Source of the DNA: an uncultured Pseudomonadota bacterium
Lineage (GTDB): Bacteria; Pseudomonadota; Alphaproteobacteria; Rs-D84
Reading direction: 5' to 3'
NCBI GenBank assembly: GCA_902787305.1
Contig: CADAFS010000008.1
Span: forward strand, 1 to 46,850
Length of the DNA stretch: 46,850 bases
In this document: positions 1 to 46,850 of the stretch, in pieces
How the letters are laid out: every line of letters starts with the position of its first letter
Numbering within the stretch: position 1 is the stretch's first letter
Translations under genes and position numbers: made by a program
The notes under the pieces: generated by a model
The model's input: the letters and a program-made list of their open reading frames with translations, nothing else
What the model was told of the DNA's origin: nothing
Databases searched by the model: none

Positions 1-1116
1 TTACTATCGTTATTGCTGATAATCTGTTCGATTGGTGTTGCGTATGCGGATGACAAAAGCACGGTGACATCGTTAAAGTATGTGACGGATGAACTGAACG
101 CGCGCCAGGATAAGTTCGGTGCGAACGATGGCAAGGCGATGACATTTACAAATGTTGCGGGCGGAAATTTACCACGCGATGTAAAAGAAAGTTTGGGAAC
201 AAGTACAACTGATAGTGGCCTGCCGACGGTAAGTGCGGTGAACACGGGATTAGAAAACAAACAAGATGAAATTGGTGCGGCGAATATGAATACTGTTGTG
301 ACGTATACCGGCACACCAGGAACACTTGGTCAAAAGGGGATATACCAGGACACCGGCACATACGTGGCACAGAGTGATAACCTGATACAAGCATCAACAT
401 TTAATGCGGCGTTGCGTAATGGATTAAATAATGAATTTGTGTGCGCAGACCGCGACCCAGTATCAAACCAATGTTGGTTGTGGACGATTGATAATGCAAC
501 CGAAAACACACTTTTGCCCGATGGATATACGCCACTTGAATATATTGAATCAACAGGTACACAGTATATTAACACAGGGATTAATGGTGGCGCAGGAGTA
601 TCGGTTGACATGGTTGTTCAGGGAACCGGTGATAGAGGTATTATTTTTAGTTTTGACCAAGATTATATAGGGTCTTATGTTGGTGATAATGGCAGCAACT
701 TTTACTGTGGTGACGGTACATTCACAGAGGCATCAAGTTTACAAAAAACTAATATAACAACCTATTGGGAAACGAATGATTCAAAATTAAAACAAACAGT
801 AACAATAAACGGTATTACAAAAACAGTTGTGTATTCTAGAACACCAAGTACGATAGAATTATTTAAGGGGCGTTTTTGGGGTGCGGCCGACAGTTTTTGG
901 GCGGGAAAAGTGTATTCTTTTTCGATATCCAGGAATGGAAATTTGATTCTTAATCTTATACCAGTAAAACGAGGAAACACAGTTGGTATGTACGATACGG
1001 TCAACAGGCAATTCTATACGAATGCCGCAACCAGTGGCCCCGACTTTACGCCTGGGCCGGAATCGTCCGCACAAAACGTTTATATCCCACAAAATCAATC
1101 CGCCCAAAATCAATAG
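1..1116 (+). CDS. Secreted repeat-family protein with C-terminal LamG-like domain (5' truncated)
   Basis: The reading frame is open from the first base, so the true start lies outside the window. The first visible residues are the end of a signal peptide (hydrophobic run then AYA/DD). Next comes a module with 'SLKYVTDELNARQDK' and 'GTLGQKGIYQD', ending at 'CWLWTI'. The same module forms the protein starting at 46242 (SKAYVD, 'GTIGERGIYD', 'CTLWTI'), so the two are paralogues. This copy carries about 190 extra residues starting 'GYTPLEYIESTGTQYI', a motif typical of concanavalin/LamG-like domains in gut bacterial and phage surface proteins. The protein is probably exported and may bind glycans or other surface ligands, but that is inference. 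It ends 2 nt from the convergent prfB stop, with no terminator visible between them. Confidence 0.75.
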   Translation, partial: LLSLLLIICSIGVAYADDKSTVTSLKYVTDELNARQDKFGANDGKAMTFTNVAGGNLPRDVKESLGTSTTDSGLPTVSAVNTGLENKQDEIGAANMNTVVTYTGTPGTLGQKGIYQDTGTYVAQSDNLIQASTFNAALRNGLNNEFVCADRDPVSNQCWLWTIDNATENTLLPDGYTPLEYIESTGTQYINTGINGGAGVSVDMVVQGTGDRGIIFSFDQDYIGSYVGDNGSNFYCGDGTFTEASSLQKTNITTYWETNDSKLKQTVTINGITKTVVYSRTPSTIELFKGRFWGAADSFWAGKVYSFSISRNGNLILNLIPVKRGNTVGMYDTVNRQFYTNAATSGPDFTPGPESSAQNVYIPQNQSAQNQ

Positions 1117-1118
1117 TT

Positions 1119-2190
1119 TTACTTGCGGCGCAATAATGCCAACATAAATTCGTCCAAGTCACCGTCCAACACGGCGTCTGAATCGGTGTTTTCGGTACCG
1201 GTTCTGACATCTTTGACCAAACGATATGGATACAGGACATAGTTTCGAATCTGACTGCCCCACTCGATTTTTTTCTGTGCGGCCTTGGCGGCGTCTTCTT
1301 CGGCGGCGCGTTTTTCCATTTCCAATTCATACAAACGCGAACGCAAGATTTTCATTGCCATATCTTTATTCTGAAATTGACTGCGTTCATTTTGGCACGT
1401 GACAACGATTCCGGTTGGAATATGGGTAATGCGGACGGCACTGTCGGTTTTATTCACGTGTTGCCCGCCCGCGCCCGAAGAACGATATGTGTCAATGCGC
1501 AGGTCTTTTTCATTTATTTCGATATTGATTGTGTCGTCGATATCCGGCCATACGTCAACGGATGCAAAACTTGTTTGGCGTTTGCCGTTCGCATTAAACG
1601 GCGATATGCGCACCAATCGATGCACACCGATTTCATTACGCAGCCACCCATACGCGCGTTCACCGATTATTCGCATGGTCATACTTTTAATTCCGGCGGT
1701 GTCACCTTCGTGTTCTTCGATTATTTCCACCGCAAATCCATGTCGTTCGGCCCAACGCGTGTACATACGCGCCAACATTTGCGCCCAATCTTGGGCTTCG
1801 GTTCCGCCGGCGCCGGCCTGGATAAACAAAAACGCGTTGTTGCCGTCCGCGGGCCCATTAAACAATGTCACATACGCCGCACGGCGGGCGTCATCCGCCA
1901 ATTTTTCAATTGCCGCGATTACATCCGCATCATCGGGCGCAATCGCGTACAATTCGCGCAGGTTTTCAAATTCCGCATCCATATCCGCTATCATTCTCAG
2001 GTCGCGTTCAGCCACGGACTTTTTCTGCATAATCGCGCGCGCCACATCCGGGTCGTTCCATAAATCTGGCGAAAGTGATTGTTTGGTTAAATCGTCGATT
2101 TGCGTCCTGAGTTTATCCGGGTCAAAGAAACCCCCGAATATTATTCAGGTTATCGGAAATTTCACTAAAGATTTCATTTGCCAAAAACAT
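1119..2190 (-). CDS. prfB: Peptide chain release factor 2, with programmed +1 frameshift
   Basis: RF2 recognises UGA and UAA and triggers peptide release. The gene is in two frames. A 22-codon first frame starts at ATG 2190 and ends at an in-frame TGA (2124-2122). The second frame runs on from GAC at 2123. The junction reads CGG GGG TTT CTT TGA C, matching the classic RF2 slip site (Shine-Dalgarno-like G-run, CTT slip codon, TGA, C). The joined product is 356 residues; E. coli RF2 has 365. The codon-recognition tripeptide SPF is at about residues 196-198 and the catalytic GGQ at 241-243. Skipping the T at 2124 gives ...GFLDPDKL, matching the RF2 family there. RF2 autoregulates through this site: low RF2 favours the shift. 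There is no Shine-Dalgarno before ATG 2190, and a -10 box ends 6 nt upstream, so the mRNA may be leaderless. Confidence 0.97.
2120..2136 (-). promoter_or_regulatory. prfB programmed +1 frameshift site
   Basis: On the minus strand the sequence CGGGGGTTTCTTTGAC contains a G-rich internal Shine-Dalgarno, the CTT slip codon and a TGA stop followed by C. This is the known architecture for autoregulated RF2 frameshifting. The E. coli version is AGGGGGTATCTTTGAC. Confidence 0.95.
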
Positions 2191-2196
2191 AGGACT

Positions 2197-2224
2197 ATCA
2201 TAGCAATCAAAATTCCAAAATCAA
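2197..2224 (-). promoter_or_regulatory. Putative prfB promoter (leaderless)
   Basis: TTGATT (2224-2219) and TATGAT (2202-2197) are separated by 16 nt. Only 6 nt separate the -10 box from the ATG at 2190, so transcription would begin at or next to the start codon. Confidence 0.5.
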
Positions 2225-2233
2225 CAATAAATC

Positions 2234-2262
2234 TTGCGAGCGCCCTAAAATTATGATAAAAT
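2234..2262 (+). promoter_or_regulatory. Putative promoter of the 2289 gene
   Basis: TTGCGA (2234-2239) and TAAAAT (2257-2262) have a 17-nt spacer. They sit 27 nt before the ATG, and a strong G-rich Shine-Dalgarno (around 2275-2282) follows. Diverges from the prfB promoter. Confidence 0.55.
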
Positions 2263-2288
2263 AAGCGACAGATAGGGGGGAGAGTTTC

Positions 2289-3533
2289 ATGAAACATTTC
2301 TTTCGTATGACAGGCGTTGTGTGTGCATGCATGATTGGTGCGGGCGCGTATGGCATTTCGGCGGGAACAACCGCGACAAATATGGCGCGTGGCGTGAATA
2401 TGGGCACGGTTGGCAACACAAACCTGCGCGGGAACCAAGGTTTGGCGAATGCATATAAAACCAATCAGCGCAATACTTACTATATGGTAAATGTGCCAGA
2501 TGTCGATAGTGCGTGTCGTATAAAGATTGATAAATGCCTGTCCGATTATTGTGGCGATATTACCGTTGTCCCAGGCCAGGTATCGGGCCGCTGTGCATAC
2601 GCAACAGAAAGCGAATTGTATAATTATGTTCTGCTTTGCCTGCGTAATGACGTGTCGGTGTTATTGCCGAACTATGCGACGAATACGAAAATGGGTGTTG
2701 GTGGTGTAAATACCGCGGCGCACCTTTGCCCGTCATATGTACAACAAGAATTAATGGCGTGGCTGGCCATGTCAAACATGGCGAACGAATTGACCAAGGC
2801 GCATTCACCACAGTGCCTGCAGCGGCGCCAGGAATTAGAGGCCGCAATGTCTTGCCATGCGGTCGCATTGGCGTATGGAAACGAAACATCAAGTATGCTT
2901 ATGTCGCAACTTAGTGATTTTTGCGGTGCGGGCGTGCCGGGTGGATCGGCCGAAATGGTGTCACGATTCGCAAATGCCGGCAACATTGGTGCAAACATTT
3001 GGGGATGGGCGGAAAAAATTGTAACGCTTGATTTGAATAAAAAGGCTTCCGATTGGGAAAACGCGGTTGATGCGGTTTTGGCGTCCTATACAAATCGTAT
3101 GAATTTGGCGTGCGGTGAAAATATGCAACTGAATTTGGCGGCGCATGAAACCGGAAATTCAAATGCGGCACTGCAAACCGCGGCGGCGATTGCGGCGGGC
3201 GTTGCATTTCCCGATGCACAAAAAAAAACTAATGCAATAGATAAAAACGCCGGCAAATACGGAATTTTTTTCGAAGTTAAATCTAATACCGAAGTTTATG
3301 ATTATGCGACCGCAAATCAGGTTATTCAGGCGGGGCTTTCAAATTCGCCCCTTACCCAAAATGCGTTTTTAACATCGGCGCAAATGGATAACATGCAAAA
3401 TGCGTATAAGTACGGAACCAAGGTTTTTATCCTGCGCGATAGCACGCGTTGCTTTATGGTGCCGGTTGCCGACACAACCAGTGCCGAACGTTCGATGGTC
3501 GCGCAACAATTTGCAAATTGCATTTATAAGTAG
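2289..3533 (+). CDS. Secreted Cys-rich protein of unknown function
   Basis: 414 residues; I do not recognise a named family. It begins with a signal-like segment (charged start, hydrophobic residues about 7-22). Cysteines at about 76, 83, 88 and 102 form a C-x6-C-x4-C-x13-C module ending in GRC. A matching module occurs near residues 292-314 of the 1458-residue protein at 19182, so the two share a domain. The middle is Ala/Met/Asn-rich and looks helical. Cysteine pairs plus an export signal suggest disulphides in the periplasm or at the surface (inference). It has its own promoter and a strong GGGGGGAGAG ribosome site. A bidirectional terminator follows. Confidence 0.8.
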   Translation: MKHFFRMTGVVCACMIGAGAYGISAGTTATNMARGVNMGTVGNTNLRGNQGLANAYKTNQRNTYYMVNVPDVDSACRIKIDKCLSDYCGDITVVPGQVSGRCAYATESELYNYVLLCLRNDVSVLLPNYATNTKMGVGGVNTAAHLCPSYVQQELMAWLAMSNMANELTKAHSPQCLQRRQELEAAMSCHAVALAYGNETSSMLMSQLSDFCGAGVPGGSAEMVSRFANAGNIGANIWGWAEKIVTLDLNKKASDWENAVDAVLASYTNRMNLACGENMQLNLAAHETGNSNAALQTAAAIAAGVAFPDAQKKTNAIDKNAGKYGIFFEVKSNTEVYDYATANQVIQAGLSNSPLTQNAFLTSAQMDNMQNAYKYGTKVFILRDSTRCFMVPVADTTSAERSMVAQQFANCIYK

Positions 3534-3557
3534 CGTTCAATGGTTGCCAATACTAAA

Positions 3558-3590
3558 AAATCCCCGCGACTGCGGGGATTTCTTTTATTT
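3558..3590. terminator. Bidirectional rho-independent terminator
   Basis: Ten-base-pair stem AAATCCCCGC/GCGGGGATTT with a GACT loop (3558-3581). T-rich tracts follow on both strands; the minus-strand T-run is stronger. It serves the convergent 2289 gene and the cold-shock gene. Confidence 0.85.
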
Positions 3591-3917
3591 CTTCCAGAAA
3601 GCAAATCCGGAATGTTTTTCTTCTTTTTTGCTTTCTTCGCGGGCGCGGCGTCTTTCGGCACGCCGTTCCTGAAATCGCTTTGCAGATTCTTCGTCGCGTT
3701 GAACAAGTTTTAATGTTGTGACCGACAATTTGCCATTACGAACTTCTTCATCAAATTCAACGATATCGCCTTCGTTCAAATATCGCAAATCCGCATTTTT
3801 AAGTGAACTTGAATGAACAAATACATCATCCGTGTTGCCGTCCGCATTCGGTGTATCCGGCGCAATAAAGCCATAACACTTTTTGCCGTTGTACCATTTT
3901 ACTTTACCTTGGCGCAT
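3585..3917 (-). CDS. Cold-shock domain protein with basic C-terminal tail
   Basis: 110 residues. The N-terminal 70 residues are a cold-shock (OB-fold) domain: 'GKVKWYN' strand, RNP1-like 'KCYGFI' and RNP2-like 'DVFVHSS'. Such proteins bind single-stranded RNA/DNA and melt RNA structure. The last 35 residues (after 'LVQRDEES') are very rich in Arg, Lys and Glu, unlike the 67-70-residue classical CspA, and probably add non-specific RNA affinity. A good Shine-Dalgarno (AAAGGA) precedes ATG 3917. The 124-nt gap upstream could hold a structured leader, but I see no clear conserved element there. Confidence 0.92.
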   Translation of the reverse strand: MRQGKVKWYNGKKCYGFIAPDTPNADGNTDDVFVHSSSLKNADLRYLNEGDIVEFDEEVRNGKLSVTTLKLVQRDEESAKRFQERRAERRRAREESKKEEKHSGFAFWKK

Positions 3918-4022
3918 CTTTTTTCCTTTACTAATCTTGTTGATGATTCAATCGTTTGATTAAATCTGATTCAATCTTGTCACAATGAAAAAGTAAAATC
4001 AAGAAAATAACGCACATGCCAA

Positions 4023-4040
4023 AAAGGACATTTGTCCCCA
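4023..4040 (-). terminator. Possible weak terminator after the lysK-lysS operon
   Basis: On the minus strand, just past the stop at 4042, GGACAAATGTCC is followed by TTTTT. The stem is only 4-5 bp, so confidence is low. Confidence 0.35.
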
Positions 4041-4041
4041 A

Positions 4042-5460
4042 TTACATATTGCGTTCGGAATTATAATATCGCGAAACTTCATTCATAATAAAATTGAATA
4101 ACCGCACCGCAAGTGTATCACCATCAACCCCGCATCCGGCACGCGTATACGGCATTGCCGACACCAAAACAAATCGTGCCATAAAACGGAAAATTGCAAT
4201 CTCTTGGGTTTTATCCAACTTTGATGAAGAATTTGTCACAACAAAAATTTCATTTTTCACCGCGGCATCCAATTTGTTCATAATTTTTTCAACAATCGAA
4301 CTTGGGTAATAAAGTTTGCATTCGCGCGGGAACCCTTCAAACAATGATACATCGTTACCACGGCTGTATAAAATATTCCAACCGACGCGTTCAAGTAAAT
4401 CGTCCAAACACCGACATATCATTTTATTATATTGTTCGATTCCGCTTTCCATCATTTCGGCGGCCTCACTTTCGATGGCGGCATTTTCCATATCTGGATT
4501 TTCGCGCAATGTGGCATAGTAATCATGTGTGCGTCGTTCAAATTCAAAGAATGTCCGAACCTGACATATAATTTCCATCGGAATAACATTATCCGCCGTG
4601 CCGATATTCACAATAACCTTGGAATCGCGATAGTTGCGCGGGTTTGTAATATCATAAAACTTGTCACGCATCGATATAATTCGTTCCGGCATCATATCGC
4701 GCAGTCGTTCGATAAAAGTTCGCGCCTGGGGTATTAAATCGAACAAGCACTTTACGCGCCACACATCGTTCAAATGCAAGTATGGTTTTTTAACCTTGTC
4801 TAATTCGCGAACAAGTTTTACAACCAAACTATCCTCGCTTTGTCCGATGATGGATAAAACTTCTTCGGCGGCGTTGGTCACATAATGTGCGGCAAAATTT
4901 TTTCGAATTTGTTGTTCGATTTTTTTAATCTGTTTATCGCGCCCCATTTCCACGAACACACGCGTGACCGCCGAAATAACATCATTGATAAAGAACTGAT
5001 AGTATTTCCCGGTCACCTTGTCAATCGCGCGTTCAACATTTTTCTGCGCGGCAACAATTACCGTCACAATCGATGACACCGACAAATCAATCTTGTGTGA
5101 GGCGCAGCACGTAAAGAACTGATTCCGCATCGGGTCCGCATCTAATCTATGATTGACTAAATAACAACAGAGCGGATTTATATCTGCAATCTTTATTGGT
5201 TTGTCCACCGACAAATCTGTCGCCGGGTCATATTCGGTCACGGCGGTTTTTGGTGCACCAAAGCATTTGCCTAAAACATGGAATACATCGCGATAGCAAT
5301 CCATACCGTCAGAATAAAGCCGGCGTAAATACTGCGCTGTTTCATCGTCTATGCGTCCCGCATCGCGCGCATTATCAATAAACGCGATGTTGTGCCGATC
5401 GCGGTCGGCGGTAAGAATATCAACATCTAATGCGGTCGTTTTTACCATGCGCGCGTCCAT
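4042..5460 (-). CDS. Unknown protein with a degenerate RelA/SpoT-like region
   Basis: 472 residues, third gene of the lysK-lysS operon; its ATG overlaps the lysS stop (TAATG), so translation is probably coupled. Residues about 215-320 resemble the RelA/SpoT (p)ppGpp synthetase fold: 'LNDVWRVKCLF' (compare D-x-x-x-x-R of the family), 'NPRNYRD' (compare NGYRSLH) and 'CQVRTFFEFERRTHDYY' (compare E-x-Q-x-R-T...H..Y). The usual His after YRSL is Lys, and the catalytic Glu two positions before Gln is Ile, unless Glu296 substitutes. So alarmone synthesis is doubtful. No HD hydrolase or TGS domain is evident. The remainder is mostly helical with no signal peptide; the protein is likely cytosolic. The similarity is by eye only. 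Confidence 0.6.
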   Translation of the reverse strand: MDARMVKTTALDVDILTADRDRHNIAFIDNARDAGRIDDETAQYLRRLYSDGMDCYRDVFHVLGKCFGAPKTAVTEYDPATDLSVDKPIKIADINPLCCYLVNHRLDADPMRNQFFTCCASHKIDLSVSSIVTVIVAAQKNVERAIDKVTGKYYQFFINDVISAVTRVFVEMGRDKQIKKIEQQIRKNFAAHYVTNAAEEVLSIIGQSEDSLVVKLVRELDKVKKPYLHLNDVWRVKCLFDLIPQARTFIERLRDMMPERIISMRDKFYDITNPRNYRDSKVIVNIGTADNVIPMEIICQVRTFFEFERRTHDYYATLRENPDMENAAIESEAAEMMESGIEQYNKMICRCLDDLLERVGWNILYSRGNDVSLFEGFPRECKLYYPSSIVEKIMNKLDAAVKNEIFVVTNSSSKLDKTQEIAIFRFMARFVLVSAMPYTRAGCGVDGDTLAVRLFNFIMNEVSRYYNSERNM

Positions 5461-6926
5461 TACTTCATTATCGGGAACAAAATAACATCGCGTGCGGTCG
5501 GTTGGTCAAACACAATCATGGCCAATCTGTCGATGCCCATACCCACACCGGAAATTGGCGGAAATCCGTGTTCCATCGCGCGCACAAAGTCGTTGTCGGG
5601 GTTAAATGCTTCTTCTTCGCCACCTTCGATACTTTTCGCCTGTTCCTCAAAGGCCTTGGCCTGTTGTATTGGATTCACCAATTCGGAATAGCCCTTGCAC
5701 AGTTCGCCGCCCGCCACCAATAATTGATACATATCAAGGCGCCGGTCATCATCGTTGTTATGCCGCGCAAGTGGCACCATATAAGTTGGATAGTTATAAA
5801 GGAACGTCGGTTGAACAATACTGCCACGGATTTTCCGCTTGTACACATAGTCAACCAATGTCGCAAGTGATTTCAAATCTTCCAATTCGGACATCGGGAA
5901 CATACCCATATCAACCAATTTTTGACGCAACACATCAACATCTTCAAAGTCCAAAATGTTGCACCCGAACAGTTCGTTCATCTTTGCGGTGTAATCCATC
6001 ATATCATACTTGCTAAAATCAAGTTTGGTTCCTTGGAATTCAATCTGTAATGTTCCGCGTGCGCGCATTATCAATTCTTGAACCATTTGCCATGTGAAAT
6101 CAATGTTGCGCTTGTAATCCCAATATGCCGCATACCATTCAATCATGGTGAATTCTTGCAAGTGCATCGCATCCATACCTTCGTTGCGGAAATCCTTGGC
6201 CACTTCGTACACACGGTCAAACCCCGCGCCAATCGCCATCTTTAGGAAAAGTTCCGGTGAAATACGCAATTGGAAATCCGTGTTTAACGCGTTGTGGTGT
6301 GTGACGAACGGCCGTGCCGCCGCACCCGATGCGATATTTTGCATAATCGGTGTTTCAATTTCCAAGAATCCGTGATTATTCATAAATTCGCGCAAATGTT
6401 GTGTCATTTTGAATCGCCCAAGCAACGCGTTGCGCGATTCCGGATTTGAAACAATATCCAAATAGCGTTGACGATATCGCGTTTCCATATCGGTAAGCCC
6501 ATGGAACTTTTCCGGCAACGGCCGTAACGCCTTGGCAAGTATTTCGTAATTTGCAACGCGCACGGTCAATTCGCCGGCGGTTGTGTGATATAATTTTCCG
6601 GTGATTCCAATAAAGTCGCCCAAATCAACATTGGCCTTCATGAATTTATAGTTTTCTTCGCCCAATTCTTCGCGCGACATAGAAAATTGAATTTCGCCAT
6701 TTATATCATAAATGCGCCCGAACATCAGTTTTCCCATCCAACGCAACGCCGTGACGCGACCACAAAGCCGAACATCCGTATCGTCGGGTAATTCACGCGC
6801 ATCGGCAATTGTGTGCGTGCGATCAAATTTATCCTTCCACACAACACCATCGCGTGCGCGAATGTTTTCTGCCTTTTGCAGGCGTGCGGTAAGTTCATTT
6901 GTAGACATCGTTTCATTTTCTGACAT
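5460..6926 (-). CDS. lysS: Lysyl-tRNA synthetase, class II
   Basis: 488 residues, full length for the class II enzyme that charges tRNA-Lys. The N-terminal OB-fold anticodon domain (about residues 45-150) has 'VRLCGRVTALRWMGKL'. The catalytic core has 'METRYRQRYLD' (motif 1 region), 'FRNEGMDAMHLQEFTMIEW' (motif 2) and 'GVGMGIDRLAMIV' (motif 3). Intact motifs argue for an active synthetase, not an EpmA/PoxA paralogue, which lacks the OB domain. It begins 1 nt after the lysK stop (TAAAATG), with the lysK end providing the weak ribosome site. A class I enzyme of the same specificity lies immediately upstream, which is highly unusual. Confidence 0.96.
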   Translation of the reverse strand: MSENETMSTNELTARLQKAENIRARDGVVWKDKFDRTHTIADARELPDDTDVRLCGRVTALRWMGKLMFGRIYDINGEIQFSMSREELGEENYKFMKANVDLGDFIGITGKLYHTTAGELTVRVANYEILAKALRPLPEKFHGLTDMETRYRQRYLDIVSNPESRNALLGRFKMTQHLREFMNNHGFLEIETPIMQNIASGAAARPFVTHHNALNTDFQLRISPELFLKMAIGAGFDRVYEVAKDFRNEGMDAMHLQEFTMIEWYAAYWDYKRNIDFTWQMVQELIMRARGTLQIEFQGTKLDFSKYDMMDYTAKMNELFGCNILDFEDVDVLRQKLVDMGMFPMSELEDLKSLATLVDYVYKRKIRGSIVQPTFLYNYPTYMVPLARHNNDDDRRLDMYQLLVAGGELCKGYSELVNPIQQAKAFEEQAKSIEGGEEEAFNPDNDFVRAMEHGFPPISGVGMGIDRLAMIVFDQPTARDVILFPIMK

Positions 6927-6927
6927 T

Positions 6928-8496
6928 TTATAGTACCCTTTTTATCATATCTATTGTTTTCTCTATACCGTAAATCATTATAAAATTTGGCAACCTTGGA
7001 CCACTTTCTTGTCCCAACAAAACATTATAGAACATTGTAAAGAAGTCGCGCAGTTTATCCACTGAATAATACTTTTTCCCAATATCATAACAATAGGTTT
7101 CTAATTCTTTTTCTATACCCGTTTTACCGACGAATTGCGCAAGTCCATTCATCAAATCCTGCAAAACAATCTTTTCTTGGTCGGTCGCATCACGATATTT
7201 CTTGTTTGGTTTAACAAAATCGTGATAATAATGAACCGCAGATTCCGCCATTTTGTTCAAATCAGGGCAATTCTGCGGATTTAATTCTGGGTTATACGCG
7301 GTTATGTATCCCCACATATCAGATATGCGTTCCGTGTTCGCGGCACTTGCTAAATTCAATAGCAGATTATACGATATTGGCATACGACCGGTCGGGACAC
7401 CATGTTCACGGTGAATATAAACCACCGGGTTGGTTAGTTTGGCGGTATCATCTTGTTTATCATAATTATTTAGGTGTTGATAGTATTCATCAACATTACG
7501 CGGGATAACATCAAAGTACAATTTTTTACTTGTTGTTGGTTTGTTATACATAAACAATGCCAAACTTTCTGGATTTCCGTATTTTAACCATTGTTCAATA
7601 CTAATACCATTGCCTTTTGTTTTAGATATTTTTTGTCCTTGTTCATCAACAAACAGTTGATAAGTTAAATTTTCTGGGGCGCGCCCACCAAGAATACGAA
7701 TAATATCCCCTGATAATTTATAGGAATCTGTTAAATCAGCACCGCACATTTCATAATCCACATCTAATGCCAACCAGCGCATCGCCCAATCTGCCTTCCA
7801 TTGTAATTTTGCCATGCCATTTAGCACAGACTGTTCAACGCGCGTGCCGTCGTCGTCTTCGAAAACAACAATTCCTTTTTCAGCATTGATTTCTAACATT
7901 GGAACTTGCAACACTTTACCTGTTTTTGGTGAAATCGGCATAATCGGACTGTATGTTTTTTGCCTTTCTTCGCGTAGTGTCGGCAACATAACCTTCATAA
8001 TTCTATCGTAATTCGCCAAAATTTTCATCAATGCTTCATTAAAAGCCCCAGATTTATACATTTCTGTGGAACTCATGAAATCATATTCAAATCCATAACT
8101 ATCCAAAAATTCACGCAACATTGCATTATTATGATCTGCAAAACTTTTATACTTACCAAAAGGATCAGGGACAGATGTCAACGGTAATCCTATATATTTT
8201 GCGGTTTCTTCTTGGTTTGGGATATTTGTCGGTACTTTACGTAATCCATCCATATCGTCAGAAAAGGCAATCAAACGTGTCGGAATATCAGAAATTTTGG
8301 TAAAGGCCCATCGAACCATACTGGTGCGGGCAACCTCGCCAAAAGTGCCAATGTGCGGCAACCCCGAAGGGCCATAACCTGTTTCAAACAAAACATAACC
8401 TTTGGCCGGGGTTTTGTTTCCGATATGTGCCAATATCTTGCGGGCTTCTTGGAATGGCCATGTGTTTATTTGACTATAATCTATATTTCCCGACAT
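6928..8496 (-). CDS. lysK: Lysyl-tRNA synthetase, class I
   Basis: 522 residues. This is the Rossmann-fold (class I) LysRS found in archaea, spirochaetes and most alphaproteobacteria. The HIGH-type signature is 'GLPHIGTFGE' (HIGT at residues 48-51) and the KMSKS-type is 'KISKTKGN' (289-296). The C-terminal part is the helical anticodon-binding cage. I chose ATG 8496 because AAAAGGGAAA lies 5-8 nt before it; the in-frame GTG at 8529 would lie within the T-run of the leader hairpin. The codon use is visibly more AT-rich than lysS. It leads the lysK-lysS-unknown operon and has an extended -10 promoter and a terminator-like hairpin in its leader. Confidence 0.95.
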   Translation of the reverse strand: MSGNIDYSQINTWPFQEARKILAHIGNKTPAKGYVLFETGYGPSGLPHIGTFGEVARTSMVRWAFTKISDIPTRLIAFSDDMDGLRKVPTNIPNQEETAKYIGLPLTSVPDPFGKYKSFADHNNAMLREFLDSYGFEYDFMSSTEMYKSGAFNEALMKILANYDRIMKVMLPTLREERQKTYSPIMPISPKTGKVLQVPMLEINAEKGIVVFEDDDGTRVEQSVLNGMAKLQWKADWAMRWLALDVDYEMCGADLTDSYKLSGDIIRILGGRAPENLTYQLFVDEQGQKISKTKGNGISIEQWLKYGNPESLALFMYNKPTTSKKLYFDVIPRNVDEYYQHLNNYDKQDDTAKLTNPVVYIHREHGVPTGRMPISYNLLLNLASAANTERISDMWGYITAYNPELNPQNCPDLNKMAESAVHYYHDFVKPNKKYRDATDQEKIVLQDLMNGLAQFVGKTGIEKELETYCYDIGKKYYSVDKLRDFFTMFYNVLLGQESGPRLPNFIMIYGIEKTIDMIKRVL

Positions 8497-8514
8497 AATG
8501 TTTCCCTTTTGGTT

Positions 8515-8546
8515 AAAAAAACGGGGCACCGTAAAAGTGCGCCCGT
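8515..8546 (-). promoter_or_regulatory. Terminator-like hairpin in the lysK leader (possible attenuator)
   Basis: Minus-strand ACGGGCGCAC...GTGCCCCGT forms a 9-bp stem with one bulged C and a 7-nt loop, followed directly by seven T. It lies between the lysK -10 box (8573-8568) and the lysK ribosome site. No minus-strand gene lies upstream that it could terminate, so it may control read-through into the operon. Confidence 0.6.
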
Positions 8547-8567
8547 AAATTACTTTATGGTCGCACC

Positions 8568-8576
8568 ATTATAACA
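8568..8576 (-). promoter_or_regulatory. Putative extended -10 promoter for lysK-lysS operon
   Basis: Minus-strand TGTTATAAT is a perfect extended -10 element. No good -35 is visible. Predicted start is near 8561, giving a leader of about 65 nt. Confidence 0.55.
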
Positions 8577-8693
8577 AAAATTTTTTGCAAATCGTACGCA
8601 TATCGGTCACCATTATGCATAAGTTTTTTCCAAATGTAAAGCTTTTTGTGTGGTATGACAAGAAGGAATGGTTAAATATGTTCGTAACAGTAT

Positions 8694-8880
8694 GATTTAA
8701 CTATGAAAACAAGTATGTAAACAGAATATACGAATTTTGACTTGCCAAGCCAGGAGAAGTAGATAAGATAGTATCAGAAACAAACAATAGACTTATGAAA
8801 ATACTTGGTTGATTAACCACAAAACAGGTATTTTTTAACGATTCGATGTTGCACTTCTAACCTTAATCTGTACGAATAGT
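8694..8880 (+). pseudogene. IS30-family transposase remnant (C-terminal end)
   Basis: A chain of frames separated by shifts and stops matches the IS30 transposase C-terminus. 'FDLPSQEK' occurs in one frame; 'DKIVSETNNRLMKILG' then a stop and 'LTTKQVFFND' in the next; 'DVALLT' in a third. Compare the family pattern INNRPRK-LG-KTP-E-VFF...VALQT. The 5' part of the gene and clear terminal repeats are missing. The rest of the gap between lysK and the rpsB promoter (8577-8897) is AT-rich with nothing else recognisable. Confidence 0.65.
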
Positions 8881-8897
8881 TGATTATTAAAAAATAC

Positions 8898-8926
8898 TTG
8901 CTTTTTTGAATTTTTTGTCATATTAT
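8898..8926 (+). promoter_or_regulatory. Putative rpsB-tsf promoter
   Basis: TTGCTT (8898-8903) and TATTAT (8921-8926) have a 17-nt spacer. The predicted start near 8933 gives a leader of about 110 nt. This leader carries the palindrome GGCACGTGCC (8929-8938 region) and could hold an S2-responsive element as in other bacteria, but I cannot define one. Confidence 0.6.
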
Positions 8927-9043
8927 GGGGGCACGTGCCGTTTGGCGCGAAGAACACAGCCGTTGCGTGGGGTTTCTGTCTGGGATTTCCGGTTTGTATT
9001 TCCCACCATGGCGAGGAATTAACAGAAACAAAAAGGATAAATC

Positions 9044-9913
9044 ATGGCATTGCCAAAATTTTCTATGCAACAATTGATGGAGGCCGGCGTTCATTTCGGA
9101 CACCACACCCGTCGTTGGAATCCACTTATGACGCCGTATGTTTATGGGGTCAAAGATAAAATTCATATTATCAATTTGAATAAAACCGCACCACTGTTGC
9201 ACCGCGCACTGGTCGCACTGGAGGCGATTACCGCCGCCGGTGGCAAGGTTTTGTTTGTTGCAACCAAGCACCAGGCCAAAGATATTGTCAAAGATGCGGC
9301 GGAACGCACCGGGCAATTTTATGTGAATAATCGTTGGTTGGGCGGTATGCTTACCAATTGGACAACCGTGTCGCAATCGATTCGCCGCTTGAAAAAGATG
9401 GAATCGGATATTGAAAATGCCGAAAAATTGGGCCTTACCAAGAAAGAAGTCGGCGTTATGACCAAAGAAGTCGCAAAATTGCGCGATGTATTTGGTGGTA
9501 TTTTGGATATGCACGGTATCCCGCAGGTTATGATTGTTATTGATGTGCCACGTGAAATGAACGCGGTACGCGAAGCGAAAAATTTGGATATTCCGACAAT
9601 TGCAATCTGTGATACGAACGCGAATCCTGAAATGGTTGACTATCCGGTGCCGGGAAATGACGATGCGTCACGCGCGATTCAACTTTATTGCGATTTGTGT
9701 GTTGATGCGATTTTGTCCGGTATTGAAAAGCGTCTTGGTGGCGCGGCCGGCAAAAAGGTAGAGGCATCTATGGCCGATGATGCGAACGATGCGTTGGAAG
9801 ATGAAATGAAAGACAAAGAAATGAAACAAAAGTCCAAGGTTTCCGAAGCACGCGAAGTTCGCCGCAGTAAATTGGCCGATAAAGCGGAAAAGGCAGAAAA
9901 AGCCGATAAGTAA
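9044..9913 (+). CDS. rpsB: 30S ribosomal protein S2
   Basis: 289 residues. It joins the head and body of the small subunit and binds S1. The family start is plain ('LMEAGVHFGHHTRRWNP'), as are 'NRWLGGMLTNW' and 'PTIAICDTNANP'. The last 55 or so residues form a Lys/Glu/Asp-rich extension beyond the usual S2 core of about 240 residues, as seen in several alphaproteobacteria. Start chosen at ATG 9044 after AAAAGGATAAATC. First gene of the standard rpsB-tsf operon; a hairpin separates it from tsf. Confidence 0.98.
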   Translation: MALPKFSMQQLMEAGVHFGHHTRRWNPLMTPYVYGVKDKIHIINLNKTAPLLHRALVALEAITAAGGKVLFVATKHQAKDIVKDAAERTGQFYVNNRWLGGMLTNWTTVSQSIRRLKKMESDIENAEKLGLTKKEVGVMTKEVAKLRDVFGGILDMHGIPQVMIVIDVPREMNAVREAKNLDIPTIAICDTNANPEMVDYPVPGNDDASRAIQLYCDLCVDAILSGIEKRLGGAAGKKVEASMADDANDALEDEMKDKEMKQKSKVSEAREVRRSKLADKAEKAEKADK

Positions 9914-9924
9914 TCAAAATGTGT

Positions 9925-9952
9925 GTTGCCCGGTGTGAAAAAATCGGGCAAC
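9925..9952 (+). promoter_or_regulatory. Intercistronic hairpin between rpsB and tsf
   Basis: GTTGCCCG (9925-9932) pairs with CGGGCAAC (9945-9952) around a 12-nt A-rich loop. No T-run follows, so it is more likely an mRNA-stability or partial attenuation element than a full terminator. It may explain different S2 and EF-Ts levels. Confidence 0.6.
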
Positions 9953-9987
9953 AAAATCAATCTTTATTAAAAAAAGGGGGAAAAGAA

Positions 9988-10857
9988 ATGGCGGAAGTGA
10001 CAGCAAAACTTATTCAGCAATTACGTGAAAAAACATCCGCGGGGATGCTTGATTGCAAAAAGGCATTGATTGAAAACAATGGTGATATCGAGGCGGCGGC
10101 GGATTGGCTGCGTCAAAAGGGTATTGTCAAGGCGGCGTCCAAGGCTGGTCGTGTTGCGGCATCGGGATTGGTGACCGTTGTAAAGTGCGACAATATGGGT
10201 TGTGTTGTGGAATTGAACGCGGAAACGGACTTTGTTGCGAAAAATGAAAAATTCCAAAAATTGGTTGCGGATGTCGCAAACAAGGCGTTGGAATTGTCCG
10301 GCGATTTTGATGCGACGCTTGCCGCGGTGCACGATGATATCGCGGCGACAATCGCGACAATTGGTGAAAATATGAACCTGCGCCGTATTGCAAAGGTTTC
10401 GGGTGACCATGTGTTTAGTTATATTCACAACGCACTTGTTCCGGGTATGGGGCAAATTGGTGTTGCGGTTGCAATAAATGGAAACGGCGATAAAATTGCC
10501 GAAATCGGACCGAAAATCGCGATGCACATTGCCGCGAATAAACCGGAATTTATGACGGTTGCCGATGTTGACCCGGTGGCGGTTGAACGCGAGAAAAAAG
10601 TGTTCATTGAATCCGGCGCGACGGCGGGCAAACCGGAAAACATTGTTGAAAAGATGGTCGAAGGCCGTATGAAAAAATACTATGCCGAATCCGTTTTGGA
10701 AGAACAGCCGTTCGTTATGGACCCGTCCAAGACCGTGAAACAGGTTTTAGACGAAGCGGGCGGTAAACTTGCCGGATTTGCGTATTTTGTATTGGGCGAA
10801 GGTGTTGAAAAACGCGAAGATAATTTGGCCGACGAAGTAGCAAAGATGCTAAAGTAA
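9988..10857 (+). CDS. tsf: Elongation factor Ts
   Basis: 289 residues. EF-Ts recycles EF-Tu from the GDP to the GTP form. Hallmarks are 'REKTSAGMLDCKKAL' in the N-terminal UBA-like domain (residues about 12-27), 'AADWLRQKG' and 'NAETDFVAKNEKF' in the core. Start set at ATG 9988, behind AAAAAGGGGGAAAAG, not at the upstream in-frame ATG 9919, which would overlap the rpsB-tsf hairpin and add a non-family extension. Followed by a strong terminator. Confidence 0.98.
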   Translation: MAEVTAKLIQQLREKTSAGMLDCKKALIENNGDIEAAADWLRQKGIVKAASKAGRVAASGLVTVVKCDNMGCVVELNAETDFVAKNEKFQKLVADVANKALELSGDFDATLAAVHDDIAATIATIGENMNLRRIAKVSGDHVFSYIHNALVPGMGQIGVAVAINGNGDKIAEIGPKIAMHIAANKPEFMTVADVDPVAVEREKKVFIESGATAGKPENIVEKMVEGRMKKYYAESVLEEQPFVMDPSKTVKQVLDEAGGKLAGFAYFVLGEGVEKREDNLADEVAKMLK

Positions 10858-10860
10858 GTG

Positions 10861-10884
10861 TTAGTGCAAGTGAAAAGTGTTAGT
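10861..10884 (+). repeat. GTTAGTG-type repeat after tsf
   Basis: The stretch right after the tsf stop holds repeated AGTGTTAGT / AAGTG units. The same type of sequence follows several other genes in this window (16616, 25235, 36137, 45748, 45822). Confidence 0.5.
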
Positions 10885-10911
10885 ACGGGCGCGTTCGCGC
10901 CCGTTTTTTTG
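10885..10911 (+). terminator. Rho-independent terminator of rpsB-tsf
   Basis: ACGGGCGC/GCGCCCGT-type stem with a GTTC loop, followed by seven T. Confidence 0.9.
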
Positions 10912-10914
10912 TCG

Positions 10915-11170
10915 TCATACCCCACGATGTCACTAAATTTGATGACAGAATTATTGTGATAGTGTGATAATTTCCAGAGCAACGTCATCCCGCGGAAGCG
11001 CGGGATCCAGTTTACGGCGACGCCGTAAACCTGCCCCGCAGGGGATGCGACGAACGCGAAAGCGGCGTCGCACTTTAAATGTCCGCGACACATGTTTTTC
11101 ATTGCTTTGCAATGAAAAATCTCCTGCGGAGCAGGTCCTCGCTACACTCGGCCTGGGCAACGCTTTTCAG
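10915..11170. repeat. Mosaic of palindromic stem-loops between tsf and the 11233 gene
   Basis: No gene is present. Successive hairpins include ATCCCGCG/CGCGGGAT with loop GAAG (10987-11006), GTTTACGGC/GCCGTAAAC (about 11011-11031), TGCGACG...CGTCGCA (about 11046-11072), TTTTTCATTGC/GCAATGAAAAA (11095-11119) and CTCC/GGAG. A final inverted pair CTCG...CGAG surrounds about 11138-11182. The first stem is identical to one at 25203-25222. This looks like nested dispersed palindromic elements, similar in kind to the palindromic repeats of Rickettsia. Confidence 0.6.
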
Positions 11171-11232
11171 CGGTGTGACGAGACTCTGGAATAACTTTTT
11201 CATCGAAATTGGTAACATCTGCATTGTTGTTT

Positions 11233-11889
11233 TTATTTTTTAACGCGCTCGAACATGCGTGGTACCATCGTTCTGAATAAATCCATGTCATCTGTGTCAA
11301 CGGCGGCTTCGATTTCGTCCATTGTTGCAAAACCAGAATAACCACATTTTTGGATTGCGTTATGTAAAATATGGGGATTGTGTACAACACCGTTTTTATA
11401 CGCGGGATCATAGTGCGCGTAAGTTTTGCAGTCAAAAACAGATTTTGTTTGTTCTTGGATTATACGTGCAAAATTTACACCAGTTAAAGAATAAAAAAGC
11501 CAATTGGTATCAAGTTCAGAAGTGTTGTTCATACAAGCAATGTATGCGGGCAATACACACTTTTTCAGAACATTGTTTGTGAATTGTTTGATGTCCAATA
11601 TGTTGTTGCTTTTATCTATAATGTTCGTTGCTCTTGCGTTTTGTAACGTTTTAAGAAGTTGTAGTTGATAACGATCGTTGAGTTTGTGCTTTGGGTTATT
11701 CAAACCTAGAAAAACGGGGGTTATGAAAGATGTCGCTGTTTGTTTAAAGGAATCTATGTCTGAATAATCAATATTTATTTTGCTATAATTATCGGTTGTG
11801 CGCGACATTGTGCGTATATCCCATAATAAATCGTTTTTTGCTAGTTTAAGTGCATACAATTCTATCAATAAATCATGTGCGTTTTTCAT
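11233..11889 (-). CDS. Hypothetical protein
   Basis: 218 residues, no recognised family, no signal peptide or membrane segment. The composition is polar with many Asn, Asp and Lys, and codons are AT-rich compared with the flanking tsf and tyrS genes, which hints at later acquisition. A good Shine-Dalgarno (AAAAGAGGT) precedes ATG 11889. It stands alone on the minus strand and diverges from tyrS. The N-terminal half ('NAHDLLIELYALKLAKND') is helical. Confidence 0.7.
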   Translation of the reverse strand: MKNAHDLLIELYALKLAKNDLLWDIRTMSRTTDNYSKINIDYSDIDSFKQTATSFITPVFLGLNNPKHKLNDRYQLQLLKTLQNARATNIIDKSNNILDIKQFTNNVLKKCVLPAYIACMNNTSELDTNWLFYSLTGVNFARIIQEQTKSVFDCKTYAHYDPAYKNGVVHNPHILHNAIQKCGYSGFATMDEIEAAVDTDDMDLFRTMVPRMFERVKK

Positions 11890-11961
11890 TTTTTACCTCT
11901 TTTGCAAAAATTATTGCATATATAAACTTTTTGTCAAATTATTTTTACAAAAAAAGTTTGG

Positions 11962-11990
11962 TTGAATTTTGCCCGGGGTTCGGTTAGAAT
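11962..11990 (+). promoter_or_regulatory. Putative tyrS-envC promoter
   Basis: TTGAAT (11962-11967) and TAGAAT (11985-11990) with a 17-nt spacer, 38 nt before the tyrS ATG. Confidence 0.6.
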
Positions 11991-12028
11991 TGGCATAATC
12001 GATGGTTGAATTTTAGTTGAGGTATATT

Positions 12029-13243
12029 ATGCAAAATGATTTATTACATGAATTAGAATCGCGTGGGTTTATAAACCAGTGTTCTGATATGGGTGCGTTG
12101 AACGATGCACTAAATAATGGCAAAATCACCGCGTATTTGGGGTCGGATCCGACGGCGGATTCGTTGCATGTGGGGCACTTGGTGCCGGTTATGATGATGC
12201 GATGGTTGCAAAAATATGGCCATCGGCCATTGATGTTGGTTGGGGGTGCAACCGGGCGCATTGGTGACCCGTCGGGGCGTGATACGGGCCGGCCGATGAT
12301 GACCGAAGAAACACTTGCCAAAAATATCGCGGGGCTTAAGAAATCTTATTCTAAGTTTTTGAATTTTGGCGATGGCGCGGCGGACGCGATTATTGTTGAT
12401 AACTATGATTGGATGAAAAATTATGGGCATATTGATTTCCTTGCGCAATTTGGAACGGACTTTACCGTGCCACGTATGTTATCCATGGAAAGTGTAAAGC
12501 GCCGGTTGGAAAACGGAATGACGTTTTTGGAATTTAACTATATGACGTTCCAAGCGGTGGATTTTTTGACGCTTTATCAAAAATATGGTTGTGTGTTGCA
12601 ACTTTGTGGTGCGGACCAGTGGGGAAATGCCGTTATGGGAATTGAACTAATACGCAAAAAGTTGGGCAAGGAAGCGTATGTTTTGTCCACCGCGCTGATT
12701 ACCGATGCGGCGGGGAACAAGATTGGAAAATCCGCCGGGAATGCGGTTTGGGTAAATGAAGATAAACTGTCGCCGTATGATTATTGGCAATACTTTCGTA
12801 ATACGCCGGATGAATTGGTGGAAAAGTTCCTTAAAATCTTTACGGAAATTCCGATGGATGAAATTGAAAAGTTGTCGCGGTTGCAAGGTTCGGAATTGAA
12901 CGATGCGAAAAAAATTCTGGCGCGGGCGGCGACAACAATCGCGCATGGTGCGGCGGCCGCAGATGCGGCGGAACGCGCGGCGGCGGCGCTGTTTGGTGGC
13001 GGCGGCGATATGCAAAATGTGCCGTCGGTGGAAATTGAAATGCCGGGGCAAATGGGTGCGCTGGATTTCCTGTGTGCGGCGGGATTGTTTGATACCAAAT
13101 CTGATGCGCGCCGTATGATAGAACAGGGTGGTGTTCAAATTGATGGCGAAAAATTGACTGATTGGCGGGCGTTTATCGCGAAAAAACCGGAATTTATGGT
13201 GCAACGTGGTAAAAAAACGCACCTAAAGGTGATTGTGAAATAA
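12029..13243 (+). CDS. tyrS: Tyrosyl-tRNA synthetase
   Basis: 404 residues, class I. The HIGH motif is 'HVGH' (47-50), the KMSKS motif 'KIGKS' (231-235), and 'CGADQWGN' belongs to the tyrosine/tRNA-binding core. A C-terminal S4 RNA-binding domain ('SDARRMIEQGGVQIDG') completes the bacterial architecture. The start is ATG 12029, preceded by TTGAGG; the in-frame TTG 12017 overlaps that site and is rejected. The next gene, envC, starts immediately after the TAA. Confidence 0.97.
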   Translation: MQNDLLHELESRGFINQCSDMGALNDALNNGKITAYLGSDPTADSLHVGHLVPVMMMRWLQKYGHRPLMLVGGATGRIGDPSGRDTGRPMMTEETLAKNIAGLKKSYSKFLNFGDGAADAIIVDNYDWMKNYGHIDFLAQFGTDFTVPRMLSMESVKRRLENGMTFLEFNYMTFQAVDFLTLYQKYGCVLQLCGADQWGNAVMGIELIRKKLGKEAYVLSTALITDAAGNKIGKSAGNAVWVNEDKLSPYDYWQYFRNTPDELVEKFLKIFTEIPMDEIEKLSRLQGSELNDAKKILARAATTIAHGAAAADAAERAAAALFGGGGDMQNVPSVEIEMPGQMGALDFLCAAGLFDTKSDARRMIEQGGVQIDGEKLTDWRAFIAKKPEFMVQRGKKTHLKVIVK

Positions 13244-14320
13244 ATGTTGCGTGTGGCGGTGGTTTTGGGGATTTTACTGGGAGGGACGGGTTTTGTGTGT
13301 GCCGCCCCGTCGGAACTTGATAAAATTCAACAGCAAATTCGCCAAACGGAACAGAAAAACAAGCAACTTGAACAACAGGTTAAATCGTCCGACAAGGATG
13401 TTGAAAAAACCAAAAAACAACTTGTGACCGCGGCGGACAAGGTTTCGTCACTCGAAGAATTGCGGGCGGAATTGGCCAAAAAAATTGCGGAATTGGATGC
13501 ACGGCGCGCGGTTATTTCGGCGGAATTGGAAAAAAATCGCGAACGTGTGGCGGATGCGGCGGCGACGGTTTTGTTCTTTGCCGCGAACCCAAGTTTTGAT
13601 ACCGATGATATGCATAACTTTGTCCTAACGTCCGCGGTGATGACGGGTATGGCGGATAATTTGGAAGAACATATTCGCGATGCGGCGGAAAAAATTGCGG
13701 AACTTGATAAAATTCGTGCGGCGCGTGCGATTGAAAAAGAAAAACTTGATAGAACCGCGAAAAAATATGCTGATGAAAAAAGTTTACTTGATAAATTATT
13801 GCGGCGGCGGTCGGCGCAAAACGAAAAGTTGCGGGGCGAACATGCGGCATTGCAAAAAAAACTGCGCGAATTGTCGGCGCGCGCAAAAAGTATTTCCGAA
13901 CTATCCGCCGGCGTGGGGAGTTCCGAAATGTCCGAAGATGCGCGTTTTTCAACCCGAAAGTTAAATCTGCCGGTACGTGGGCGTATTGTTGTGCGCTTTG
14001 GCGAAAAGACGGCGTTGGGGTTAAAGTCCGATGGGTGGCGGATTCATACGCGTTCGGATGCACTGGTTGCGGCGCCCGCCGATGGTGTTGTGAAATTCGC
14101 GGACAGTTTCAAAGGATATGGTCGTGTTATAATCATTTCGCATAAAAATGGATATAATACGGTTATGACGAACCTTGGGAATATCGATGTTATTGTGGGG
14201 CAAGAGGTTTTAGGTGGTGAACCTGTGGGGCGGATGAATCCGGATAAACCCGAAATGTATTTGGAAGTGCGGCGTGGCGACAAAGCCGTCGACCCAGCAA
14301 GAATTTTTAAGGAAGAATAA
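13244..14320 (+). CDS. envC: Murein hydrolase activator, EnvC-like (coiled coil + LytM domain)
   Basis: 358 residues. A signal peptide (about 1-21, ending 'VCAA') is followed by a long coiled coil (about 24-215, EKL-rich heptads) and a C-terminal LytM/M23 domain (about 245-355: 'PVRGRIVVRFGEKT', 'APADGVVKFADSFKGYG'). The zinc-ligand motifs of active M23 peptidases are not intact: HxxxD is 'HTRSD' in a shifted context, and the final HxH is replaced by 'MYLEV'. Loss of zinc ligands is what defines EnvC-type activators of amidases at the division site. It abuts tyrS. In many alphaproteobacteria ctpA is the next gene; here an unknown gene lies between. Confidence 0.85.
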   Translation: MLRVAVVLGILLGGTGFVCAAPSELDKIQQQIRQTEQKNKQLEQQVKSSDKDVEKTKKQLVTAADKVSSLEELRAELAKKIAELDARRAVISAELEKNRERVADAAATVLFFAANPSFDTDDMHNFVLTSAVMTGMADNLEEHIRDAAEKIAELDKIRAARAIEKEKLDRTAKKYADEKSLLDKLLRRRSAQNEKLRGEHAALQKKLRELSARAKSISELSAGVGSSEMSEDARFSTRKLNLPVRGRIVVRFGEKTALGLKSDGWRIHTRSDALVAAPADGVVKFADSFKGYGRVIIISHKNGYNTVMTNLGNIDVIVGQEVLGGEPVGRMNPDKPEMYLEVRRGDKAVDPARIFKEE

Positions 14321-14370
14321 ATGTATGTTTTATGTTTGATAATATAAAAAATAATTAGAAAGAGGATTTT

Positions 14371-15042
14371 ATGTCAGAGATTACTTTATATCATTTAATA
14401 TCGCAACCAATGGATGCAGAGCAGGCCGTTTCTTATGGGTTGAAAGCGGAAAACATTATGGCTAAACGCGTACCGTTGGGCAACCAATCTGGGGGGGCTT
14501 TTTTCTTTACAACGCAAAGTGGTATAGAAAATCATTCGAAAGAAATGCAGAGTCAGGTTGGATTAAATGTAGAATCGAAAAAAAATCTGTATATGGTGAC
14601 GGCCAAGGTTGATTCAGATAGTATAAAATATCCGCAGTGGCAACTTGATTACGAAGCGATGCGTGACGATATTTTTGATTTAATTTTTGCGCGTGTGAAT
14701 GTTGCGCCAATTGAATTTGATAATGTAAATGTATCTGTGGTAAGTGATACTTTACAAATTAAAGATGGTGAAAAATTTATGCGGTTACGTTCTTTTGCAC
14801 CTGAACATTCTGGCTTGATAGAAAGAATTGTTAAGTATTTATATAACAAGGAATCCATGTTTAAAGTAAAATATGATAATTTGTTACGAGATGTCGTAAT
14901 GGGGGTCGGACAAGATACGGAATATTATGCGGTTAAAACTATGAACTGTCCAAGGCTATTATCGTGTGTAAAGTTGGAAAATACTATTCCTGTAGTAAAA
15001 AGCTCGCAGATAGCGAAGTGGAATCAAAGGTACAGGAAGTAA
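14371..15042 (+). CDS. Hypothetical protein inserted between envC and ctpA
   Basis: 223 residues, unrecognised. No signal peptide or membrane helix. It starts 'MSEITLYHLISQPMD' and contains 'QSGGAFFFTTQSG', weakly reminiscent of small RES/ADP-ribosyl-type folds, but this is not strong enough to name. AT-rich codons contrast with envC and ctpA on either side. Strong ribosome site (AGAAAGAGGA) and its own terminator, so it behaves as an independent cassette. Confidence 0.7.
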   Translation: MSEITLYHLISQPMDAEQAVSYGLKAENIMAKRVPLGNQSGGAFFFTTQSGIENHSKEMQSQVGLNVESKKNLYMVTAKVDSDSIKYPQWQLDYEAMRDDIFDLIFARVNVAPIEFDNVNVSVVSDTLQIKDGEKFMRLRSFAPEHSGLIERIVKYLYNKESMFKVKYDNLLRDVVMGVGQDTEYYAVKTMNCPRLLSCVKLENTIPVVKSSQIAKWNQRYRK

Positions 15043-15068
15043 GTTGTTTATTGTTAAATAAAAACGAA

Positions 15069-15097
15069 AAATCGTGTTGCGGACGCGATTTTTTTAT
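15069..15097 (+). terminator. Rho-independent terminator
   Basis: AAATCGTG/CGCGATTT stem (one G-T pair) around a 7-nt loop, followed by a T-rich tail. It ends the 14371 transcript 27 nt before the ctpA start. Confidence 0.75.
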
Positions 15098-15124
15098 TAT
15101 AAAATCTGCGCAAAAGGATTTGCT

Positions 15125-16537
15125 ATGTTCAAAAAAATTTTCGTTTTGATTGCCCTGTGCGTACCGACAATCGTTTGCGCGGCGCCGGAAAAGAAAAAAG
15201 AACCAATCGTTCATATGACGGATGAAGAAATATATTCTGAACTTAAAAAACTTGCCATGGTGTTTGAGGTTTCGCGTGAAAACTTTGTCGAAGAAGCCGA
15301 CGAACGCAAAATGTTGGAAGGGGCAATGAACGGTATGTTGGAAGCGCTGGACCCGCATTCGTCGTATTTGTCGGCGGATGATTTCAAGGATTTTAACGAC
15401 AAATCCAGTGGTTCTTTTGGGGGCTTGGGAATACAAATTACATCTGACCGTGGGGCGGTGCGTGTGATTTCGCCGATTGATGATACGCCGGCGGCCAAGG
15501 CGGGGATAAAGGCGGGCGACTATATCACGCATATTGATGATGAACCGGTGTTTGATTTAACATTGAACCAGGCGGTAAAACGTATGAAGGGAAAACCCGG
15601 AACCAAGGTGAAACTTACCATTGTGTCGGGAACATCGGAACCCAAAACATTGACACTTAAACGCGCGATTATCAAGGTGCAATCGGTAAAGTTTAGTGAA
15701 AAAACATTGGCCGATGCGGATGAAGAGACACCAAAGGTTGGGTATATTAGAATTTCTGATTTTGGTGCGACAACGGCCAAGGATTTACGCGATGCGATAA
15801 CAAAACTTGAAAAGAAAAATGTTGTGGGGTACGTTTTGGATGTGCGTAATAACCCGGGCGGGTATTTGACCGCGGCCATTGATGTTTCTGATGCGTTTTT
15901 GGATGGCGGGGAAATTGTGTCCACGCGTGGAAAAAACAAGACCGATATAGAACGCAGTTTCGCAACACCGGGCGATATGACGGGTGGCAAACCACTGGTT
16001 GTTCTTATCAATCATGGGTCGGCATCGGCGTCCGAAATTGTGGCCGGTGCAATCCAAGATAACGGCCGTGGGGTTATTATGGGATCGCAAAGTTTCGGCA
16101 AGGGCAGTGTGCAACAACAAAAGCCCTTTGGCGATGGAACGGCGATTCATTTGACGATTGCGCGGTATTATACCCCAAGTGGTACATCAATTCAAAATAC
16201 CGGAATTACCCCGGATGTAGAGGTTTTGCAGAGTAAAGTTGAAAAAATTGAAAAGCGCGAAAGTTTTTATTCCGAAGCGTCTTTTCGTAATGCACTAAAA
16301 AATGAAGAGGCGGAAAAAAAGGCAAAGAAAAAGGCGGAAAAATCTGAAAAGAAAGACTATGATGACGATGACCGTGAATTGACCGACGAAGAAAAAGATG
16401 CACGTGATTATCAATTGCAACGCGGTATGGAAATGGTGATTGCGCTGTCGAAAATGTCGGAACATGCGCGGACCGCGGCGGAATCGAAACCGGAATCCGA
16501 TGACGATGCGGATGATAAAAAAAACGATAAAAAATAA
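15125..16537 (+). CDS. ctpA: Carboxy-terminal processing peptidase (S41)
   Basis: 470 residues. Periplasmic serine protease that trims C-termini of envelope proteins and often controls murein hydrolases. A signal peptide ends at 'VCAA' (about 20). A PDZ domain spans about 95-180 ('GGLGIQITSDRG', 'SPIDDTPAAKAGIKAGD'). The S41 catalytic domain has 'GSASASEIVAG' and 'SFGKGSVQ', giving the Ser301-Lys326 dyad, 25 residues apart as in E. coli Prc. The tail (about 410-470) is Lys/Asp/Glu-rich and disordered. Start at ATG 15125 after AAAAGGA; the upstream in-frame TTG 15074 lies inside the terminator and is rejected. Its frequent partner envC is two genes upstream. Confidence 0.94.
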   Translation: MFKKIFVLIALCVPTIVCAAPEKKKEPIVHMTDEEIYSELKKLAMVFEVSRENFVEEADERKMLEGAMNGMLEALDPHSSYLSADDFKDFNDKSSGSFGGLGIQITSDRGAVRVISPIDDTPAAKAGIKAGDYITHIDDEPVFDLTLNQAVKRMKGKPGTKVKLTIVSGTSEPKTLTLKRAIIKVQSVKFSEKTLADADEETPKVGYIRISDFGATTAKDLRDAITKLEKKNVVGYVLDVRNNPGGYLTAAIDVSDAFLDGGEIVSTRGKNKTDIERSFATPGDMTGGKPLVVLINHGSASASEIVAGAIQDNGRGVIMGSQSFGKGSVQQQKPFGDGTAIHLTIARYYTPSGTSIQNTGITPDVEVLQSKVEKIEKRESFYSEASFRNALKNEEAEKKAKKKAEKSEKKDYDDDDRELTDEEKDARDYQLQRGMEMVIALSKMSEHARTAAESKPESDDDADDKKNDKK

Positions 16538-16587
16538 TATAACCAACCCGCCCCCGATTTGACCGTCGCATACGCTCGGTCGCATCG

Positions 16588-16612
16588 ACCCCGCCGCAAG
16601 GGCGGGGTTTAC
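16588..16612 (+). terminator. Putative terminator after ctpA
   Basis: ACCCCGCC/GGCGGGGT stem with GCAAG loop and a short TTT tail. The weak T-run lowers confidence. Confidence 0.5.
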
Positions 16613-16615
16613 TTC

Positions 16616-16682
16616 CCACTAATCACTAATCACTTACACCCGTCGCGGCACGCCGCGCCGCGGTCGTGACGGACTAAACACT
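16616..16682 (-). repeat. Dispersed GTTAGTG repeat, copy Y
   Basis: Read on the minus strand it starts AGTGTTTAGTCCGTC, passes a GC-rich palindrome, then GGTGTAAGTG and two TTAGTG units. The copy at 45822-45897 has the same blocks in the same order. On the minus strand it lies directly downstream of the 32-codon frame at 16690-16788. Confidence 0.7.
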
Positions 16683-16689
16683 ATTTGCC

Positions 16690-16788
16690 CTATTCCCGCC
16701 AGGTGACAGTTTCAAACATGGAATTTATTTCGTTGCGGATGGTATCATCGTTAAAAAATGCGCCATTTATTGTGTATGTAAAAAACAT
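16690..16788 (-). other. 32-codon open frame, possible gene 3' fragment
   Basis: From ATG 16788 to TAG 16690, with gene-like codons ('NGAFFNDDTIRNEINSMF'). It has no ribosome site, and the terminator hairpin of the 16850 gene ends right at its ATG. The dispersed repeat follows its stop by a few bases, as with the GlyRS fragment at 45888. It may be a stray 3' end of a gene; I cannot identify it. Confidence 0.3.
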
Positions 16789-16810
16789 CGTCGGCGGTTA
16801 CCCGCCGACG
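16783..16810 (-). terminator. Terminator of the 16850 gene
   Basis: Minus-strand CGTCGGCGG/CCGCCGACG perfect 9-bp stem with a 4-nt loop (16789-16810), followed by ATGTTTTTT. Confidence 0.75.
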
Positions 16811-16849
16811 TGCTCTCCTTCCTTCCGGAAACCGGAAACTTTTTTGGGC

Positions 16850-17188
16850 CTATGCCGCCATCGCGACGGTGCCGTTTGATTTACCTTCGTCCGCGTCCAT
16901 AATACGTTTTGCCTCTGCAAAGACCATTTCTTTGACGCGCAACGCCAAATCACGTGTTTCAAGCGATTCCGCGGCGACATCGAAATTGTCGGTCCGAATT
17001 TGCAATGACACATACGCACCAATCAACGACGGGCGCGGCAAATCTTCAATCGAACGCGGCGCGTTGTTGTGACCGATTTGCAATTCATCGCTAAGCGAAA
17101 TAATTTGCCGGTCGGCGTTTACCCACACGGTTGTGCTAAGCACTTTGTGCAGCGCAATCATGATTTCTTTGATGTTTTTTTGTTGCAT
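16850..17188 (-). CDS. Hypothetical small protein
   Basis: 112 residues, no recognised family. No signal peptide or membrane segment; N-terminal 'KNIKEIMIALHKVL' is helical, followed by strand-rich 'TTVWVNADRQIISLSDEL'. It ends Ala-rich ('NGTVAMAA'). A very strong Shine-Dalgarno (GAAAGGAGGG) precedes the start and it has its own promoter (17363-17392) and terminator. That layout suggests a well-expressed monocistronic gene. The long leader (about 170 nt) may be regulatory; no known riboswitch is apparent. Confidence 0.75.
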   Translation of the reverse strand: MQQKNIKEIMIALHKVLSTTVWVNADRQIISLSDELQIGHNNAPRSIEDLPRPSLIGAYVSLQIRTDNFDVAAESLETRDLALRVKEMVFAEAKRIMDADEGKSNGTVAMAA

Positions 17189-17362
17189 GTGTGTCCCTCC
17201 TTTCTGGGTGTTTTATTTGAAATTTAGCCGGAATTTGTATTTACATCGTGTATTTACATTTTGCCGACTAAAATTTCCAAATTGTTTATTGTTTTGTCCG
17301 AAAATCCGCGGTTTTTACAGATTTTCGAACGATTTTCCTCTGGTCCCGTTGTCTATACAGTG

Positions 17363-17392
17363 ATGATAGAATAAAAACGAATCGCGGGTCAA
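17363..17392 (-). promoter_or_regulatory. Putative promoter of the 16850 gene
   Basis: Minus-strand TTGACC (17392-17387) and TATCAT (17368-17363), 18-nt spacer. The rest of 17189-17445 holds only the leader and AT-rich sequence. Confidence 0.55.
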
Positions 17393-17445
17393 GCGAAAAA
17401 ATAAAAAAAATGAAAAAAATTTAAAAATTTTTTAACCGATTGTAT

Positions 17446-19026
17446 TCAGACGAATTTTTCCGGAATAATTTTTGCAATCGTCTTAAAGATGCGTCTAAAA
17501 ATTGTTGTATCGGGGTCGTGGTGATAAATTTTTGGTGTGTTATTACCGCTTCGAATTCCCATCCAAGTTGTGCGTTTATCTTCAATCGTCACATGCCACG
17601 ATGTTTTTGTATCATCAATAATCATATCGCGCAGTTTTTCTGCGAATTCCGCGCTTTCAAAGATTGCAACATTTTCGGTGTTGTAATACGCGCTGCGCGG
17701 GTCCAGGTTAAAACTGCCTATCCATGAAATTTTGTCGTCGAACACGATGGTCTTGCTGTGCATGACGGAAAAACTTGATTGCTTGCGCATGCGGTCGTGC
17801 CGTTTACCGCGCCGATTTTCCGCCGAAGACATAAATTCATAAACATCAACCCCGTCGCGAATAAGTTTGCGTCTATATTTTTCCCATTTGCCGAAAACGG
17901 TTGGCGCGTTCGTTGATGAAAGTGAATTTGTGACGATTGTGACATGCACGCCGGATTGTTCGATACGTCGCATCATTTGCATCCCACCACGCCCGGGAAC
18001 AAAGTATGCGGCGGACACATAGGCGGACTTTTTTGTTGCGTTCCAAAGTTTATTCAATGTTCGCATAATTTGCCCGGTGTATTTTTCTTTGCGCGACATT
18101 GGCATTTGCACCTTGGCGGGCGTATCGGCAAGGAATTGTCCGCGCCCCCACGAAAAATCAAAATTCTTGCGCCCATATTCCCGCATAACCAGTGAAATAA
18201 TCGTGTTATACCGTCTAAGGTTCCGCGTCCCTATTTGTTCTTGGCGTCGAAATTGTCGGTTTAACTTTTGCATCGCGTGCGCGGAACATGCCTTTGGAAT
18301 AACACCCGCCGGCACCGACAATTCATAGTTCCAATATTCATTAAAACTTTTTGTTGCGTCATGCGTGATGTTTCCAATAAATAAAACATCAGTATCGGAA
18401 AAATTCGCCGCGGTTTCAGGCATGAAATAATTGCTGCCTATATTTCGGCCACCGGTAATCAACGCAACATTATCCACGATAAAAAGTTTATTATGCATGC
18501 GCGAATTTAACCGATTAAAATCCAACAACATTTGTGGATAATACAGCAATCGCGACCGATGCTTTACGGCATTAAAAATTTTTACTTCGATATTCGGGTG
18601 TTGGTTCAGCACGATAACATCGGCGATATCAGAATTCGTTCCATAATCGTCAATAAGGATTCGCACCTTTACCCCCCTATCGGCGGCGTTTTTAAGTTCG
18701 CTTATTAAAACATGTGCGGAAAAATCATTACTATAAATATATGTCTGCAAATCGATTGTTTTTGTCGCCATGCGCGCGAACGCGGCGCGAATGATAAATG
18801 CGGAAAGCCCGTCGTCAATCAGTGTTGCGCCACTAACATTCGTCGCACCGCAAAGTTCTTTTTTATAAACCTTGGCGATTGGTGTTGCGATTGGATTATA
18901 TTCAAAATCTTTTTCGGTGATTTTTGGTTCATAGTTGCGCAACCGTTCGTCCTTCATACTGGTTGGAATCGCGCAACCGAAAAAAGAAAACCGCGTCCAC
19001 GGCAAAATTTTTTTTGTTTTTGTCAT
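17446..19026 (-). CDS. Phospholipase D-type enzyme (cardiolipin synthase-like)
   Basis: 526 residues with two HKD motifs: 'MHNKLFIVD' (His178, Lys180, Asp185) and 'MHSKTIVFDD' (His423, Lys425, Asp430). Each is followed by a Gly/Asn-rich strand ('GGRNIGSNYF', 'GSFNLDPRS'), as in the PLD/cardiolipin synthase superfamily. The arrangement without obvious membrane helices resembles ClsC/YmdC-type proteins, so phosphatidyl transfer making cardiolipin is likely but another phosphodiester activity is possible. Residues 12-18 (ending FFGC) could be a poor lipobox. No Shine-Dalgarno precedes ATG 19026, and a -10 box sits 6 nt upstream, suggesting a leaderless mRNA. Confidence 0.88.
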   Translation of the reverse strand: MTKTKKILPWTRFSFFGCAIPTSMKDERLRNYEPKITEKDFEYNPIATPIAKVYKKELCGATNVSGATLIDDGLSAFIIRAAFARMATKTIDLQTYIYSNDFSAHVLISELKNAADRGVKVRILIDDYGTNSDIADVIVLNQHPNIEVKIFNAVKHRSRLLYYPQMLLDFNRLNSRMHNKLFIVDNVALITGGRNIGSNYFMPETAANFSDTDVLFIGNITHDATKSFNEYWNYELSVPAGVIPKACSAHAMQKLNRQFRRQEQIGTRNLRRYNTIISLVMREYGRKNFDFSWGRGQFLADTPAKVQMPMSRKEKYTGQIMRTLNKLWNATKKSAYVSAAYFVPGRGGMQMMRRIEQSGVHVTIVTNSLSSTNAPTVFGKWEKYRRKLIRDGVDVYEFMSSAENRRGKRHDRMRKQSSFSVMHSKTIVFDDKISWIGSFNLDPRSAYYNTENVAIFESAEFAEKLRDMIIDDTKTSWHVTIEDKRTTWMGIRSGNNTPKIYHHDPDTTIFRRIFKTIAKIIPEKFV

Positions 19027-19032
19027 GACCGT

Positions 19033-19061
19033 ATTATATCAATTTGCATGTTTGCCCGCAA
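19033..19061 (-). promoter_or_regulatory. Putative promoter of PLD-type gene (leaderless)
   Basis: Minus-strand TTGCGG (19061-19056), 17-nt spacer, perfect TATAAT (19038-19033), then 6 nt to the ATG at 19026. Predicted transcription start equals the start codon. Confidence 0.65.
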
Positions 19062-19125
19062 GTTAAAACACCAAAAGATATTATTCATAAAAAGATTTTT
19101 TTTAGAACACATACTCATTTTTCGC

Positions 19126-19155
19126 TTGCGTTAAAATTCTATAAAATGATAAACT
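19126..19155 (+). promoter_or_regulatory. Putative promoter of the 19182 gene
   Basis: TTGCGT (19126-19131), 18-nt spacer, TAAACT (19150-19155). An alternative -10 is TATAAA at 19140. Moderate match only. Confidence 0.4.
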
Positions 19156-19181
19156 TTCCATAAAGGAAGGAAATTTTTACC

Positions 19182-22100
19182 ATGAAACGACTTGCTATAT
19201 TTATTGGTGGACTGCTTGTAATGCCCGCATTTGCTGAGGTTGCACCCGTTTTCATCGACGAAAAAGATGCGATTGAATATGCGGACGGCATGTACGATGA
19301 AAACGGTTTTTTTGTCGCGCCCGAGGAAATTGTTGAAACGGAAACCGAAGCGGACACGCAAAAAGTGCAGACGCCGGTAAAAATTTCGCGCGCACCCGTG
19401 AACGCAACACCGGTTGCAAATCGAACAACCACAACGCGTGCAATGCCCGCATCGGCGGGTGCGACGACGGCGTCGGGTCGCGGGTCGGCAAATGGAAATT
19501 CATCGCGTGTTGTTGCGGCACGAACAACAACCGCAACGCCACGCGCAACCGCATCACGTACGGTCGCATCGCGTGGAACGACGGCCACATCACCGCGTAC
19601 GGGCACGACATCAACACGAACCGCAACATCAACGGCGGCAACCCGTGCGGCGGCGGCAAGGACGACCGGCGGCGCAACACGTGCGGTGACACCAAGTGCG
19701 GGCGCAAGTGTGGCGCGCACGGCGACAAGTACCGGACGCACGACCGCGGCGCGAACCGCAACGGCGGCGGGCACGGCGCGTGCAACAACCACCGGGGCAG
19801 AGCGGATATCTATACGTGGTGGTGCGACAACGGGTAATGTTGCCTCGGCAAGTCCGGTTATTTCCGTATCGGGTGGATCGTCTAAACTTCTCAACAGTCA
19901 GGAAAAGCTTTACAATCCAAATGATCGTATGGCATCAATTCGCCGGACACCAACAATTCGTATGTCGTCGCTAAACGGAATATCTGCGGAAACGACGGCG
20001 GTTTCCACCATGTCATTGGAAGATATGGACGACCTGGCCGAACTTACGGATTATTGCAAGGCCCAGTATGCAAACTGTATGGATAATTATTGCAACGTCT
20101 TGGACGATAACCAGGGCCGGTGCAGTTGCAGTGCGAACATAAAAAACTATGCCAAGGCAGAGCAGGCGCTAAAAACCGCAACCGAAGAATTACAAGATGT
20201 CGCGCAAAAAATCCAATACATCGGCCTTACCACGCGTGAGGTTGAAACCCTGTTCACGGAAACGATTGCCGAAGAAACAATGCGCACCAAGGGCACGGAC
20301 AACAGCCAACTTCAGGCGAGTCTTAACAAGATAAAAGATATGATTATCGATGTGAAATCCGGCACCGCCACCAGCAGCGCCAGCAACGATATCCTGGGGT
20401 TAAACTTTGACCTTTCGGGGTTGCTTGAATTTTCCTTTGACAGCACCGGTTTCGACCTTGGATCGCTTTTCGGCACCACGAACACGAACAGTGTTAGCAA
20501 CCAACGCGGTGAAGAACTTTATAAAACCGCGGCGGCGCGTTGCAAATCATCGGTGTTAAAGGCATGCACGGCGCGTGGTGTTGACGCGTCACTTGTCACG
20601 AACGCGTACGATTTGGAAATCGACCGCGAATGCATGGCATATGAACGCAGTTTGAACGATTCTAACGACCAAATGTTGGCGACGGTTCGGAATGCGAAAA
20701 ACGTTTTGCAAAAGGCGCGCCTTATGGTCGCGCAACAAAAGAACGCATACGACATGCGCGGTTGTATAAATGCACTTGACGCATGTATGCAGGATGAATT
20801 TGTCTGTGGTTCGGATTATGAAAATTGCCTTGACCCGACGGGCCGTTATATCGTGAACGGTGAAATCGTCATCGGCAGTCAACCCGGCCACGCCATCGAC
20901 CCAGAAATTTCATCGCGTGTGTCCAGTGTGATGACCAGTGACGTTTGCCGTGTGAACCTGTACCGGACATGGGATATGGTTCCGGGAACATGTAACGCGC
21001 ATGTTGCAACAGAATATGGTCAGTCAGCGCCGAATTATACGGATTATCCAACCGAATATCAAGGCAACGCCTGGGGCAGTGGCACCGAAGACACATTGTC
21101 GAAATACATTGAAAAAACTGTGACAGGTAATTACCCGGCCAAGACCAGTGAAAATATGTCACTGTATCTGCAAAACAAAATCGGGTACAATCAAAAAGAC
21201 CGCAATTATGGTATGTGCATGTCGGTCCTTAACAAGTGCCAGGATTACACATACACCCGCGGCACCGGCACATCCGCGCAATACGAACCCGCGAACCAGG
21301 TTGTTCAACAATACCTTGCGCGCGTTTTGGTCCAGATCAAGGCGAAACAGGATGAAATCCTGGCCAACTATGCCGAAACATGCGTTAGTGACGTCACATC
21401 GTGCCTGGGGCAGAACGGTTATCCAACCGAAGATCCGGATGAATGGGATAGAGCCGAATATGATACAAACAGAACCAAAATGAATATCGCGGTCAACGCG
21501 TGCCGTGCACAAATCGTCACATGTATGTCGGTGAACGGATATTCAATCGACACACCAACACCGACGGAAATGAATTGCTGGGTCCAGGGATTATTATACA
21601 GCACATCCACCGGCGAATGTATGCGTAATAACCTTAAACAAGATTGTGATGATGGTGAGTATTTGTGTCAGTATACAGGGGTGTGTTTAAAAGAGGGTGA
21701 AACCTGTGAACCGCAAGAATATACCGTGAACATAAATTGTAATGGTGGGGCACCTACTACCATTCAGCCTAAAACTACAACGAATAAAGTTTTGTATTTA
21801 AACGAAACATGGTGTAGGCGTTCGGGGTATACTCTTGATGTGTGGAGATGTGGTCAAAATAATATCGATTTTCTGCCAAATACAAATTATAGGCCAGCAA
21901 CAGACAATACGACATGTAGGGCTATATGGAATTCTAACACACCCACACCACCAGAACCGGAATATACCGTAATAATTAAATGCAGCAATAAACAACCTAA
22001 CACTTTCATAAGTGGCGCTGGTGAAGTCGTTCCCATAGAAGGTTGCCCAATAGGGTCGTGTGGTCAGGTTAGTACCGAAGATGGGTGTATATATTTAGAT

Positions 22101-23558
22101 GTGACGTCATCTGGTAATCCGCATTATTGCAATTGGGGTTCTTCTGGTTCTGAGGATAGCATTGTGTGGCAATGTAATGGCCTCCCAGTAGCTAAAAACG
22201 GTAGGTTTTGTCCAACAGAAGATAATGTTACATGTGGGGTTACAAACAAAACTGGTCCTGGCACATCCGATCCGGAATGGGTGACGGTTAACTTTAATTA
22301 TGGAACCGCGACCGGCGTGACACCTGCGAATCCATCAAAGTTATATGTTGATGCCACACACCAGGCCTGCTACGATGCTTATGATACCACCGCAACTGTC
22401 GGTGGGGAAAAATGTCCGGCAAATATCGTGTATAACATTACTGTTCCATCTGCAACGGGGGTGGTATTTGATGGTTTTTATAATGGCAATACTGAATACA
22501 TCAATGAAAACGGCGTGATACAAAACGCGTTTTACAACATTGATGGCAATATCACCCTTACAGCACATTGGAAATCCCCTGCTGCGGGTGGCATGCGTTA
22601 TGTGCAAATAGAGAATAATGGTGGTGAGCGCACACCGCGAACCAGGGGAAACTCGTGGGAACTTAAGACAGTATGGATTGACACCGACGGCAGTACGTGC
22701 CAGTATCCTGGTGTTTATATTGCCGACCCAAATACCAATATGGTTGTGTGCACTTCACCCGTGGACACCATTGGTTGGTGGGTTAAACCCGGCAGTCGCA
22801 GTTCCGGTTTTTACGTCGATGTCAATGGCGAAAAGGTTTTATTCGCGCGTGAATGGGGTGAAATTGTCACGGAAAACATTGGTAAATTTGCCGCGACCGA
22901 CCCGGACACGACACTTGTTGCAACACCCACGGTATATGATACCAACGTTGGATATGTTTCGTTTGATGAAGTGGGTAAAACATGGACGGATACTTATTCA
23001 ACTTCTCAGGTTGATCAGTACGCCTACCTTCACAACAAGTTTAATATAGATTTCTATCCAAATCGTCCGGGCCTAAGTGGTTCGCAAGATCCAACCGATA
23101 CATATACATACATCGAAGGTGATAATTACTATAAACGAAACGGAAGCCCAACCAACAAGGCCCCAACGATTACCGAAAGCGGCTATAAGTTCCGTGGATT
23201 TTATCCGGGACCATTACCCGCGGTATCGGGCGATAGTTCAACCGGAATGGTTTGGCCGGCCACCACGGGCGGGATGAGTCCGGTGACACTATCAAATAAA
23301 AAATGGGTTCTTGTGACGGATAATCCGGATTTCCAAACATTGAACCTGTATGCCGCCTGGGCCAAGAATTGCCCAAGCCCACTTCCCGCCGGGATGGCAA
23401 AATGTAATTTGACAATCGGTACGAATGGTTCGGTCACATATGCCGTTGAATGTCAGAATGGATATGAAATGCAAGGCGCGGGCGCCGATGCAAAATGTGT
23501 GGATCCAAATGCCGGCGATTGGCACAACATAGAATTCACCGGCGCCACGGCGGATTAA
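19182..23558 (+). CDS. Large secreted Cys-rich protein with InlB-type repeats
   Basis: 1458 residues. A signal peptide is followed by (a) an acidic stretch to about 60; (b) a Thr/Ala/Arg-rich low-complexity region, about 68-215; (c) a Cys-module region from about 288, with C-x6-C-x4-C...GRC (292, 299, 304, 314), then more C-x6-C pairs ('CMSVLNKC', 'CVSDVTSC', 'CRAQIVTC'); (d) from about 850, beta-rich segments with the look of Listeria-Bacteroides InlB B-repeats ('VTVNFNYGTATG', 'FDGFYNGNTEYI', 'GNITLTAHW'); (e) a final module with 'YAAWAKNC'. No sorting signal or barrel end is visible. Probably a surface or periplasmic adhesin-like protein; function unknown. Strong AAAGGAAGGAAA ribosome site. 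The next gene shares module (e). Confidence 0.85.
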   Translation: MKRLAIFIGGLLVMPAFAEVAPVFIDEKDAIEYADGMYDENGFFVAPEEIVETETEADTQKVQTPVKISRAPVNATPVANRTTTTRAMPASAGATTASGRGSANGNSSRVVAARTTTATPRATASRTVASRGTTATSPRTGTTSTRTATSTAATRAAAARTTGGATRAVTPSAGASVARTATSTGRTTAARTATAAGTARATTTGAERISIRGGATTGNVASASPVISVSGGSSKLLNSQEKLYNPNDRMASIRRTPTIRMSSLNGISAETTAVSTMSLEDMDDLAELTDYCKAQYANCMDNYCNVLDDNQGRCSCSANIKNYAKAEQALKTATEELQDVAQKIQYIGLTTREVETLFTETIAEETMRTKGTDNSQLQASLNKIKDMIIDVKSGTATSSASNDILGLNFDLSGLLEFSFDSTGFDLGSLFGTTNTNSVSNQRGEELYKTAAARCKSSVLKACTARGVDASLVTNAYDLEIDRECMAYERSLNDSNDQMLATVRNAKNVLQKARLMVAQQKNAYDMRGCINALDACMQDEFVCGSDYENCLDPTGRYIVNGEIVIGSQPGHAIDPEISSRVSSVMTSDVCRVNLYRTWDMVPGTCNAHVATEYGQSAPNYTDYPTEYQGNAWGSGTEDTLSKYIEKTVTGNYPAKTSENMSLYLQNKIGYNQKDRNYGMCMSVLNKCQDYTYTRGTGTSAQYEPANQVVQQYLARVLVQIKAKQDEILANYAETCVSDVTSCLGQNGYPTEDPDEWDRAEYDTNRTKMNIAVNACRAQIVTCMSVNGYSIDTPTPTEMNCWVQGLLYSTSTGECMRNNLKQDCDDGEYLCQYTGVCLKEGETCEPQEYTVNINCNGGAPTTIQPKTTTNKVLYLNETWCRRSGYTLDVWRCGQNNIDFLPNTNYRPATDNTTCRAIWNSNTPTPPEPEYTVIIKCSNKQPNTFISGAGEVVPIEGCPIGSCGQVSTEDGCIYLDVTSSGNPHYCNWGSSGSEDSIVWQCNGLPVAKNGRFCPTEDNVTCGVTNKTGPGTSDPEWVTVNFNYGTATGVTPANPSKLYVDATHQACYDAYDTTATVGGEKCPANIVYNITVPSATGVVFDGFYNGNTEYINENGVIQNAFYNIDGNITLTAHWKSPAAGGMRYVQIENNGGERTPRTRGNSWELKTVWIDTDGSTCQYPGVYIADPNTNMVVCTSPVDTIGWWVKPGSRSSGFYVDVNGEKVLFAREWGEIVTENIGKFAATDPDTTLVATPTVYDTNVGYVSFDEVGKTWTDTYSTSQVDQYAYLHNKFNIDFYPNRPGLSGSQDPTDTYTYIEGDNYYKRNGSPTNKAPTITESGYKFRGFYPGPLPAVSGDSSTGMVWPATTGGMSPVTLSNKKWVLVTDNPDFQTLNLYAAWAKNCPSPLPAGMAKCNLTIGTNGSVTYAVECQNGYEMQGAGADAKCVDPNAGDWHNIEFTGATAD

Positions 23559-23559
23559 T

Positions 23560-23581
23560 AATCCCGGCGCAGGCCGGGATT
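23560..23581 (+). repeat. Palindrome AATCCCGGC/GCCGGGATT
   Basis: Perfect 9-bp stem with GCAG loop right after the stop of the 1458-residue protein. No T-run follows, so it resembles a dispersed palindromic unit more than a terminator. Confidence 0.6.
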
Positions 23582-23648
23582 CGGTACGAACAAAGTGAAG
23601 CATTTGCGTCGCAGACATTGAATAAAAACAAAATAAAGAAAGCATACT

Positions 23649-25094
23649 ATGAAACGTTTTTTGACATGTGCGTTGTGTTTTGTATCATTACCGGCAATCG
23701 CCGTGACACTTTATTATGAACAGGGCGGCATGTGTTCTGGGTTATACCGTAGTCCGGGTTGTACCGGCACGCGGGTCACGCACCTTAGCGTGACACCGGA
23801 TGCGGACACCACTTTTACCGGATTCAAGGTAAATGGCCAAACAATTGTCGATGCAAATGGAAATGTTGCCGCGGGCGCATCGGAAATTTTACGCAACGCC
23901 GGAAATGTCGGTTCAAAAATCCCACAAAGTTACGATTGCAAATCCGGATTTTCAAAGAACAATAATGGTATTTGCGTCGACCCCAGTGGTAATATAACAT
24001 ATGTCGATTTTGAAAATGGTAATGAAGATGGTGGTTATGAAATTTCTTATAATGAAGTTGGTGGCCGTGGTGGTGCCGGCAGTAACGAGTGCGTTCATTC
24101 AAAGTTCAAGGTAAAGATTCATTGGTGTCCACCAAAGTATGATGCTTACACTAACCCAAATTGGACAGCCTATAGTGGATGGAATCCTTATGCTAATCCG
24201 GTTGTTCCGGCGGGGTTTGATTATCCGGAACTTTGGCCAAGCGCTAGCGATTGTAACACACCTGATGAGATATTGTATTACGATTGGAAAGATAGGGGAA
24301 CATCAAGTGCATCGTATCACAGAGATTCGTATACGGGGCCATTAGTGACAGAAATAAATAAACCGGCGGGTAAATTTAACGATTGGACATTACGTGGTTT
24401 TTATTTACTTGAAGACGATTTGTCTGTGATTCCATCGGGTTGTAACGCGGGCACCAATGTCACATATAATCCGGTTTGTTATAACTACTGGGGGCAACGA
24501 AATTATTTCGCGAAACGTCGTGTGGTGACCAAGACAAATACCGAAGGCACGGCGCGTTTGGGACTGCCGAAACCGAATGGCAATACCGAAACGGGGTATA
24601 TTGATTTAGATGATAGTCATGACGGCGCAAATGGTGCATGGTCCAATACACGTTGGACTGTATACGATTGTTCAATTACTCATGCCCAGGCCGAACAAAA
24701 AACATATCACCTTTATGCCGCCTGGGCGCGAAATTGTGTGCAACCAAATAGTGGAACCTGTAATCTGGCGATAAGACGCACGGGGCTCTATCAAAACAAT
24801 AACAAGGGTGACGCGTTTTATACGACAACTTGCAACGGTGGTGCAACACCGGAAAATAATGGCGCGTATAATCCAATCTGTCCGGAAAAGTGTGCTCTCA
24901 ACAACCTTAGTGCTTGCTCTAAAAACGAATGTTTAAATTTATCTGGAACTAATTGGTGTGCCGGGACACCGCAATGTGTATTGGGGGCTTCTGCGCGAAG
25001 ATGTTGTGTTGGTAGTTTAGGCAACTGCACAACACAAAAGGATTGCGAATCCGTTGGTGGAACGTGGAATGGAACGACTTGTTCCGGGCGGTAA
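23649..25094 (+). CDS. Secreted Cys-rich protein, shares modules with upstream gene
   Basis: 481 residues. The signal peptide runs to about residue 18 ('LPAIA'). The body contains 'WTLRGFYLLEDD' and 'HLYAAWARNC', matching 'YKFRGFYPG' and 'LYAAWAKNC' of the preceding protein. These are InlB-repeat-like endings followed by a Cys pair. The last 90 residues are a dense Cys domain (about 15 Cys, e.g. 'CALNNLSACSKNEC', 'ARRCCVGSLGNC') that looks like a small disulphide-knotted domain. Exported, function unknown. It sits 90 nt after the larger gene in the same orientation, separated by a palindrome, and probably forms one unit with it. Confidence 0.82.
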   Translation: MKRFLTCALCFVSLPAIAVTLYYEQGGMCSGLYRSPGCTGTRVTHLSVTPDADTTFTGFKVNGQTIVDANGNVAAGASEILRNAGNVGSKIPQSYDCKSGFSKNNNGICVDPSGNITYVDFENGNEDGGYEISYNEVGGRGGAGSNECVHSKFKVKIHWCPPKYDAYTNPNWTAYSGWNPYANPVVPAGFDYPELWPSASDCNTPDEILYYDWKDRGTSSASYHRDSYTGPLVTEINKPAGKFNDWTLRGFYLLEDDLSVIPSGCNAGTNVTYNPVCYNYWGQRNYFAKRRVVTKTNTEGTARLGLPKPNGNTETGYIDLDDSHDGANGAWSNTRWTVYDCSITHAQAEQKTYHLYAAWARNCVQPNSGTCNLAIRRTGLYQNNNKGDAFYTTTCNGGATPENNGAYNPICPEKCALNNLSACSKNECLNLSGTNWCAGTPQCVLGASARRCCVGSLGNCTTQKDCESVGGTWNGTTCSGR

Positions 25095-25131
25095 TCAAAC
25101 CAAAAATAACGGGGCGTTGCCACGTTTTTTC

Positions 25132-25228
25132 TGTTGTCATACCGCACTTGATGCGGTATCTCATCAAACAAGTTGCGGAAGAATTCTCTAAAACTTTGCA
25201 AAGATCCCGCGCTACCGCGGGATGACAA
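25132..25228. repeat. 97-bp palindromic element with terminal inverted repeats
   Basis: The ends are GTTGTCATACCGC and, inverted, GTTGTCATCCCGC. Each end folds into its own hairpin: ATACCGCA/TGCGGTAT (138-158 of the 25 kb block) and ATCCCGCG/CGCGGGAT (25203-25222). The second stem is identical to one at 10987-11006. The inner 44 nt are AT-rich with no open frame. This looks like a miniature mobile or palindromic repeat. Confidence 0.65.
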
Positions 25229-25234
25229 CGAAAC

Positions 25235-25256
25235 GCCCACTAACCACTTGCCACCA
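25235..25256 (-). repeat. GTTAGTG-type repeat after ihfA
   Basis: On the minus strand, immediately past the ihfA stop: AGTGATGGTGGCAAGTGG then TTAGTGGG. It matches the tail of the dispersed repeat at 16616 and 45822. Confidence 0.45.
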
Positions 25257-25544
25257 TCACTTCTTTGAAACCCGTGCGCGGAATTCCGCACATGGCCGGA
25301 AAGACACAACGCGTCGTGCCGTCACAATTGCCATCTCGCCGGTCTTGGGGTTGCGACCCACACGCGCCGATTTATCCAAAATCTTGAACGTGCCGAACCC
25401 GGCGACCTTTACCTCTTCGCCATTTATCAACGCTTCACATATTTCATCAAATATCACATCAACCAGTTTCCCCGACTGTGTCGCCGTAAAACCAAAATCA
25501 TCACGCAATATCGTTGCCAAATCATTTCTTGTCATTGTTGCCAT
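25257..25544 (-). CDS. ihfA: Integration host factor alpha subunit (HU/IHF family)
   Basis: 95 residues, typical length. The DNA-bending arm signature 'VGRNPKTGE' followed by 'VTARRVVSFRPC' marks the IHF-alpha branch of the HU family. The usual Pro before GRNP is Val here; in IHF that position intercalates or shapes the arm tip, so bending could be altered. It starts 3 nt after the fabH stop, and the ATAAGGG ribosome site lies in the fabH end. fabH-ihfA is a conserved alphaproteobacterial order, which supports ihfA over hupB. Confidence 0.85.
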   Translation of the reverse strand: MATMTRNDLATILRDDFGFTATQSGKLVDVIFDEICEALINGEEVKVAGFGTFKILDKSARVGRNPKTGEMAIVTARRVVSFRPCAEFRARVSKK

Positions 25545-25547
25545 TTT

Positions 25548-26486
25548 TTACACCCTTATTAATGTTGCACCCCACGTCAGCCCGGCACCAAACGCGGGAT
25601 AAAGCACCAGTTGCCCGTGCCGTATTATGTTATTATCGAACGCATACGCCAACGCCAGTGCGCCGGATGCACCACTGGTATTCGCATGTTTGTCCACCGT
25701 TATTAAAATCTTTTCTATTGGAAAACCAAGGCGCGCCGCACACGATTCGATAATCCTTATGTTTGCCTGGTGCGGGACAATCCAATCGATGTCATCTTGG
25801 GTAATACCGGCGTGTTCCATGATATATCGCGCCGCGTCCGGCATCAATGATACCGCCATTTTGTATGTTTCCGGCCCGTTCATAACGATTTTATGGTCAT
25901 TCGATCCGTGCAGCATATCAAATTTTTTCCCATCCGACATAACCACCGTATCGATTATCCCGGAATAACTTGATGTTGACCGTTCAAATATCAACGCCGC
26001 CGCACCGTCACCAAACAGAACCGCCGTCGACCGGTCTTTCATATCAATAAATCGCGACATCTTTTCCGCGCCGATAATCATAATGCGTTCGTGCATGCCC
26101 GCGGTAAAGAATCCGCGCGCACAGTGCAGGGCGTATATATATCCCGTACACGCACCGCGAACATCGAACGCCGGCATATTATTCGTCGCACCCAAACGCC
26201 CCGCAATTTGCACCGCAACCGACGGAAAATCAATTTCCGGTGTGGTTGTTGCAACAATTATCATATCGATATCGTTAATCGAAAGATTTGCCTTTTTTAA
26301 TGCCGCACGCGCCGCGTTTGTCGCCATATCTACAACGGTTTCATTTTCGCCCGCAAAGTGCCGCGCCCGAATGCCCGTGCGTTCAACAATCCACGCGTCC
26401 GTCGTGTCCATCACGTGTTCCAAGTCCACGTTCGTCACAACGCGCGACGGCAAATAAGAACCATATCCGACAAGTTTATTTCCCAT
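25548..26486 (-). CDS. fabH: 3-oxoacyl-ACP synthase III
   Basis: 312 residues. It starts fatty acid synthesis by condensing acetyl-CoA with malonyl-ACP. The catalytic triad is visible: Cys113 in 'RGACTGYIYAL', His239 in 'PHQANIRI' and Asn269 in 'HANTSGAS'. 'VERTGIRARH' is the usual FabH start region. I chose ATG 26486, which has AGGAAG 8-13 nt upstream; the in-frame ATG 26513 would place that site inside the gene. Followed directly by ihfA. plsX, its usual upstream partner, is not here; a tRNA gene diverges instead. Confidence 0.95.
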   Translation of the reverse strand: MGNKLVGYGSYLPSRVVTNVDLEHVMDTTDAWIVERTGIRARHFAGENETVVDMATNAARAALKKANLSINDIDMIIVATTTPEIDFPSVAVQIAGRLGATNNMPAFDVRGACTGYIYALHCARGFFTAGMHERIMIIGAEKMSRFIDMKDRSTAVLFGDGAAALIFERSTSSYSGIIDTVVMSDGKKFDMLHGSNDHKIVMNGPETYKMAVSLMPDAARYIMEHAGITQDDIDWIVPHQANIRIIESCAARLGFPIEKILITVDKHANTSGASGALALAYAFDNNIIRHGQLVLYPAFGAGLTWGATLIRV

Positions 26487-26564
26487 TTCAAATCTTCCTA
26501 AATCAATGTTCAAACATTATACAGATTTTAATATAACTTGCAATATCAAAATCAAAGATTAAAA

Positions 26565-26570
26565 TATAAT
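26565..26570 (+). promoter_or_regulatory. -10 box in front of tRNA-Arg
   Basis: Perfect TATAAT ending 5 nt before the first base of the tRNA; no good -35 is seen at normal spacing (TTGCAA lies 21 nt upstream). The start point would fall at or near the mature 5' end. Confidence 0.45.
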
Positions 26571-26575
26571 CTCGT

Positions 26576-26651
26576 GTCCCCATAGTTCAATCGGATAGAA
26601 CAAGTTCCTCCTAAGAATTAGATGTCGGTTCGATTCCGGCTGGGGATACCA
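26576..26651 (+). tRNA. tRNA-Arg (anticodon CCU)
   Basis: 76 nt folding as a full cloverleaf. The acceptor GTCCCCA pairs with TGGGGAT (first pair G-T), discriminator A, encoded CCA. D arm GTTC/GAAC. Anticodon stem AGTTC/GAATT with loop CTCCTAA, anticodon CCT at positions 34-36. T arm GTCGG/CCGGC with loop TTCGATT. It reads AGG codons. A small membrane-protein gene starts 18 nt after the CCA in the same direction. Confidence 0.95.
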
Positions 26652-26669
26652 AAGAAATTGGATTTTATT

Positions 26670-26999
26670 ATGAAAAATCGTGCCGTTAAAATTGGAATTA
26701 TCGCCGGAATTTTGCCGCACTTGTTTTGTTGCGTGTTGCCGGTGGTGTTGGGCCTGGTTGGGTTGGTCGCGCCGGGTGCGTTGGAAAATGACTTTATTCC
26801 CGAAAGTGCGGAAATATGGTTGTTCGTGTTTTCGGGACTTATGTTGTGCCTGTCGTGGATTATGTATTTTGGCAATCGCGATTGTAATTGCGACCACTGT
26901 GACGCGACGCATCATCATCGCGTGCAAATGATAATTTTAATCTGTATCACAATTTTGACCGTCGCCGGAATTGTGGCGCACTTACTTTTGCATCATTAA
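26670..26999 (+). CDS. Small membrane protein with CC motif and Cys/His cluster
   Basis: 109 residues, three predicted membrane helices (about 8-35, 47-67, 86-105). Helix 1 contains a 'HLFCCVLP' Cys-Cys pair and helix 2 is followed by 'RDCNCDHCDATHHH', a likely metal-binding cluster. The helix-1 Cys-Cys pair recalls MerT/MerC-type mercury or metal transporters, but this protein is not clearly one of them. I place the start at ATG 26670; the longer frame from 26622 begins inside the tRNA. No separate promoter is evident, so it is probably co-transcribed with the tRNA. It converges on pepO with a 6-nt gap. Confidence 0.75.
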   Translation: MKNRAVKIGIIAGILPHLFCCVLPVVLGLVGLVAPGALENDFIPESAEIWLFVFSGLMLCLSWIMYFGNRDCNCDHCDATHHHRVQMIILICITILTVAGIVAHLLLHH

Positions 27000-27005
27000 A
27001 AATTT

Positions 27006-28994
27006 TTACCACAAACGTGTCCGCTTTTCGGGCGCAAGATACATTTTATCGTCGGGTTTTACACCAAACACATCGTACCACGCATCAATATGTGGCAAAA
27101 TCCCGTTTACGCGCCAACGATTCAGTGAATGCGGGTCGGTTTTCGTCCGGACCAAAACCTGTTCGGGACGAATGTTTCCCGCCCACGCGCCCGCGTATGC
27201 GATAAAGAACCGCATATCCGGCGAAAGGTTTTGAACCGTTTCTGACGTTTTACCAAAGTTTTTATATGCCGTGTATGCAATCGTCACACCGCCATAGTCC
27301 GCCAAGTTTTCACCCAATGTAAATTCGCCGTTCGCATGCGTGTCGGGCGCAACCAATATGCCGTCAAAATAATTTCGCATAACATTTGCGCGCGCGGTGA
27401 ATGCGTCCGAATCCGCATCTGTCCACCAATCACGCATATTCCCGTGTTCGTCAAAGTGCCGCCCCGAATCGTCAAACCCATGTGTCATTTCATGCCCAAT
27501 TATTGCGCCAATCGCACCATAGTTAAACGCATCATCCGCGTTCATATCAAAGAACGGCGGTTGCAAAATTCCGGCCGGAAAACAAATTTCGTTCGTGGTC
27601 GGGTCATAATATGCGTTGATTTCGTGCGCGTTCATATACCAAAGCGTTGGGTCTTTTTCTTTGCCGATTTTTTCCAACCAAAATTCATCTTCGAATTTTG
27701 CAACGCGCATCATATTTTCAAACAAACTTTCATCTTTATCCAAACTCAGTTTCGAATAATCGCGCCATTTATCCGGATACCCAATCTTTGCACGAAAGGC
27801 ATTTAGTTTTCGCAACGCATTTGCACGCGTTTCATCCGACATCCAATCAACCTTTTGAATACGTGCGGCATACGCCCGACGCAGGTTTTCCACCAATTCT
27901 TGCATACGTTTTTTCGCGGCGGCCGGAAAATATTTTGACACATAAAGTCGCCCGATTTCTTCACCAATTGCGCCATCAATCATACCAACCGCGCGTTTCC
28001 ACCGTGGCTTTTGTTCGCGTTGTCCCGACATTTCACGATTGAAAAAATCAAATGATATTTCGTATGTATTATCATCCAACAACGAATCGGCCGCCAAAAT
28101 AATTTGATATTTCAAATATGCCTTTATTAAACCAAGGTCGGTATCATTTATAATTTTTATGGATTCTTTTATCGCCTCTGGCTGACCAACATCGATAAAT
28201 TCTGCGGCGTTCGCACCACGCGCATCGAAATATGTTTTCCAATCGAATCCGTCATATTCACGCATAAAATCATCGCGCGATATTTTATGATAGTTTGCAT
28301 GCGGGTCGCGCAATTTTTCTTTTGGATAAAAAGACCGTGCCATGCGTTCTTCGAATTCATAGATTTTTTTCGCGTCCGCATCCACACCAAAATTTTTTAA
28401 TTGTTTTGCAATAAATTCGATATATTTTTTGCGAATGTCTTTTGTGCGCGCATCATCATCAAAATAATAATCGCGGGGCAATCCAATTCCCGATTGGTTC
28501 AGGCCATATATAAAATGTTCGCTGTCGCCGGCATCGATTCCAACCGTGTCACCCCAAAAGCCGGAAAAATACGCATGACTTTCACCAAGATATTTTGGTA
28601 AATCAGATTTTGACTTTATATTGTCGATTTTCTCAAAGTACGGTTTAACGGGATTTGTTTTATCGGCATTTAATTTATCCGCGTTCATCGCAACACTGTA
28701 AAGCAACCCGATTTTTCCATCGTCTTTTTCGGCAATTTCGCGCACGCGGTTAAGGTTTGTGTCAATCAAAACCTCAAACACACCATATCGGGTGTAATCG
28801 TCAGGAATCGGATTTGCGCGCCGCCAACGCAATGTCACATAGTCAAAAAAATCATCCGTCGGATTTATTGAAAAATCTATGTTATTCATATCTATACCAA
28901 TGCCAATTTTTTTACCCCCTTTGATTTGTATTGCAAACATTACCGCAAAAGCCACGGCGATAATTCCAAAAATGTTTAATAAAGTATGTCGCAT
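27006..28994 (-). CDS. M13 (neprilysin-like) metallopeptidase
   Basis: 662 residues. An N-terminal membrane anchor (about 5-22) precedes the M13 helical and catalytic domains. The zinc site is 'IGHEMTHGFDD' (HExxH), the third ligand Glu lies in 'GENLADYGG', and 'NAYYDP' is the substrate-binding N-A-Y/F motif. The C-terminus ends in Trp, as in most M13 enzymes. It probably degrades peptides in the periplasm as a zinc-dependent oligopeptidase (PepO type). It follows hemW with 2 nt between stop and start, so the two form an operon despite unrelated functions. Confidence 0.94.
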   Translation of the reverse strand: MRHTLLNIFGIIAVAFAVMFAIQIKGGKKIGIGIDMNNIDFSINPTDDFFDYVTLRWRRANPIPDDYTRYGVFEVLIDTNLNRVREIAEKDDGKIGLLYSVAMNADKLNADKTNPVKPYFEKIDNIKSKSDLPKYLGESHAYFSGFWGDTVGIDAGDSEHFIYGLNQSGIGLPRDYYFDDDARTKDIRKKYIEFIAKQLKNFGVDADAKKIYEFEERMARSFYPKEKLRDPHANYHKISRDDFMREYDGFDWKTYFDARGANAAEFIDVGQPEAIKESIKIINDTDLGLIKAYLKYQIILAADSLLDDNTYEISFDFFNREMSGQREQKPRWKRAVGMIDGAIGEEIGRLYVSKYFPAAAKKRMQELVENLRRAYAARIQKVDWMSDETRANALRKLNAFRAKIGYPDKWRDYSKLSLDKDESLFENMMRVAKFEDEFWLEKIGKEKDPTLWYMNAHEINAYYDPTTNEICFPAGILQPPFFDMNADDAFNYGAIGAIIGHEMTHGFDDSGRHFDEHGNMRDWWTDADSDAFTARANVMRNYFDGILVAPDTHANGEFTLGENLADYGGVTIAYTAYKNFGKTSETVQNLSPDMRFFIAYAGAWAGNIRPEQVLVRTKTDPHSLNRWRVNGILPHIDAWYDVFGVKPDDKMYLAPEKRTRLW

Positions 28995-28996
28995 TT

Positions 28997-30055
28997 TTAT
29001 TTCACCAACCTTTCGATTAAATTATCAAGAATCAAAATTCCCGCATCGGTTGCGCGAATTCGATTGCCGGGTCTAAACTCTATCACATCGGGATTTGATT
29101 TTGCAAATTCTATATCAATTATTTTTTTTGTCGTGTCATCAACCATAACGCCGCGCCGTGTCCGCATGCCGGTAATAACGCGTTCCGTTGCGCGCGCGGA
29201 ATCGGACAACGATTCGAATAATTTTCCGTCACCCATTTGTTCATACCACACATTATCCATCAAAATTCGTCCCGCGCCGCCTGCGCCGATTCCAATATAC
29301 GGTGCGCCATCCCAAACATTTTGATTGTGGCGGCATTCCGCCCCATCCACCGCATAGTTCGAAACTTCATAACGATTTAGTTTTAATGTTTTTGAAATTG
29401 CCGTATACATTTCCGCCATTGTTTCATTAGACGGCATTTGCAAATTCATTTTTCCAAATGGCGTGTTTGGTTCAATCGTCAATTCATACATCGAACAATG
29501 CGAAAGTCCGATTCTGTTTATTGCATCACATGTTTTTATTACGTCATCAACACTGTCCGATGGTAATCCATAAATAAAATCGGCCGAAACGTTTTTAATT
29601 TGCGACATTGCAATATCAATTAGTCGCCGTGCATCATCGGCATTGTGCGCACGCCCAAGAAATCGCAATTTTTCATCATCAAAAGATTGCACGCCAATCG
29701 AAATCCGATTCGCGCCCGTATCACAAAATTCACGTAATCGTACCGTATCAAGTGTTTTTGGATTTGCCTCTATCGTGATTTCCGCATCATCCAAAAGATT
29801 AAAATTTTTACGAACCGAATTTATTATTTTCGCAAAAATTTTTGTTGGCAAAAGTGACGGTGTCCCACCACCAAAGAAAATTGTTGGCACCGAAATTCGT
29901 CCCAATATATCATGCCAATGTTTTATCTCTGTGATAATTTTTTTTGCATACGATTCCCAATCCGGGTTCGCACATGCACGCGAAAAAAAGGCACAATAAT
30001 TGCACTTTGAAATACAAAACGGAACATGAATATAAATGTTGTGCGGCGCGTTCAT
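28997..30055 (-). CDS. hemW: Radical SAM heme chaperone HemW-like
   Basis: 352 residues. The radical SAM cluster is 'CISKCNYC' (CxxxCxxC), preceded by 'YIHVPF', with 'FFGGGTPSLL' and the 'CRHNQNVWDGAPYIGIG' signature of the HemW branch; HemN (coproporphyrinogen oxidase) differs by a C-x-x-x-C-x-x-C-x-C site. HemW binds heme and inserts it into respiratory enzymes. The start is ATG 30055; the longer frame to 30109 would run through the promoter. A -10 box ends 7 nt before this ATG; a G-run (CGGGG) could also serve as ribosome site. Confidence 0.9.
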   Translation of the reverse strand: MNAPHNIYIHVPFCISKCNYCAFFSRACANPDWESYAKKIITEIKHWHDILGRISVPTIFFGGGTPSLLPTKIFAKIINSVRKNFNLLDDAEITIEANPKTLDTVRLREFCDTGANRISIGVQSFDDEKLRFLGRAHNADDARRLIDIAMSQIKNVSADFIYGLPSDSVDDVIKTCDAINRIGLSHCSMYELTIEPNTPFGKMNLQMPSNETMAEMYTAISKTLKLNRYEVSNYAVDGAECRHNQNVWDGAPYIGIGAGGAGRILMDNVWYEQMGDGKLFESLSDSARATERVITGMRTRRGVMVDDTTKKIIDIEFAKSNPDVIEFRPGNRIRATDAGILILDNLIERLVK

Positions 30056-30062
30056 AACCCCG

Positions 30063-30090
30063 ATATTACAACGGGTATAAAAATCTGCAA
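30063..30090 (-). promoter_or_regulatory. Putative hemW promoter (near-leaderless)
   Basis: Minus-strand TTGCAG (30090-30085), 16-nt spacer, TAATAT (30068-30063), then 7 nt to the ATG at 30055. Confidence 0.45.
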
Positions 30091-30116
30091 CAAAAAATGC
30101 AAATAGCATAAAATAG

Positions 30117-30146
30117 TTGTTTACAAAATAATGTCGATGTTATAAT
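30117..30146 (+). promoter_or_regulatory. Putative promoter of the beta-barrel gene
   Basis: TTGTTT (30117-30122), 18-nt spacer, perfect TATAAT (30141-30146), 20 nt before the start codon and divergent from hemW. Confidence 0.65.
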
Positions 30147-30166
30147 ATCGCATTGAAAGGAAAGTA

Positions 30167-31696
30167 ATGAAACGGGGAATAATATCGTTTTTGCCGGCAA
30201 TGTTGATTCATTGTGCCGCGCTCGCGGCGAATGAGGGCGTGCCGGTTTACTACCAAGATGCCCCGACGGTCAATACAAACCAATCAAATTATGGCGCATA
30301 TGCCAATAGTGGTTATACGAAATATATTGGCAAAACCGGCGAAAAACAGGTTGTTGGCACACGAACCTATTCATACACAACCGAAAAACGTAACCGTCCC
30401 GTTCCAACAATCGAAGAATATTCTGAAAATTTAACATATGCCACCGCGGGTACAATGACGGTAAACGGCCTTGGGTTGGCACCGGAAATGGAACCGTCGA
30501 CATATCTTTATGCGGGGTATTCACGTCGTTTTGCAAATTTTGAATTCAAAACGGGTGTAAATTCGATACTTAAATGGGACGACATGATTTTTGATGAAAT
30601 AAATGTCGGCGCGCGCCATGTATTTTCGTTTGGTAATTTTGATGTATTCGCTTTTGCTGATTATGCATACGGCAAAATGTCAAGTGGTGGACTTTCCATG
30701 GACTATGATTTGGAACCGTATGATTGGTCGGAACCTGAATACGGGATATTTACGATTTCAATGGGCGGGCAATCTGGGGATTCGCATCATCTGCGCCTTG
30801 GAATCGGTGCAAAACATATTTGGAACATTGGCGGGTGGAAATTGTCGCCGGTAATTGGATATGAAATCTTTAAACATAATTTGGAAATGTCCGATCACCT
30901 GTATCCGAACCAGGGGATATATTTACCACTTATGACAAATTTGGGCGAATATGTCTATGGTGACGAGGATGGAAATTATTATTCTTTACCGATTGATGTT
31001 ATCCCGCCCGAAACCTGGTACCAGGTTTGCATGGGTCCCGAAGATATCAAGGTTGTAAATCAAAACGGTTCATCAACGGGTTATGTCACGTACCTTGGCG
31101 ATGTTTTGCAAACAATGGATTACAACGAACAAACAATGGGCAATTTGCCATGGGGCGTGTACGAAGGGGACTGTGTCATCATTGGTGGTGATGGGCCGAT
31201 AAAGGTTGGCGGCCTTACGCATATTTATAACACAACGTGGAGTGGTTTCTACTTTGGGTTAGAGGTTGAAAAGCAAATGACCTTGGCGGACAAATTGCGT
31301 TTGTATTTTCAAATCGGTATGCCAAAGTATTCATCCGAAGGTATTTGGCCCAACCGGACGGATTGGCAACAAAACCCAAGTTTCTTGGACGAAGGAACAA
31401 ATGGTTCGTACACATACGCGGCCGAAATGGAATATGATGTTCGTGTTGCGTCGCGGTTGCAATTGGCGATAAAGGTTGACACGAACTTTTTCCATGTTGG
31501 AAAAATCCCTGGGAAACTTTACATTGCCGAATACACTGAATTTGTATTGGATGAAAATGGACAATATGCGGTTGATGAAAATGGGTTGCCATATCTGCAA
31601 ACGGTTCCGGCGCACACCGAAAATGTTAGTGAATCTTTGAAATATGCTGACTGGCAATCGTTTGGTGTTCACCTTGGATTCAAATATACATTTTAG
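30167..31696 (+). CDS. Probable outer-membrane beta-barrel protein
   Basis: 509 residues. The signal peptide ends near residue 20 ('AALA'). The body shows alternating aromatic/hydrophobic strands ('YLYAGYSRRFANFEFKTG', 'FDVFAFADYAYGKM', 'LRLGIGAKHIWNIGGWKL') and ends in '...VHLGFKYTF', a C-terminal aromatic beta-signal for BAM insertion. Long Asp/Glu-rich loops sit between strands (about residues 180-200 and 255-330). I cannot assign a substrate or family; omptin-like topology is possible but catalytic residues were not identified. Strong GAAAGGAAAG ribosome site. mltB starts 2 nt after its stop. Confidence 0.78.
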   Translation: MKRGIISFLPAMLIHCAALAANEGVPVYYQDAPTVNTNQSNYGAYANSGYTKYIGKTGEKQVVGTRTYSYTTEKRNRPVPTIEEYSENLTYATAGTMTVNGLGLAPEMEPSTYLYAGYSRRFANFEFKTGVNSILKWDDMIFDEINVGARHVFSFGNFDVFAFADYAYGKMSSGGLSMDYDLEPYDWSEPEYGIFTISMGGQSGDSHHLRLGIGAKHIWNIGGWKLSPVIGYEIFKHNLEMSDHLYPNQGIYLPLMTNLGEYVYGDEDGNYYSLPIDVIPPETWYQVCMGPEDIKVVNQNGSSTGYVTYLGDVLQTMDYNEQTMGNLPWGVYEGDCVIIGGDGPIKVGGLTHIYNTTWSGFYFGLEVEKQMTLADKLRLYFQIGMPKYSSEGIWPNRTDWQQNPSFLDEGTNGSYTYAAEMEYDVRVASRLQLAIKVDTNFFHVGKIPGKLYIAEYTEFVLDENGQYAVDENGLPYLQTVPAHTENVSESLKYADWQSFGVHLGFKYTF

Positions 31697-31698
31697 TG

Positions 31699-32724
31699 AT
31701 GAAGTTTGTGTTTAGTATAATTTTTACAGGATTCTTTTTTTGCGCGGCATTCGCGGACAGTGGCGAATTTGATATGTCACGTTGGACGAGGGTAATGGAT
31801 GACGTTCGTGCACGCGCGACCGCACAAAATATATCAGAATCAACAATAAATGATACATTGCGTTCGCCCGCGTTTATTCCGTCGATTGTAAAAAGTGATA
31901 AAAATCAATCTGAATTCAAATTGACATTGGACGAATACCTTAAACGCACGGTCAATTCAACACGGATTTCGCGTGGTCACCAAATGAAGGCCAAATATCC
32001 GACTTTGCTTTCGCGGGTTGAAGGTGAATATGGTTTGCCACCGCACGTAATACTTGCGTTTTGGGGTATGGAATCAAATTATGGCGAAGTAAAGGCACGC
32101 CATCGTTTGGTTGATGCGTTCTTTACATTGATGTACGACGGCCGGCGTGAAAAGTTCTTTGGTGACCAATTGTTGGCGCTAATGAAAATCGCGGATAAAA
32201 ATTCATTGGATATAAATAAAATCAGGGGCAGTTGGGCGGGCGCCATGGGGCATTTTCAATTTATTCCAACAACGCTTGCATCGTATGGGGTGGACGGAAA
32301 CGGCGACGGTCGTGTTGATATTATCGATAGTGTTGGCGATGCGATGGCCAGTGCGGGAAATTACCTAAATAAATTGGGTTGGAATAAAAACGAAAAAATT
32401 GTGCGTCGCGTGATTTTGCCGGCGGATTTTGATACATCGCTGATGGACGGCAAAACGAAAAAAACATTGAACGAATGGGCGCGTATGGGTGTTTTGAATC
32501 CCGATGGTTCACCAATACCGACTGGTGAAATGGTCGCGGGTTTGGTTGCGGATACATCAAATTTGCCGGAACCAACATTGGATGAAAACCCGGATTCCGA
32601 CATTGCACCGCGTCCGGTAATAACCGCGTATTTGACCTATCCAAATTTTTACCGCATAAAAAAGTGGAATAATTCAAATTGGTACGCGATTGCGATTGCG
32701 GAAATTGCGGATAAATTAAAATAA
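31699..32724 (+). CDS. mltB: Lytic murein transglycosylase, MltB family
   Basis: 341 residues. A signal peptide (to about 20, 'AAFA') without a lipobox suggests a soluble periplasmic enzyme. 'FWGMESNYGEV' contains the catalytic Glu125, and 'GSWAGAMGHFQFIPTT' is the family hallmark for binding the glycan. It cleaves peptidoglycan to 1,6-anhydro-muropeptides. 'DGNGDGRVDI' is the EF-hand-like metal loop seen in MltB. The start is ATG 31699; GTG 31696 overlaps the previous stop. No ribosome site of its own, so it probably depends on the upstream gene. Confidence 0.93.
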   Translation: MKFVFSIIFTGFFFCAAFADSGEFDMSRWTRVMDDVRARATAQNISESTINDTLRSPAFIPSIVKSDKNQSEFKLTLDEYLKRTVNSTRISRGHQMKAKYPTLLSRVEGEYGLPPHVILAFWGMESNYGEVKARHRLVDAFFTLMYDGRREKFFGDQLLALMKIADKNSLDINKIRGSWAGAMGHFQFIPTTLASYGVDGNGDGRVDIIDSVGDAMASAGNYLNKLGWNKNEKIVRRVILPADFDTSLMDGKTKKTLNEWARMGVLNPDGSPIPTGEMVAGLVADTSNLPEPTLDENPDSDIAPRPVITAYLTYPNFYRIKKWNNSNWYAIAIAEIADKLK

Positions 32725-32755
32725 TTTCCCCGAAAAAATTAAAAAAATAAAAAGA

Positions 32756-32784
32756 TTGCACCGGCGTCTTTTGTTTGGTATTCT
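32756..32784 (+). promoter_or_regulatory. Putative olsB-olsA-proS promoter
   Basis: TTGCAC (32756-32761), 17-nt spacer, TATTCT (32779-32784), 30 nt before the olsB start. Confidence 0.55.
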
Positions 32785-32814
32785 TATGATAATTCTTAAA
32801 CAAGGGATATATTG

Positions 32815-33771
32815 ATGGCCATCAAAGTTCGTGATTTCGAAGTTCGTTTAACGCACACCAAAGAAGAACGTCGTATGGTGCGCGCGTTGCGCTATGACGT
32901 TTTTGTCGAAGAAGAAGGCGCAACCCCGACGGCCGAACAAAAAGAATTGCACGAAGAATTTGACGAATTTGATAAATATGCCGAATATATGGCGGTGTTT
33001 CACAACGGTAAAATTGTTGGCACATATCGTATCATTGATAAAAAGGCCGCGGACAAAATGGGTGGTTTTTATACCGAAACGGAATTCAATATTTCAAAAA
33101 TAAAAAAGGCATCTGATAATATCGCGGAAATGTCGCGTGCGTGTGTGGCACGTGAATATCGCGAAAATGCGTTGGTTATGCGTATGCTGTGGGCGGGGCT
33201 TAGTGAATATGTCTTGCGCCGGCGTATCGCTGTTTTGTTTGGTGTTGCGTCGTGGGTTGGACAAAAACCGGTTGAATCGGCCCAGGCGATATCGTATCTG
33301 TATTACAATTACCTTTCGCCACTGCGTTTGCGCGCGCGTGTGATTCCCGAACGGTTTGCGGACGGTGTTGACCAACGTATGTCGAAAATGAACATTTTGC
33401 CACGCGCCTTTGTGGACGAAGAAAGCGCGAAAAAGCAAATGACACCACTTATCAAGGGGTACCTGCGCATGGGTGCCACATTTGGGGCGGGCGTGTTTAT
33501 CGACAAACCGTTTAACACATACGATGTGTTTGTTATGTTGCAAACGAAAAATATGGATGCCGCGTATCAAAAGCATTTCTATGGTCGCGAAAATGCATTG
33601 GAACATTTGGATGTAAAACGTCATCCGATTCAAACGCTGGGCAAAATAATGCTTATGCCGATAACGGGGTCGCTAAATGTGCTGGGGGCGTTCTTTGAAT
33701 TTTTATTGCGTGAAGATGCGGCGGACGCGGAATTTATCGAAGAATCACAAAATCCGGACGAAGAACAATAA
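32815..33771 (+). CDS. olsB: L-ornithine N-alpha-acyltransferase (OlsB-like)
   Basis: 318 residues. A GNAT-type acyltransferase of the OlsB/hemolysin-like group: 'RALRYDVFVEEEGA' (family start), 'GTYRIIDKKAA' and 'EMSRACVAREYR'. OlsB joins a 3-hydroxyacyl chain to ornithine, giving lyso-ornithine lipid. The next gene is a PlsC-type acyltransferase, the exact partner (OlsA) needed for the second step, which strongly supports the call. The C-terminal 60 residues extend beyond the core. Start at ATG 32815 after CAAGGGA; the TTG at 32812 is not needed. Ornithine lipids are phosphate-free membrane lipids often made under phosphate limitation. Confidence 0.85.
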   Translation: MAIKVRDFEVRLTHTKEERRMVRALRYDVFVEEEGATPTAEQKELHEEFDEFDKYAEYMAVFHNGKIVGTYRIIDKKAADKMGGFYTETEFNISKIKKASDNIAEMSRACVAREYRENALVMRMLWAGLSEYVLRRRIAVLFGVASWVGQKPVESAQAISYLYYNYLSPLRLRARVIPERFADGVDQRMSKMNILPRAFVDEESAKKQMTPLIKGYLRMGATFGAGVFIDKPFNTYDVFVMLQTKNMDAAYQKHFYGRENALEHLDVKRHPIQTLGKIMLMPITGSLNVLGAFFEFLLREDAADAEFIEESQNPDEEQ

Positions 33772-33772
33772 A

Positions 33773-34600
33773 ATGACAATGGTACGCAAACAAAATTTTT
33801 TTAATACGATAACCGGCACATTGCGTTTTACGGCGTTCTGGATAATGGTCTTTTTGCAATTACCAATACTTTTTCTGTTGCCGGCGCGGAAAAAGATAAC
33901 CGTAAAGTATATGTCCATCTTTATGCGAATTTTCCTGTTTATCGCCGGTGTCAAAATCGTAAAGCATGGAACATTATCGGCGCGCCGGCCGTTGTTGGTT
34001 GCGGGGAATCATATTTCCGTGTTTGAAATTGCAACTTTTCCGGTTATGTTTGGCGGAACATTTATTTCGAAAAACGATGTCCGCAATTGGCCACTTGTTG
34101 GTTGGGTCGCGAATAAGTTTGGCGTTGTCTTTATTGACCGCCGGCCGTCACATGCGGCCGAAGTCCTGGCCCAGGTTCAAAAAGAAATCATGAACATCGA
34201 TTGGCCACTTTACGTTTTTCCCGAAGGAACGACAACCAACGGCGCGTATGTGAAGGATTTCAAAAGCCCGCTATTCAATGTGGCCGAAGGTGCCGATGTC
34301 ACCGTGCAACCGGTTGTGGTTCAATACTGTCACCATGACGGCACACCAATAAGTGACGTGGACTTAGCGGAACACTATGCGTATTTTGATAACGCAAAAC
34401 AAACCGCCGGCCCTAAATGTTCCCGTGAACGCAGTGCATTTGGCCAGGTTTTTCACATCATGGTTTTGGGCGGATTTCGCGTAAACGTCTATATGTTGCC
34501 GCCACCGCCATTGGCGGGAAAAGATAGAAAACAAATTGCGGAAACAATGTATGAAATAATTTCAAATAAATATATGGAACTTAAAAGGTATAAAAAATGA
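33773..34600 (+). CDS. olsA: Lyso-ornithine lipid O-acyltransferase (OlsA/PlsC family)
   Basis: 275 residues. An N-terminal membrane segment (about 15-45) precedes the PlsC domain: motif I 'NHISVFE' (HX4E in place of the common HX4D), 'GVVFIDRR' and 'VFPEGTTTNG'. Position right behind olsB points to the second step of ornithine-lipid synthesis; a general 1-acylglycerol-3-phosphate acyltransferase role is the alternative. I start at ATG 33773, 1 nt after the olsB stop; the frame extends further upstream inside olsB but has no sensible start. Its stop overlaps the proS ATG (ATGA). Confidence 0.8.
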   Translation: MTMVRKQNFFNTITGTLRFTAFWIMVFLQLPILFLLPARKKITVKYMSIFMRIFLFIAGVKIVKHGTLSARRPLLVAGNHISVFEIATFPVMFGGTFISKNDVRNWPLVGWVANKFGVVFIDRRPSHAAEVLAQVQKEIMNIDWPLYVFPEGTTTNGAYVKDFKSPLFNVAEGADVTVQPVVVQYCHHDGTPISDVDLAEHYAYFDNAKQTAGPKCSRERSAFGQVFHIMVLGGFRVNVYMLPPPPLAGKDRKQIAETMYEIISNKYMELKRYKK

Positions 34601-36036
34601 AGACAGCAATAACACCGACACGTGCGGAAAATTTTAGTGAATGGTATCAAAATTTGATTGTCGCCGCTGATTTGGCGGAAAATGCGCCTGTGCGTGGGTG
34701 CATGACGATAAAGCCATATGGTTGGGCAATTTGGGAACTGATGCGCGATGAAATGGACAAACGTATCAAGGCATCTGGTGTGCAAAATGCTAATTTTCCG
34801 TTGCTGATACCAATTGAATTTTTTAATAAAGAGGCGGAACATGTCGCCGGCTTTGCTAAAGAAGCGGCGGTTGTCACGCACTATCGGCTAAAAATGATAG
34901 ATGGTAAATTACAACCGGACCCGGAATCCAAATTGACCGAACCGTATATAATTCGGCCAACATCGGAAACAATTATCGGCGAAGCAATGTCGCGTTGGGT
35001 TCAATCTTATCGTGATTTGCCTTTGAAATTGAATCAGTGGGTAAATGTTATGCGGTGGGAAATGCGGCCGCGCATGTTCCTGCGCACATCTGAATTTAAT
35101 TGGCAAGAAGGTCATAATGTGTTTGCAACACATGAAGATGCTAATGAAGACGCGCGCAAAATGCACAAAATGTATGGTGACTATATGCGTGATATTTTGG
35201 CAATCCCAAGTATTATGGGCGAAAAAACCCCCGAAGAAAGATTTGCCGGCGCCGATCACACATACACTGTTGAACAAATTATGCAAGATGGCAGGGCGCT
35301 TCAGGCCGGAACATCGCACGATTTGGGCCAACATTTTGCGAAATCTTTTGGTATTCAATACCTGGGGACCGATGGTAAATTGACATATGCGTGGACAACA
35401 TCTTGGGGAACCTCAACGCGTATGATGGGTAGTTTATTTATGACGCACAGTGATGACGACGGTCTTGTTTTGCCACCGGCGGTTGCCCCGTACCAGGTTG
35501 TAATTATCCCGATTACACGTGGTGATGAAAATATTTCCGCGATGAACGAATTTATAGCAAAGTTGGAACAAGAATTACGTGACCATAATATTCGTGTGCT
35601 TGTTGATAATTCGGATATGCGCAGTGCGGATAAAATGTGGAAATGGATTAAACGCGGCGTTCCTTTGCGGGTCGAAGTCGGCGCGCGTGAAATGGACGAC
35701 GGTGTGGTCACAATGACACGCCGTGATTTGGGGAAATCTTCACGCGAAACGGTCGCGATTAAAGATTTTACTGAAACGGTTTCACAACGTCTTGATTCCA
35801 TACAACACGATATGCTTGTCGCGGTCCAGGAACGCAATAAAAAAATGATTCACAATGTTGCGAACCTTGATGAATTGGATTCTGCGTTGGCATGTGGAAA
35901 AATCGGGTTCTTTCGCATAAAATACACCGAAACACAAAATGAAAGGTTCGACACATTGATGGAAAAATACAAAATTACGCGTCGATGTCTTGATGACAAA
36001 GATCCAAATTTTGTATTCGTTGCAAAGTCATATTAA
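34597..36036 (+). CDS. proS: Prolyl-tRNA synthetase, archaeal/eukaryotic type
   Basis: 479 residues. 'NFSEWYQNLIVAADLAE' and 'PVRGCMTIKPYGWAIWE' are the start of the archaeal-like (type 3) ProRS. 'LRTSEFNWQEGH' is class II motif 2 and 'TSHDLGQHF' lies in the active site. It lacks the editing (INS) domain of the classical bacterial enzyme, has the extra C-terminal zinc-fold-like domain, and ends in Tyr ('FVAKSY') as that branch does. Most alphaproteobacteria carry a bacterial-type enzyme, so this may be a transferred replacement (inference). It overlaps olsA by 4 nt, coupling it to ornithine-lipid genes. Confidence 0.93.
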   Translation: MKTAITPTRAENFSEWYQNLIVAADLAENAPVRGCMTIKPYGWAIWELMRDEMDKRIKASGVQNANFPLLIPIEFFNKEAEHVAGFAKEAAVVTHYRLKMIDGKLQPDPESKLTEPYIIRPTSETIIGEAMSRWVQSYRDLPLKLNQWVNVMRWEMRPRMFLRTSEFNWQEGHNVFATHEDANEDARKMHKMYGDYMRDILAIPSIMGEKTPEERFAGADHTYTVEQIMQDGRALQAGTSHDLGQHFAKSFGIQYLGTDGKLTYAWTTSWGTSTRMMGSLFMTHSDDDGLVLPPAVAPYQVVIIPITRGDENISAMNEFIAKLEQELRDHNIRVLVDNSDMRSADKMWKWIKRGVPLRVEVGAREMDDGVVTMTRRDLGKSSRETVAIKDFTETVSQRLDSIQHDMLVAVQERNKKMIHNVANLDELDSALACGKIGFFRIKYTETQNERFDTLMEKYKITRRCLDDKDPNFVFVAKSY

Positions 36037-36042
36037 AAACCA

Positions 36043-36066
36043 AAACGGGCGCGTTTGCGCCCGTTT
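36043..36066. terminator. Bidirectional terminator between proS and parC
   Basis: Perfect 10-bp stem AAACGGGCGC/GCGCCCGTTT with a GTTT loop. On the minus strand TTTTGGTTTTT follows, so it also serves parC. Confidence 0.85.
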
Positions 36067-36147
36067 CACTTACACTTACACCAAGACAGGGTAAAATCCT
36101 GGCGCAGTCGCGCCGTAGCCAAAGGCGGAGGCGGATAACACTAACCA
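36067..36147 (-). repeat. GTTAGTG-type repeat between parC and the terminator
   Basis: On the minus strand, right after parC, GTAGTGGTTAGTG is followed by GC-rich palindromic sequence ('GGCGCGACTGCGCC') and then GGTGTAAGTGTAAGTG. These are the end blocks of the dispersed repeat seen at 16616 and 45822. Confidence 0.5.
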
Positions 36148-38379
36148 CTACCGTCCAAACTTCCCGCTCCTTGGAAAACCGACGGGAATGGTGCGGCCCT
36201 GGGTTGCGCGTTTGCCAACCCATGGTTTCCAATCGTCAAGTTTCGTTGTTCCGCGTCCCGTTGTCCAACCGAACCCATCCGCCGCGTCAAAGAACATTAC
36301 ATCCAAAACATATGTCCGTTCGGCGTTGTATTTCTGTAAAATCACACCCTTGCCACGAACCATTTCCGGAATTTCGGATGCCGCAAAAATCAAAATCTTG
36401 TCATTTGACCCGGACATCGCAACCGTGTCGCTCGTGACCCGAACACAGAACGTCGCGGGATTTGCGTCTTCAACATTCATAACCTGTTTCCCGGTGCGTG
36501 TTTGCGCCAAACAGTTTTCGCCGGCAATGATAAACCCGTTTCCATGCCGCGACACCAACAGGTATTTTGCCGACGCATCCAAAACGAACGCGCTTACAAT
36601 CGCCTCTTCGGCGCCAATATCAACCATCATACGCACAGATTCACCAAACCCGCGCGCCGACGGCAAATCATTTGCGGCAATTGTGAACATGCGCCCCGAC
36701 GCACCAAACAGATTTATTTTATCGGTTGACATCGCATGGAAAGCAAATTGCAATTCATCGCCTTCTTTGAATTTCAAATCGAGTGCATTCAAATCCATAT
36801 GCCCCCGCGCCGCACGAATCCAACCCATCGTTGAAAGAATAATCGTCAGTGGTTCTTTTTCGATAAAATCTTCGGCATTTACGGTGATTTCTTCGGTTTG
36901 TGCCGCCCAAGTCGTGCGCCGCCGCCCAAGTGCGGTCTTTTTATCATATTGCTTTTTAATATCCGCAAACCACGCCTTTATTTGGTTGTTCTGAATTTCT
37001 TCACTTTCAAGCAGTGCAACCAACTGTTCCCGTTCCGCGCGCAGGTTTTTATCTTCGCGCCGAATTTCCATTTCTTCCAATTTACGCAGTGCGCGCAGGC
37101 GGGTATTCAAAATTGCCTCTACCTGAACATCGGTCAATTTAAATTCCGCCATAAGTACCGTTTTTGGGTCATCTTCGGTCCGGATTATTTCAATCACGCG
37201 GTCAAGGTTCAGATATACAATCAGCAATCCGCCCAAAATTTCAAGCCGTTTATCGATGTTCGCAAGTCGCCACCGTGACCGCCGACAAAGAACATTTTTC
37301 TGGTGCGTGATAAATTCATTCAACACATCGCGAATTCCCATCACGCGCGGCGCGCCATTGGAATCAATAACATTAAAATTCATATTAAACCGATATTCCA
37401 AATCGGTCAGGGCGAACAAATGCGCCATCATTTTGTCCGCGGGGACATTACGACTTTTGGGTGTGATGATAATGCGAACATCGGTCGTAGATTCATCAAC
37501 GATGTCATCAACCAAGGGCAATTTTTTCGCGTCAATCATTTCGCCGATTTGTTCGACCAACTTGGACTTTATAATTCCGTACGGGATTTCGGTAATTACA
37601 ACCTGATACCCGCCGCGGTCAAGTTCTTCTATCTCGTACCGTGCGCGAATACGGAATGTGCCTTTACCGGTTTCATAGTTTTTAACAATCGTGTCGAAAT
37701 CATCAATCAGAACGCCACCCGTCGGAAAATCTGGCCCAATCATTTTCTTGCATATCTGTGCGGTCGTGGATTCCGGTTTGTCGACCATCAATGTCAATGC
37801 GTCGCAAACCTCTGCCACGTTATGTGTCGGAATATTCGTTGCCATACCAACCGCAATACCCATTCCCCCGTTCGCAAGTAAATTCGGAAATGCCCCCGGC
37901 ATAACCACCGGTTCAACCGTCGTTCCATCAAAGTTCGGCATCATATCGACACTATCTTCGTCAATGCCGTCCATAATCAGCATTGCCGCTTCGGTCATTT
38001 TGGATTCGGTATAACGGTATGCCGCCTGGGGGTCGCCATCGATATTTCCAAAATTCCCCTGGCCGTCAATCAGCGGATATCGCACGGAAAAATCCTGAGC
38101 CAGCCGCACCATCGCATCATACACAGACGAATCGCCATGCGGGTGATAGTGCCCAAGCACATCGCCAACAACCGTCGCACATTTGCGAAACGCCGCCGCG
38201 GGCGATAACTTTTGCCGCAACATAGAATACAAAATACGGCGGTGCACGGGCTTTAACCCATCGCGCACATCGGGCAGGGCACGTGATACAATCGTACTAA
38301 CCGCGTACGACAAATACCGCGTGGACAGGGCGTCCGCCAATTGTTGTGAATCAATTCTTTCGACTATTTCTTTACTCAT
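36148..38379 (-). CDS. parC: DNA topoisomerase IV subunit A
   Basis: 743 residues. Cuts and passes DNA to separate daughter chromosomes. '[17 protein letters not shown]' and '[17 protein letters not shown]' (quinolone-resistance region) are present, and the catalytic Tyr is Tyr123 in 'AYRYTE'. The C-terminal pinwheel domain is short with degenerate blades, which favours ParC over GyrA; no GyrA-box is seen. Start at ATG 38379 ('MSKEIVERI'); the longer frame begins with an unlikely Phe-rich leader. No clear ribosome site. zapA and its partner lie just upstream in the same orientation. Confidence 0.93.
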
Positions 38380-38432
38380 AACGACATAAAACATAGAACA
38401 TTTGAAAAAAAATAACAACCAAAAAACGCGAA

Positions 38433-38711
38433 TTATTGGGCGATTTTATTTTTGATTTCGCGTATGCGTGCCAAAATTTCACGCAAATCGGCATCGGTCA
38501 CACTTGGTGTGGGTTTGTTGCGCAACTCATCGGCCAGCACAATACAAACGGTGGCCAATAGCGAACTTTCCGGCAACGGCCCGATTTTATCCAAAATTTG
38601 CCGCGCCCGCGCATCCACCATTTGCCCCAGTTCGACCAAACGCCCTTCTTGGCCATCTTCGCACCCCATGGGGTAATTTTTATTTACAATCGGGATTGAA
38701 ACGACACTCAT
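38433..38711 (-). CDS. zapA: Cell division protein ZapA
   Basis: 92 residues. The ZapA family N-terminus ('[14 protein letters not shown]') is followed by '[16 protein letters not shown]' and a C-terminal coiled coil. ZapA bundles FtsZ filaments. It overlaps the preceding small coiled-coil gene by 4 nt (ATGA), the usual arrangement in alphaproteobacteria. The parC gene follows after a short gap. Confidence 0.88.
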
Positions 38712-38917
38712 TTCAGCCCCCCAAGAATTTCAATAGATTGGTCAATAAGTTCGGTCGCCCGTGCATTTTTTGCACGCAAATTTCGCACTTGTTGCGTTAA
38801 AATTGCAACCTCCAAATCGGTTTGTTTACTTGCGTCAACCGCCGTCGCCCGCAGACGCGCGGTCGCGTCTTCAAGTTTTGATAGTTCCTGAAAAATTTGT
38901 TCCCTTATGTCCGACAT
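38708..38917 (-). CDS. Small coiled-coil protein (DUF4164-like), upstream of zapA
   Basis: 69 residues, one continuous coiled coil ('LSKLEDATARLRATAVDASK', 'LTQQVRNLRAKNARATELID'). A short coiled-coil gene directly before zapA is typical for alphaproteobacteria (DUF4164-type); a ZapB-like role in the divisome is plausible. There is no Shine-Dalgarno; a -10 box ends 6 nt before the ATG, so the mRNA may be leaderless. Confidence 0.75.
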   Translation of the reverse strand: MSDIREQIFQELSKLEDATARLRATAVDASKQTDLEVAILTQQVRNLRAKNARATELIDQSIEILGGLK

Positions 38918-38923
38918 ATTGTC

Positions 38924-38952
38924 ATTTTAAGACATTTTTTATATGCGTTCAA
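38924..38952 (-). promoter_or_regulatory. Putative promoter of zapA operon (leaderless)
   Basis: Minus-strand TTGAAC (38952-38947), 17-nt spacer, TAAAAT (38929-38924), then 6 nt to the ATG at 38917. Confidence 0.6.
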
Positions 38953-38962
38953 CCCTAAAATG

Positions 38963-38971
38963 TGATATAAT
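38963..38971 (+). promoter_or_regulatory. Putative extended -10 promoter of the 38999 gene
   Basis: TGATATAAT is a full extended -10 element, divergent from the zapA promoter. No good -35. Confidence 0.5.
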
Positions 38972-38998
38972 CGTCCTGACGATGATTTCAAAAATGCG

Positions 38999-39871
38999 AT
39001 GGTGATGCAAATGAAGAAAAAGATAATTTATATTTCAGGCGCGGATTCTTTTAATCCCAGCGAAGTGCGGACCGCGTTTGAAGAGGTTCGGTCTACGCTG
39101 GGGCTGGATGCGGATACGGTTTTGTTTGGGGTTCCGGTGGACGATTTAATTGCGGTGGAAACCGCGCCGGTTGTCGCCGATTCGGTTGTCACGCCCACAC
39201 CGGATGTGACCGAAGAACCGGTGGCAAAGCCTAAAAAAACGGCGAAAGCAAAGAAGGAAAAGCCGGTCGAAAAAACAACTGAAAAACCGGTTGTTGAAAA
39301 TCCTGTCGCCGAAAAGCCGGCCACCGCACCCGTTGTCCCGATTCTGTCGGTGTTGGGCGGTGGTGAAGAATCCGCGCCGGTTGCGGAAACCACGGGCCAA
39401 GAAGTGGTTGCCGAAACCGTCACCGTTGAAACAGACGAAATGCCGGAATTTGACGATATTGGCGATATTGATGAAATGTTGCAAGACGATGTGCCGGACG
39501 CGCCACATGAAAAAACGCTGGAAGAATTGTTGGAAACAATGACGCCACTGCGTGAAGATGTGCAGCCGGACGAAGAAGATGCCGGCGAAACCACGGAACC
39601 CGCCACAGGCGACGAATCTTTGGATGATGCCGATGCAACACTTGCAAGTTTGGCAACCGAATTCGTCGATGTCCAAGATAAAATGCCAACATTTAGAAAA
39701 AGTCCTGAACGTGGGAAAATCAGCAAGTTAAAAAGTATATTGCCATTTAAAAAGAAAAAAAGCGATGATACCGGAATAATGGGTGATTTGTTCGGTTGGG
39801 CGGGTGTCGCCGCAAATGACGAAGATTTTTCCATACCGGGATTCTTTACGAATGTCGCATCGAAAAAATAA
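38999..39871 (+). CDS. Unknown protein with Pro/Lys/Glu-rich middle
   Basis: 290 residues. A short structured N-terminus ('KKIIYISGADSF', 'TLGLDADTVLFGVPVDDLI') is followed by a Pro/Val/Lys/Glu-rich disordered region (about 55-130), an acidic segment ('DDIGDIDEMLQDDVPD') and a basic C-terminal patch ('KLKSILPFKKKKSDD'). No signal peptide. ATG 39011 is an alternative start, with GGTGA just upstream. It precedes two membrane-protein genes with 6- and 12-nt gaps, which suggests one operon. The layout of a disordered linker plus membrane-protein partners fits an envelope-complex component, but function is unknown. Confidence 0.72.
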   Translation: MVMQMKKKIIYISGADSFNPSEVRTAFEEVRSTLGLDADTVLFGVPVDDLIAVETAPVVADSVVTPTPDVTEEPVAKPKKTAKAKKEKPVEKTTEKPVVENPVAEKPATAPVVPILSVLGGGEESAPVAETTGQEVVAETVTVETDEMPEFDDIGDIDEMLQDDVPDAPHEKTLEELLETMTPLREDVQPDEEDAGETTEPATGDESLDDADATLASLATEFVDVQDKMPTFRKSPERGKISKLKSILPFKKKKSDDTGIMGDLFGWAGVAANDEDFSIPGFFTNVASKK

Positions 39872-39877
39872 AAGACA

Positions 39878-40915
39878 ATGAATGACATTGATACCATCAG
39901 AACAATGTTGGAAAACGTCGGTTTGCACGTGCGTGGTGTTGATGCCAACTTTTTTTATATCGAAGACCCGGCCTGTATATTGCGCGGGTTTGAAAATTTC
40001 CTTTATTATGCATGGATGGTTTTGGGATTGTTTACCGCGGGCCTGGTTATCGGTTGGGGCATATCCATGATACGCGGTGCCAAAAATGATATCAAAGAAA
40101 ATTTCAAAACATTGGTTTTAATTTTTGGAATCTTGACCGCGGTTTGGCCGATTTTAAATGTTATTTATGGTGGTGATATTTTGGCCATTGGGTGCAAGAC
40201 AACGCGGATTTCGGTTGATGGTGTAAATGAAATTTTGGCTACAAAAATTGCCGCGCGCGGGGACCATTCGATGCTTTACGAAGATATCGATATATACGAT
40301 TCCGGAAGTGGTATTTTGCCAAACTATGAAATGCCAGAAACGGAAGATTTTCCGGATTTATCTGATTTAATGAATTGGACACCGGACGGAAATATCACCG
40401 GTGGCGCAACCGGCCCGACAAGTGTTCCGGTAAGTATTCCACCAATATCAACCGGTGGTCGAACGGCGATTACCGCAATCAATATAAACGTGGGTGAAAT
40501 CGCATATACCGCACCGGACGGTTCAAAATATACACACCTCGGGGGCAGTTTAACATGGCGTGCGAATAATCCGGGTGCACTTCGGTATTCAGATTTTACA
40601 CGGCGTATGGGCGCCATAGGAAAAACGATAAACAATTTTGCGATTTTTCCAAACCCAGAGGTTGGTCGCCGGGCAAATGTTGCCTTATTAAAAACCGAAA
40701 AATATCGAAATAAAACACTTGCTGAAGCAATTCATATTTACGCACCATCATCGGACGGAAATAACCCGGCATCTTATGCGGCGCGCCTTGGGCGGGCGAT
40801 GGGTGTTCCGGTAAATATGTATTTGCGCGATATGTCCGATATCCAGTTGGAACGCATGGCCGAAGGCATTCGACGCATCGAAGGTTGGCGCGAAGGCAGC
40901 GTTCGAAACAATTAA
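39878..40915 (+). CDS. Membrane protein with phage-like lysozyme/P5-type domain
   Basis: 345 residues. Two membrane helices (about 41-63 and 77-97) follow a short N-terminal part. The linker (about 150-200) is Pro/Thr/Gly-rich. The C-terminal domain (about 226-320) has 'WRANNPGALRYSDF', 'INNFAIFPNPEVGRRA' and 'IHIYAPSSDGNNPASY'. These match the NNPG...FA-F...G.RA...YAP...N..Y pattern of phage structural protein P5-type domains linked to peptidoglycan cleavage. So it may be a membrane-anchored murein hydrolase opening the wall for a secretion or pilus machine (inference). Second gene of the 38999-41524 set. Confidence 0.7.
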   Translation: MNDIDTIRTMLENVGLHVRGVDANFFYIEDPACILRGFENFLYYAWMVLGLFTAGLVIGWGISMIRGAKNDIKENFKTLVLIFGILTAVWPILNVIYGGDILAIGCKTTRISVDGVNEILATKIAARGDHSMLYEDIDIYDSGSGILPNYEMPETEDFPDLSDLMNWTPDGNITGGATGPTSVPVSIPPISTGGRTAITAININVGEIAYTAPDGSKYTHLGGSLTWRANNPGALRYSDFTRRMGAIGKTINNFAIFPNPEVGRRANVALLKTEKYRNKTLAEAIHIYAPSSDGNNPASYAARLGRAMGVPVNMYLRDMSDIQLERMAEGIRRIEGWREGSVRNN

Positions 40916-40927
40916 AGAGGAAATAAA

Positions 40928-41524
40928 ATGGAAAAAAATAACGGTTGGATAAAAATTATAATAATTCTGGCGCTGATTGTGGTTGGTGTTTTTGTTTTTT
41001 ATAAATTTAATAAACCACATACCGAAACCAAATCAATAAGTGTAATGGCCGAACCAATTGTTGAAACCACGGGTGGGGCGGAATTTACTGACGGCCTGGC
41101 TAATCCGGTGTCCGTGCATAACTTTGAACCCGATGAATTCGGCGAAGGTGTTGTCGAAGTCGCGACATTTTCTTATGATATTGACGAAGACGGTCGCCTC
41201 GACCGAATTTCCCGTGCGCGTCGCGAAACCGGCACTGCACACTTTCAATATATATATCGGGTCGAATTAAACAACGGCGAAAAAATGGTGAATATAACAC
41301 CAAAAGATTTCTTTACCGTCGAAGGTGCGGAATGCGCACATCAAAAAATTCAGTTTTCGTTTAAACCAGACTTTTCAATAACAAAAATTTCGCGTCCCAT
41401 GGGCGAAGATTGGGATACACCAACACCATCAACAAAAACCGTATACACACTGTGGAATAATAATTTGCATGTCGCCACGACATCGGAATATAAAACCGTG
41501 TGCGATGTTGCAGAATTATTTTAA
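40928..41524 (+). CDS. Unknown single-pass membrane protein
   Basis: 198 residues. One N-terminal membrane helix (about 7-26) and a periplasmic domain of about 170 residues with mixed strands ('VEVATFSYDIDEDGRLDRIS', 'FQYIYRVELNNGE'). 'DIDEDGRLD' resembles a calcium-binding EF-hand-like loop. Good AAAGAGGAAA ribosome site. It is the third member of the 38999 set, 12 nt after the lysozyme-domain gene. Its 3' end overlaps the convergent radC by 9 nt. Confidence 0.7.
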   Translation: MEKNNGWIKIIIILALIVVGVFVFYKFNKPHTETKSISVMAEPIVETTGGAEFTDGLANPVSVHNFEPDEFGEGVVEVATFSYDIDEDGRLDRISRARRETGTAHFQYIYRVELNNGEKMVNITPKDFFTVEGAECAHQKIQFSFKPDFSITKISRPMGEDWDTPTPSTKTVYTLWNNNLHVATTSEYKTVCDVAELF

Positions 41525-42202
41525 CCAGTATTGTTCTTTCATCGAATATACAATTCCACCCGACACGACAAAGTGGTCATAAAGTTGTATGCGCACATTT
41601 AACAGGGCATTTTTTAATTGTTCTGTGATTTCGATATCTTCCTGTGAAAATCCCAAACCGGGAATAGGGTGGTTGTGAATAAGTGCAACAAATTTTGCAC
41701 CCATATTTAGTGCGTTTTTAACAATTTCATTATTATATAAAACCGTGCAATCGATTGTGCCCGTACTGTGCAGTTCGTCTTTTAACAAATGTAAATTTTC
41801 ATCCATATATAAAACATGCATTTCTTCGGTTGCGCGCCCACCAAGCATAAGACGCGCATAATTATTAAATTGTTCTTTGTTATGAAACACGGGCCTTTCC
41901 GCAATCGCGGATTTATAACCATCAACAAGGATTTTTTGCATCGCCTTGATAAAAATCGCGGTGTTATGCCCAAGTCCCGGAATCCGTTCCAAATCATCAA
42001 TCGATGCACACAGAATCGGAAATGTCCCACCAAATTTTTTATACAGCATTCGCGCAATAGGGCGAATATCTTTGCGCGGAATTGCATATCCCAAAATCAA
42101 TTCCATAATTTCATATTTCGCAAGTTCGCCATCCAGGAATTTTTGGCGCAACCTGTCGCGATGTCCGGCACGCAAAGATAATTCCAATGATTTGTCTTTC
42201 AT
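41516..42202 (-). CDS. radC: RadC-family JAMM protein
   Basis: 228 residues. An N-terminal helix-hairpin-helix region ('LERIPGLGHNTAIFIKAM') precedes the MPN/JAMM domain with 'HNHPIPGLGFSQEDIEIT', which holds the HxH...D zinc motif. RadC's role in DNA repair is unclear; related proteins may be metalloenzymes. Start at ATG 42202, which overlaps the map stop (ATGA); the longer frame from 42268 runs antiparallel within map sense sequence and is rejected. Last gene of lptE-holA-map-radC. Confidence 0.93.
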   Translation of the reverse strand: MKDKSLELSLRAGHRDRLRQKFLDGELAKYEIMELILGYAIPRKDIRPIARMLYKKFGGTFPILCASIDDLERIPGLGHNTAIFIKAMQKILVDGYKSAIAERPVFHNKEQFNNYARLMLGGRATEEMHVLYMDENLHLLKDELHSTGTIDCTVLYNNEIVKNALNMGAKFVALIHNHPIPGLGFSQEDIEITEQLKNALLNVRIQLYDHFVVSGGIVYSMKEQYWLK

Positions 42203-42966
42203 GCGTTTATCATTTTTTCCGTAAAGATTGTGACGCCGTCTTCGGTAATCCCCAGTGTGTGTTCCCATTGCGCCGAAAGTCCGCCATCAACCGTGCGCGC
42301 CGTCCAACCATCCGCATCAATTTTACATTCGGCGCGTCCCGTATTTATCATCGGTTCAATTGTGAAAACCAATCCCGGCACCATTTTTACACGGTCCCAC
42401 ATTTTATCATAGAAATGAAAAATTTGCGGATCGTCATGCATAACCTTGCCAATGCCATGCCCAACAAAATCGCGCGATATTGAAAATCCGTGCGGTTTAA
42501 CAACGGCCTCTATCGTTTTGCCGATTTCGGAAAGTGGCACACCCGGGGCGCATACCGCAATCGCGGCGTTCAATGCGTCTTGGCATGTTTGCACCAATTC
42601 GCGCGCCTTGTCGGATACCTTGCCAATCATAAACATACGTGACGCGTCGCCGTGAAACCCCTTGTATTCCGCGGTCAAATCAACATTTACAATATCGCCG
42701 TCCTTTAAGACAACATCGTCACTTGGGATACCATGCACAATAACATCATTCACCGAAGTGCAAATGCTTTTAGGGTACCCCTGGTATCCCAAATCGGACG
42801 ACCGCGCACCGTTTTCACGCAAAAATCCCGCAACCAAACGGTCAATTTCGCCGGTTGAAATTCCGGCTTTGACGTGCGGTGTAATATAATCGAAACAGCG
42901 CGCCACCAAGTCGCCGACAACGCGCAATCTTTTAAAATCTTTTGGTGCATACACAGATGATAACAT
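42199..42966 (-). CDS. map: Methionine aminopeptidase, type I
   Basis: 255 residues. Removes initiator Met from new proteins. All five metal ligands are visible: Asp96, Asp107 ('FHGDASRMF'), His170 ('VGHGIG'), Glu204 ('TIEPM') and Glu235 ('WEHTLGIT'). Strong GAAGGA ribosome site within the holA end, 2 nt between holA stop and the ATG. Adjacency to radC is a common alphaproteobacterial arrangement. Confidence 0.97.
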   Translation of the reverse strand: MLSSVYAPKDFKRLRVVGDLVARCFDYITPHVKAGISTGEIDRLVAGFLRENGARSSDLGYQGYPKSICTSVNDVIVHGIPSDDVVLKDGDIVNVDLTAEYKGFHGDASRMFMIGKVSDKARELVQTCQDALNAAIAVCAPGVPLSEIGKTIEAVVKPHGFSISRDFVGHGIGKVMHDDPQIFHFYDKMWDRVKMVPGLVFTIEPMINTGRAECKIDADGWTARTVDGGLSAQWEHTLGITEDGVTIFTEKMINA

Positions 42967-42968
42967 AA

Positions 42969-43958
42969 TCAGTTCCTTCGTTTAACAGACATTTTATAAG
43001 TTTTTAATACCAATTTTAACGCAAAATCGCGCAACAAAATTTCCGCCGGCATACCGGTTGTCCGCATTTGCATTTCAAGTTCATTTAGCCGCGTCAAAAC
43101 CGCGGTTATATCATCGCCCCGCCATATTTTTGTGGCAAGGTTAAATTTGTCCGCAACCTTCCAAAAAAGTCGTGGCAATTGCCCATCAATCACCGCGGTC
43201 AGTAACGATTTGAAATGCCGGTCCAACATACGCACCAACATATTCGGTTCCGCATTGTCATACAACAACCGGTCAAGCGCAAGCATAGTTTGCTGAATAT
43301 GTCCCGCCGTTAGCGAATATAAAAAATCATCGGTGTTTGCGGCGCCCGTGTCGGGCAGGCATTTTTCCACATCATCCAATTCGATTGTTTTTTTATCATC
43401 AACATAAATTGCAATTTTATTCAAAAATCCCCGCGTGATTCCACGGTCGCCCCCAAGGTGGCTTGTCATATAAACCATTGCGTCGGGCGAAATCTGTTTA
43501 ATCCCGGCATTGGTAAAAAGTTCATTTCGAATAAGGTTTTCAAGTGTTTTTGCATCGTCACTATAACACGCGATTGCGGCGATTTTGTCGCCACCTTCGA
43601 ATAAGGTGCGAAGTGATCCCCCCGAACGTAAATCGCCCGCCGTCACGATAACCATTGCGTCCAACGACGGGTGTTCAACCAAATCGCGGATTGTTTTTGC
43701 ATCGGAATCGCCGGCGTTTGAAATAATAACCATCTTGCGCCCACCAAACATAGACGGTGTGCATGCTTCGGCAAATAATGAATCTTGCTTGTCCCGCAAT
43801 TCATCGGAATCCAGTGCGAATATATTATCTTTTTCAATCGATAAAATATCCACCGATTTATCGCAAAGTTCGTCAACCAACCCCGCATCGGGTCCATAAA
43901 TCAATACACCGCGAACGGCGGTAATCCCTTTGGCAAAATCAGATTCCTTCCACTTCAT
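42969..43958 (-). CDS. holA: DNA polymerase III subunit delta
   Basis: 329 residues. The clamp-loader subunit that opens the beta clamp. The typical start 'VRGVLIYGPDAGLVDEL' and the AAA+-like region 'CTPSMFGGRKMVII' match HolA, as does the helical C-terminal collar domain ('VRMLDRHFKSLL'). It overlaps lptE by 4 nt (ATGA); lptE-holA is a conserved pair. Confidence 0.93.
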   Translation of the reverse strand: MKWKESDFAKGITAVRGVLIYGPDAGLVDELCDKSVDILSIEKDNIFALDSDELRDKQDSLFAEACTPSMFGGRKMVIISNAGDSDAKTIRDLVEHPSLDAMVIVTAGDLRSGGSLRTLFEGGDKIAAIACYSDDAKTLENLIRNELFTNAGIKQISPDAMVYMTSHLGGDRGITRGFLNKIAIYVDDKKTIELDDVEKCLPDTGAANTDDFLYSLTAGHIQQTMLALDRLLYDNAEPNMLVRMLDRHFKSLLTAVIDGQLPRLFWKVADKFNLATKIWRGDDITAVLTRLNELEMQMRTTGMPAEILLRDFALKLVLKTYKMSVKRRN

Positions 43959-44422
43959 TTTTTCGCCATTTCGCGTTCGTGTTTTGAAACATCGGCAATT
44001 GCGCGTGTGCCAATTTTGTCGGCCAAAACCGTGATAGTATTTGTGACCGCGTTATTATACGATGCGTTCGCCGCAACCAAATACCGCACAAATGTGTATG
44101 ATTCAGATGCAGATTCCGTTCCGGTGGAAATTGTTTTGTCACCCGCGCTTAAAACATAATTCGCGGTTAGTTTTATTTCTTGCCACGTTGCGGCGCCGGT
44201 CGGTTCCAACGCCTTGTATTTTGTTTGCGGTTCATTTAGCGTCACGGCAAGTTTATACGGCGCGGTGCTTTCTTTTTGACCGCCGAACTTTGTATTCAGT
44301 GCGTTGCGCAGTTCGATTCCGTTTATACCACTTATGACCGGAACATAAATATCCGTATTTGATTCAGAAAACATCGGTGTAAAACCGCAACCGCAAAGGA
44401 ATAAAAACCAAATACACTTTTT
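43955..44422 (-). CDS. lptE: LPS-assembly lipoprotein LptE
   Basis: 155 residues. Lipoprotein signal with lipobox LCGC (lipid-modified Cys13), then 'GFTPMF' which is typical of the LptE family ('CGF-P'). LptE plugs the LptD barrel that delivers lipopolysaccharide to the outer leaflet, so this organism probably makes LPS. Start chosen at ATG 44422 after GGTGA; the longer frame lacks a signal sequence. leuS, its usual upstream partner, is absent here. Confidence 0.88.
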   Translation of the reverse strand, partial: KKCIWFLFLCGCGFTPMFSESNTDIYVPVISGINGIELRNALNTKFGGQKESTAPYKLAVTLNEPQTKYKALEPTGAATWQEIKLTANYVLSAGDKTISTGTESASESYTFVRYLVAANASYNNAVTNTITVLADKIGTRAIADVSKHEREMAKK

Positions 44423-44505
44423 CATATTTTCACCAATAAAAATTATTTTTTGTTGAAATTCATCCATATAATACCTAGACTTTTACTAAATCGCAAGGGG
44501 GAAAG

Positions 44506-45747
44506 ATGAATATTTTTCTTATAATGCTTATGTCTTTATTTATGGCGGGATACTATATGTTCTTTGCGCCAAACACACGTGTTGTTGAACAAGAAACCGA
44601 TTATGCAATCGCCGTGTCTGATTTGCGTTCTATTGCCGAATGTGCGTTGGCGGTGCACAATGCAACGATTACTGGAAATACATTTAACGATATATGTGTT
44701 GAACAGAATCAAATTAAAACAGAACACGTATGCTTTGATTCGCGCTTTTCAATTATGGATTGTTATTCTGATGGCATAAAACGCCCAAGCCACAGTTTTA
44801 TTATAACAACGACCGGTGCACTGGACACGTCGGAATATAATGAAATGATGGATATTTTGGAAAAGAATTTTACAACAAACGGAACTTTTGGAATATATCA
44901 AAACGATTTGATTATGGTTGCCGGAACCAGTACGAAACAAACATTACCCAAGGCGATGGTTGATAAACTTGGGCTTGAAAATGGGCAACTTATGTACATG
45001 ACAAATTATGATATTCCGGACCCGGAACGCGTATTTACGGACCCCGGGGTGGAAGATGTGAACTGTCCCGCGGGCACGCAAAAGGTTTTTCGTTTTGGCC
45101 GTTGGCAATGTGCCAATTATAATGTAAAGACAAGTTGTGGCGGTGACCAGGTTTGGAATGCAACGGCAATGGAATGTGTCCCCGATGAATCGCGCAAACC
45201 ACTATGCGTTGGCGTTGAAACCGCGGTTATGGTTGATGGCGTGTGGGAATGCGTTGCGCCATTTGGTGAATATAAATGCCCCGGTGGCCAAATTGCGCGC
45301 CTTAATTACGAAACATTGGAATGGGAATGTTTGCAAGACCCAAACAAAATACAAAAGACCACAAAATGCACAATGCCAAAGCCGCAAATTGTGCGTGGCC
45401 GTGGTGGTGCGACATTGCGTGTTATTGCAAATGATTGCACGGATTGTGAAAAGGCGGTTATTGATGAAGAAAACTGTACAATTACATGTGTTCCTGATTC
45501 GACAAAACTTTCGTCGTCGGCGTGTTATCCGGGGCGGGTGAACGATTGCCGCGGTTCGTCACGTGCATTTTATTTCGGTTTCCCGGACCAAGAATATGTG
45601 GAAAAATCAGGTGTTGTGTCACCTGATGATGTGCCATTTGATTCCGAACTTTCCAAGAACAGACGTTTTAATTGCCTTGATTGCGGTGCGCGTGGTGTGG
45701 ATTTGTCGCGTTCCAAACACCCATATACCGCCGTGTGCAAAGAATAG
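44506..45747 (+). CDS. Membrane-anchored Cys-rich protein of unknown function
   Basis: 413 residues. An N-terminal hydrophobic segment (about 3-21) serves as anchor or uncleaved signal. The first 170 residues have Cys pairs ('SIAECALAVHNA', 'NDICVEQN'). From about 185 there are repeated short units with the pattern C...G..W.C ('CPAGTQKVFRFGRWQC', 'CGGDQVWNATAMEC', 'CPGGQIARLNYETLEWEC'), and a final Cys-rich part ('NDCTDCEKAVIDEENC'). Resembles the Cys-module surface proteins of this window in style. A pilin-like or adhesin role is possible but not demonstrated. Strong AAGGGGGAAAG ribosome site; divergent from lptE. Confidence 0.78.
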   Translation: MNIFLIMLMSLFMAGYYMFFAPNTRVVEQETDYAIAVSDLRSIAECALAVHNATITGNTFNDICVEQNQIKTEHVCFDSRFSIMDCYSDGIKRPSHSFIITTTGALDTSEYNEMMDILEKNFTTNGTFGIYQNDLIMVAGTSTKQTLPKAMVDKLGLENGQLMYMTNYDIPDPERVFTDPGVEDVNCPAGTQKVFRFGRWQCANYNVKTSCGGDQVWNATAMECVPDESRKPLCVGVETAVMVDGVWECVAPFGEYKCPGGQIARLNYETLEWECLQDPNKIQKTTKCTMPKPQIVRGRGGATLRVIANDCTDCEKAVIDEENCTITCVPDSTKLSSSACYPGRVNDCRGSSRAFYFGFPDQEYVEKSGVVSPDDVPFDSELSKNRRFNCLDCGARGVDLSRSKHPYTAVCKE

Positions 45748-45848
45748 TGTAAGTGTTAGTGCTAGGGGTTAGTGGGTGAGTATTCTCTGAAATTATTTTG
45801 TGATTATATGATTATTCCAGTGTCCACTAACCACTATCCACTTACACC
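45748..45848. repeat. 100-bp inverted-repeat element of the GTTAGTG family
   Basis: GTGTAAGTGTTAGTG...GGTTAGTGG (45748-45777) is answered in inverted orientation by CCACTAACC...ACTTACAC (45822-45847). The AT-rich spacer between has no open frame. The first arm begins directly at the 44506 gene stop. Confidence 0.65.
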
Positions 45849-45897
45849 TGTCGCGGCCGCGGCACTGCTTTGCGGTGACGGGACGGACTAACACTCC
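45822..45897 (-). repeat. Dispersed GTTAGTG repeat, copy X
   Basis: Read on the minus strand: AGTGTTAGTCCGTC, a GC-rich palindrome (CCGCGGCCGCG), AGGTGTAAGTGG, then TAGTG and TTAGTGG. Same block order as 16616-16682. It overlaps the right arm of the preceding inverted repeat. Confidence 0.7.
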
Positions 45898-45983
45898 CTA
45901 ACTATTTCCATAACGCGTGCGGGGACATCAGCGATTGCGATACGAACCTGATCCATTGTGTCGCGGAAACGCATGATTTTTGG
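45888..45983 (-). pseudogene. Stray 3' end of a glycyl-tRNA synthetase gene
   Basis: The minus-strand frame reads 'KIMRFRDTMDQVRIAIADV' and on to a stop within the repeat. The pattern R-x-RDTM-x-Q-x-R is characteristic of the C-terminus of dimeric GlyRS (GlyQS), for example the T. thermophilus enzyme with RDRDTMEQIR. Only about 31 codons are present; a TAA and unrelated sequence lie upstream, and there is no ribosome site. It looks like a displaced gene end beside a dispersed repeat. The remainder of 45984-46241 holds the hairpins listed next. Confidence 0.5.
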
Positions 45984-46010
45984 GGTGTTTTTTTGGGGAG
46001 GTGGATTTTA

Positions 46011-46039
46011 TGCAAACCCGCGGAATCCGTGGGGTTGCA
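46011..46039. repeat. Hairpin TGCAA-CCC / GGG-TTGCA
   Basis: Imperfect stem of about 8 bp with an internal GGAATCC. No T-run. Lies ahead of the two terminator-like hairpins. Confidence 0.4.
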
Positions 46040-46050
46040 GGGGATAAAAA

Positions 46051-46090
46051 GTGTTGAAAAAAACCAAGGTTTTTAGTCAACACTTTTTTT
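46051..46090 (+). terminator. Terminator-like hairpin 1 upstream of the 46242 gene
   Basis: GTGTTGA/TCAACAC outer stem enclosing AAAAACC-AA-GGTTTTT, followed by seven T. Shape and tail fit a rho-independent terminator. Confidence 0.65.
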
Positions 46091-46159
46091 CAAAAATCCA
46101 AAATTTTTATTTCCTGTAAAATCAATGACTTACAATTTTCCGAATTTTGGCCGAACAAG

Positions 46160-46194
46160 GTGTCAAAAAACCTTGGTTTTTGTTACACTTTTAT
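46160..46194 (+). terminator. Terminator-like hairpin 2 upstream of the 46242 gene
   Basis: GTGT...ACAC stem with A6CC/GGT5 inside, then CTTTTATT. It is a near-inverted copy of hairpin 1 and lies 48 nt before the start codon, so it may act as an attenuator. Confidence 0.55.
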
Positions 46195-46241
46195 TAGCGA
46201 ATTTGTATGCAAGTAAATCAAAGGAAAAAAGGGAGAAAATC

Positions 46242-46700
46242 ATGCGAATCGGAAATTTATGTGTGTTTGGATTATGTGTTTTTATGGTTGGCACCGCATA
46301 CGCGGAAACAACATCAGCCGACCGTAAAACTGTATCGTCCAAGGCATACGTTGATACATCGGTTGAAACGCGACAACAGAAAATTCCCGCCGCGGGAACA
46401 AACAGTGCAAATGCCGGAACGACGGTTGTGATGTATACAACAACCGGAAACGGAACAATCGGTGAACGCGGAATATATGATAACCCCGCTAATTATACCG
46501 CGGGCACAGACGCAAATAAATTGGTGACGGCATCGGCACTGAAAGGCAGTGTTACAAGTTTGCCCACAATGGAAACATCAAAATTGACCTGTGCGAACCA
46601 AAGTGATGGTTGCACACTGTGGACCATTGAAGATCAACAAGTATATGGCAGAAACAGCAATGGTAATAATAGTAACAGTAATACAGGGACTAGTAATTAG
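46242..46700 (+). CDS. Secreted SKAYVD-family protein
   Basis: 152 residues. A signal peptide ends at 'GTAYA' (residue 21). 'KTVSSKAYVDTSVETRQQK' is shared with the next gene and is similar to the start of the window's first protein. 'GTIGERGIYDNPANYTAGTD' and 'CANQSDGCTLWTI' align with the middle of that protein. The tail is Asn/Ser-rich and probably flexible. I place the start at ATG 46242, after AAAGGGAGAAAATC; the longer frame crosses hairpin 2. Exported; no known function. The protein lacks the LamG-like domain of its paralogue at 1-1116. Confidence 0.82.
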   Translation: MRIGNLCVFGLCVFMVGTAYAETTSADRKTVSSKAYVDTSVETRQQKIPAAGTNSANAGTTVVMYTTTGNGTIGERGIYDNPANYTAGTDANKLVTASALKGSVTSLPTMETSKLTCANQSDGCTLWTIEDQQVYGRNSNGNNSNSNTGTSN

Positions 46701-46740
46701 TGGCAATTAAAAAACATAACGTGTGAACGGGGGGAAATAA

Positions 46741-46850
46741 ATGTTAAAAAAGATATTATTGGCATTGATATTTGTGATTACTGCGATAACCAATGTTACG
46801 CATGCCGAAGATGATATGAAAACCGTTGCATCAAAGGCATATGTTGATAC
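46741..46850 (+). CDS. Second SKAYVD-family protein (3' truncated by window end)
   Basis: 36 codons are visible. Signal peptide 'MLKKILLALIFVITAITNVTHA' followed by 'EDDMKTVASKAYVDT', the family start. Strong CGGGGGGAAATAA ribosome site. It is tandem with the gene at 46242, and the sequence probably continues past the window. Confidence 0.8.
   Translation, partial: MLKKILLALIFVITAITNVTHAEDDMKTVASKAYVD

Follow-up and report, generated by a model that had tools for sequence, protein, structure and literature searches.

Based on the comparison of one operon across a bacterial genus, we propose that the class of lysyl-tRNA synthetase (LysRS) has repeatedly been exchanged in place under a shared switch that senses Lys-tRNA, and that the locus described here probably represents the two-enzyme stage of such an exchange. 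LysRS is the standard example of a synthetase that exists in two unrelated forms (PMC1475646), and how one class comes to replace the other has been deduced mainly from their patchy occurrence. Both classes are reported in Methanosarcina, Bacillus cereus and Treponema pallidum (PMC1475646, PMC2916919). The stretch of DNA analysed here, hereafter the window, comprises positions 1–46,850 (46,850 nt) of contig CADAFS010000008.1 (assembly GCA_902787305.1, uncultured Alphaproteobacteria Rs-D84; genome G000 in our survey). Its host is a gut bacterium of the genus Candidatus Enterousia, of which 156 genomes were searched for lysK and lysS; the relatives' records are almost all metagenome-assembled.

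The lysK–lysS–g3 operon

Open reading frames and family scores place two synthetase genes next to each other on the minus strand: lysK (6928..8496), encoding a class I LysRS of 522 aa, and lysS (5460..6926), encoding a class II LysRS of 488 aa. They are separated by the single base 6927, and the start of a third gene, g3 (4042..5460, minus strand, 472 aa), overlaps the final base of the lysS stop codon (TAATG), so that the ORF coordinates bear out the preliminary description of two genes 1 nt apart followed by a coupled third. A cold-shock-domain gene (3585..3917, minus strand) lies 3' of g3, as it does in many mapped relatives. The first 12 nt of lysK (8485..8496) and of lysS (6926–6915) form an imperfect direct repeat on the minus strand; in the close relative G073, positions 6577–6588 of locus L356 fall in alignments to the 5' ends of both genes. 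The AT-rich codon use noted earlier for lysK relative to lysS is confirmed by a third-position GC of 0.34 against 0.51, one of the 13 other window genes (range 0.35–0.55) being equally low at 0.35.

Both synthetase genes are intact, with family scores above the cut-off. LysK scores 437 bits with PF01921 and 787 bits with NF001968 (cut-off 648) and carries the HIGH-like and KMSKS-like signatures HIGT and KISKT (KISKTKG in the genus); the alphaproteobacterial LysK sampled have mostly HIGT and KISKS (KISKSKG). LysS scores 253 bits with PF00152 and 475 bits with TIGR00499 (cut-off 427.6), alongside the anticodon-binding domain PF01336. At what we take to be lysine-pocket and motif-2 positions, the motif-2 Arg (FRNE), the His of MHLQEFT and the Glu of GYSEL are kept in 35/35 genus sequences, and the motif-3 Arg in 34/35. 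Two departures are genus-wide (35/35): a K where three aligned solved LysRS carry N, and replacement of the Arg preceding the His of MHLQEFT by M (31) or T (4). The codon changes indicate that lysK and lysS are both under purifying selection: lysS has a dN/dS of 0.012 between G000 and G073, with 17 synonymous and 1 nonsynonymous changes on the G000 branch, and lysK has 59 and 7, respectively, on the same branch.

Such constraint on both genes would also suit a stable dual system, in which class I would withstand lysine analogues or inhibitors, class II would charge faster and the window would not be a transitional state, an idea proposed for organisms with both classes (PMC1475646). The survey argues against it. 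Of the 156 genomes, 16 yielded lysK and 138 lysS; only 7 yielded both and only 2 the adjacent pair, while close relatives retain one enzyme or the other; we therefore consider a stable dual system unlikely. Neither short or inactivated genes nor a pair common in the lineage, either of which would have undercut the preliminary description, were found.

For g3, sequence searches gave no trustworthy Pfam or PDB match. Its predicted structure is of the RelA/SpoT-type nucleotidyltransferase fold: the best VIA-align match is 6fgk (Z 11.0, rmsd 3.3, 177 residues, 14% identity), the top matches being nearly all alarmone synthetases, and Foldseek returned a probability of 1.00 with a best E of 1.1e-3, no match reaching 0.001 or better. 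Residues D232, R235, Y277, E296, Q300 and R302 are invariant in an alignment of the window with 20 of 29 relatives' g3 loci (A1; a further alignment, A3, combines the window with 35 of 80). We presume these to be candidate catalytic residues, though they seem to be spaced differently from those of the canonical RelA/SpoT motif. The match to small alarmone synthetases covers the fold, but g3 has further regions outside it. At most of the loci seen, the gene is a neighbour of lysS or lysK. Its identity and the leader described below were both absent from the preliminary description.

A leader with alternative hairpins and a lysine-codon ORF

Upstream of lysK, on the minus strand, lies a promoter-like element (TTTACA-N17-CATAAT, 8612..8640) that also precedes the leader in G073, G103 and G131. 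A short ORF (8569..8601), MRTICKKFLL-stop, with tandem Lys codons AAA AAA, starts 10 nt past the -10 box; an in-frame ATG further upstream overlaps that box and was not taken as the start. One nucleotide past its stop begins the 5' arm of a putative antiterminator, P1 (GGTGCGACC, 8559..8567), followed by a segment that would serve as both the P1 3' arm and the terminator 5' arm (8537..8546) and by the terminator 3' arm with its U-tract (8515..8530). P1 and the terminator are thus mutually exclusive through one shared arm (alignment columns 29–37). A leader model, R1, matches the window at 8516–8571 with 67.8 bits, the window itself being a row of the model. An ORF with the Lys motif occurs in 54 of 63 distinct leaders, against a mean of 0.7 (maximum 4) in 200 shuffles, and AAA/AAG make up 155/584 codons in the leader frame versus 69/511 and 72/511 in the other frames. 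Alignment A2 joins the window to 41 of the 65 leaders found by pattern. Pairing reaches 93.3% in P1 (4 pairs changed on both sides) and 89.4% in the terminator (1 such pair), values partly built in for the core because the search pattern contained the core of both stems; the covarying P1 pairs 15–29, 16–28 and 17–27 fall outside the searched core. On two measures shuffles did equally well, namely P1 pair types (285/500) and terminator pairs changed on both sides (259/500). The distance from the Lys codons to P1 (sd 1.33) is barely tighter than that from the stop (sd 1.49) and so does not in itself prove stalling. No T box was matched by Rfam in window positions 8400–9060 up to E 1. The sole Rfam match at the leader, BSnc120, was judged a chance match of an inverted repeat (31 bits against a gathering threshold of 114, on the other strand). 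Taken as a whole, the leader has the features of a ribosome-mediated transcription attenuator, apparently tuned to Lys-tRNA.

The leader accompanies either lysS or in-situ lysK. A first pattern found it before 60/71 lysS and a looser one before 62/74; the R1 model added five of the remaining 12 (L272, L296, L298, L307, L268), with a weak match at L260. By pattern and model together, 2 of the 74 lysS examined (L265 and L302) had no leader; among the others missed by pattern, L242, L291 and L262 are cut short and L247 has lysK upstream. In G131 (L239), lysS stands behind an almost identical leader. R1 also matches upstream of all eight in-situ or co-moved lysK (G000, G103, G105, G123, G126, G013, G169, G095), of which four are rows of the model and G105, G126, G013 and G169 are not. 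It matches before none of the seven unlinked lysK (G121, G102, G109, G167, G064 copy a, G065, G019), and in all five of these seven genomes that keep lysS, the leader is found at lysS. Scanning of 12 genus genomes gave a single strong match in each of 10 and none in G121 and G102.

Could the hairpin merely end transcription coming from upstream, or mark a boundary, with the short ORF due to chance? In 6 of the 11 loci scanned lysS has a tRNA-Gly gene immediately 5' of it, the window leader freely folds into the terminator and not P1, and only 12 of 65 leaders match a strict promoter pattern. Against this stand the promoter-like element directly 5' of the leader in four genomes, the covariation of P1, a Lys ORF far more frequent than in shuffles and an association with lysS or in-situ lysK that is missing at unlinked lysK. 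We regard this reading as improbable.

Locus states and the movement of lysK

Several arrangements of the same locus are present in the genus. The order is leader–lysS–g3 in G073, leader–lysK–lysS–g3 in the window and leader–lysK–g3, with lysK in place of lysS, in six relatives (G103, G123, G126, G013, G169, G095). G073 presents what appears to be the empty site: its locus L356 aligns to the window leader (8647–8485) at 95.8% and straight on to lysS–g3 (6926–5049) at 96.6%, with lysK missing, although this genome is 75% complete, its contig ends within g3 and its sequence 5' of the leader is unlike that of the window, so that lysK may lie elsewhere in it. At the lysK–g3 junction of G095 there is a scar of the lysS 3' end, equalled by 0/2000 shuffles for each of the five lysS ends compared. 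A scar is clear in only this one of the six lysK–g3 junctions tested, of which one spans just some 9 nt; a first impression of a scar in G103 was dropped, since in the best case 64/2000 shuffles were as good.

LysK trees disagree with those of ParC and g3, which indicates that lysK moves within the genus. The ParC tree held 37 of 40 genomes (G013, G167 and G023 yielded no ParC), L050 was left out of the LysK tree, and a careful LysK tree retained 6 of 33 alphaproteobacterial rows. Forcing together the LysK of the species clade, a group named after the trees had been seen, gave an AU p of 0.0004. In G095 a foreign lysK is clear from its dS of 2.69, an outlier against 0.67–1.26 for 17 other ORFs. 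Between G000 and G103 the lysK dS of 1.17 ranks second among 11 genes yet falls within the spread of the remainder (0.56–1.60); lysK could therefore be vertically inherited in this pair and could have been lost from G073. A recent gain in the window accordingly finds no support from dS, lysK being high but no outlier against the 10 further genes. One ORF in the dS comparison, W_39028, is perhaps in the wrong frame; the dS ranges are unaffected. Carriage of lysK by a mobile element was also considered, but contig C6 of G065 was set aside as evidence for a plasmid: although lysK occurs at either end, with an overlap of 26 nt, and the contig appeared circular, the remaining genes are, by eye, of chromosomal housekeeping types.

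Given that lysK-only and lysS-only alleles occur in close relatives, the junction could have arisen from metagenome assembly or a strain mixture fusing two alleles. The same lysK–lysS–g3 order is seen in a second genome, G165 (L116, L247), so the arrangement is not unique to the window assembly. The junction lies deep inside the 46.9-kb contig, where the stop codon of lysK and the start codon of lysS are both intact, and reported contamination is 0.14%, all of which makes an artefact very improbable. Least credible of all is a LysK–LysS complex acting on an unusual tRNA, which has reported precedents in tRNA-Pyl of Methanosarcina barkeri and tRNA-Other of B. cereus (PMC2916919, PMC1475646), but relatives live with one enzyme only. 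Rfam gave 38 tRNA matches, and the ARAGORN calls include one tRNA-Lys(CTT) and none recognised as either of these, in an assembly lacking several expected tRNAs, where an odd one could be missed.

The preliminary description had left three options: charging of a special or stress tRNA, joint action of the two enzymes or replacement of one. Replacement is best supported, by the empty site in G073, the six lysK–g3 relatives and the G095 scar; a special or stress tRNA finds no support in the tRNA set above.

A proposed model for exchange behind one putative switch

How might one LysRS class come to stand in for the other? In the exchange that we propose, the locus would be the Candidatus Enterousia lysS operon (lysS–g3, often followed by the cold-shock gene) under an attenuator reading Lys codons. 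When Lys-tRNA is plentiful, a ribosome at the leader-peptide stop would cover the P1 5' arm, the terminator would form and transcription would stop. When Lys-tRNA is scarce, the ribosome would stall on the Lys codons, P1 would form, the terminator would be blocked and the synthetase would be made. As the switch would respond to Lys-tRNA, whatever enzyme supplies it, an unrelated LysRS inserted downstream of the leader would fall under the same feedback. Moving among Enterousia species, lysK may repeatedly have been placed directly after the leader and ribosome-binding site of lysS, at the start codon of that gene; in many cases lysS may then have been deleted. The window would represent the stage at which one operon contains both ORFs, each of them constrained; the difference in lysK between the window and G073 would reflect either acquisition by the window lineage or loss from G073.

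Elements of this model have parallels in known systems. In B. cereus, lysK is located away from lysS (PMC1475646, PMC2916919), whereas the window has them side by side in a single operon and several swap states occur at one locus. The B. cereus lysK T box likewise lies upstream of a LysRS gene and responds, as a leader RNA, to tRNA charging, but it serves lysK, while in the window the likely sensor is a Lys-codon leader peptide and the leader serves either class (PMC2916919). Classical attenuation precedes pheST in gammaproteobacteria and trpS and leuS in Streptomyces; the window leader differs in its lysine specificity, its alphaproteobacterial genus and the exchanged enzyme in the slot (PMC1262725). 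The trpL attenuator of the alphaproteobacterium Sinorhizobium meliloti also has a short leader ORF; that ORF is leaderless, and the window ORF begins 10 nt past its -10 box. The trpL attenuator concerns another amino acid and another operon (PMC10117765). A limited search of open-licence literature, including passages of PMC1262725, found no described lysine-responsive attenuator for LysRS.

What are the implications of such an arrangement? Close relatives display several states of class change at one locus, with an empty site that is about 96% identical, and the Lys-codon leader predicts a lysine-responsive attenuator for LysRS. That regulation would track Lys-tRNA and not the enzyme offers a possible reason why class change is tolerated. 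More tentatively, the locus may be a regulated slot, in which the attenuator makes the enzyme interchangeable, the LysRS classes are swapped back and forth and the 12-nt repeat aids precise gain or excision of lysK. If this were true, synthetase class would be a mobile, reversible trait among closely related species.

The lysK–lysS pair and its rarity

In the window, the class I lysyl-tRNA synthetase (LysRS) gene lysK (8496..6928, minus strand) and the class II gene lysS (6926..5460, minus strand) are one base apart, and a third ORF, g3 (5460..4042, minus strand), starts within the lysS stop codon, on its final base. LysK and LysS are full length and both score over the curated cut-offs, so the arrangement put forward in the preliminary description holds, as does the AT-richer codon use of lysK (GC3 0.34 versus 0.51 for lysS). 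LysK carries the signatures HIGT and KISKT; LysS retains what we take to be the main catalytic residues; around the presumed lysine pocket it has changes that are shared across the genus. In 35/35 genus LysS sequences, K replaces the N of three solved LysRS in the lysine-pocket segment, Y stands two residues beyond it, and M or T replaces the motif-2 Arg preceding the conserved His. Changes of this kind are unusual in what is, for most of these species, the sole LysRS detected. In the source genome, G000 (904 kb, 91% complete; the window is its contig C8), ARAGORN also calls a tRNA-Leu with anticodon AAG (C6:5019-5100, locus L229) besides tRNA-Leu CAG, CAA, TAA and TAG; the AAG anticodon is unusual in bacterial tRNA-Leu.

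The window belongs to Candidatus Enterousia, described in the accessible part of PMC12306168 as a genus of gut bacteria with reduced genomes in the order Rs-D84. Among 156 genus genomes, lysS is present in 138 (E 1e-100) and lysK in 16, seven having both and nine lysK without lysS. Nine have neither at the thresholds used; several of these are incomplete, and one, G007, has a piece of lysS. The two genes are adjacent only in G000 and G165, so that the pair is not common among relatives: it is real and rare in the genus. A g3-profile scan of named genomes gave, in the best 80 of 157 loci, lysS-g3 in 75, lysK-g3 in three, lysK-lysS-g3 in one (G165) and g3 alone in one (G105). The available portion of PMC1475646 names five organisms that have both classes and puts forward, as reasons, a stage of transition or a safety net against inhibitors; the words ‘adjacent’ and ‘operon’ are absent from the paper's text. 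In Bacillus cereus lysK is sited away from lysS, according to an extract of PMC2916919, whose title names a T box, whereas in the window the two are neighbours. Our literature search, which covered some sources in part, found no report of an adjacent lysK-lysS pair.

Sequence searches with g3 gave no trustworthy match. For an AlphaFold2 model from 36 sequences (pLDDT 77.8, pTM 0.75), the ten best matches among solved structures (Z 11.0 to 9.8) are small alarmone synthetases or proteins annotated as related to them; CapRel and Rel score lower (Z 8.8 and 8.7), and the best Foldseek E is 1.1e-3. The gene is found in 17/18 genomes searched, including 9/9 lysK-only genomes, and had no match in 24 genomes of other genera. 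The model suggests a RelA/SpoT fold for this unannotated protein, whose gene goes with the LysRS operon in Enterousia.

An attenuator-like leader

An element of about 57 nt, with a hairpin (P1) and a terminator, lies 5' of lysS. A pattern detects it at 62/74 lysS of named loci and a model at five more; the remainder are two without a leader, one weak match, three cut short and one with an intervening lysK. A covariance model finds a single strong copy per genome in 10/12 genus genomes, and weak matches only, in 3/6 genomes, in other families of the order. The leader model marks 8/8 lysK genes standing in the lysS place or moved together with the leader (four of the eight are rows of the model) and 0/7 unlinked lysK. 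Contig ends keep the lysK of G165 and one copy in G064 out of these counts. At six loci (L255, L259, L260, L263, L264 and L265) a tRNA-Gly(GCC) gene lies just 5' of the lysS leader, and at L265 another hairpin seems to have taken the place of the usual leader.

In an alignment of 42 copies, P1 is a 10-pair hairpin with 93.3% of cells paired and four pairs changed on both sides. Its covariation score is 0.134 against 0.071 in shuffles (0/500 as high), and its pair-type count is not above shuffles. The terminator, followed by U's, is 89.4% paired; its one pair changed on both sides is matched by 259/500 shuffles, and its covariation is 0.178 versus 0.142. The search pattern contains the cores of the two stems, and part of the pairing there follows from that; it does not cover the covarying pairs of P1 beside the loop. 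Because both stems use the same strand, they are mutually exclusive. Unconstrained folding of the window leader yields the terminator. A short ORF, typically MKLNIKKFFN or MRTICKKFLL, precedes P1, its stop mostly beginning 5-9 nt 5' of the GTGCG of P1. By a lenient definition it is present in 81/81 leaders (73 distinct; stops TAA 39, TGA 31, TAG 3), with KK, KR, RK or RR in 72. A stricter one leaves the ORF in 61 and the Lys motif in 54 of the 63 distinct upstream regions, against means of 4.8 (maximum 11) and 0.7 (maximum 4) in 200 dinucleotide shuffles.

States of the locus and history of the genes

What occupies this locus in relatives? In six genomes (G103, G123, G126, G013, G169 and G095) lysK lies directly 5' of g3 and lysS is absent there. 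In G105, lysK and its leader lie between prfB and the gene that adjoins prfB in the window (2289-3533), g3 being elsewhere. Five genomes keep lysS-g3 in place with lysK elsewhere: G109, G065, G064 (with a second lysK copy), G167 (g3 split in two pieces) and G019 (a second, shorter g3 copy). In G121 and G102 lysK is elsewhere and a search for lysS found none. G073 is an empty site: its leader matches window 8647-8485 at 95.8% and is followed directly by lysS-g3, matching 6926-5049 at 96.6%, without lysK; sequence 5' of the leader differs, and the contig stops inside g3. The 5' ends of lysK and lysS have a common imperfect 12-nt sequence. In G131 (locus L239) lysS likewise follows an almost identical leader. 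Between lysK and g3, G095 retains a vestige of the 3' end of lysS, 17/18 nt identical to G131 (0/2000 shuffles as good); at five other lysK-g3 junctions no remnant stands out by this test. At L122 (G019, contig C4), a 2387-aa ORF next to lysS sits between two g3-like ORFs, of 464 and 249 aa, perhaps a duplication around an insertion. Resolvase-like ORFs (cluster c11, by eye) adjoin lysK in G013 and lie near lysS in G015 and G028 (L108 8204 and other loci); they might have a part in local rearrangement.

LysK has a match (E 0.001) in 310/385 sampled alphaproteobacterial genomes, a few of these matches being weak. The genus LysK form one clade on a long stem, and may have been either retained from an ancestor or re-acquired. 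Within the genus, the LysK tree disagrees with the ParC and g3 trees, our stand-ins for the species tree, and a joint LysK grouping of G000, G103, G105, G123, G095 and G165, chosen after tree inspection, is rejected (AU p 0.0004). On the subclade g3 tree lysK needs four changes, as few as in 58/500 label shuffles, and lysS three. The dS of G095 lysK, 2.69, is far above that of 17 other ORFs (0.67-1.26). Against G103, the dS of window lysK is second highest of 11 and inside the range of the others; the difference from G073 may therefore reflect loss in G073 rather than gain in the window. Both genes are constrained: lysS dN/dS between G000 and G073 is 0.012, and the window branch carries 17 synonymous and one nonsynonymous codon changes in lysS, and 59 and seven in lysK. 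LysS falls into two types, one about 72% identical to window LysS, and its tree differs from that of ParC, a hint that lysS, too, is exchanged among members of the genus. In family f4 of the order (e.g. L041-L050), the class I LysRS carried by 10/11 relatives is highly divergent (26-31% identical); a shorter class II LysRS homologue, which could be EpmA, occurs in many.

A proposed switch that would tolerate either enzyme

Synthetase attenuators are reported for pheST, trpS and leuS in the available part of PMC1262725; our limited literature search brought up no description of a Lys leader peptide 5' of a LysRS. The Enterousia leader resembles the pheST attenuator in anatomy, from which we infer its working. 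A ribosome at the stop codon would cover the 5' arm of P1 and the terminator would form; one stalled on Lys codons would leave P1 free, and transcription would continue. With either enzyme encoded downstream, LysRS supply would thus track Lys-tRNA, and this would account for the slot accepting both classes. The best reading of the window is that it shows the two-enzyme stage of an exchange in place, governed by an attenuator that senses Lys-tRNA. The earlier suggestion that one gene is being replaced survives as this best reading, through the leader-sharing series of loci, the empty site of G073 and the G095 remnant, although the direction between window and G073 could be either. The kinds of parts are already known; the novelty lies in how they are combined, in the lysine attenuator and in a single locus that shows a series of states.

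Follow-up and report, generated by a model that had tools for sequence, protein, structure and literature searches.

The locus raises the question of what is done by a protein that lies beside two lysyl-tRNA synthetase (LysRS) genes and that was first read as a RelA/SpoT-like protein with altered catalytic residues. RelA/SpoT-type (RSH) enzymes are familiar as regulators of stress or as toxins. The preliminary description of this DNA proposed a degenerate RelA/SpoT-like protein coupled to LysRS, which could sense uncharged tRNA-Lys or bind nucleotides instead of making ppGpp. The window analysed here is a stretch of 46,850 nucleotides, and the open reading frame in question, which we call Q, occupies positions 4042-5460 of the minus strand and encodes 472 amino acids, with boundaries exactly as described earlier. 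The source genome is 0.9 Mb in size and belongs to Candidatus Enterousia, a genus of tiny bacteria from the gut, which is placed in the order Rs-D84 (PMC12306168). Q was present in 33 of the 35 Candidatus Enterousia genomes of the first sample and in 163 of the 201 genomes of the order sample, where all of the matches listed belonged to one bacterial family, and it is conserved at 55-91% identity across 80 species. Q is a real, conserved gene; its features and those of its neighbours are collected in the table.

Table. Features of the Q gene, its protein and its neighbours (positions in the window)
Feature	Residues	Positions	Strand	Basis or remark
Cold-shock-domain protein, directly downstream of Q		3585..3917	-	KWYN-type CSD motif close to the Q end in 66 of 72 relatives
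Q gene, predicted divergent RelA/SpoT-fold (SYNTH) protein, 472 aa		4042..5460	-	ORF; AF2 model and Foldseek; 33/35 genus genomes
C-terminal four-helix region	322-472	4045..4497	-	No fold match found
Putative catalytic-Glu position E296 and conserved H312	296-312	4525..4575	-	Bridge alignments
Putative acceptor-loop counterpart NPRNY277R278D279xK281 (Rel NPKxxGYxSxH)	273-281	4618..4644	-
Putative catalytic Asp D232, DxxR arginine R235, K237	232-237	4750..4767	-	Alignment, invariance
Helical insert between K148 and D232 (75 residues)	150-225	4786..5013	-
Beta1 and putative donor-phosphate motif QK140xxxR144AxxK148	131-148	5017..5070	-	Invariant in 25 diverse members
N-terminal helices and beta-hairpin	1-112	5125..5460	-	Conserved also in outgroup homologs L187, L188
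Class II lysyl-tRNA synthetase (LysRS2)		5460..6926	-	Stop overlaps Q start (TAATG)
Class I lysyl-tRNA synthetase (LysRS1, alphaproteobacterial type)		6928..8529	-	Next upstream of LysRS2

No model of Pfam or NCBIfam recognised Q, and the protein carries no Pfam domain. It stays under the curated cut-off of RelA_SpoT (PF04607), which among its relatives only the bridge protein L189 passes. Direct searches of Pfam, NCBIfam, PHROGs and the PDB sequences gave only matches at chance level, such as Baculo_DNA_bind with an E value of 0.075, and phage, plasmid and viral-contig collections contained no relatives of Q. A homolog of about 657 amino acids with a long basic N-terminal extension (L172, positions 1583-3553 of the minus strand in genome G203) lies directly downstream of an apparent tgt gene for tRNA-guanine transglycosylase.

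We then examined the predicted structure. The AlphaFold2 model, built with 78 homologs, had a pLDDT of 81.8 and a pTM of 0.79, and showed the same beta-alpha-beta-beta-beta-alpha order as Rel and the small alarmone synthetases (SAS). When this model was searched with Foldseek, the best 30 PDB matches were all alarmone synthetases (SAS1, SAS2, RelP and SaEAS), and CapRel, Rel and FaRel2 ranked after them; 23 matches had E values of 1e-3 or lower, the best being 6fgk (E 1.2e-4, probability 1.00). VIA aligned 177 of 181 residues of 6fgk, the SAS2 of B. subtilis, with a Z score of 11.3 and an rmsd of 3.2, and 166 residues of Tas1 (6ox6) with a Z score of 9.5 and an rmsd of 2.8, and proteins from beyond the RSH group, the best of which were TdT and ribosome silencing factor, reached at most 7.8. 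These model comparisons support the presence of a SYNTH (nucleotidyltransferase-like) fold in Q, so that the Rel-like fold proposed earlier for this region was borne out; a predicted structure lacking any nucleotidyltransferase or Rel fold, which would have spoken against the proposal, was looked for and the fold was found instead. The C-terminal 150 residues, folded alone, gave a pLDDT of 81.5, and the region by itself produced no convincing fold match (best Foldseek E value 0.64; VIA Z score 4.0).

The sequence connection to the RelA/SpoT superfamily runs through distant relatives. A profile of 25 diverse members of the Q family (A3) was searched against 385 genomes, and three distant alphaproteobacterial matches, L187, L188 and L189, were obtained. 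L187 and L188 share with Q both its N-terminal domain and its SYNTH motifs; in L189, a protein of 210 amino acids, the match covers the profile at Q residues 223-324. The three scored 32-39 bits against the family HMM, compared with a maximum of 6.0 among 300 shuffles of each; for L189 alone the score was 32 bits and the best of its 300 shuffles reached 3.1, with an E value of 6.4e-8 that refers to one genome of the 385 searched. L189 is itself a RelA_SpoT protein over the curated cut-off (37.7 bits), among PDB entries it matches Tas1 best, at 1e-12, and a profile of L189 with seven other proteins reached B. subtilis YwaC at 1.6e-6. Since the YwaC match vanished with a profile of nine proteins from which L189 was left out, the sequence link between Q and RelA_SpoT is transitive and rests on L189. 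By computation, Q can be traced as a homolog of RelA_SpoT (PF04607) through these bridge proteins, by transitive links. Canonical Rel proteins scored below zero against the family HMM, and HHalign of the Q family with canonical Rel was not significant for the whole or for the insert-trimmed profile, shuffled profiles scoring similarly.

Two SAS-like proteins of the same order (L165 and L166) are unlikely as the source of Q, with family HMM scores at or below zero. A weak PF04607 match with four stops in genome G180 (L110) was taken as chance, its tblastn matches including 0 of 30 Rel proteins. A divergent RelA/SpoT-like ORF of 295 amino acids with a YRD acceptor loop (L167, G036:C30:30000-32300, plus strand) scored 22 bits with PF04607, which is below the cut-off, and canonical Rel is also encoded in the same genome.

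When the motifs of Rel and SAS proteins were mapped onto Q by alignment, GRxKxxxSxxxK corresponded to A138-Q-K140-xxx-R144-A-xx-K148, the catalytic Asp to D232 followed three residues later by R235 (DxxR), GYxSxH to N-Y277-R278-D279-x-K281, and ExQxRT to E296-I-I298-C-Q300-V-R302. The first of these motifs follows strand beta1 as IVTVIVaaQK140xxxR144AxxK148 and has the counterpart KSRERAMQK in Tas1. Down to 31% identity among the 25 members, K140, R144, K148, D232, R235, K237, R278, D279, K281, E296, R302 and H312 are invariant, and Y277, at the guanine-stacking position, is kept. Nine of the 13 positions that had been fixed beforehand from the Rel map are invariant in these members, compared with 45 of 472 positions overall (hypergeometric p 1.6e-7). 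The Arg of GRxK (A138) and the Gln of ExQ (I298) are replaced, and the GYxSxH loop is replaced by NYRDxK. An earlier motif map, in which GRGHEK (206-211) was taken as GRxK, was dropped, as this segment is missing in genus g26 and strand beta1 ends at residue 136. The helical insert that separates K148 from D232 is absent or much shortened in the g26 homologs (L170 and L171), which supports the motif order given here.

The position of the catalytic Glu needed closer inspection. The segment E296-H312 aligns without gaps to L187, L188 and L167 and to AEIQIRT of YwaC, and the spacing from the Glu to the conserved His is +16 in Q, L187, L188, L167 and YwaC; long Rel proteins have Val or Ile there. 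In L189, HMMER places a two-residue gap near E296 with low posterior values, and this one of the four bridges favours another register. We therefore assign, with a small doubt owing to the L189 gap, E296 to the probable catalytic-Glu position and D232 to that of the catalytic Asp. The preliminary description had placed Rel synthetase motifs at residues 215-320; the order it gave was right, and the domain starts earlier, with the donor-phosphate motif at 131-148. Its D-x4-R strand has the actual spacing D232-x2-R235-x-K237, and its Q-x-RT motif, in which QVRT was read as QIRT, was two residues off register, the bridge alignments placing E296 at the catalytic-Glu position.

Known structures give these residues a possible meaning. 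FaRel2 binds its donor ATP through R64, K66, S70, K74, R77, R95, E145 and Q147, and Mg through D90 (PMC11782079); of these residues, K66, K74, D90 and E145 would map to K140, K148, D232 and E296 of Q. R330 of Apk1/Tas1 and R124 of SaEAS are listed among the ATP-binding residues (PMC12691689). From the numbering of SaEAS, in which D121 was mutated in the crystallised variant, R124 would be the DxxR arginine and correspond to R235 of Q. Judging by these alignments, Q appears to keep the metal-binding acids and the phosphate-binding residues of the Tas1/Apk1-like branch and to differ in the adenine-contacting Arg and Gln and in the acceptor loop. The word degenerate, chosen earlier on the ground that catalytic residues were changed, does not suit a protein whose Asp/Glu metal pair and phosphate-binding Lys and Arg are invariant; as far as alignments can tell, the active site is better called rewritten.

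The association with LysRS was found to be genuine and much stronger than the preliminary description could see. The start codon of Q begins at the last base of the LysRS2 stop codon, a class II LysRS gene lies directly upstream of Q in nearly all of 80 sampled loci, and the distance from the LysRS stop to the Q start is 1-28 nt in 60 loci. In three loci (L026, L027 and L030) a class I LysRS lies upstream of Q and class II was not found in those genomes, and in another genus (L178) the upstream gene is an archaeal-type class I LysRS. The window itself has LysRS1 and LysRS2 in tandem (5460-8529, minus strand), both with full-length family matches, which is the only case among the 80 sampled relatives; close relatives have class I LysRS alone at the equivalent place, and the tandem looks like an intermediate of synthetase replacement. 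Q is not adjoined by LysRS in L028, a close relative, nor in genera g22, g26, g28 and g29. That Q stayed beside the synthetase at each change of LysRS type argues for a functional coupling; a gene that keeps its place while non-homologous LysRS genes succeed one another gives an unusually strong hint, at the genome level, of such a linkage.

On the other side of Q, a KWYN-type CSD motif occurs within 220 bp past the Q end in 66 of 72 relatives, giving a conserved LysRS-Q-Csp order, and a cold-shock-domain gene also follows Q in a genome where Q has no LysRS neighbour (G202). In the window, the cold-shock-domain protein ends in an Arg/Glu/Lys-rich tail. LysRS and this protein are the fixed neighbours, and no antitoxin- or immunity-like gene occupies a fixed place beside Q. 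Since Q is apparently co-transcribed with a cold-shock protein and with LysRS enzymes whose three types are unrelated or deeply diverged, a role tied to translation is suggested.

We also searched for canonical RelA/SpoT. PF04607 detected no Rel over its cut-off in the 35 genus genomes or in 27 other genomes of the family, and it found Rel in 16 of 18 sampled genomes from other families of the order; the family genomes are mostly metagenome assemblies, in which single absences are uncertain but the pattern across 62 genomes is not. The HD_4 hydrolase was not found in the source genome nor in any of the 22 family genomes of known kinship that were tested. Outgroup genomes with Q-like proteins (L187 and L188) also carry canonical Rel, and four family members (G191, G194, G199 and G204) are without both Q and Rel, so that Q is older than the loss of Rel and not merely a substitute for it. 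Two genomes of other families of the order (G038 and G040, 93-96% complete) have no detectable RelA_SpoT and no Q, which suggests an independent loss of Rel.

Among known systems, Q resembles the SYNTH domains of Tas1/Apk1 and SaEAS, which are (p)ppApp or (p)ppGpp synthetases, in its predicted fold, KxxxRAxxK and DxxR motifs and putative catalytic Asp and Glu (PMC12691689). Unlike them, it has no recognised export or secretion domain or immunity gene, is linked to LysRS, has Ile for the Gln of ExQ, and contains the 75-residue helical insert and extra N- and C-terminal regions. The small alarmone synthetases RelP and RelQ (6fgk, 6ewz and 5ded) are the best structural matches and share with Q the E-to-H spacing of +16 (YwaC), the catalytic Asp and Glu and the acceptor-loop Tyr, whereas Q is twice as long, lacks the GRxK Arg, the ExQ Gln and GYxSxH, and falls below the PF04607 cut-off. 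Long RSH proteins have the same SYNTH motif order and SYNTH-domain fold; Q differs in having no HD hydrolase, TGS or ACT match and in being missed by PF04607, and outgroups carry real Rel alongside Q-like proteins. The tRNA pyrophosphokinases CapRel and FaRel2 (9erv and 7ztb) are structurally similar, but no pZFD or antitoxin was found for Q and the equivalents of FaRel2 R64 and Q147 are missing.

Based on these observations, we somewhat favour the reading that Q is a DxxR-type SYNTH-domain ATP-dependent pyrophosphokinase with a changed acceptor and a link to translation, an activity predicted from its sequence. On this view Q has a highly divergent RelA/SpoT fold of the type with DxxR and KxxxRAxxK motifs, to which Tas1/Apk1 also belongs. 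Its gene would have been retained on the chromosome for housekeeping in a family without detectable canonical RelA/SpoT, and the protein would most likely act as an ATP-dependent 3'-pyrophosphokinase. In such an enzyme K140, R144, K148, R235 and K237 would hold ATP, D232 and E296 would hold the metal, and the Y277-R278-D279-K281 loop would seat an acceptor with a 3'-OH. In keeping with a role in translation, this acceptor may for instance be a nucleotide alarmone or the 3' end of a tRNA. Against this reading stand the missing curated family match, the non-significant HHalign result with Rel, the loss of the donor-ATP Arg and Gln and the rewritten acceptor loop, as do the L189 gap near E296, the dependence of the YwaC match on L189 and the loci in which LysRS does not adjoin Q. 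The main rival, which we consider rather doubtful, is a pseudoenzyme near the idea proposed at the outset, in which the SYNTH fold would serve to bind a nucleotide or the acceptor end of tRNA, and LysRS or translation would be regulated without catalysis. It accords with the three losses in the active site (the Arg of GRxK, the Gln of ExQ and the GYxSxH acceptor loop) and with the operon-like order with LysRS and the cold-shock protein. The hydrolase result also counts against catalysis, because toxicity would be expected of an unregulated alarmone synthetase and no HD_4 hydrolase was found in the sampled family genomes. However, the metal acids and all phosphate-binding Lys and Arg are invariant to 31% identity, which is beyond the usual need of binding alone, and R235 could serve as the arginine that binds ATP, the part played by R330/R124 in Apk1/SaEAS (PMC12691689).

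The remaining explanations appear less probable. It is unlikely that Q is a stringent factor dedicated to LysRS. Such a SYNTH enzyme would read or modify tRNA-Lys, or would respond to lysyl-tRNA charging by making an alarmone, and it would be the family's only alarmone-type enzyme to have survived the loss of RelA/SpoT. We give slightly less credence to the idea that, once canonical Rel was lost, the stringent response passed to Q as a (p)ppGpp synthetase: the distribution of Rel, not found in the 62 family genomes but detected in most genomes sampled from the order's other families, and the retained Tyr277 are in its favour, but L187 and L188 coexist with canonical Rel, so that Q did not arise as a replacement, the four family members noted above lack both proteins, the acceptor loop differs and no alarmone hydrolase was found in the family. 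It is very improbable that Q is a toxSAS toxin, whether from a toxin-antitoxin, a defence or a secretion system; although Tas1 is the nearest characterised sequence relative via the bridge and CapRel and FaRel2 are among the structural matches, Q is near-universal in its genus, keeps a conserved order with the essential LysRS, has no fixed antitoxin- or immunity-like partner and has no match in the plasmid and phage collections. As a conserved chromosomal RSH relative with an altered active site, set in an operon-like order with tRNA charging in organisms that lack detectable RelA/SpoT, Q would widen both the chemistry and the roles known for the superfamily, and it could reveal a way in which translation is coupled to nutrient state in reduced genomes.

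Elsewhere in the window, the release factor 2 gene (1119-2045, minus strand) has a typical programmed frameshift site upstream at 2100-2150 on the same strand, GGGGGTTTCTTTGAC, and therefore its true start lies in another frame.
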